The position numbers were made by a program, and so were the translations under genes. Shown here piece by piece: positions 1-33,660 of a stretch of DNA of 33,660 nt. Where the stretch lies: assembly GCF_002104995.1 (NCBI RefSeq), contig NW_024468354.1, positions 1 to 33,660 of the forward strand, in the 5' to 3' direction. Each line of letters opens with the position of its first letter. Position 1 is the first letter of the stretch. Source of the DNA: Linderina pennispora. Lineage: Eukaryota > Kickxellomycota > Kickxellomycetes > Kickxellales > Kickxellaceae. A model generated the notes under the pieces. That model did not search any database and was not told the origin of the DNA. It saw nothing but the letters and a program-made list of their open reading frames with translations.

Positions 1-35
1 AGCAGCAGCAGCAGCAGCAACAACAACAACAGCAG

Positions 36-103
<68 letters not shown>

Positions 104-119
104 GCAGCAACAGCAGCAA
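1..119 (+). repeat. CAG/CAA microsatellite encoding polyglutamine
   Basis: Uninterrupted CAG and CAA codons run from base 3 to about 119 in the frame that continues into the Cys-rich coding region, so the tract encodes about 39 glutamines and extends past the left edge. The CAG/CAA mixture keeps the protein pure while interrupting the DNA repeat. A repeat of this kind is a common place for an assembly to break. Confidence 0.95.
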
Positions 120-341
120 TACGGGCCCATGTCCATCAACATGGCGCAGTGCACATCGTGCACAAAGCTATTCATGGCCAGTGCCAACCTTCAGTCCAGT
201 GGGTGCCGGAGATGCATGCGCGCGGTCTGCCCAAGCTGTATCCAGCCATGCTGCTGCTGTGGCGGCAAGTTCTGCCAGTCGTGCTCAATGTCGGACTACA
301 CCAACTACGACATCCAGACGGTCTGCCTTGACTGCAACTAA
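1..341 (+). CDS. Siva-like Cys-rich zinc-binding protein, C-terminal part (5' end off the window)
   Basis: Only the 3' part is present: about 39 glutamines, then Tyr-Gly-Pro, then a 70-residue Cys-rich tail ending in TAA at 339-341. The tail has paired cysteines in the order CTSC, CRRC, CPSC, CCCCGGKFCQSC and a final CLDCN. The spacing C-x2-C, C-x2-C, C-x2-C, C-x2-C, about 15 residues, C-x2-C is that of the C-terminal zinc-binding region of the Siva (CD27-binding) family, including the hydrophobic-acidic stretch just before the last pair. In animals Siva is a pro-apoptotic adaptor; its fungal role is unknown. Another Cys-rich zinc-binding fold is possible. The true start and anything before the polyglutamine cannot be seen. 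It converges on NOP10, 106 bases downstream. Confidence 0.6.
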
Positions 342-447
342 ACACAAAATGTACTTTTTCTCTTTCTTCTTTTCTCGATTCTCAGAAACCAAAAAATAAA
401 ATAAAACTCCGTCGGACGGGTCTATTCGTATTCTCAAAAAGCACATT

Positions 448-763
448 TTACACCTTGATCTCAGGCTGCTGGGTCGGCAGCTGGCCGAACCGCTTCTTCA
501 GAGTAACGCGATGCCGCGAGTACTTGTCGTCGGGCGAGAACCGCGCCGGGTGCGCGGACTTTGTTACCTCACCGGCATCGGTGACCTTCTACAATAAAAG
601 GGACATGCATATCGAGGATTGAGCAACAAACTGTCGATCTTGTAAAACACCAAAACCAGGAAACCGTTTGCCGCTGAGGCATCCAAGCAGGGTCATAGGG
701 TTCTCCTTACCTTCAGGTGTAAACACGCTTGCCCTCGGCGTCCAGAGTGTACATAAGATGCAT
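448..763 (-). CDS. NOP10: H/ACA snoRNP subunit Nop10 (one intron, one-base frame break)
   Basis: Nop10 is the small subunit of H/ACA ribonucleoproteins, which pseudouridylate rRNA and work with Cbf5/dyskerin in the nucleolus. Exon 1 (763-711) encodes [16 protein letters not shown] and exon 2 (588-448) encodes [20 protein letters not shown] and on to RVTLKKRFG, close to known Nop10 over its whole length (64 residues expected; yeast 58). The intron 589-710 has GTAAGG and TTGTAG ends. Read literally, exon 1 hits TGA right after Thr: the family expects Thr-Leu-Lys, and one base is missing in a G run near 716-717 (GG where GGG is needed). I read this as a sequencing error in an essential gene. The 3' end faces the Siva-like gene. 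Confidence 0.9.
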
Positions 764-1383
764 GGTAAATTTTGCTGGCGAAAAACTGCGTTTCGGCTAC
801 ATATACAAAAGAGAAAGTGCCGGGAGCATTGCTGGCATTGCGTTAGTCGCATGCGTTTACATGGCGGGTTTTGACACCAGTGCTAGGCCGTGTACCGTGT
901 GCACTATGCAATCAAACAGTGTGAGCGTGTCTAAGCCAGCGGTTTATCACTGTCGATCTGTGTCCAACTCGTCCTTCTCCTCCTGTGATCTGTCCAGCGT
1001 TTATCCGGCAGGCTAGGCCGACTACTACAGTCTGGGCATGCGTTACCTTTTAAAATAGAGGAAAAGAGGGGTCTGTGGATAAAAGAGCAAGCGAATGAAC
1101 AGCAAGGTTGAATTGAGAGACGAAAAAGAAAAAAGTGTCGAATGGCGTGCTGTGCCAATAAAAAAAACGCTGCAAAAATATTTGATCGCGCGTGATTCCT
1201 AGATCCATCAGACAAAGTTCCAGAATCAAACAAGCTTGAGGTTTAGTAAAAAAGATCAAACAGGCTTGGGATATTGGCATCGCTATATGCTGGGGCGGGT
1301 CATTGCACGCTGGATATACAGCGCAGCATTTGCCCTCTTTCTGCTTCGGGATATGCTGGTTGAACGTTCTTTTCATAATCAAC
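764..1383. other. Intergenic, shared upstream region of NOP10 and the coiled-coil gene
   Basis: These 620 bases separate two divergent genes and should contain both promoters and 5' leaders. I see short T- and A-rich stretches (around 1044-1060 and 1120-1170) but no convincing gene, tRNA or repeat. Confidence 0.5.
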
Positions 1384-2565
1384 ATGTCCGCACAGAAGTC
1401 ATTCCTTGACGGGTACTCGATGGATAGCTCGCTCAGCGGCACGCAGATGTCGGTGCTCCATTCGAACGACAACTCGCAGAATGAGACAGTGGTAAGGGGC
1501 ATGATGAGTGATACGTCGGACCTGCCAAAGTATGGATGCTGGTAATGCTATTAGCAGATGTTTGTATCGTGTAGTTTGACAGCCAGCCAGTGATGGCAAT
1601 GCGACCACCAGCTAGTTCACAGCATACAGGATCATCAGCAGGTGAGGAAAGTGCGGCGGCTGCACCAGGACCACAAGGCACTGAAGCGCTCACTGGATCG
1701 ACTAGGGCAGGAAATGGCGTCCTCGTTCAACATCGCTGCATGAAAAGACCAGCAAGGTCAATCTCAGTGTCAGCGACCTGCACTCCGATCTGAAGAAAGT
1801 TGAGCGTTCCGTGGTGTTTGACAGAGACATGTCGAGGCCATCGGTCGCAGATATTGAGCTTAAGCTCAGCAGCACCGGTAAGCATGGCAGACAGATGTGC
1901 AGCCTCAGGGTGCTGCTGATCTGACGAATGCACTAAGCACAAGCGCATTTATGTGGATTTGTTATGTAGTGCAATCACTGGAATCGCGACTTCTTGACAA
2001 GATGTCGGTGCAGGTGGGGGCAGCAATTGAACGAAAGGTGAATGATGCAATGGCATCACTCGATAGCACAGCCCGCAGATGGCAGACGGAATCGTTGTCG
2101 CTAGTCACTGGCCTTGCCGAGGTCAAGGGAATGGTCAAGGACCTGCAGGCGAGTGTTGAGACCCTGTCAGCTGCTGCATCCAAGTCAAGCAATAGGGCGA
2201 CAATGCCGCTGCTTCCACCGCTGCCGTTTGAAATGGGTCAAGCGCAGCCAATGCCAATGTTGCTGAACAACGAGGGCATTCTGGCAGCACCAAACCTGCA
2301 GCTGCCTATGGGCGTGGAACTCCCACCGCAGATGGCGCCCATGGCTCAGGCACAGCAGACTGGCATGTGTGGAGGCCATGGACACAGCGTAAACAGCCTC
2401 ACGCTGGTGCATCCAGTGACCGACCAGAGCACGCCAACCCGAACGAGAGTCTTTTCAATGAGGGATGCGATCGCAGTGGTGGACAGCGCATATCCGTACG
2501 AGCTAGATAATGGCTGGCCAGTGGCACCGGCCAGCGGCAACAAAAGACCGAAAACTCAGAGATAG
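1384..2565 (+). CDS. Hypothetical coiled-coil protein, three exons, one frame break
   Basis: I do not recognise this protein. Proposed model: exon 1 from ATG 1384 to 1541 (or 1491), exon 2 from 1623 (or 1630) to 1877, exon 3 from 1970 to the TAG ending at 2565. Both exon 1/2 junction choices keep frame: GTAATG at 1542 with acceptor TTCACAG, or GTAAGG at 1492 with acceptor ATACAG. Intron 1878-1969 has GTAAGC and ATGTAG. Exon 2 is rich in Lys, Arg, Leu and Glu with heptad-like spacing (LHQDHKALKRSLDRLG), and exon 3 continues helical to about 2190. A Pro/Met-rich linker follows, and a basic tail (GNKRPKTQR) could be a nuclear signal. Exon 2 changes frame at about 1735, where one extra base (or two missing) separates FNI from LHEKTSKVNL. 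About 316-340 residues, possibly nuclear or structural. Confidence 0.6.
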
Positions 2566-2616
2566 CTGCTGGTTACGTTTGTTCTTTTTCCTTGTTGGTT
2601 TCTCACCGAAATTCTT

Positions 2617-3012
2617 ATGCTAAGGAAAATGCAGGCAAATATTTTCGCGCGCCGCATGGTAATGCGAGCCAGCACGCGGCATTTCAGCAGGTTCGGCGCG
2701 GTACAGCGGAGTAGCGGTGACAAGGGGTCGCCGTTTGCGGAAGCGCCTGGACCGCTGCCACTGGGAGACACAGCAGAGCAGAAGCGTATGGCAGCGCTGA
2801 TCGAAGAGGCAAACAGGGCGGACACACCGCCGGCCGGGCTGACGAGTGAGGAGCTAGAAAAGTTCTACGAGCCGGTACGCGATGCGAACGACCCGCTGAA
2901 GCCGTTCCCAAATAACACAAACCCGGTGACGGGAGAGGTCAATGGGCCGCGGGGGCCGGAGCCGACGCGGTTCGGTGACTGGGAGCGCAACGGACGAGTG
3001 TCAGACTTTTAG
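2617..3012 (+). CDS. SDH8: Succinate dehydrogenase assembly factor 4 (SDHAF4/Sdh8)
   Basis: SDHAF4/Sdh8 is a mitochondrial matrix chaperone that binds flavinylated Sdh1 and helps it join Sdh2 in respiratory complex II. The 131-residue product starts with a basic, Ser/Arg-rich segment ([19 protein letters not shown]) typical of a mitochondrial presequence, has a variable middle, and ends with the family signature [19 protein letters not shown] at the very C terminus. A second in-frame Met at codon 5 could also start it. It is uninterrupted, and its stop lies only 44 bases from that of the opposing GPI19 gene. Confidence 0.92.
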
Positions 3013-3056
3013 ATGGAGGAGGGGAGCAATAAATGAAGAAATATACACGATAGCAG

Positions 3057-3644
3057 CTAGCTGTACAGGCATTTGTTGACGACGGAGATCGGGATATCGG
3101 CAATGTTCGGGATGCCGCCGACCTCGCAGCACAGGTGGTCGTCGGGGGACTCCGCCGGCGCGACATTTGAGTCTGGATCATAGAAGGTGTCAGGAGAGTT
3201 CAGTAGAGGGGTAGCATACATGATATATGCCATGTTGAAAAAGTATATGGACAGGACGGCCATGAACAGCCATGCAGGCAGGGCCATGGCCCAGTATCTG
3301 TCCGGGTAGTACGTGAAGCCGAGGGCACACAGTATGTGATCTGGCAGGTATGCCCACACCAGATAGGTGCCGAATATGGCTAGCGAGACCATGTAAACGA
3401 CAAATCCATAGTACTCGAAGGTCGGCGTCTTTGCGACCAGCTGGTCGCCTGCCAGCGACGACGGCGACGACGGCCAGGGATCAGCGTAGCTGGCGTCGTT
3501 CTCGTGGCGCACAGAGGACGCTGAGGATACTGAGGGCAGGTCGGGCGAAGTGCGGGCGCGCAGAGCGCTGGCGGACGGGCTTCGGGTGGGCGAAGTGGGG
3601 CGTACGGGCGTGTGGAACTGTCGCAGTGGCACATACATTACCAT
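3057..3644 (-). CDS. GPI19: GPI-GlcNAc transferase subunit P (Gpi19/PIG-P)
   Basis: PIG-P/Gpi19 is a small membrane subunit of the ER enzyme that adds N-acetylglucosamine to phosphatidylinositol, the first step of GPI-anchor synthesis. The 195-residue product has a Ser/Pro-rich N-terminal region (about residues 1-70), then the PIG-P domain with two membrane segments: one near residues 75-100 (FEYYGFVVYMVSLAIFG) and one near 118-146 (MALPAWLFMAVLSIYFF), separated by a loop containing the typical aromatic/Pro-rich YYPDRYW. The C-terminal tail is acidic and ends with hydrophobic residues. The start Met at 3642-3644 is followed by another at codon 3. No intron is needed. It converges on SDH8 and is divergent from SEC11. 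Confidence 0.88.
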   Translation of the reverse strand: MVMYVPLRQFHTPVRPTSPTRSPSASALRARTSPDLPSVSSASSVRHENDASYADPWPSSPSSLAGDQLVAKTPTFEYYGFVVYMVSLAIFGTYLVWAYLPDHILCALGFTYYPDRYWAMALPAWLFMAVLSIYFFNMAYIMYATPLLNSPDTFYDPDSNVAPAESPDDHLCCEVGGIPNIADIPISVVNKCLYS

Positions 3645-3912
3645 TCAAAAAAAAAAAATATGAACTGAAAGAAGCTGTTGTCTGAGAAATCCTGGTGTTG
3701 GCGTTTGGTGCTGGAAATTAATTCGTGGTTGGAGCGCGCTTGTGGGCTGGGGAGGGGCAACCAATGGGGGATGTTGACGTGTGATCATCCTTGCCATTTT
3801 GCTTTTCAGCAGGCGAGCAGGCGTCAGACGGCAGTCCTGTCTTCATTTCAGCTCTACATTCGACGGTTTATTATATTCTTTTAGTTCATTTGCGCATTGT
3901 TGTTAAGAGAAA

Positions 3913-4545
3913 TGGACTTTGTAACGCAGGCGAAGAAAATGGGGGTTCGGTCGGTAAGTGCGGCGGGAAGAAGGGGCAATTGACCGAAAAAGAAAGCAAG
4001 AGCCCGGCACAGCGGCAGCACTAAACCTGGCACAAATTTGCTTCCCACTCCTGTAGCTGCTTCTCCAGGGCCTGACGTTCCTCAGCGTGCTCACATCGGC
4101 ATTCATGATCTGGAAGGGCATGTCGCTGTTCACAAACAGCGAGAGCCCAGTGGTAGTGGTACTGTCGGGCAGCATGGAGCCAGCGTACTACCGCGGAGAC
4201 ATTCTGTTCCTGGACAACGGACATTCGGCGATCGAGGTTGGCGAGGTGGTGGTGTATAAGCTGGAGGGCAAGGACATTCCGATTGTGCACCGGGTGATGA
4301 AGGTGCACACAGAGAGGGAGAACGGAAAGCAGTTTTTGCTAACCAAGGGCGACAATAACCCGGTGGACGACCGGGGACTGTATAACCCGGGGCAACTGTG
4401 GATCCAGCGCGATGAGATCGTCGGGCGCGTCAAGGGATTCGTGCCGTACGCGGGCATGGGCACGATTTGGATGAACGACTATCCGCAGCTGAAGATGGGG
4501 CTGCTGGGGACGCTGTGCCTGCTGAGTCTGTTTAGCAACGAGTGA
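3913..4545 (+). CDS. SEC11: Signal peptidase complex catalytic subunit Sec11
   Basis: Sec11 is the serine protease of the ER signal peptidase complex; it removes signal peptides from secreted proteins. Exon 1 (3913-3954) encodes MDFVTQAKKMGVRS. The 102-base intron 3955-4056 has GTAAGT and CTGTAG ends, and exon 2 (4057-4545) continues LLLQGLTFLSVLTSAFMIWK in frame, giving 176 residues. Residues 15-33 are the N-terminal membrane anchor. The catalytic Ser is Ser53 in LSGSMEP, the catalytic His is His92 in IVHRV, and the Asp region follows as LTKGDNNPVDDRG. Signal peptidase boxes B-E are complete, and the short form ends after a hydrophobic stretch (MGLLGTLCLLSLF). The acceptor was chosen because it keeps the family spacing between the basic N terminus and the anchor. 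The gene converges on FOL1, 107 bases away. Confidence 0.95.
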
Positions 4546-4652
4546 AAGGTGGCAAATGAAGTCACCAAGGGTTAGTTTTTTTATTCCATCTTCAGTTTCA
4601 TAAAAAGGACCATGATCATAGCGCTGCTGAGTGTGGTGCGGGTTATTCCCAG

Positions 4653-7001
4653 CTAGCGGTCTTGCTGAGTGCGGTAGATGTGGTCGGACACGCGCGCAAC
4701 GTCGACCATCTCGGCCACGTCATGCACGCGCACAATGGCGGCACCGCCCTGGACAGCAGCAGAGACGGTTGCGGCAGTGCCCCAGACGCGGTCCTTGGCG
4801 TTCTCCTTGCCGGTGGCCATGCCAATGAAGCGCTTGCGGGAGCTGCCGACCAGCACCGGGAAGCCAACGAGCTCCACCGGCAGATCCTCTTCAATGAAGC
4901 CCTCGTGAGAGTCAGCCGAGTCGGGCTTGCCGGAGCGGTCGGACACGGGCGCACGAATATGGCGCTTGGTGAGCTCGGGCAACCGCCGCAGCACATCAAA
5001 GTTCTGGCTGCCCTCCTTGGCAAAGCCAATGCCCGGATCCAGGATAATGTTCCAGCGCGCCACGCCGCAGTCCAATGCCTGGCGCACGCGCTGCGCCAGT
5101 TCGAATCGCGTGCCGCGCACCACATCGCCGTCGAACTGCGCATAGTCGTTGAGCTGCGTCATGGTTGACGGCGAGCCGCGCATATGCATCAGCACGTACG
5201 GGCACTGGCGCTTGGCCACCAGCGGCAGCATCTCGGGGTCGTGCGAGCCGCCGGTGACGTCATTGATTATATCAGCGCCCGCGTCCAACGCTGCACGGGC
5301 CACGTCGGCATAGAACGTATCGACGGAGATAGGAACGCCGACCTGCTGCTCGCGCAGCGCACGCACCACCGGCACCACGCGCGCAATCTCTTCGGCAACG
5401 CCGACGGGCACAGCTCCGGGCCGCGTCGACTGGCCGCCGATATCAAGAATGTCGGCGCCGGCCTCCACCAGGCGCTTCGCGTGCTGGACGGCACTGTCGC
5501 AGGCAAGGAAGTCGCCGCCGTCGCTGAAACTGTCGGGAGTGCAGTTGACGATACCCATGGACAGCGTGTGCTTCTGCGTGGCCGGCACCAGCGATTGCAG
5601 GAGCCCTGAGTGCGGCTGCAATGGCGTGACCTGCACGATGTCGTTTGGGGCATTGCTGTGGGTGGTCAGATGGCGGAACAGTGCCCCGGCCGATCTGCCG
5701 AGCTGCTGATGCATGATGCTGCGGTCCAGATCGCACAGTGGGCCGAGCTGGAACCGCCGCTCATGCACCAGTGCATGCGGAAGCGTGAGCCGCTCAGTGC
5801 GCATCACTAGCTCGTCGTAGAACAGAATGTCCAGGTCGATCACGCGCGGTCCGTTGCGGATCACGCTGAAGTCGCGGCCCATCTCGGCCTCGATGCGCTT
5901 GAGCTCGTCCAGCAGCGCCAGCGGCTCGAGCCGGGTCGTGAGCCGGCATGCTGCATTCAGGAACGCCGGCTGGTCGGCCACATACATGGGCGCGGTCTCG
6001 TACAGAAAGCTAGTTTCCACCAGCCGCGACTCGGGCAGAGCCGCCAGGTGCAGCAATGCCTTGTGCAGGTTCGCCAGGCGGTCGCCGACATTCGTGCCCA
6101 GCGCAATGTACGCGCAGTGCATGTCGCCAGGAGCCCGCGGCTCGCTGGCAGCCGCAAAGTCCGAGCTGGCGCGGGTGATCTCGACTGCCGAGCAGGCAGC
6201 AAAGACCAGCGCGCTGGGCTTCTCGACGCGCACGGTGATGCGCGGCACGTGGCACTCCTTGACCCCAGCGCGTGCCACCGCCGTCGCCAGCGCCTCGACG
6301 GTGCGGAACGAGCTCTTCTCCACCAGCTCCGTGATCGCATCCACCACCGTGCGGAAGTTGCGGTACGCCGGCACCGCATCCCGCACCTCAGCCGCCTTGC
6401 GGTAGTGCATGGTCAGGTCCAGATCCACCACCTGCTTGGCGTGCCGCTCCCACAGATTCACGCCGATGATCGTGCTCAGCTGCAGCCGCCGCACTGCAAT
6501 CCGGTCCTCCTGCGCCAGCGCCCCTGCCGCCTGCTCGGCCGCCAGGCGCTCGGCCCCCACGCGGGCCACGCGCTGCCCAAACTCCTGGTCGCTCTCGTCC
6601 GCCGCCTGCACCGGCTCGCTGCCCCAGCTGCCCAGCATCTCCTTGCGCGTGCGGAACACCTCGACGCCTGCGTGCTTGGCGTGCAGGAGGGCCCGCGGCT
6701 TGTTCACTGTCACGTGCACTGCCAGCGCCCGCTCCGTCACCCCCAGGCACGTCCGCACGATGCCATCGGCAAGCGCCTCCAGCGACTGCAGCCTGTGGGC
6801 TCCCTCGGCAAACGCCGTGACCTGCTTGCATGCGTTGCCGTAGTGCACGCTCTCCGTGACCTTGTCTGTGCGGCCCGCAGACGCAATCGACGTGTGAATT
6901 TCAGCCGTAATGAGGACCGGCTGTTTCTTTGTGCGCTCCCACGAGTCGTGCCCCAGCACCGTGCGCACCTCCAGGTCCCGGAATATGATCTTGTCTGCCA
7001 T
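4653..7001 (-). CDS. FOL1: Trifunctional folate synthesis protein (DHNA-HPPK-DHPS)
   Basis: Fol1 carries three successive steps of folate synthesis: dihydroneopterin aldolase, hydroxymethyl-dihydropterin pyrophosphokinase and dihydropteroate synthase. The 782-residue frame is intact and intronless. Two tandem aldolase (FolB) repeats lie at about 1-125 and 168-280; each has its WER glutamate region (HDSWERTKKQ; NLWERHAKQV) and a Lys-Pro motif (VNKPRAL; VEKPSAL). HPPK runs from about 295 to 440, with YIALGTNVGDRL and GPRVIDLDILFYD. DHPS runs from about 475 to 782, with MGIVNCTPDSFSDGGDF at 482, DILDIGGQSTRPGA, DIINDVTGG, the ILDPGIGFAKE loop and VGSSRKRFIG. Thr526 and Pro528 in the STRP loop are the residues found in sulfonamide-sensitive enzymes. 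This domain order is standard in fungi. Confidence 0.97.
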   Translation of the reverse strand: MADKIIFRDLEVRTVLGHDSWERTKKQPVLITAEIHTSIASAGRTDKVTESVHYGNACKQVTAFAEGAHRLQSLEALADGIVRTCLGVTERALAVHVTVNKPRALLHAKHAGVEVFRTRKEMLGSWGSEPVQAADESDQEFGQRVARVGAERLAAEQAAGALAQEDRIAVRRLQLSTIIGVNLWERHAKQVVDLDLTMHYRKAAEVRDAVPAYRNFRTVVDAITELVEKSSFRTVEALATAVARAGVKECHVPRITVRVEKPSALVFAACSAVEITRASSDFAAASEPRAPGDMHCAYIALGTNVGDRLANLHKALLHLAALPESRLVETSFLYETAPMYVADQPAFLNAACRLTTRLEPLALLDELKRIEAEMGRDFSVIRNGPRVIDLDILFYDELVMRTERLTLPHALVHERRFQLGPLCDLDRSIMHQQLGRSAGALFRHLTTHSNAPNDIVQVTPLQPHSGLLQSLVPATQKHTLSMGIVNCTPDSFSDGGDFLACDSAVQHAKRLVEAGADILDIGGQSTRPGAVPVGVAEEIARVVPVVRALREQQVGVPISVDTFYADVARAALDAGADIINDVTGGSHDPEMLPLVAKRQCPYVLMHMRGSPSTMTQLNDYAQFDGDVVRGTRFELAQRVRQALDCGVARWNIILDPGIGFAKEGSQNFDVLRRLPELTKRHIRAPVSDRSGKPDSADSHEGFIEEDLPVELVGFPVLVGSSRKRFIGMATGKENAKDRVWGTAATVSAAVQGGAAIVRVHDVAEMVDVARVSDHIYRTQQDR

Positions 7002-7612
7002 CCTTTCTGTGTCTTTGGTAAAATACTAGCTGAGGAAAAAATTTTAGTTTGGGAGAGGTTAGAGACTCCGATCCAGCCGAGCCCAGACTGGCTTTTAAAA
7101 CTCGCGCGCGGCCCGAAACGAGGAAATTTGCTGGTGACGGAAGATAACAAATTCCCACCCAACCACTGCTGGTATCATGCGGTGTTCCCAATTGTTTGCT
7201 CAACCGCTTGCCAATCCCGTCCCTCCCTAAACCCTCCCACCACCCGTCTCCACGCTACATTGTCGGCGGATCCCAGTCCCACGTATACAATATGCCGCTC
7301 CAGTCGCATCAGCCACGTTTCCTGTGGAATGACAAGTGACCTTGGCCGATGAATCGTGCAATTGCTGTGACCATGTTTACCCATCTGCTGCATACATAGG
7401 CGTGTTCCTTGTGGATACCTGCAATGTATTTTAATTACAGTACTTTTGAAATACATTAGCTGATGACCTGTTACTGCCAGCGTTCCATGCATCCAGAGTG
7501 CGACACAGTAAACACCGCTAGCTGTCTGCCAATGCCGCTACACCATGCCAAACTCTGACTGCAGCAGCCTGCTTGCACCTGCCTCCACGCTCCGGATATA
7601 TATCACACAGCA
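7002..7612. other. Intergenic region between divergent FOL1 and a secreted-protein gene
   Basis: These 611 bases must hold the FOL1 promoter (right after 7001) and that of the gene at 7613. A TATA-like run TATATAT lies at 7597-7603, only about 10 bases before ATG 7613. No conserved frame, repeat or RNA gene was recognised. Confidence 0.5.
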
Positions 7613-8065
7613 ATGAAGATTAATCTACTCGTAGCATTGGCACTATCGTTGGGATCGGTCGGGTCCGCCTCGCTTATCTCGACAAGGCCAGGGAAGGTCG
7701 AGCAGCAGCAGCAAGAGTTTGTCAACTCTGCCCTGCCCTTGGTGGTCCTCGGCTACCTGCACGAGGTTGCCTCAGCATACCGCCAAGTACATCCAACCAG
7801 CATTGCCCGCCTTGATAGTCAAGCCATGTCGGAGTCTGCCGGCCACCAGTCTGAAAGCACTGTTCCAAATGTGGGCGAGCTTGGTGCGTTGCTGGCAGAG
7901 CTCGACGAGCTGGGCTTCTCGATCGGCTCGAGCCAGGTGGATCAGATGAAGAGCGTTATGAGCGAGATGCACACGGCATCGTTCCTCGACAGGGAGATAT
8001 CGGCACCGGGCGAGGTTTTGCGGATCCACCAGTCGATTGCAGAGAACGTCGAACAACCCAAGTGA
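7613..8065 (+). CDS. Small secreted protein of unknown function
   Basis: The 150-residue product begins with a clear signal peptide: Met-Lys, then a hydrophobic core (INLLVALALSLGSVGSA), with likely cleavage near residue 19. The mature part has a short Gln run (QQQQ), one moderately hydrophobic helix (ALPLVVLGYLHEVASAYRQV) and a Ser/Glu-rich, mostly helical C-terminal half (GELGALLAELDELGFSIG). It has no cysteines, so no disulphides. I recognise no family, and it shares no motif with the tandem secreted family further right. A TATA-like run sits so close to the ATG that transcription may start very near or inside the signal-peptide codons. The reading frame is complete; the function is unknown. 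Confidence 0.65.
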   Translation: MKINLLVALALSLGSVGSASLISTRPGKVEQQQQEFVNSALPLVVLGYLHEVASAYRQVHPTSIARLDSQAMSESAGHQSESTVPNVGELGALLAELDELGFSIGSSQVDQMKSVMSEMHTASFLDREISAPGEVLRIHQSIAENVEQPK

Positions 8066-8773
8066 ACTCTCGCTGAACGGCTGCGCAGAATAAGCTTATC
8101 TGCTCTTTGAAGATTCTTTTTGTGCAATGGACTGTCCACAGAAACCGCAGGACACCCGAGTCCAGTACTTTGGGTCTCTCAGAAATAGGCGGCACACAGT
8201 GTAGTCAGCAGGAAATCAGCAGCTATTAGCACAGATCTCTCTCCTGCTTGCTGCTCAGATTCCGCACATGATTGCCTGGTTCCAGACATCGTATTGCCAA
8301 TAGCCGATTTGTAATCATACCTACCATGTCATGGAAATCAAAACGCCGACAGGAATCCGAACGAGAAACCCTGCCTAGGGCGAATACACCCACTCAGAGC
8401 CAGGTACTGATCTGTAGGCTACGATACCAGTCTGTACATTTCATGAGCGAGAGAAGCGTGACAGCGATGTGAATTGCCGCCTAATGCCCATGGTCCAGAT
8501 CTGATCCCTTCACGCTTTGCTATGGACACACCGGCTCTGCAATCTACCGCTCCACCGCCTGCATCGCTGTACTTTTGTCATCCAGTATCAGTAAACACAA
8601 TTCGTAATCCGAGCCGCTGGCATATTTGTAAGCCTCCCTCCCAGTCTCACGATAGTTGCTCTGTATAAATTGAGAACGGCCTGCCGCATATCCCCGCCAG
8701 CCACACACAACACTACCAGCAACCATATAATCGCAACCTACACTTACCACAGTACTGCCTCGCATAGTATATC
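8066..8773. other. Intergenic region, promoter of the quinone oxidoreductase gene
   Basis: This 708-base gap contains a good TATA box (TATAAAT at 8664-8670), about 104 bases before ATG 8774, with a CA-rich leader between. The rest shows only short random-looking frames and no recognised element. Confidence 0.55.
8664..8670 (+). promoter_or_regulatory. TATA box of the WrbA/Pst2-like gene
   Basis: TATAAAT, followed by a C/A-rich, ATG-free leader up to the start codon at 8774. Found by sequence and position only. Confidence 0.6.
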
Positions 8774-9382
8774 ATGGCCCGCCCCAAGGTCTTTGTCGTC
8801 TTCTACTCCACCTACGGACATGTCCACACCATTTCCAAGTCAATCAAGGAAGGACTGGAAAAGTCTGCACTGGTCGATGTCGAGGTATATCAGTTCCCAG
8901 AGACCCTGTCCGAGAGCGTCCTCCAGAGCATGTATGCTCCACCCAAGCCCGACATCCCCGTCATCACCGTTGACAAGCTAGCCGAGGCCGATGGCTTCCT
9001 GTTCGGATTCCCAACCCGCTTCGGATCTGCTCCTGCCCAGGTCAAGGCGTTCTTTGACTCCACAGGCTCGCTGTGGGTCAAGGGCGCGCTCAGCGGCAAG
9101 CCCGCAGGAATTTTCTTCTCAACAGCCTCTCAGCACGGCGGCCAGGAAACCACTGCGTTCTCGTTCCTTCCCGTTCTCGCCCACCACGGAATGGTCTTTG
9201 TCCCCGCGCTCTCCACCAGCGCTGGCAACCCGGGTGTCGACCAAGTCGCAGGCGGATCGCCGTGGGGCGCAGGCACGGTTGCTGGCAGCGACGGCGCACG
9301 CCAGCCCACCGAGTACGACTTGGCAGCAGCCGTTGCACAGGGCGAGACCTTTGCGAATATTGCCGCGAAGCTGTCGGCGTAA
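8774..9382 (+). CDS. NAD(P)H:quinone oxidoreductase, WrbA/Pst2 flavodoxin family
   Basis: This family consists of FMN-binding flavodoxin-fold enzymes that reduce quinones by two electrons, avoiding semiquinone radicals; the yeast members Pst2, Rfs1 and Ycp4 associate with the plasma membrane and oxidative stress. The 202-residue product has the whole domain: FMN phosphate-binding loop near residues 10-17 (YSTYGHV), DGFLFGFPTRFGSAPAQVKAF, the second flavin loop FFSTASQHGGQETT, HHGMVFVP, and the signature GGSPWGAGTVAGSDGARQP. Length matches the family (about 200), and there is no intron. There is no C-terminal CaaX box like that of Ycp4. A TATA box upstream fits an inducible gene. Confidence 0.94.
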   Translation: MARPKVFVVFYSTYGHVHTISKSIKEGLEKSALVDVEVYQFPETLSESVLQSMYAPPKPDIPVITVDKLAEADGFLFGFPTRFGSAPAQVKAFFDSTGSLWVKGALSGKPAGIFFSTASQHGGQETTAFSFLPVLAHHGMVFVPALSTSAGNPGVDQVAGGSPWGAGTVAGSDGARQPTEYDLAAAVAQGETFANIAAKLSA

Positions 9383-9943
9383 ATGCCTCAACCAATCCTA
9401 CACACATTTCTGCCTCAGAACAGACGCGGAGACACATTTGCTGCTAATTATTTTTGCCTAATGGAGTTTTCTCAATCCACTGCGATGCGCGGTATTTTTG
9501 GTTCCCCAGTGCCTATTCTTGCTCCGAACATTCCTGATGCCCCTCACCGGTGTTCCTCACAGCGGCTCACCAAGCCTGCTCCACACCTCAGTGGATAGAG
9601 GGCAGAAGGACCTGCCACCATGCGCACTGACTGCAGCAGACGGTGTCTTGGCATATTATCATGGAACGTCGGTGCATGCCAGCTGCCTACATTTATCTGA
9701 CACCACATATTGCATGAACTATGAGGAAAGGCTGCCAGTAGATGCTGCCAGTTGATGTTGCCATTAAGTTCTGCCTGCAGTGGTCCAGACGTATATAAAT
9801 CTCTCGACACCAGCCGTCCATTTCTACAGAATCTACCAACATACACAATCCTAATCTGGGCACAGCCGCTCCAATATTCTCTGCTGTTCTCTACCACCTC
9901 TCCAGTTCTGCCTACCAGCACCTTCAACTAGCTACCACCTAAT
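9383..9943. other. Intergenic region, promoter of the first secreted-family gene
   Basis: It contains a TATA box (TATATAAA at 9792-9799) and a long C/T/A-rich leader to ATG 9944. Nothing else was recognised in its 561 bases. Confidence 0.5.
9792..9799 (+). promoter_or_regulatory. TATA box of the 9944 gene
   Basis: TATATAAA, 145 bases before the start codon, followed by an ATG-free, pyrimidine- and A-rich leader. Confidence 0.6.
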
Positions 9944-10456
9944 ATGGTCAAGGTTTACTTCGTCTCTGCTGTGCTTGCCGTGGTTGCCCTGAATACATCC
10001 GCCAACGCCGCTCCACTTGGTAGCACTGACGCCGATGCATCTGCTACAATCTTCTCTCGTCCGCCAGTCGCTCACCCCTGGGGATTCAACGCCGATGTCT
10101 TTGGTCATCTGCCAAATGGTGTGAAGCACGTTCTCTTGGCCAGGTATGGCATTATCCGTCGTGATGACGATGGGAACATCACCGGAAACGACGATGACCA
10201 TGCCAATGGCAGCGATGATTATGATGCAAAACCCGCCCTATCAACTCAGCCTGAGCCAGTCCTAGTAGCTCCTGCCGCTATCCACCGTTGCCCGCATCCC
10301 AAAGGGAATACCAAGGACAACAGTGGTCACAGCAACGTTACAGACGATGAAGATGGCAATATTGAGCACCAGGGCGATGTCAGGGACATTTATGTCAGTG
10401 GGGGTCATGTCAGCGACGGCAATAACGCAGGCAATGATACGGACAGCGGCAACTAG
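9944..10456 (+). CDS. Secreted Asp/Asn-rich protein, divergent member of a tandem family
   Basis: The 170-residue product has a signal peptide (VYFVSAVLAVVALNTSANA, cleavage near 23). It then carries PPVAHPWGFNADVF, which aligns with YPPIFYPWGFMADASY of the gene at 11384, the basis for placing it in the same family. After that it diverges: the KTKSD, ACAQYTPEP and CSGxYxAxYSDS blocks of its sisters are missing. Instead it has Asp/Asn/Gly-rich low-complexity stretches (DDDGNITGNDDDHANGSDD and GNNAGNDTDSGN) with several Asn-x-Ser/Thr sites. It may be a truncated or fast-evolving copy. Function is unknown; a wall or extracellular, possibly cation-binding, role is only a guess from composition. 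Confidence 0.75.
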   Translation: MVKVYFVSAVLAVVALNTSANAAPLGSTDADASATIFSRPPVAHPWGFNADVFGHLPNGVKHVLLARYGIIRRDDDGNITGNDDDHANGSDDYDAKPALSTQPEPVLVAPAAIHRCPHPKGNTKDNSGHSNVTDDEDGNIEHQGDVRDIYVSGGHVSDGNNAGNDTDSGN

Positions 10457-10672
10457 GTTGGCAAGTCTGGGTTTGGCCATGTCCAGTTCACCAGCTCTTC
10501 GATATAGCTGGTTCACTTTTTGATTTTGTGTGATTTCAAAATGCGAATCTCGTTAAATGTTGGCACGGAAGCTGCCTGGACGCATTACCATCACTCCTGC
10601 TATTGTCTACAGCCCAACCAGCACTGCTAACGAGGCTGACAGGGTCGTCTGCTCATTATTGCAACTGTTGAA

Positions 10673-11105
10673 AGAAGCCCGTGGAATCTGCTAGCGACAG
10701 ACATCATCCCTACCTGATGCAGACCACCAAACATCACTCTCACCTTCGATCCTGGTATAGCAGTGAGCTGGTATCTGTGCTGCGGTTGAGATAGGCTGAG
10801 ACTGTTCCCGGTACCTTCCCGATCCCTATCCCTACACATACTTCTCCGATTACCCTGGAGCCATTGACTACACAACTACAGCTTCCTTGGGTCGGTATGT
10901 CGTGACAACGTTCACGCCTACATATTCTGCCGACACATGCAGTGGTATCTACAATGCCAAGTACAGTGACAGTGCAAGCCAGCGTGCTACTACAGCGACG
11001 TATCAGAGCGTGAATCCGATTCCCCTCATTGATGTTTCGTATACTGCTTTAAACGACTACATGCCTTGTCCGCAAGCGCTGCCAGACAGCCCGCGAGTTC
11101 CGTAG
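10673..11105 (+). pseudogene. Relic of a secreted-family gene
   Basis: Between two intact family members lies a broken copy. From about 10805, one frame reads DCSRYLPDPYPYTYFSDY, matching ACAQYTPEPYTYTYF of the gene at 12853. It then gives RYVVTTFTPTYSADTCSGIY and NAKYSDSASQ, matching the FTPxFxQxxCSGMYKAEYSDSNSQ block of the others, and ends at TAG 11103-11105. An in-frame TGA lies just before the DCSRY block, where the sisters have Gly, and upstream only scraps remain (a PRGI-like echo of PWGF near 10680). No signal peptide or usable start was seen. The left boundary is approximate. Confidence 0.75.
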
Positions 11106-11259
11106 ACAGAGGCGGAAATTGCTGCTCGGGCAGCGAAGATACGAGGCGGACTTTGTATTCCCGCAGCCGAGTTCTTGGCGGCAGCTGACAATCTTTGGTA
11201 GCTATTGCGTAGTGCATGACGCATGCAACCGGAGGGCTGCCGGCATTAGCTGTCACTAG

Positions 11260-11267
11260 TATAAATA
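11260..11267 (+). promoter_or_regulatory. TATA box of the 11384 gene
   Basis: TATAAATA, about 117 bases before the start codon; the leader between is T-rich and contains no ATG frame of note. Confidence 0.55.
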
Positions 11268-11383
11268 TCCTTATGCCTGTGCTGCCATACGCAAACGCAA
11301 CACCAGCCGTTGCTCCGGATACTTTAGCTATTTGGCTTTTCTTCTTGATTCGTTTCTTTAACCACTTTTAGCACTTTTTCACC

Positions 11384-12301
11384 ATGGTTCAGCTGCCACT
11401 TGCTTCTAGTCTGCTCGCTGTGCTTGCTCTGCAGGCTCGTGCCAGTGCTGACAGCAGCTTCCCTACTTCTACCGAGCCTAGTGACATCGGTGTCGAGTTG
11501 TCATCCTCGACTGAGCTCGGCGATATCGGCACCGACGAGTCACCCACTGCCGTGTACTCGTATCCGCCTATCTTCTACCCTTGGGGATTTATGGCAGACG
11601 CCTCATACAACTTTAAGCTGGATCTTGCCAAAACCAAGAGCGACGGCGGAGCTGTAAACTACGGCATCGAGGTCGGTGGAGCGTGTGCTCAGTACACGCC
11701 TGAGCCACGCACTATTACCTACACTCGCTATGAGTTCTCCGAGCCGTACTGGATGGCAAGGAGTGACGATGCTGGCGACGATGACCGCGATAATGATGGC
11801 GGCAATGATGGCAGCAATGATGGCTACGATAGTGATCGTGGCGATCTGGACTCGTACTCAGCGCAAGTATTCACCACAGTATTCACCCCACGCTTCCCGC
11901 AGGTTGGATGCAGTGGCATGTACAAGGCCGAGTACAGCGACAGCAACAGCCAGTATGAGAGCTCTGACGCATATGCAAGCAAGTATCCCGATGAGCTACT
12001 CTTGGAGCCGCTGCTGGCACTCGGCGAGAATGGCTTCCTTGGCTCTCTTGACTACGAGCTAGGCGCTTCAGCAACGGATGCCTTGGACGATATTGACAGC
12101 GACGTCGACTTTGATGAGGTTGATGTTGGTCAGTTCTTCTCAACCCTTGCGGCAGCAGCAGAGGGAGAGGCAACTATTGCCCATGCCAGCGACGATAGCA
12201 ACGATGATGTCAATGGCAATGGCAGCGAAGATTTCGCTGTCGCTGCTGACAACTTCCGTGGCGGCAACGTGGTTGACGATGCAGACACTGACTATGACTG
12301 A
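11384..12301 (+). CDS. Secreted acidic protein, tandem family member with Asp/Asn repeats
   Basis: The 305-residue product has a signal peptide (MVQLPLASSLLAVLALQARA, cleavage near 20-22). The family core follows: YPPIFYPWGFMADASYNFKL, then AKTKSDGGAVNYGIEVGG, then ACAQYTPEPRTITYTRY. An Asp/Asn/Gly run comes next (DDDRDNDGGNDGSNDGYDSD). The second core block is FTPRFPQVGCSGMYKAEYSD, then SNSQY and KYPDELL. Only two conserved cysteines, one per block, suggest a single disulphide. The C-terminal third is extremely acidic and may bind calcium or stay disordered outside the cell. No known domain was recognised. The gene is intact, intronless and TATA-driven, and most similar to its neighbour at 12853. 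Confidence 0.85.
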   Translation: MVQLPLASSLLAVLALQARASADSSFPTSTEPSDIGVELSSSTELGDIGTDESPTAVYSYPPIFYPWGFMADASYNFKLDLAKTKSDGGAVNYGIEVGGACAQYTPEPRTITYTRYEFSEPYWMARSDDAGDDDRDNDGGNDGSNDGYDSDRGDLDSYSAQVFTTVFTPRFPQVGCSGMYKAEYSDSNSQYESSDAYASKYPDELLLEPLLALGENGFLGSLDYELGASATDALDDIDSDVDFDEVDVGQFFSTLAAAAEGEATIAHASDDSNDDVNGNGSEDFAVAADNFRGGNVVDDADTDYD

Positions 12302-12852
12302 GTCTGGCGGCACAGCCTGAACATTATCTTTTATCCTTCTGTAAAAATCCCAAGAACATCGCTAAGCACACATGGTCGGTGTGTGAAATGTGTGCATGTG
12401 GCATTGGAATATTCTCAGCTTGGATGTGCTCACATTTGCTCTGGGCAAATGGCTTCTAGAATTCCAACCTAGTTCCGACAGCGCGCGCTGCCAAGACCGA
12501 TAGCCACAAGCTCAGCCAGCAGTCCCCATTCAGCTAGTTAAATAGATACCGACATCCGCTGCACATGTGCTGACAGTGACCTGCGGAAATTCGCATGAGC
12601 TGGTATCCCAAACTGGTTTGTGATACGGAGCGAGGGTCCCATTTTGGAAGAAATCAGCAGGTCGTTTCCGTTTTGCTGTCAACCGAATGTTCTGTGCTGC
12701 GTTGCCAACAACCTGTCCCTACCAGTCTCCCAGTATGATGCCACCAGGACCAGGGGCACTCCTTGCGCCAAGCCATTCGTACAGACTATAAAATGGCTGG
12801 GCTTGCGGTGCGGTTCTTAGCCCATCATCCACTTCAATTACCCGCCAACCCC
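12302..12852. other. Intergenic region with TATA box of the 12853 gene
   Basis: These 551 bases contain TATAAAA at 12787-12793, 60 bases before ATG 12853. The stretch immediately before that ATG is open in frame back to about 12763, but the TATA box lies inside it, so I treat it as promoter and leader. Nothing else was recognised. Confidence 0.55.
12787..12793 (+). promoter_or_regulatory. TATA box that decides the start of the 12853 gene
   Basis: TATAAAA. A start site about 30 bases downstream would place the mRNA end near 12820, excluding an upstream in-frame ATG at 12763 and supporting ATG 12853, which begins a typical signal peptide. Confidence 0.65.
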
Positions 12853-13599
12853 ATGCAAACAATGCTCAAGCTAGGACTCGTCTCTGCTCTTCTCGCCGCA
12901 GTGGTCATCCAAACGCACGCTCAAGAGAGCGCACATGCTGCCATTAGTGATGTAGCTATTGTCGGCGAACTTGGTGAACTTGTCGATATCGTGGAGAATG
13001 ACAACGAAATGTCGCTATCGTCTGGAGTTGATCCCAACGTGTTCAACATGATGAACTATCCATTTGGAATCCTGGAAGATGCCCACTACAAGCTCAACTT
13101 TGAGGTTGTCAAGACCAAGAGCGACGTTGGACCTGCCCGCTACAACGTCAATGTGGATGGCGCGTGTGCACAGTATACACCTGAGCCATATACTTATACA
13201 TATTTCGTCCCTGAAGGTTACACCTCCGGCTCCTATTATATGGGCAGTGGATATCATAGCAACGATGGGGAATCGGATACGCGCTCCTGGATAGCCGTCA
13301 CGGAAACCTACACGCCTCATTATGCGCAAATTGCATGCAGCGGTGCTTACCAGGCAGACTATAGCGACAGCATTAGCCAGTATACTAAGACAGTCGAGTA
13401 CGCAAGCCAATATCCAGATGGAATCTTCCGAGCACCGTTTACTGCATTCGAGGACAACCAACCCCCGGCTTGGTACTCGCGGTATTCACCAGGATACTAT
13501 AGCGATAGATCAAGCAGTGACTACGATATTTCTAAGCCCACGCCAACTGGATATGGGCCGACATCGTCTGCACCAGTGACTCCAACTCCTCCAGTCTAA
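12853..13599 (+). CDS. Secreted Tyr-rich protein, tandem family member
   Basis: From ATG 12853 the product is 248 residues with a signal peptide (MQTMLKLGLVSALLAAVVIQ, cleavage near THA-Q). Core block 1: MMNYPFGILEDAHYKLNFEV, VKTKSDVGPARYNVNVDG, ACAQYTPEPYTYTYF. Core block 2: TETYTPHYAQIACSGAYQAD, YSDSISQYT, YASQYPDGIFRAPF. It lacks the Asp/Asn run of its sister; a Tyr/Ser/Gly loop (GYTSGSYYMGSGYHS) fills that place, and the tail is Ser/Pro/Thr-rich and probably O-glycosylated. Two cysteines align with those of the gene at 11384. The shared pattern PW/FG-x(n)-KTKSD-x(n)-ACAQYTPEP-x(n)-CSGxYxAxYSDS-SQY defines a family I cannot name. Confidence 0.87.
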   Translation: MQTMLKLGLVSALLAAVVIQTHAQESAHAAISDVAIVGELGELVDIVENDNEMSLSSGVDPNVFNMMNYPFGILEDAHYKLNFEVVKTKSDVGPARYNVNVDGACAQYTPEPYTYTYFVPEGYTSGSYYMGSGYHSNDGESDTRSWIAVTETYTPHYAQIACSGAYQADYSDSISQYTKTVEYASQYPDGIFRAPFTAFEDNQPPAWYSRYSPGYYSDRSSSDYDISKPTPTGYGPTSSAPVTPTPPV

Positions 13600-13874
13600 G
13601 GTAATAAGCACCTTGGGCCCAAGTAGAACTTTTCTTTGTAGTGCCGGCAAATAAAAATATCGAATAAATGAGGACATGGTTGCCTACTCGTCCATATATA
13701 TCCTGCCACGTGTTTGTATGCTAGTACAAGTGAGATGTGGATGTGGCAGCATGTGATAGGACAGGTTTTTTATATAGATGATGTGTCAGTTTTCAAGGAT
13801 ATTAAGAGGATCATTCGCTTTGCTGTCAGATGAATGTCAGCTCAACTACTCCTGGCCATCATATGATGTCAACA

Positions 13875-14244
13875 GTGTTGCGCGGCCAGCGATTACCACC
13901 ATGATGATGCTATGGAAGTTATTAGGCCAACCAACAATGAGAGCAGCTCTCACGTTGAACTAATAGAGATATCTAGTAGAGGCCAATGACTACTATAATA
14001 ACAGCTTATTACCCTGGGTTCAATGATGAGGTCAGATATTGCCACACACTGGCCATTTTGAAGATGTTGCTGCTGTGCAATATCTGACCTTATCAGTGAA
14101 CCCAGGGTAATAAGCTGTTATTGTAGTGGTCACAGGTCTCCACTATATATCTCCATTGGTTCAGCGCAAGAGCTGCTCTCATTGTCGGTCGGCCTGATAA
14201 CTTCCATGGCGTCATCATGGTGGTCATCACCGGCTGCGCAACAC
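13875..14244. repeat. Large inverted repeat (fold-back/MITE-like hairpin)
   Basis: The left arm 13875-14042 and the right arm 14077-14244 are reverse complements of equal length (168 bases), with a 34-base loop. Aligned by hand, 145 of 168 positions match (about 86%), and some 19 of the 23 differences are transitions. The innermost 60 bases are best kept, including the shared ATAACAGCTTATTACCCTGG. Arms this long with a short loop suit a fold-back element or MITE; an inverted duplication is the alternative. No target-site duplication was identified. It lies about 300 bases upstream of the Fanzor coding region and may or may not belong to the same element. Confidence 0.93.
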
Positions 14245-14546
14245 CCTTAGGATATTCATTCATGAGCACCTATTGAATAAGGCCATATAGCTCTTCTAGC
14301 CGTCATGCAATATTTGTGGATTTATTATATAAATTAATTTGTCTTATGAATATGCGTAAGCAGTAGCATTTAGCCCACAATGGATACAGTCTGTATAGAG
14401 CCATCAGCATTGGTACAGTCTCTCAAATTAGCCTACGAACGATGCAATCCAGTTAATTTTTAATAAAAAGTTCTTAATGCTATGCATACGCAATAAAGCA
14501 AAACTGAACGGCATCATTTCTCTTCTTTGCCTATTGAATTTCTCAA
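14245..14546. other. AT-rich leader between the hairpin and the Fanzor gene
   Basis: Clearly richer in A and T than the surrounding genes. A TATA-like stretch (TATATAAATTAA) begins near 14325. No gene was seen; it may hold the promoter or the left end of the Fanzor element. Confidence 0.4.
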
Positions 14547-17023
14547 ATGAATATTACCCGCAGCACTACTGTCATAAAGACATCACTTGGTGGTATTGGC
14601 TTCCGTGATTCTATGTTGCCCCGCCTAGAGCAATCTGTACACAGCGTCAATATTATCAAAGAGCATACATACATGCTTGCACGATGGATATTACTCCATC
14701 AGCTAGCTTACGATGATGCCTTTGACCCTGCAACATTTGTGAAAAAGGGGGTATTTTTTCGTTCTGTTTACTTGCTCATTTACTACAATCTGAAGGCAAA
14801 TATGACCATATCTGCTGAGGGTTTCGTCAACCGGAAGGACAGGTCAGAACTGTCGAGCGCAGATTTCGGTGATGTAGTTGTATACCATATTTATGATTAT
14901 CTATTACATAATGGCGATATCGAGCTACATGATGTACACAACATGAATCAAGTAGCAACATACGTGGATACCGAGCTGATGACAGCATACAAGAACAACA
15001 TTGTGTTGCACTATGGCACTTGCCTACAGCGGATTCTGGCCAAATTGATTGATATTCGCAGCCGCAAAAACACACTGCACAGTACAATGGGCAATGTGTC
15101 CAAGGCTGAGTTCAATAATGCATGTCAAGTGTGTATTTATACACCTGCACAGAAGCTCCGCCAGACAGTTGCCTCTAGGCACCCTGATCTCAGTGTGCTC
15201 ACCCCACCGATGCTTGCAATCTACAACAAGCTGGCACCAGTCCTTAATGCCTATGATGCCAAGCACAGATTCGCCAAAGACAGCCGATACTATGATGCCA
15301 AGGTAAATCCACTTCAGCATCTGCGTGCATACATTCGCCTATGCCAGCTTATCGAGAATGAGCAGCTTGGCAAGTCTCCCCCCCAATGCTTGCCTCTGCG
15401 GACATCATGGATCCCAGGCCATGTGCGCTTAGACAAGCAAATAATCAAGCAGGTGTTTATTTCGAAAACACGCGAGCAGGTTACAGAGATCAACGCAGCA
15501 AAGAGGGCAGCAACAGAGGCAAGGAAAGTAGCAGAAAAGGGCGAAAAATTGGCCAAGAAGGCTGCACGCGAAGCAGCGAAGATGCCATCAGATGAAACAG
15601 AGGCCACTGCAGCAACTGCAGCAGTAGCGGCTGATTCGCTTGCTGCTGCATCGGCGGCAGCAGCAGACACTGTTGCAGCACTTAACAATGCATATGCACC
15701 AGCACCCCCAGTCTGTGCACATGACCTGGTCCAAGGGATCACATAATCTGTGTGGGATGTGTGGGGCCGGGTCGCAGATCTAACATCAAAGCCATTTAAG
15801 GCACATGGTGATAGAGAATTCCATGGAATGGTGACAACAGATGGTGTAGCGATATGCATTTTGTTGCAAGACAAGATATCCAAGGCTGATGCTGCAGTAG
15901 ATGCTGATGCTGTGGGAGGCAATACTATAGCTGACTGTCGTTATATCCACCAGATCCCACAGCCAGAGCTGCAGAATCTGAAAGGCCGCTGTGTATTCAT
16001 CGATCCAGGTCGGGACGATTTACTGTATATGATGCACGAAAATAGCAGCAATGGGAAAGAGGGTGAAAAATGCTCTACCGCTACACACGGCAGCAGCGCA
16101 ATAAGGAGCTCAAGCTGCGCCACTATGACAGGATTTGTCGGGGTACAAAGGATCAAGTCCCAGAAGATGCTGTCCGCAGAGCAGAGGCAGAGCTTTCCAA
16201 GCACTGCTGCCGGACCCTTAGCCCAGCAAAATTCCGTGCCTACGTTGCTGCCCGTGCATCTGTGCGGTGTGTCCTAGCACCGTTTTATGCCAACACGATG
16301 ATAGCGCGAAGGTTACCAGAGCAGCAGCTCACTAAGTCAAACAAGTAGCACCAGAGGCGCTGGAAGGCCCATCCGGGTGTCGGGACCAGTCCTAAGGTGT
16401 ACCCGCTTCACCGCAAGCTGCGCCTTGATTCATTCATGAACCAGGCCCGTGCAGACCACAGGCTTGCCGCAAAACTCCGGAGCAAGTTCGGTCCAGACCC
16501 AGTGCTGATCATGGGCAATTGGAGTGCGCCGATGGCCCGACACCATGCGCCGATTCGTGGCAAGGGATGGCGAGACAATTTCAAGCACCATGGCTTTGAA
16601 GTCTATCTGATTGACGAATTCCGGACATCGTCGGTGTGCCCGTTCTGCTGCGATAAGTCACTGCAGACATTCCGGCATGTTCCCAATCCGCGGCCCTACC
16701 AGAGATCGAAGAACCCAACTGTGAAGTGCCATGGCCTTCTCCGCTGTACAAGCGAGTCATGTAAGCGGGCCATGGCACAATACAGGCGGGCCTATTCGTC
16801 TCGGCTCCTGAACCGCGACCTCGCAGCAGTTCTAAACTTCAGACTCATTTTCTAGTCACTCTGTGATTCAGGCAGTATTCCTGAACGGTTCCGTCGTTCT
16901 ACGGCCATTGCTGCCGATGCTTCTGGCACCACCCCGGCAACAAAGAGGCCGCGCAAAAGGCGTGCAGCAGCAGGCGATTCTGCTGCCAGCAGCAGCGAGC
17001 CAGCGCTGAAGCGCCTATGCTGA
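14547..17023 (+). pseudogene. Fanzor (TnpB-like RNA-guided nuclease) gene, decayed
   Basis: Fanzors are eukaryotic relatives of TnpB and Cas12: RNA-guided DNA nucleases carried by transposons. The first part (14547-15743) is a helical N-terminal region with an Ala/Lys-rich stretch near 15490-15690. After the TAA at 15744-15746 the same frame continues through FHGMVTTDGVAICILL to RuvC-I, VFIDPGRDDLLYMMHE, with catalytic Asp at 16002. At 16066-16070 an A run is one short (five A where six keep frame). The next frame gives RYTRQQRNKELKLRHYD, TAG at 16346, PDPVLIMGNWSAP, then RuvC-II VYLIDEFRTSSVCPFC with Glu at 16616, a zinc finger (CPFC ... HGLLRCTSESC), and RuvC-III NRDLAAVLNF with Asp at 16817. 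A TAG at 16853 interrupts it; the frame then runs on (ERFRRS) to a basic tail, TKRPRKRRAAAG, ending at TGA 17021. All three catalytic residues survive, but three stops and one shift mean no full protein. About 825 codons. Confidence 0.92.
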
Positions 17024-17955
17024 GCAGGCCACCAAGGTGGGAGATGTCCATGATCGACATTGCACCAACAACCATCCGACACGTTCAAATGACCGGTTCG
17101 CCGTGATGCTCTTATCGACGTGTCAACCCATGCTGACTAGCAGCCGAGCTCTCATCACGAGCAGAGTAATTCTAGTATGAAAATAGCTTTTGAACCCCAA
17201 TTGAGGAAAGAATGGTTTGTCAGCCTGTTTGAGCCCTATCATGCATATGATTGGTCTTGGACTATGTTGGCACAGGATGATATCAGTGGCCAGTGGCCAG
17301 GGCTTAAACGCAACACCACGTAGATTAATGGCATTACGTATGTTCTATTCTCCATTGAGCGCCACTTGTTGCACAATAAATAGCCTTATGCTTTCAGTAG
17401 TCAGTGAGATCTCTAAAATTCCTGTCACTGCAAAGACAAGCTGTGCTCTGTTGCTGAATGCAGCTACATTCAGACTGCAGCCCTGCGAGGTCTTATGGTC
17501 ATGCATACACGGGCAGGAGCTGAGCCTGAAAGGCACATACGAAAATTCTCCGACTAGCACAGGGCACGCAATTGGCCAGTGGCTGGCCGGTTTAGAAAAC
17601 AACAAAAGCGGTTGGCTAAAAATCAAGCGGCGCTTTGGCCAGCTGACTATGCAATTACTCTGGCTCGCAAGAATCCAGTTGGTCAAACAAAGCCTGCCAC
17701 TTTCAGAAGAAAGAGTGGTTAGGGCTTTCGGACGCTCTCCTCTTTCCTATTCTCCGAGCTCTGTCGTTTTTCAACTTGCTTTTATTTTTTGTACTCTTAG
17801 TGCCTTTACTCTTTTGAAGCATGGGCAGGTAGGTCTTCCTATAAGTGTCTGTCGTCATCGTCCATCGAGATAACGATTGCTATTGGTACAATAGCTGATT
17901 GTCTGGCCGCCCTTTCCCTTACCCTTGTAGCCGCTTATTCTTTTCAGGACTCGCA
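17024..17955. other. Intergenic, possible Fanzor element right flank and PAN5 leader
   Basis: No convincing gene lies in these 932 bases; a frame of about 218 codons at 17217-17873 shows no protein-like pattern. A T-rich stretch near 17760-17815 precedes a possible 5'-leader intron at 17829-17947 (CAG-GTAGGT donor, TTTTCAG acceptor), ending nine bases before the PAN5 start. No sequence matching the hairpin arms was found here, so no right element end can be placed. Confidence 0.45.
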
Positions 17956-19086
17956 ATGCCGTTAGGCAGCAGACACGCACAGAGTTCGCACATTCACGTA
18001 CTGGGAGCAGGCGCAGTAGGGCTGCTCTTCGCGGCACACCTTCGGCGAGCTGGGCATCCGATCACCTTGCTTCTGCGGTCGCAGGAGTCGGTGAATCGGT
18101 TTGCCGAGGCAGGCAGCCGGATTGGAATCTACAATGACTGGATGAAAACACACCCAACACGCAAGCTGCTTTACAATGAAGATGGGCAGGTTGCGCCGTG
18201 GGTTGCCAAGAACTGCCAGGCCGAGACCACCGACACAGAGTCGCCTATAAAGCAGCTGGTGATGACAACCAAGGCACAGGACACGCTGGAGGCATTTGAG
18301 TCTGTAAAAGATAGGCTGGATGCGGAGTCGACAGTAGTTCTGCTGCAGAATGGCATGGGCACATACGAGGCAATTCATAAGGAGTGCTACTCATCGCATA
18401 GCCAGAAGAGTGCTGACAAAGTGCCAGCGTTTGTAGTCGGCACAAACGCGCACGGCTGCTTGCGCATCGACGCGCGATTTGAAATGCACCACACAGCCAT
18501 GGCCCATTGTTCCTTTGCTGTGCGCCCCTCGCTCGCCAACCCGCCACCGCCATTGCCTGTCTCTGCGCTCGATATGCTTACCGCCCTGGGGGCGCTGCCA
18601 TTGAACGTCAGCGTCATCAACTGGTCTGAGCTGCATCTGCAGCTGCTGCTGAAGCTGGCTGCTAACGCTATAATCAATCCCGTCACAGCGCTTACTGACA
18701 GTCGTAATGGCTACTTGGCGCCGCCGCCAGAAGGCACGCCCGAGTGCAGAGAGGTGGCGGGCGCGCAGGAGATGAGAGGCCTCCTTGGTACAGCGTGCCA
18801 GGAGATCGCATCGATCTATGCGCGTGCACACCCGCATCTGCATGACCAGCTGACGGGCCCGAGCATTGAAGAGTACGTTGTGCATGTGGCCAGCGTGACC
18901 GCGCGCAACCGCTCATCGATGCTGCAAGATGTCAGCGCTGGGCGCCAGACTGAGGTTGATTGGATTAACGGCTACCTGGTGCGTCTTGGCCAGCAGCACG
19001 GCGTGTCGACGCCAATCAACTCCCTACTGTACACACTGATCAAGCTCAAGGAAGCGGCCCAGAGCCACACATTCTTTAGCAACTGA
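17956..19086 (+). CDS. PAN5: 2-dehydropantoate 2-reductase (ketopantoate reductase)
   Basis: The enzyme reduces ketopantoate to pantoate with NADPH in pantothenate and coenzyme A synthesis. From ATG 17956 the product is 376 residues. The N-terminal Rossmann domain begins HIHVLGAGAVGLLFAAHLRR, with the dinucleotide loop Gly17-x-Gly19-x-x-Gly22. The C-terminal helical domain has KLAANAIINPVTAL, whose Lys233, Asn237 and Asn241 match the catalytic Lys/Asn region of bacterial PanE, then SSMLQDVSAGRQTEVDWING with the conserved Glu333, and TPINSLLYTLIKLKE at the end. The frame is open 19 codons further upstream, but ATG 17956 follows a likely leader intron and gives the family N terminus. No coding intron. 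It is longer than bacterial PanE (about 300), as fungal forms are. Confidence 0.95.
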   Translation: MPLGSRHAQSSHIHVLGAGAVGLLFAAHLRRAGHPITLLLRSQESVNRFAEAGSRIGIYNDWMKTHPTRKLLYNEDGQVAPWVAKNCQAETTDTESPIKQLVMTTKAQDTLEAFESVKDRLDAESTVVLLQNGMGTYEAIHKECYSSHSQKSADKVPAFVVGTNAHGCLRIDARFEMHHTAMAHCSFAVRPSLANPPPPLPVSALDMLTALGALPLNVSVINWSELHLQLLLKLAANAIINPVTALTDSRNGYLAPPPEGTPECREVAGAQEMRGLLGTACQEIASIYARAHPHLHDQLTGPSIEEYVVHVASVTARNRSSMLQDVSAGRQTEVDWINGYLVRLGQQHGVSTPINSLLYTLIKLKEAAQSHTFFSN

Positions 19087-19133
19087 TATGACATAATTTT
19101 TATACAGGTGGTGAAAGACGTTAATTTGACAAA

Positions 19134-20285
19134 CTATGTAGACGTGTAGACGGGTGGTGGAATGTCGATGATGGTGAGGCCATTGCCACAGGCTGAGAAT
19201 CTAGCCACTCTAACCGCAGAATCAGGGGAATCCACAAAGTCTTTCTGATCCCCGGCGGTGCAAATGAGCGTGTCCATGGCAGAGTCCTCATACCGCGGCA
19301 GCTCGCACCCAGTAGCTGCACCTTTGGGCATGACATAGACGACCGAAGATAGCCTGATATTGTGTACGGTCATGTTTTCGTCGACGATCGACGCCATGAA
19401 CACGATGTCATGAGAGGTACGCAGGGGACCTTCGCAGATGTCATACTGGACTCCGGTGAATGCCTCGGGCGCGAACACAACGCCTGAAACAGAGATCTCC
19501 TGGTCAAGCATGATGCCGCCAGTGCGCGATGCCGCCGTAGGCGAGAACCGCGTGTTCACCTTGATGCCATCGACCACTTTCACGGTGTTGCAGGCATCGA
19601 CGGCTCGGGTGCTCTGCGCAACCACTTGGCAGCCATGCGAAACAGCGCCAAACAGATCATCGAAGGGTACCTCAACATATTCACGAAGCTGGAACCCGAC
19701 ACTCAGAACGCGCAGGCCCTTGACAAGCGGCCTCAGCACGCCACGGACACGCACCAGATCCTGGTCGTGCACGATCCTCGACCTTGTGATGCCTGTCAGC
19801 TCGATTTTGTTGCGCCAGCCCGCGCTGACATTCAGCCCCTCGGCGGCAGCAGCCATCCATGGGGAGTCTGGCAGCGGAATGCGCTTCACATGTACTGGCA
19901 CGCACTTGCTGACAAAGGGCAGCAGCTGAATCGCAGAGTGTGTGCGCATCTCGGCCACCACCTCGTATCCGATGAAGGCGTGCGGTGTGAATACGCTTTC
20001 GTTCAATGAGCCCGGGATGCTGATGGCGAATGGCCACGAGTATGTGCCCTGGGAGGTATCGACTGTATGCGTGAGCTCGATGCTGGGTGCTGCAGCGTAG
20101 GCGGTTTGGAACAGCTTCTCCTTCAGCGACCGCAGTGTGACTGTCAGCGACCGGACACGCTGCTGCGAGCGTGTTGTCAGGATCACTCGGCCTGAGAGGA
20201 CCTGGTTGTGTGCCTCGTGCGGCAGCCCGTAGAGGACAACATCTGGGCGATCCAGCCTGATTTGAAGTGTCTGGGAGGAGAGCAT
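19134..20285 (-). CDS. Alpha-arrestin-like protein with PPxY motif
   Basis: Alpha-arrestins (ART family) bring Nedd4/Rsp5 ubiquitin ligases to membrane transporters for endocytosis. The 383-residue product begins with an arrestin-type beta-sandwich: LQIRLDRPDVVLYGLPHEAH, VLSGRVILTT, LTVTLRS, then GTYSWPFAISIPGSLNESVF and FIGYEVVAEM, the usual arrestin N-domain order. A second beta-rich region (about 170-320) fits the C-domain. PPVY at residues 377-380 is a full PPxY ligand for WW domains, and LPRY at 329-332 resembles a second. It is shorter than most yeast ARTs because there is no long tail. It is intact and intronless. The family is clear from pattern, but which ART it corresponds to is not. 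Confidence 0.85.
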   Translation of the reverse strand: MLSSQTLQIRLDRPDVVLYGLPHEAHNQVLSGRVILTTRSQQRVRSLTVTLRSLKEKLFQTAYAAAPSIELTHTVDTSQGTYSWPFAISIPGSLNESVFTPHAFIGYEVVAEMRTHSAIQLLPFVSKCVPVHVKRIPLPDSPWMAAAAEGLNVSAGWRNKIELTGITRSRIVHDQDLVRVRGVLRPLVKGLRVLSVGFQLREYVEVPFDDLFGAVSHGCQVVAQSTRAVDACNTVKVVDGIKVNTRFSPTAASRTGGIMLDQEISVSGVVFAPEAFTGVQYDICEGPLRTSHDIVFMASIVDENMTVHNIRLSSVVYVMPKGAATGCELPRYEDSAMDTLICTAGDQKDFVDSPDSAVRVARFSACGNGLTIIDIPPPVYTST

Positions 20286-20999
20286 GTTCTATTGGGATGT
20301 GTGATAATTACAGAAGGGAGGAGGAGATATATGACAAGGATGGGATTTTTTGTGTTCCTGAGACTGCGCGCAGTCGGCAATGCCTTTTATTTAAGACTCT
20401 GTGCAATAGCCGCCAAATGCAGACAGATGTAGTCGTGTTGCGAATGAAAGGAGCAGCCTGCAGCCGGAAACATGCCCACTCCCTTTTGCTTGTGGCCGTC
20501 GCGTATTGTGCACCAAAAAGCGAACAGCTTTGCGAATGAGATTTTCCTTGTTCCCTTTGGACTCTACGTTCTTTATTCAAAATCTCCCCTCTTTTTTCTG
20601 CGACACGCCCCCAGAAAGTAGACCGTGAATGGTGAATAGACAAAAAGGCGGTTTAGACACCTGACAGAAAAATAAGCAGTATTCGCTATTGGAACGGCAG
20701 CGGAGAATACTGCGTGCAAAGGGGAGGGAGGGGCCAGTGCCTAGTCACCCATGTTTGGAATGGCATTTGCCAAACACCGCCGCCCACCCCCCTTCTTCCA
20801 TGGCCCACGCGCGCAGACACCGTCCAGCAACGGCTGAGCGCATCGAGTTCCGCGCTCGGATCCCCGCGTTGATTGTTGGCGCCGGCATTGTTGAATGCTG
20901 GTCGCATGGCCGGAGGCAACAAATATTAATGGCAATAAATTTCGCAACAAATATGTTTAGCAGCGTATTGTCACCACTCCAAAAATTAAAAACGGAAGC
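20286..20999. other. Intergenic, arrestin promoter and 3' side of the kinase gene
   Basis: These 714 bases hold the upstream region of the arrestin gene (right after 20285) and the 3' flank of the kinase. Short frames here show no protein pattern. No repeat or RNA gene was recognised. Confidence 0.5.
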
Positions 21000-22022
21000 T
21001 TAACTGCCGGTCCGCAGCTCGTCAAAGTACGGATGCTGCAGTGCCTGCTCGGCCGATATCCGGCGCTCGGGCGCGTACTCCAGCAGTCGCTTCAGCAGAT
21101 CAATTCCCTTTGCGCTGAGCTTTGGCAGTAGCGGCTCCAGTGGCACGCCGCCGTACACCGGGAAATCGCGTTTCCACTCTGGCAGCTGCGAGCAATTCGG
21201 CCACACCCGCGCCGAGCCATCAAACGGCATATGGTCGATCTGCTGGTCGACAGGCGTGCCGAGAATCTTGAAAATGTGCATCAGCTGGTCCTCCACCGAT
21301 GTGCCCGAAAAGAACGGCCGCCCAGTCGACATCTCGGCAAAGATGCACCCCACCGACCAGATATCAATCGACGTGTCGTACTGCCGCGACCCCATCAGCA
21401 CGTCAGGCGCCCGATACCACAGCGTCACGACCTCATGTGAGTACGAGCGCACGGGAATCCCAAATGCGCGCGCCAGCCCGAAGTCGCCCAGCTTCAGGTC
21501 GCCGCGCTTGTTGATCAGCAAATTCTGCGGCTTCAGGTCGCGGTGCAGCACGCGGTTGCGGTGGCAGAACGAGATGCCGCACAGCAGCTGGTACAGCAGA
21601 TGCTTCACTGTCAGCGGATCGAGGTCGCCGCCGTACGCATCGACAAACTTCTTCAAGTCCGAGTCCATGAACTCAAACACCAGCGTCAGCTTCTTGTCCG
21701 TGTGCAGCACGTCAAAGAGGCCGAGGATGTTTGGATGCTTCAGCTCCTTTAGCAGCGAGATCTCGCGGATCGCAGTACACGGCACGCCCTCCTCCTCGTT
21801 GTCCAGCCGGATGCGCTTCAGTGCCACGACCTCGTTTGTCTCCCGGTTCTGCGCCTTGTACACGATGCCATATGTGCCCTCGCCGAGCTTTTCGATTTTC
21901 TACTCGCAGTAAACAACAAAGGCTCGTATTCAGTGGCTGGACAGGTGGTGTAAATTCGCAAAGGCGGTAATTCAAACCCGTGACTTGCTCCAGCCTGTGT
22001 GCCTTACCTGGTACTTTTCCAT
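21000..22022 (-). CDS. PHO85: Cyclin-dependent kinase, Pho85/CDK5 type
   Basis: Pho85 (Pef1 in fission yeast, CDK5 in animals) pairs with several cyclins to control phosphate response, polarity and metabolism. Exon 1 (22008-22022) encodes only MEKYQ. The intron 21900-22007 has GTAAGG and GAGTAG, and exon 2 (21000-21899) completes 304 residues, close to Pho85 (305). Seen: glycine loop LGEGTYG (10-16), Lys33 in VALKRI, PCTAIRE helix (45-51, Glu51), HRDLKPQN (124-131) and DFG (144-146). Then comes [20 protein letters not shown], with Ser159 where Cdk1/2 have the activating Thr, as in CDK5. [20 protein letters not shown] and [13 protein letters not shown] point to the Pho85 group rather than Cdk1. 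The exon 1 placement restores the standard N terminus exactly. Confidence 0.95.
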
Positions 22023-22376
22023 TATCACCAGCGCGTGTATGTGTAAGAAGCACAAATGTGGAAGAGTAAAATACAATTTTCTTAAAAAAAAAAAAGTTAT
22101 CGGCGTGAAGCAGATGAGCCTGCTTGAGCGCTGGGTGGCCAGTTCACCTCCCCCAAAAAGAAAAGTGGTCAAAGCCCATGAGCTGCACCGATTGGCCACA
22201 AAACGCCCTCCCCTGACGGATGATCACGTGATTTACCAGTCAAGCGAAGATCAGAAAATCTAGCTGCAATCTGGGAATATCCGCAGCCTCAGAACCCGAG
22301 CGCTGTCTCTGGAAACTGCGCCTTGCTAGGAGCTGGCCATGGTCTCCCTTGCATTTCACCCACTACGACAATTCCT

Positions 22377-22841
22377 ATGAGCAGCGACACCTTTCCAGTC
22401 TATGACTCTTGCGGCCGAACAATCCAGGACGGTGATATATTCTACATCAGCCTATTCGAGGACTGTTTTGCTGCAAGTGCTCACAGCGACGGAATATTCT
22501 TCAGTGAAGACTCGTTTGAGTCTGGAAGCCAGTTCACGATCGGGACCGTAGATGGCTTCAAATACATCAAGGCTGTGAGATATGATGGCTACATTGTTGT
22601 GAACGAAATAGGGAGAGAAGGATGCCTCGACTTGGTGATTTTGTCCAAGGGGCTGCCTGAGCCTGAGAACCGCCTCTACATTGTACAGCATGAGCGATTC
22701 AAGAGCATCATGCATCTAAAGACTGCGGACGGATCGGAATCAGTTGGGCTCATGCTTCTCAAGTCGTCGTGCGGGCTATTCAACCTCAGTAGTAGACACA
22801 CGCTTTTTCAGTTCAAGCGCGGTAGCGACGGTGATCTGTAG
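22377..22841 (+). CDS. Hypothetical protein, beta-rich, 154 residues
   Basis: From ATG 22377 (MSSDTFPVYDSCGRTIQDGD) the product is 154 residues; the frame is open 18 codons further upstream, to a Met at 22323, but that segment is Pro/Thr-rich without pattern. The sequence alternates hydrophobic strands and turns (DIFYISLFEDCF, FKYIKAVRYDGYIVVNEIG, NRLYIVQHERF, LFQFKRG), the look of an all-beta fold such as a beta-trefoil. No signal peptide, membrane segment or known motif was seen. Codon use resembles that of the neighbours. I recognise no family and am only moderately sure that it is a gene. Confidence 0.55.
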   Translation: MSSDTFPVYDSCGRTIQDGDIFYISLFEDCFAASAHSDGIFFSEDSFESGSQFTIGTVDGFKYIKAVRYDGYIVVNEIGREGCLDLVILSKGLPEPENRLYIVQHERFKSIMHLKTADGSESVGLMLLKSSCGLFNLSSRHTLFQFKRGSDGDL

Positions 22842-23560
22842 AATATTTCGTCGATACCCCCACTCTTGCTCACTTTGCTGCAACACAAAACGACATGGGT
22901 TTTTGTACCACCCAGTTAATAACAGGTGCCACAATGGTGTGAATGAGAACATAAAACTCGTGTTTACTTTAAACTACATATCGCGTTCAAGCATTCCTCT
23001 TGCTATTGTCAAGCTTGCTCAGTGAATAGCAGAAACCACTCAGTTTAACTGCGGGCCCCCAAACTCTTGGCCACTTTACATTTTGAACATTCAAATCCAA
23101 CACTGTACTATCACCTCAGACAGGGTGATGCCTTGCCGGGTCTTGAAACTCTGGATCGGGGGATCCAAAGACGCTTTTTGGTGCAAAACATCCAGCCACA
23201 GCCGTATCATGATCAGTGTCTTGGGCAGGCACACTGGCGGTCCCCTTCGGTCTCCACCATCATATCCGACAGATGGTGCGGGCCGACAGAATGCAAGCCC
23301 AGAAATGGTATGATTCCAGCACCGTCTGTCACACAAAACATGCAAGCAATATTCTTTTGGCACAGCGTGTATCTTTGCGTTTGGTGTCCCCTCGCTATCA
23401 GAGCGCTGTCTGCTAGTCCCAATGGGCTCTCCTGCCACCAGACCGTGGTCGTGGCGGAGATACAAAAGGAGGGCGGATCGGGCCCAGATCATCCCTATGG
23501 TTTCTCGTTATCTTTGCTCTGTTTCTCCATCTCATCTCATCTAATAAATTTCCGCTAGCC
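22842..23560. other. Intergenic, nothing recognised
   Basis: These 719 bases have open frames on both strands (one of 163 codons at 23067-23558) without conserved pattern. A pyrimidine-rich leader (23495-23560) precedes the start at 23561. No TATA box of the quality seen at 8-13 kb. Confidence 0.45.
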
Positions 23561-23791
23561 ATGTCTCCTCCCCACCACCCCTGCGCCCACAAGATCCTCA
23601 AGGACAAGGTCGACTCAATCAAGGCTGGCGATGCCGAGGCAGCCGTCATCGAACTCCTGGGAGAGCCGACTTCGCGCACGACCGAGGGTGAGCTCACTAC
23701 GCTCGCCTGGAAGTGCCCGGGCCACGAGGCTAGCCACATCTGCGTCGACCTGAAGGAGGGCGCTGTTACCGAGGCTCGCTGGTCTGCCTAA
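23561..23791 (+). CDS. Small hypothetical protein, 76 residues
   Basis: ATG 23561 follows a T/C-rich leader in an AGCC context. The short product has a helical N-terminal half (HKILKDKVDSIKAGDAEAAV) and a beta-like second half (IELLGEPTSRTTEGELTTLA, then CVDLKEGAVTEARWSA). The order helix, 'LGxPT', strands, 'V-x-E-x-RW' recalls the SmpA/OmlA or BLIP-like fold seen in short bacterial proteins, but the likeness is only by eye. GC-rich third positions, like neighbouring genes, support coding. Two cysteines. No signal peptide. Function unknown. Confidence 0.55.
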   Translation: MSPPHHPCAHKILKDKVDSIKAGDAEAAVIELLGEPTSRTTEGELTTLAWKCPGHEASHICVDLKEGAVTEARWSA

Positions 23792-24517
23792 GGCACTCTT
23801 TAATCAAGCGTGTTTTGGAAGCAGAAATATACTATTCGCACATAAACACATGCAGGATCTTGGCAAAGTGCACACTACGCTGCAGGAGGTACACGCCTTT
23901 CTCCTTGTTTCTGTAGGCGGGCGCAGCCTGAATACAGTTTGTGCCAAGGCGATGATCGGGCGATGTGTGTTGCAAAAGGGCAACCCGGCATCTTGGCCAG
24001 CTACACTGAAAGCCAGCCCCTATTCTTTTGTCTCTTGCGTGCTGTCGATTATCTCAACAGCATACTATACCACAGCAGCTCGGCCTTTATAGACGGAATT
24101 GTCATCAAAAAAGTAAGGGCTCATGGATCAGCAGCAGTCCCATGCTTTCGATAAGCAAATAAGCCCTAACATGGATTGCAGACAGGGTGGCCAGCCAGAG
24201 CATTTTCTTGGCAATTTACTCGGGATTTCTTGGCAAATGTCTCCCCAGCAATGCACCAGAAACTGGAAGGGTTCGGCAGGAATCAGCCAGGTTTGCCAAG
24301 ATTTTGGCTGAAAAAACACCAAGTTAGCTGGTAATTTAAAGGGGTCGCAGGGATAGGTGAGAAATCACTGGGGACTAAATTTGGATTTTTTTCCCTTGCG
24401 GTGCCTCAGTCCAGACCGAGGGACTCTTTCCTCCTCTTTGCTCCTCGTTTCCCACAGAAGCCAGCTACTTCCCCTCCCCTCCACACCTCGCACCGCTTTA
24501 TTGCTTGCTATAGTATT
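23792..24517. other. Intergenic, upstream region of the F-box-like gene
   Basis: These 726 bases hold no recognised gene. Short repeats of CTTGGCAA and its complement occur near 24208-24300, and a T/C-rich leader (24420-24517) precedes ATG 24518. The frame is open upstream of that ATG to 24401, but this part is Pro/Arg/Ser-rich and reads like leader. Confidence 0.45.
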
Positions 24518-26248
24518 ATGACCGCTTCCCATGGGAACCCGCACCCGGTATTCTTCCACAACGATATCATAGGCGCAGTAATCGACTACATCGCGCAAGT
24601 GCACAGGCATGATTTATACTATTGCTGGTTGCCCAAGGACTTCCGGCCGTTGGTGAACGCAGCAGCAGTGTGCCAGTCATGGCGCCGACTGGCACTTCCC
24701 TTGGTGTTCAAGTCAATGATAGTTGAGGTTGAGCGGGTGGCTGTCGAGCATGGCAGCGGCCAAGTATCCAGGCCGGTGCATCGAGAAAAGTGCCTGTCCA
24801 ACGTTGAGTTCTTGCCGCCAGGCTGTGAGAGCCTAGCGAAGGATCTGGTTCTAAGCTTCGGAGCTGACGTTATTTCAGGGAACGCGGCCAGGTACTTGGA
24901 GGAGATTGGGGTTAGTGGCCGCAGCTGGCCCGAGGTCAAGCTGCTGAGTATACATGTTTCCGCGGCGGAACTGGAGGAAGTAGACGATCTCGATGATTTC
25001 GACGAGCACGGCGACCCCAGACCGCTGTACAGCGCCGAGCATGTCATGCAGCTCGCTAGCTATGCATTGAAGCTGGTGCCAAACGTGACCAATGCTCTTA
25101 TCCAGCTAGACTCGCGGCCGTCTGGCGGAATTGATCTTGAGGAGGGATTCGGGCAGCGCCTGCAGGATATCAAAATGCTGACTATTTGCGAATCAGTCAT
25201 CTACCACAACCGGACATTGGTCGTGCCGCAGCTCACATATCTCGACATAAACTGCACGCAGCTGGAGTCGGTGCGCTGGCTGGCAGGCGCCAGTGCTGCG
25301 ACGCTCAAAGTGCTTTTGCTGACTGGTATTACGCGCGATCTGTTCTATTCATCGTTCTTTGATGTGCCTGAATCGACATCGGTGGTGTTTTCCGATCTCC
25401 GTGTGCTTGTGGTCTACATGGCCAGCCAGATGGACGATCCGCACACGCCGCCCTCATCGCCCGTTTCAGTGCCCATGTTTTCATTCCCAAGGCTAAAGAC
25501 GCTGCTACTCTCGACGCGTGCGTGCCGATCTGACACGTCCTGGGAAATGGTTCCCTGGTTTGCAGACTCCCCGCTGCGTGAAGTGTACCTGATGGGGGCA
25601 ACAAGGTTTGCCCAGCAGTTCGACTTTGCAAGGTACCCGGATCTAAGGACATTTGATGCGCTGTTGGCGGACCTGACGGAGCAAGATAGCGTGGAGCTGT
25701 CAGCCCGACTGATGTCGAGCAAATCAGGCATCAGGGAACTGGCGCTGCGGACGGCAAGGGGCGGGATTCCGATATCGCTCGACATGGGCAGCACCAACAT
25801 TCACGACCTGTATTTGACGACAGAGCTGACGGCAGCCAAGCTGCGCAGCATCGTAGCGCAGCTGCCACGGCTGGTTTTTCTTGGGTGCAACCCTCCGTCA
25901 GAGAAATCGGATGACAGTGATGCAATACTGGGCGCCGAGGCAGTGGCCATGCAGATCCCGGCGCACGACTTTTCGCCGATACATTCGAGGCTGCAGGAGA
26001 TCAAGCTCCACGACCTCAACTGGCAAGGGAGCATGCGGTACGGCATGTCGAGGCAGTTTGTGGACCTGGCGGCCACATTTGCCTGCATTCCGTCGCTGCT
26101 GAAGGTGCGGATCGGCGTCGATTTCATCGATGGCGGTGTGTTCATCCGGCGCCTGCTCACCGAGATGCTGGCCACGGATGCAACGCCGCACATGCGCGAG
26201 TTGTCTGTAATATTTGGTAAGATCATCGAGACGCTGTTCGATCACTAG
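24518..26248 (+). CDS. F-box/LRR-like protein
   Basis: From ATG 24518 the product is 576 residues. The N terminus resembles a fungal F-box: FFHNDIIGAVIDYIAQV, a short loop, then AAAVCQSWRRLALPLVF (about residues 50-66), which should bind Skp1. The rest shows irregular leucine-rich repeats: LPRLVFLGCN, FPRLKTLLLSTRA, LREVYLMGATRF, VPQLTYLDINCTQL. In yeasts such proteins select substrates for SCF ubiquitin ligases. The F-box is weak and no single LRR consensus dominates, so the class is more certain than the function. The gene is intact and intronless. It lies 171 bases upstream of the kaptin-like gene on the same strand, and another F-box-like gene lies just beyond that. Confidence 0.75.
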   Translation: MTASHGNPHPVFFHNDIIGAVIDYIAQVHRHDLYYCWLPKDFRPLVNAAAVCQSWRRLALPLVFKSMIVEVERVAVEHGSGQVSRPVHREKCLSNVEFLPPGCESLAKDLVLSFGADVISGNAARYLEEIGVSGRSWPEVKLLSIHVSAAELEEVDDLDDFDEHGDPRPLYSAEHVMQLASYALKLVPNVTNALIQLDSRPSGGIDLEEGFGQRLQDIKMLTICESVIYHNRTLVVPQLTYLDINCTQLESVRWLAGASAATLKVLLLTGITRDLFYSSFFDVPESTSVVFSDLRVLVVYMASQMDDPHTPPSSPVSVPMFSFPRLKTLLLSTRACRSDTSWEMVPWFADSPLREVYLMGATRFAQQFDFARYPDLRTFDALLADLTEQDSVELSARLMSSKSGIRELALRTARGGIPISLDMGSTNIHDLYLTTELTAAKLRSIVAQLPRLVFLGCNPPSEKSDDSDAILGAEAVAMQIPAHDFSPIHSRLQEIKLHDLNWQGSMRYGMSRQFVDLAATFACIPSLLKVRIGVDFIDGGVFIRRLLTEMLATDATPHMRELSVIFGKIIETLFDH

Positions 26249-26419
26249 CTCGGCCCAACGGTGCATGCAAAGCGAAAAAGGCAAAGGGCTAGAGCGGCTC
26301 GGCTCGGCGGCTTCTTGGCTCGCGCTCCTGGTTGTTACGTGGGGCTCGCCACTTTTGCTTCACAGGCTGCATAATTTTCTGTTATAATTCAAATACCTTT
26401 CGTTGCATTTTCTCTCTAC

Positions 26420-28399
26420 ATGATGGACGCAGAGAAGGCGCAGCAGACCGACGTGCCAACGCGGCGGTTCCGCGAAATCCACTACCATCGGTTTCCCTTG
26501 GGTACACGCAGCAACGTCCACGGCTGCTGCTTGCTACGCACGCACCTGCCAGTGCGTCTGCCCCGGCCGCATACAATGCAGCAAATCTACACACATCCGC
26601 CGCCCGGGGTCGGGTACCGGCGTGCGATCCCCAGCATTACAGAGAACGAGTCCATGTCGCGCATGATCGAGCACGAGGAGCATCTGCTGCAGGAGATCAG
26701 GGAGGAGCGGCAGCGGACGCGAGCGTGGTTGGACGGTGGGAAGGCAATTGCGCGGACACATGTGGTGGTGGCCACACAGAACAACCTGCAGTTTTTTATT
26801 GCTGGATTCGGGTACTGGAATGTCCTCGATATGAATATGCATCTGGAGAACGAGGCGTGCATTGGGGTCAAGGCGTTTGAGATGTGGGCGGAAGGCGGCC
26901 AAAGTCCAGGCGAAGCCGAGCAGGATGAGGAGGAAAAGGAGGGAAGGCAGACCAAGGGTACTGAGTCGCCGACGCTGCCAACGCTGGTCGTGGCGTTGAC
27001 CACCCATATCAAGAGCAGCGGTCATAATGGCAAGAGCAGATATCGGCTGTATGCCATGGGCATCGATTCGCTGGATGAAGTACCACAGGAGTTCATCGAC
27101 AGGCATGCGGCTAAGCCTGAGCGACCGCAGTCCAAATCGAGCGACAGCCAGTACACGGAGTCGCCTGAGGCACGCCCGCAGTCTGAAGCTGACGCAGCAG
27201 TTGAGGATGCAGAGCCGCAGGAGCTGCCGGGCATAGCCAGCGTGCACGGCGAGCCCGGATTCACGCGAATCAACCCGGTAGACGCACTGCCAATGAACAG
27301 CTACGCATACCTGGAGGAGCGGCTGTTCAGTCTGCGTGTCACCAGCTCCACCCCGTGTCTCGACCTGGACTATCTGCCGTACCGGATCTCGCAGGACGTG
27401 ATCAAGGGCATGCCGCCGATTCTACTGGTTGCGGGTAACGACAACCGGGTGCACCGGTATGCCCTGGGCAAGAATCAGATTATCGAGCTGCAGGCAATAG
27501 TCGGTCCGCGGACCAGCACCAGCTTGACGTTCACGGTATTTGACGGGCGGGTTATCGGGCCGTACCATGTACAGATCATGGCGCAGCAGGAGTTTGTCGT
27601 GACACTGCAGGCCAGTGAGATTTTGCCCGAGGCGGAGGCCAAGGAACACAGCCCGACGGGCCATTGGCGGCGGCTGCTGCTGGCAGATGAGGAGGTGTAT
27701 GACGCAGCGCCAATACTCACCACGCTGTTCACGCCCGACTCGCAGTGGATCGACCGGACCGCCTACGACGCGGTACTGGCGCGCAAAATCGACGCGCAGC
27801 TGAGTCAGTCCGGTCCGGAGGAAAAACTGGCTACACACGACATCTATGATGCCGAATGGCCGGTGGGCCAGATGGGCCGGTTCCCGAACCGCCATAGCGG
27901 CTCTGGCGGGTATGAGGACCGGCCGCGGGTGCACGCGCTGGTCGGGTTTGTCAACGAGGAGGTGATTGTTTACCACGACGTGCCTGTGACTGGGCTGGAT
28001 CCAGTGCCGACGCTTGTAGGCAAGGGCAAGTTTGGCAACGGGCTTGGCGGCGTGTTCTCGCTGCCGGGCAGTGCCAAGGAGGGGCTGGTGACGTCGGTGC
28101 ATTTCGATGATTTGGACTTTGACGGAAACAAGGAGATCATGGTCGGCACGGTGTCGGGCGCGGTGCTGATTTACAAGGCAGTCGAGGGCGGATATGCACT
28201 GGTGTGGAAGCGGCGGTTCCCGGCACCCGTGTATGCAATCTTCAGCGTCGACATCAACTGCGACGGCGCCAACGAGCTGGTCGTCATCACGCTCAGCGGA
28301 GTGCATATCATGCAGCCGAATCTCTCGATCGTGCGCGCCAAGCTGCTGAAGCAGCTGATTCTGCTCAGGCAGCAAAAGGACGGCAAAGAGTCAGAGTAA
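26420..28399 (+). CDS. KPTN: Kaptin (KPTN)-like protein, KICSTOR subunit homologue
   Basis: In animals kaptin is part of KICSTOR (KPTN, ITFG2, C12orf66, SZT2), which holds GATOR1 at the lysosome so amino-acid shortage can switch off TORC1. The 659-residue product follows kaptin from end to end. The N terminus has FREIHYHRFPLGTRSNVHG, like the human 'RF-x-SQSNVYG' start. Near residue 335 comes ILLVAGNDNRVHRYA. The C-terminal third has the FG-GAP/beta-propeller blades VTSVHFDDLDFDGNKEIMVG (about 558), VWKRRFPAPVYAIFSVDINC, GANELVVITLSGVHIMQ, then a helical Lys/Leu/Gln tail. DxDxDG-type loops (DLDFDG, DINCDG) fit calcium-binding blades. Two low-complexity acidic inserts (about 170-190 and 235-275) are not in the animal protein. 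ATG 26420 is followed by a second Met. No intron. Confidence 0.82.
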   Translation: MMDAEKAQQTDVPTRRFREIHYHRFPLGTRSNVHGCCLLRTHLPVRLPRPHTMQQIYTHPPPGVGYRRAIPSITENESMSRMIEHEEHLLQEIREERQRTRAWLDGGKAIARTHVVVATQNNLQFFIAGFGYWNVLDMNMHLENEACIGVKAFEMWAEGGQSPGEAEQDEEEKEGRQTKGTESPTLPTLVVALTTHIKSSGHNGKSRYRLYAMGIDSLDEVPQEFIDRHAAKPERPQSKSSDSQYTESPEARPQSEADAAVEDAEPQELPGIASVHGEPGFTRINPVDALPMNSYAYLEERLFSLRVTSSTPCLDLDYLPYRISQDVIKGMPPILLVAGNDNRVHRYALGKNQIIELQAIVGPRTSTSLTFTVFDGRVIGPYHVQIMAQQEFVVTLQASEILPEAEAKEHSPTGHWRRLLLADEEVYDAAPILTTLFTPDSQWIDRTAYDAVLARKIDAQLSQSGPEEKLATHDIYDAEWPVGQMGRFPNRHSGSGGYEDRPRVHALVGFVNEEVIVYHDVPVTGLDPVPTLVGKGKFGNGLGGVFSLPGSAKEGLVTSVHFDDLDFDGNKEIMVGTVSGAVLIYKAVEGGYALVWKRRFPAPVYAIFSVDINCDGANELVVITLSGVHIMQPNLSIVRAKLLKQLILLRQQKDGKESE

Positions 28400-28446
28400 G
28401 CTAGCGAAATTTCAGAGTTTTGTACAGGTTTGCTAAAATAAGAGTT

Positions 28447-30262
28447 CTAATTGCAGGTGGCCTGCAGGGCACGCGAGTTCAGGCGGGTGAAGGCGACATG
28501 CGGCAGCGCGGCCTTGAGGTCGTTGATGACAGTGCGGTGGGAACGCGCGTAGTTTGTGCTGCATTCCTGCAGGCCCGGGAACTTTTGCTTGATCCACGCC
28601 GACAGCTCCACGGCATCGGTGAGCACGTCCTCGTCGGCTGACAGTCCGATCCACTTGACGTTGTTCTGTGCGGTGGCCCTGTGTTGCGCAGATTTGGCAA
28701 AGCCAAAGAATGCCTCGCTGCGCAGCGACGCCGACACCCGGACCAGCCCTGGCAGCTGGCGCACCAGCGTGTCCAGGGTTGACGCAGTGAATGAGGCGCG
28801 CGGGAGAATTAGCGTGTTGAGCGACGCCGACAGGCAGTGGGGCTCGGGCAGCTCAAAGTCGTCGCACTCCACGTCTGTGTCGGAGCCTGTGCTGACAGCC
28901 GACAGCGCAGGCGACGGCAGCTGGCCATACAGTCCGCCGCGCACAGTCGCGCCGCTCCACCGCCGCGAGCTCAGCACGTCCCTGGTGCCAATCAGCCGGC
29001 AGAGCTGCGAGTCGTGGATCTCATAGCCGGGCGAGCCCTCGCTGCTGCGCTGCTCAACCGACAGGTAGTGCAGATGCCGCAGGCCGCGCAATACCGACAC
29101 CAGCCCGTGGGCCGACAGGCGCGGGCCGGCGTAGTCCAGGCTGTTGGTGGTCAGGCGGGTCAGCAGTGGGCAGGCCTCGGGCAGCTTTGTCGCGTCCAGG
29201 TCGCTGATGGCCGGCAGCGCGAGCTCCTGCAATGCGGGCCAGTAGCCGTCCCAGACGGTCTGCAGCCAGTGCTCGTTCTGCAGAGACACAGCGCCGCGCG
29301 AGCTGCCGGGTGTCAGTGCATCCACGCGCTGCCACACATGGCGGACCGTTAGGCGCTCCAGGTTCGGGAACATGCGCGGGGATACGGGCAGCGCCGAGTC
29401 GGGGCGGCTGACGATTATGTGCTCCAGATGCAGCGAGGTCACCGACTCCAGACACACGCCCCGGGCGGCAGCCACGGCCAGCGACTCGATCCACGCGTGC
29501 TCGATCCGCAGCCTACGCAGGCGCCGCTGGGTCTGCAGTGCCGTGACCAGCTCGGGCGTAAAGTCCGAGCCGCCAATGGCCAGCGACGTGAACTGCGCCG
29601 GGCGGCTGGCCAGCATGGCGGCGGCACCGGACTCGGCCGGCAGCAGCTGCGCCCACTGCTGGTCGTAGCCGTACGGGCAGATGGCCAGGCGGCCGATGCG
29701 CGCGCACCGCCCGCCCTTCTGCTGCCCCCACACCAGCGGCATCATGTCGCCGACAGTCATGGCCTTATCGCGCACATACAGCTCCCCGACGTTTGGTGCA
29801 TATCGCCGCACAATCTGCGCAATGCGCTGGTGGTCGTCCCGTGTTCCGCTGAACCACTCGACAATCAGCGAGTCCAGGCTGCCCCACTGCATGGCCAGGA
29901 TTGTCTCCAGCTCGCTGGCCAGGTCTCCGTCGGTGCTGCGTCGCGGCCCGCTCTGGTAGAAATCTGACGACCGGAAGATCAGCCGCCGTGTGAACTGCGA
30001 GTAGTGCTTGGCGATGGTCGCCAGACGGTCTGTGTGCGGCCGCCGCATCCACCGGTTGCTGGTCACCAGCTCCGAGAGGCCCTGGTGGAGCGCCGCGAAT
30101 CGCCATGCACGCGAGGTTTGCCGCAATGCCGATAGTGCTGGGCTGGCGAATGCCGCTGGTGCGTGGTTGCCGGTACATCCCAGCGACGTCTGTGTGCAGG
30201 GGCAGGGCTGGAACTGCCGGCAGATGGCCAGCATGAGCTCGAATGGAAGTTGCTGAGGCCAT
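28447..30262 (-). CDS. F-box/LRR-like protein with frame break at the start
   Basis: The main frame (595 codons from Met 30234) has leucine-rich repeat-like stretches: RRLRRLRIEHAWIESLAVAA, ESVTSLHLEHIIV, FPNLERLTVRHVW, LQELALPAISDLD, LHYLSVEQRS. Just upstream, the same frame encodes an F-box start, QQLPFELMLAICRQF (30254 leftwards), with no ATG of its own. The only nearby ATG, 30262-30260, is one base out of frame: with one G fewer in its GG it would read MPQQLPFELMLAICRQ. I infer a one-base error near 30258 and a true start at 30262. Probably an SCF substrate adaptor, substrate unknown. It converges on the kaptin-like gene, stops 47 bases apart. It shares architecture, not obvious sequence, with the gene at 24518. 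Confidence 0.72.
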
Positions 30263-31207
30263 TGTATATGTAGTACAGGAGATTATGTGGCAGGAGGAGT
30301 AAATATTGTGCTGCGAAGAAATATAAATGTAGGAAGAAAAAAATGCCAGTGCTTAGGGACTTTTACTGCCCTGCCGACCGGGCGGATCTGTGGGCATTTA
30401 TACTTGCTCGCCGACCTGGCACGGCATCGTTGTTTGTGTGGGAGAGAAGGATCCTGACTAATTACTATCACTCCAGTCCTTCCATAGGGAAACATCGCCT
30501 ATCACAGAAAGTAGCTGTTGGTTTGGCCGAAATAATGCCAGTGTCCCCGCCGCCTCTTGACTTGGTTCGCACGGGCCATTTGTCCAGCCTGTGTGAAGGA
30601 TTAGCGACAAGCGAGATTCACCGCACAGCGCGCCTTTCAAAGTTTTTTGTTTTTTTCTGCTCGGAGAAAAGGTATTTTTGGATTTTTTTTCTCATGACAC
30701 CATCCAGTGGCCCGATTCGCGATGCTCTCTCACTGGCCCGCGGTCACTGGTGGAAATGAAGCGGGCCTCTGCACAAGGTTAGCGCTTCTGTAGTGTCCTC
30801 AGGCGAATGGAATAGTATTCCCCTCACACGTTGCTACTGGGACCTGGTAGTTCGCGTGCCAGCCAAAAGCCCGGTATTGTTTTTCTGGGGCGCCGTCGAG
30901 ATTTCTCATACGGAACTCGGGGAAAACCCGCCTCTCGCTCAGCACTGCATGCCTGAATGCTTTCACTGGGCCAGGTTTGCGGTTTCGAAAAAAAAGTGGC
31001 CGGGCACGGTCTTGAAAGCTGAACAGCAATGCGGCTGCGCACAGGGCACATTTTTCCTTTGCCGCTCGCAGAATAGAAAAAAGCACAGGCCACTCGTCTA
31101 TACAGGTCACGGGTCGCCTGCTGCTGCTGCAACACGGACATTGCAGGCAAGAAAGAGGGGATTCACATGGGTCTTTATTGCTGTGGCCCAGGTGGTGGCC
31201 TTGTTCT
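30263..31207. other. Intergenic, nothing firmly recognised
   Basis: These 945 bases lie between the start of the F-box-like gene and the 3' end of the BRCT gene. Open frames on both strands (30793-31239 plus, 30799-31323 minus) lack conserved pattern, although the plus-strand one ends in a hydrophobic segment (WVFIAVAQVVALFFICLGIG). T-rich runs occur near 30645-30690. Confidence 0.45.
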
Positions 31208-33660
31208 TCATCTGCCTCGGCATAGGAATTCTGTGCTAGACCTGAGCAGGCGCTGGCGCAACAGGCCAACAAGCAGGACCTCGCTGCCGTAGATGGGCAT
31301 TCGCTTTTCGTTTGACAGCTCAAACTGCGCCCACATGTCTTTGTCCTCGGAGCACGAAATAACGAGCAGGGGCGGGATCCGCTCGTCGTCCTCCTTCTTG
31401 CTCTTGCTAATGTGGATTGACTGGTTAATAAGCGTCTTCAGCTGCGCCTTGGTCAGCCTCTCGACCGCCTGGCCGCCAGCGCGCTCAATCAGCGGGCGCA
31501 GCACATTTACTGCCGGCACCGTGTGCGGCGTGATGAATATTGTGACTCCATCGAAACATGCGGTGCTTGTGTGCGCGCTGCAGCGAGTCGCGCAGCACGG
31601 AAATTCCACCTGGTTTCGGCGGCCTCGTCGACCAGCTGGTACTTCTCCGTCTCGCCGTACTCGCAACCCTTGTCAGTGGTGGGCCCAACGGGGATCCAGC
31701 GGCCACGCTCCAGCGAGTCGTCCATCCACTCGCGGCCGACAATAGCAATGCTGCCGCTGGCAACGGCCTCCAGCATCTTGGCTGTCTTGCCGACCTTCTT
31801 TGCCACCAGGTGGGTGGCTAGCTCGGTGCTGTCGACAATCTCGCCGCCCATGGCGATAATGCGCTGCTGCTCGGCCGGGCTGGGCCGCACCTGCGTGAAC
31901 ATTATGCGGACGATCTGCTTTTGGCGGTGGGTCGTGGTGCGCGCACGCTTTGCTCCGTCGGTCTGCGAGCCCGACTCGCCATTCGCAGCCTCCGATGCCA
32001 GCGTGCGCTTGGCCGAGCGGCGGTACGACTTTTCGCGCTTCATTTCGGTCTCGAATATATTGGCTGCCTTCATCATCTGGCCCAGGTTCTTGGACGCCGC
32101 CATCGCCGCTCGCCGCGACGAGTGCCGTACTTTGCCCACGACCAATGTGTCGGATTCCGCCTGCCTGTCCTTGGTGCCGTTTGGATCAAGCTCATCTGAC
32201 GACTCGGGGATGCCATTGCTGTCGTCGTCATCCTCGCTATTATCCCCATTGGCCAGCACAGCATCGTCATTGCCGTCGTTGGGCTCTGGGTAGACGTGGC
32301 CCTGGTCAGTGCGCACAGCCGAGCTGCTGGCGTCGCCAGGCACTGATCTTGCGTCTACGTGCACCTCCGAATCGAGCTCGCTGTCGCTGGAGAATATCGA
32401 GGTCAGATGATTCGGCAACGCTGTCGCCGGCCGGCGCATCGACCCACCTGGGCAGCTTGCTGACATTGACCTCGGTGCTGCCGACCATGGAGTTGAGGAT
32501 GGGTAGATTGGGAAAATACGTGAAGCTGGCATGGCTGACGCTCAGCGCCTTCCACCGCTGGAAGCTCTGCTCGAGCCAGATGTGGTTGACAATGTGGATA
32601 TCCCAGTCCATGGCCCCGTGCGTACTTTAGGCCCTCGGGCATGGCTGTGATCAGGTGTGTGTTGCGGCGGGTCATGTTGGGCGTGTACTCGGCGCCCATG
32701 GCCAGAATCAGCTTCTTCAGGTACTCCTTGGACGCTCCGGTGTAGTGGCTGGTGGTGATGACCAAGCCGGCCATCCCGCGGGCGGCGGTGTCGGGTACCG
32801 GATAGTGAAGCAGGCGCTTGGTAGGCGGCACTAGTTTCTCGGTAAAAAACAGGTGGTAGAGCCATACAAATGACCCCACTACCTTGCCCAGGCGGGATGC
32901 CTTCGAGTAAGTCGTAGCCTGACCGGTTGTGGCAGATCAGGACATCGACAGCCTTCCAGTCGTATGACAGCGAATCCCGGTCCTCTTCACCTCCCACCTG
33001 TGCGCTGACTGCACCTGCTTCCGAGAGGCGCTGGTTCAGCTGCTCGATGGCTCCCCGGCTGAGCATCGACCGAAGCTGCGAGTCAACAGCGACAACATAC
33101 CCTTCAGGAACTGCGTGGCCGGCTTGGGCAGCTCATATGCATTGGCAGTCTGTGTGTTGCCTGCGGGCACTGCAATGTCGCTGTTCTGCGCTTTGCCCCT
33201 GGTCCCGCATGACGTGGCCGGCCAGCATCGGCGGGTTCGGGAACAGGTACGGGTCCTGCGGCACCGACTGCACCATGTTCATGGTCTCGTTGAGCCAATG
33301 CACCAGAATCGGCTTGATGCCGAGCTGCGGATGCTTGGTGATATACTCGTACTTGGGGCCAGTATCCTTGATCATCAGGACGTGGGTGACGTCAGGCATC
33401 ATCTTTTGGCGATACTGGCCGCCCAGGGCCATGACAGTGCCCAGGATCTCCTCCTTGTCTAGCGCAGGCACTTGCGTGGCTACGACCACCATGCCCGAGA
33501 ATATGCGTTTTGCCGACGCCGAGTAGTACTTCTCCTGATACACAGCGCCTGACTGCGCACAGCGATCCACCCACTTGCTGGTGACCACGCGTACGCCAGC
33601 GCTGACAGCTAGCGTGTACTCGGCAAAGTGCGTGTCGGGGCTGACTATATGCGTTACACG
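31208..33660 (-). CDS. Brc1/Rtt107-type multi-BRCT protein, partial, about seven frame shifts
   Basis: Brc1/Rtt107 proteins bind phosphorylated histone H2A at damaged replication forks through their C-terminal BRCT pair and carry more BRCTs in the N-terminal half. The 5' end lies beyond 33660. Reading leftwards: a BRCT end (VTHIVSPDTHFAEYTLAVSA, SKWVDRC); a second BRCT (FSGMVVVATQVPALDKEEIL, VTHVLMI, ILVHWLNETM); a third (YVVAVDSQL to VDVLICHNRSG and VVGSFVWLYHLFF); a fourth (GMAGLVITTSHYTGASKEYL, NTHLITAMP, DIHIVNHIWLEQ). An acidic/basic linker follows (EVHVDARSVPGD to GAKRARTTTHRQK), then the C-terminal pair (IVRIMFTQVRPSPAEQQRII to VGREWMDDSLERGRW; FDGVTIFITPHTVPAVNVLR to GSEVLLVGLLRQRLL). 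The frame changes near 33197, 33100, 32909, 32615, 32395, 31601 and 31555, mostly at 2-4 base homopolymers with one base extra. Stop at 31208-31210. Confidence 0.85.

Follow-up and report, generated by a model that had tools for sequence, protein, structure and literature searches.

The window, a 33,660-nucleotide stretch of Linderina pennispora DNA, carries at positions 14547 to 17023 a single-exon, decayed gene that on sequence grounds belongs to the Fanzor1 family of RNA-guided nucleases. The gene lies within a 5'-truncated Helitron unit, and the features of the locus are as follows:

13875..14042, minus strand: older inverted fragment from the 5' region of this same Helitron, which recurs in a homologous locus lacking the Fanzor gene (L043)
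14082..17175, plus strand: 5'-truncated copy of the Fanzor-bearing Helitron unit, shorter at the left than complete copies by ~146 bp
14547..17023, plus strand: Fanzor1 gene, single exon, decayed, with ATG at 14547 and its own end at 17021-17023
16002..16004, plus strand: first RuvC Asp codon, GAT, in IDPG(R)D, a segment aligned with PpFz1 and SpuFz1
16616..16618, plus strand: RuvC Glu codon, GAA, in IDEFRTSS (DEF), a segment aligned with PpFz1 and SpuFz1
16637..16762, plus strand: C4 zinc ribbon, CPFC ... CTSESC, with cysteines at 16637, 16646, 16745, and 16760
16817..16819, plus strand: third RuvC residue, Asp codon GAC, in NRD, a segment aligned with PpFz1 and SpuFz1
17067..17141, plus strand: constrained noncoding block of low nucleotide diversity, a candidate omega-RNA scaffold
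17148..17162, plus strand: Helitron 3' hairpin, with two mismatches here and GCTCGC-ATC-GCGAGC in most fetched copies
17172..17175, plus strand: Helitron 3' terminus CTAG, where homology stops both here and in the 20 fetched copies
17176..17177, plus strand: host TA of the A^TA target, seen in 65 of the 66 different right flanks sampled and in empty sites

The reading frame that opens at 14547 is interrupted by an in-frame TAA at 15744, and near 16066-16070 there is a frame change, after which the frame contains stops at 16346 and 16853 ahead of the gene's own end. A re-check of the window coordinates confirmed these lesions where the original prediction had placed them, together with its description of a nearly complete but decayed gene, the remains being one long gene with three stops and one frame change. 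Compared with L027, an uninterrupted copy elsewhere in the genome, each of the three stops is a base change, and the frame change is a single-base event inside an A-run. Single-base indels in the genome assembly may be sequencing errors, because of this A-run and because another copy, L023, has 21 frame-changing gaps relative to the uninterrupted copy, probably reflecting assembly error. A length-variable Gly/Ala/Asp-rich repeat (window ~15883-15931), lying after the TTDG segment and ahead of the first RuvC Asp, is longer in many other copies.

The pieces of the broken window gene were searched separately. Using phmmer, the 16349-16852 piece matched two different PDB sequences and no others at E<=1, Parasitella Fanzor1 (4.1e-39) and Spizellomyces Fanzor1 (5.3e-24), and L027 aligns with the same proteins (PpFz1, 4.3e-85; SpuFz1, 1.3e-36), in agreement with the predicted Fanzor identity. 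The Fanzor/TnpB profile check that had been proposed for this identity holds in part: the Pfam TNB and NCBIfam TnpB models matched the 16349-16852 piece, but below their cut-offs, and the test is therefore weak when taken alone. PpFz1 (Parasitella parasitica; PDB 9cf0-9cf3) is the closest solved relative by sequence, and its match to L027 comprises four aligned stretches, the first in the N-terminal half and the last reaching the zinc ribbon. Between two of these there are ~101 residues in PpFz1 and 26 in L027, and this length gap may correspond to the RuvC insertion (FRI) domain described for PpFz1 (PMC11423790).

The window gene also fits the published Fanzor1 motif, D-X(125,275)-[TS][TS]-X-X-C4 zinc finger-X(5,50)-RD (PMC3627910), with D at 16002, ~208 codons to TS at 16625, cysteines within 16637-16762, and RD at 16814-16819; the frame change falls within the first spacer. 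The RuvC D-E-D codons at 16002, 16616, and 16817 are as originally placed and, by our mapping from the motifs, would be the counterparts of SpuFz1 D383, E541, and D606, the RuvC residues named in the literature (PMC10432273, PMC11423790), and the predicted C4-type zinc finger is represented by the four zinc-ribbon cysteines. The observation behind the prediction is confirmed and its interpretation supported; what it missed is the vehicle, as the gene is cargo of a high-copy Helitron, the left end of which is absent from the window copy.

One further relative, in Coemansia sp. RSA 2673 (P0001; 30 percent over 95 percent), emerged from protein searches in which scoring was limited to the 7991 candidates with the most words in common; these searches missed the Parasitella and Spizellomyces proteins and are not a census. 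At its third RuvC residue this relative reads NRN where NRD would be expected, and an Asn is also reported there for GtFz1 (PMC11423790). A DNA search of a phage collection with 14547-16072 gave no match. Elsewhere in the window, a trifunctional folate synthesis gene occupies 4653-7025 on the minus strand, with its best named match (76 percent) in Linderina macrospora (Kickxellales), and neighboring ORFs at 9932-13599 encode secreted-looking proteins, two of which (ORFs 11372-12301 and 12739-13599) have a common motif like KSD-G---Y----GACAQYTPEP-T-TY.

The Helitron unit and its target site

To place the window copy among its relatives, the genome (G000; 26.17 Mb in 222 contigs) was searched. 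A 2 kb probe gave at least 61 matches, with 40 of 239 candidates scored. Probes of 32-34 bases, allowing up to 3 mismatches and with reversed-pattern controls giving 0 each, matched the Helitron 5' end 120 times, the N-terminal ORF of Fanzor1 136 times, the Fanzor1 catalytic core 111 times, the 3' noncoding block 191 times, and the Helitron 3' end 213 times. The probes are unequal in sensitivity, and the counts include alleles because the assembly contains diverged duplicate contigs.

We fetched 20 further copies with their flanks and compared them with the window copy. Homology in the window begins at 14082, and 18 of the 20 copies extend ~146 bp further left to a common 5' end; a probe for the 5' terminus finds nothing in the window. 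The 18 copies with a continuous left end begin TCTTTACC or a close variant, often after TCTTTA repeats, such that complete copies (3.2-3.4 kb) start with TC. The (TCTTTA)n at the left edge might suggest a LINE-like element, but this was rejected because the fetched copies are truncated at the left and have a fixed right end. At the right, the order is a hairpin, then 8-9 nt, then CTAG (17 of 21, counting the window copy), CTGG (3 of 21), or CTTG (1 of 21), which is the hairpin before CTRR that is seen in Helitron1. Right flanks beyond CTAG differ among copies, except that those of L011 and L021 are the same. By its ends, the Fanzor-bearing unit is a canonical (Helitron1-type) Helitron.

Related loci were also noted. 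L043 (G000:C112:355600-357400) is homologous to the window on both sides of the insertion (93-94 percent) and is without the Fanzor gene; it has ~490 bp of other DNA and the same inverted old Helitron 5' fragment as at 13875-14042. A search for the window's own empty site with the joined flanks gave no match spanning the join. Another locus, L042 (C166:8250-10760), is an allele-like copy of the same insertion as L012, with an internal deletion, and carries a ~110 bp inverted segment near the position of the window's inverted repeat.

Target preference was read from flanks sampled with patterns that allowed no variation at the ends and called for a purine at one distant position. The right-flank pattern gave 78 matches, one of which was dropped as chance, and the remaining 77 correspond to 66 distinct flanks; the first base is T in all 66 and the second is A in 65, with no comparable fixation further on. 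The left-flank pattern, which accepts any unit with this 5' end, gave 34 matches and 30 distinct sites after repeats were stripped, the last base being A in 25. We also queried 15 joined insertion sites for empty counterparts, scoring 40 of 96 candidates, and found two, GATA^TATT (L040) and CCCA^TATA (L039, which differs by 8 bp near the junction), neither with a duplication; a third homologous site with ~100 bp extra was left out of this count. The TA of the target is host DNA, because both empty sites contain it. A TA target-site duplication of the Mariner type was rejected, as left flanks such as CCA and AAA are without TA and neither empty site has a duplication. Nor do these sites fit the Helitron2 habit of inserting after a T-rich tetranucleotide, given the A at 25 of 30 left flanks and empty sites reading GATA^ and CCCA^.

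Helitron1 elements insert between A and T without target duplication, and the elements described here do the same. Canonical families such as Helraiser have A^T insertion, TC...CTRR ends, and a RepHel with Helitron_like_N and PIF1 domains, all of which are found here; unlike them, the element here carries or adjoins an RNA-guided nuclease gene, and the base after AT is nearly fixed. This additional A is a property of the Helitron and not of its Fanzor copies, because TA is equally fixed where no nuclease core was detected: of the 77 right ends, with 100 of the 111 cores listed, 34 have a core match 450-700 nt upstream and 43 do not, and TA follows the 3' end in 34 of 34 and 42 of 43, respectively. 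For the same reason, Fanzor need not be the cause of the A^TA target.

RepHel partners and probable selection on source copies

Helitron_like_N matches, 13 in total, fall in seven loci, six of which are of the same Helitron family, and at all six the Fanzor unit's 5' end lies 1.7-1.8 kb upstream; as in Helitron1, RepHel is encoded by a partner sharing the 5' end. The seventh locus (G000:C68:198243-198650) has a lower score and lies in a 1989-aa open frame, with no Fanzor-unit 5' end among the matches listed. At C2, pieces of Helitron_like_N, PIF1, and Pif1_2B are spread over several frames of the RepHel unit, which has one or more in-frame stops; a piece of this unit matches Helraiser (7lcc) at 1.2e-142.

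RepHel's own 3' end differs from that of the Fanzor unit, the common 3' end belonging to the adjoining Fanzor unit. The RepHel 3' end occurs eight times: once at each of the six loci, and also at C1 and C23, which gave no Helitron_like_N match. All eight occurrences directly adjoin a Helitron 5' end and none is solo, and seven of the eight downstream units are Fanzor units; six junctions were read, and the other two, judged by coordinates, have Fanzor matches following them. Five of the six run on into a Fanzor unit, and the sixth (L034, C2:649400-649690) has ~55 bp of the common 5' end followed by different, non-Fanzor sequence.

We considered whether these tandems arose by repeated insertion of Fanzor Helitrons beside RepHel ends, instead of constituting one composite element, a reading that we regard as possible although somewhat short of probable. 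The Fanzor units at three tandems (L019, L027, and L033, the last with ~4 kb from unit to junction unread) have different right flanks, and those in tandem fall into two groups of the copy tree, L019 with L027 (support 88/99) and L033 with the short L037 row (92/94), in a tree where 13 of 20 inner branches are weak. The different downstream unit at C2 points the same way. Against it, a RepHel 3' end was never found solo, and the RepHel-Fanzor join comes after G, whereas at other sites the element follows the A of an A^TA target.

Live-looking relatives elsewhere in the genome had been anticipated, and one of these tandem copies answers to this: L027 has an uninterrupted 861-codon ORF and is the sole such copy among the 20 others fetched. 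L015 is free of stops and shifts as far as it extends, but its start is missing, and 18 of the remaining 19 copies have at least one stop or frame-changing gap in the ORF, some of them perhaps through assembly error. In the 21 aligned copies, two-state variants present in at least three copies have nonsynonymous/synonymous (N/S) counts of 77/75, about half the ratio of singletons (201/102; Fisher p=0.0015); variants in two copies are 49/22, and pooling these with singletons gives p=0.0007. Stop gains and losses were left out of these counts, the noisy L023 was included, and copies were treated regardless of relatedness. Singleton transitions have an N/S of 157/90 (1.74), compared to 1.90 expected without selection. 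Among singleton C>T changes, 82 are at 334 CpG sites and 67 at 580 CpA sites, an excess at CpG that may reflect cytosine methylation.

The halved N/S of the shared variants suggests that Fanzor source genes were probably under purifying selection and that the copies decay after insertion. A contrary interpretation is that Fanzor1 is a passenger captured by the Helitron and multiplied by RepHel without helping, its copies decaying neutrally once inserted. The near-neutral singletons, the lesion or truncation in 19 of the 20 other fetched ORFs, and the excess of 5' (120) and 3' (213) ends over nuclease cores (111) all suit it. Nonetheless, we consider it improbable, as source copies seem to have retained protein function and a Fanzor unit adjoins seven of eight RepHel 3' ends.

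A candidate guide RNA and a proposed shared site

A guide RNA beside the gene had been predicted, probably in AT-rich flanks. The best candidate would instead be the constrained noncoding sequence that separates the ORF stop from the Helitron 3' end (~17067-17175), and the guide would lie in the host flank after 17177, putatively beginning at 17178. Nucleotide diversity across the 75 nt upstream of the hairpin (17067-17141) is 0.027, compared to 0.064 at third codon positions, 0.069 in 5' noncoding sequence, 0.087 just after the ORF stop, and 0.057 in the last 36 nt (L023 left out). No 75-nt window of 5' noncoding sequence is as low, although 17 percent of all windows, coding included, are.

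The constrained block suits an omega-RNA scaffold and also a transposon terminus. That it is only the Helitron 3' terminus, with Fanzor using an RNA made elsewhere or none, is a rather unlikely alternative. A Helitron requires its 3' end; scans of the window for Rfam families (at gathering thresholds) and tRNAs gave no match; and folds of the 3' region are unremarkable, with stabilities relative to shuffles (z of 1.32 in the window, -1.31 in L027) showing no clear extra stability, in a set of 21 copies that vary little in sequence. However, constraint reaches ~75 nt upstream of the hairpin, and the omega-RNAs characterized so far derive from the end of the transposon, the adjoining flank serving as guide (PMC10432273).

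We favor, with moderate confidence, the explanation that the window contains a dead, left-truncated Fanzor1 copy in a canonical Helitron that is mobilized by RepHel and whose insertion splits an ATA target-adjacent motif (TAM). RepHel would mobilize the Fanzor unit, and a transcript of the unit's 3' end and host flank would provide omega-RNA and guide. The TAM would be the ATA of the insertion target, which insertion would split, changing A^TA to G^TA, and the filled site, now GTA, would be protected if the guide starts after the host TA. The nuclease would then cut the corresponding site where it is still empty, on a sister or homologous chromosome, and repair would copy the element in. Several observations weigh against this explanation: the constrained 3' block may be there for nothing but Helitron transposition, its folds are not clearly more stable than shuffles, TA is fixed equally at 3' ends without a detected core, and almost all of the other fetched copies have a damaged or truncated ORF. 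Helitrons are thought to copy rather than excise, so that there may be no empty donor to cut.

Reported TAMs are ATN for PpFz1 (PMC11423790) and CATA for SpuFz1 (PMC10432273), and the A^TA target is compatible with ATN, a TAM measured in another species. The more specific proposal, that the transposase (A^TA) and the Fanzor TAM (ATA) use one site, such that insertion would disarm the site, reprogram the guide, and lead to cutting of empty alleles, is plausible on the agreement of these two motifs, one of them from another species, and we advance it only tentatively, as something we doubt more than we believe.

Fanzor1 genes are already known in Helitrons, of a different group, in Chlamydomonas (Bao and Jurka 2013, PMC3627910). 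In CRe-1, CRe-2, and CRe-3, Fanzor1 is cargo of nonautonomous Helitrons, the ends resemble those of other Helitrons of the genome, and 3' ends exceed 5' ends, as here; the CRe elements are Helitron2, inserted after TTTT and with 5' and 3' hairpins, a multi-exon gene, and variable target-site duplications on many copies (PMC3627910). Unlike them, the elements described here have TC/CTAG ends, an A^TA target, a single exon, a head-to-tail RepHel join, and a fungal host. Relative to the portions of the Fanzor-Helitron literature available to us, which describe no canonical fungal Helitron with a Fanzor and do not extend to a 2023 survey of eukaryotic TnpB relatives, a Fanzor1 in a canonical Helitron, in a fungus, and joined to RepHel is new. 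In IS200/IS605 elements, which encode TnpA and TnpB, the transposase target is also the TAM and the flank becomes the guide. The likeness to the Linderina elements is in proposed logic only, the transposase and termini being different. A parallel between Helitron-associated Fanzors and TnpA/TnpB has been drawn, in a 2023 Nature paper that calls the biological role of Fanzor cleavage unknown (PMC10432273).

In the Linderina genome, numerous closely similar copies occur together with an uninterrupted gene, RepHel partners, and empty alleles, and the target motif agrees with the TAM of the closest characterized relative; the predicted TAM (ATA) and guide position are directly testable, providing a route to what a Fanzor does for its transposon. 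If the shared-site proposal is true, such a Helitron would be a self-reprogramming homing drive, and the ~80 matches to the RNA block in excess of those to the nuclease core (191 versus 111) would be guide-only partners.
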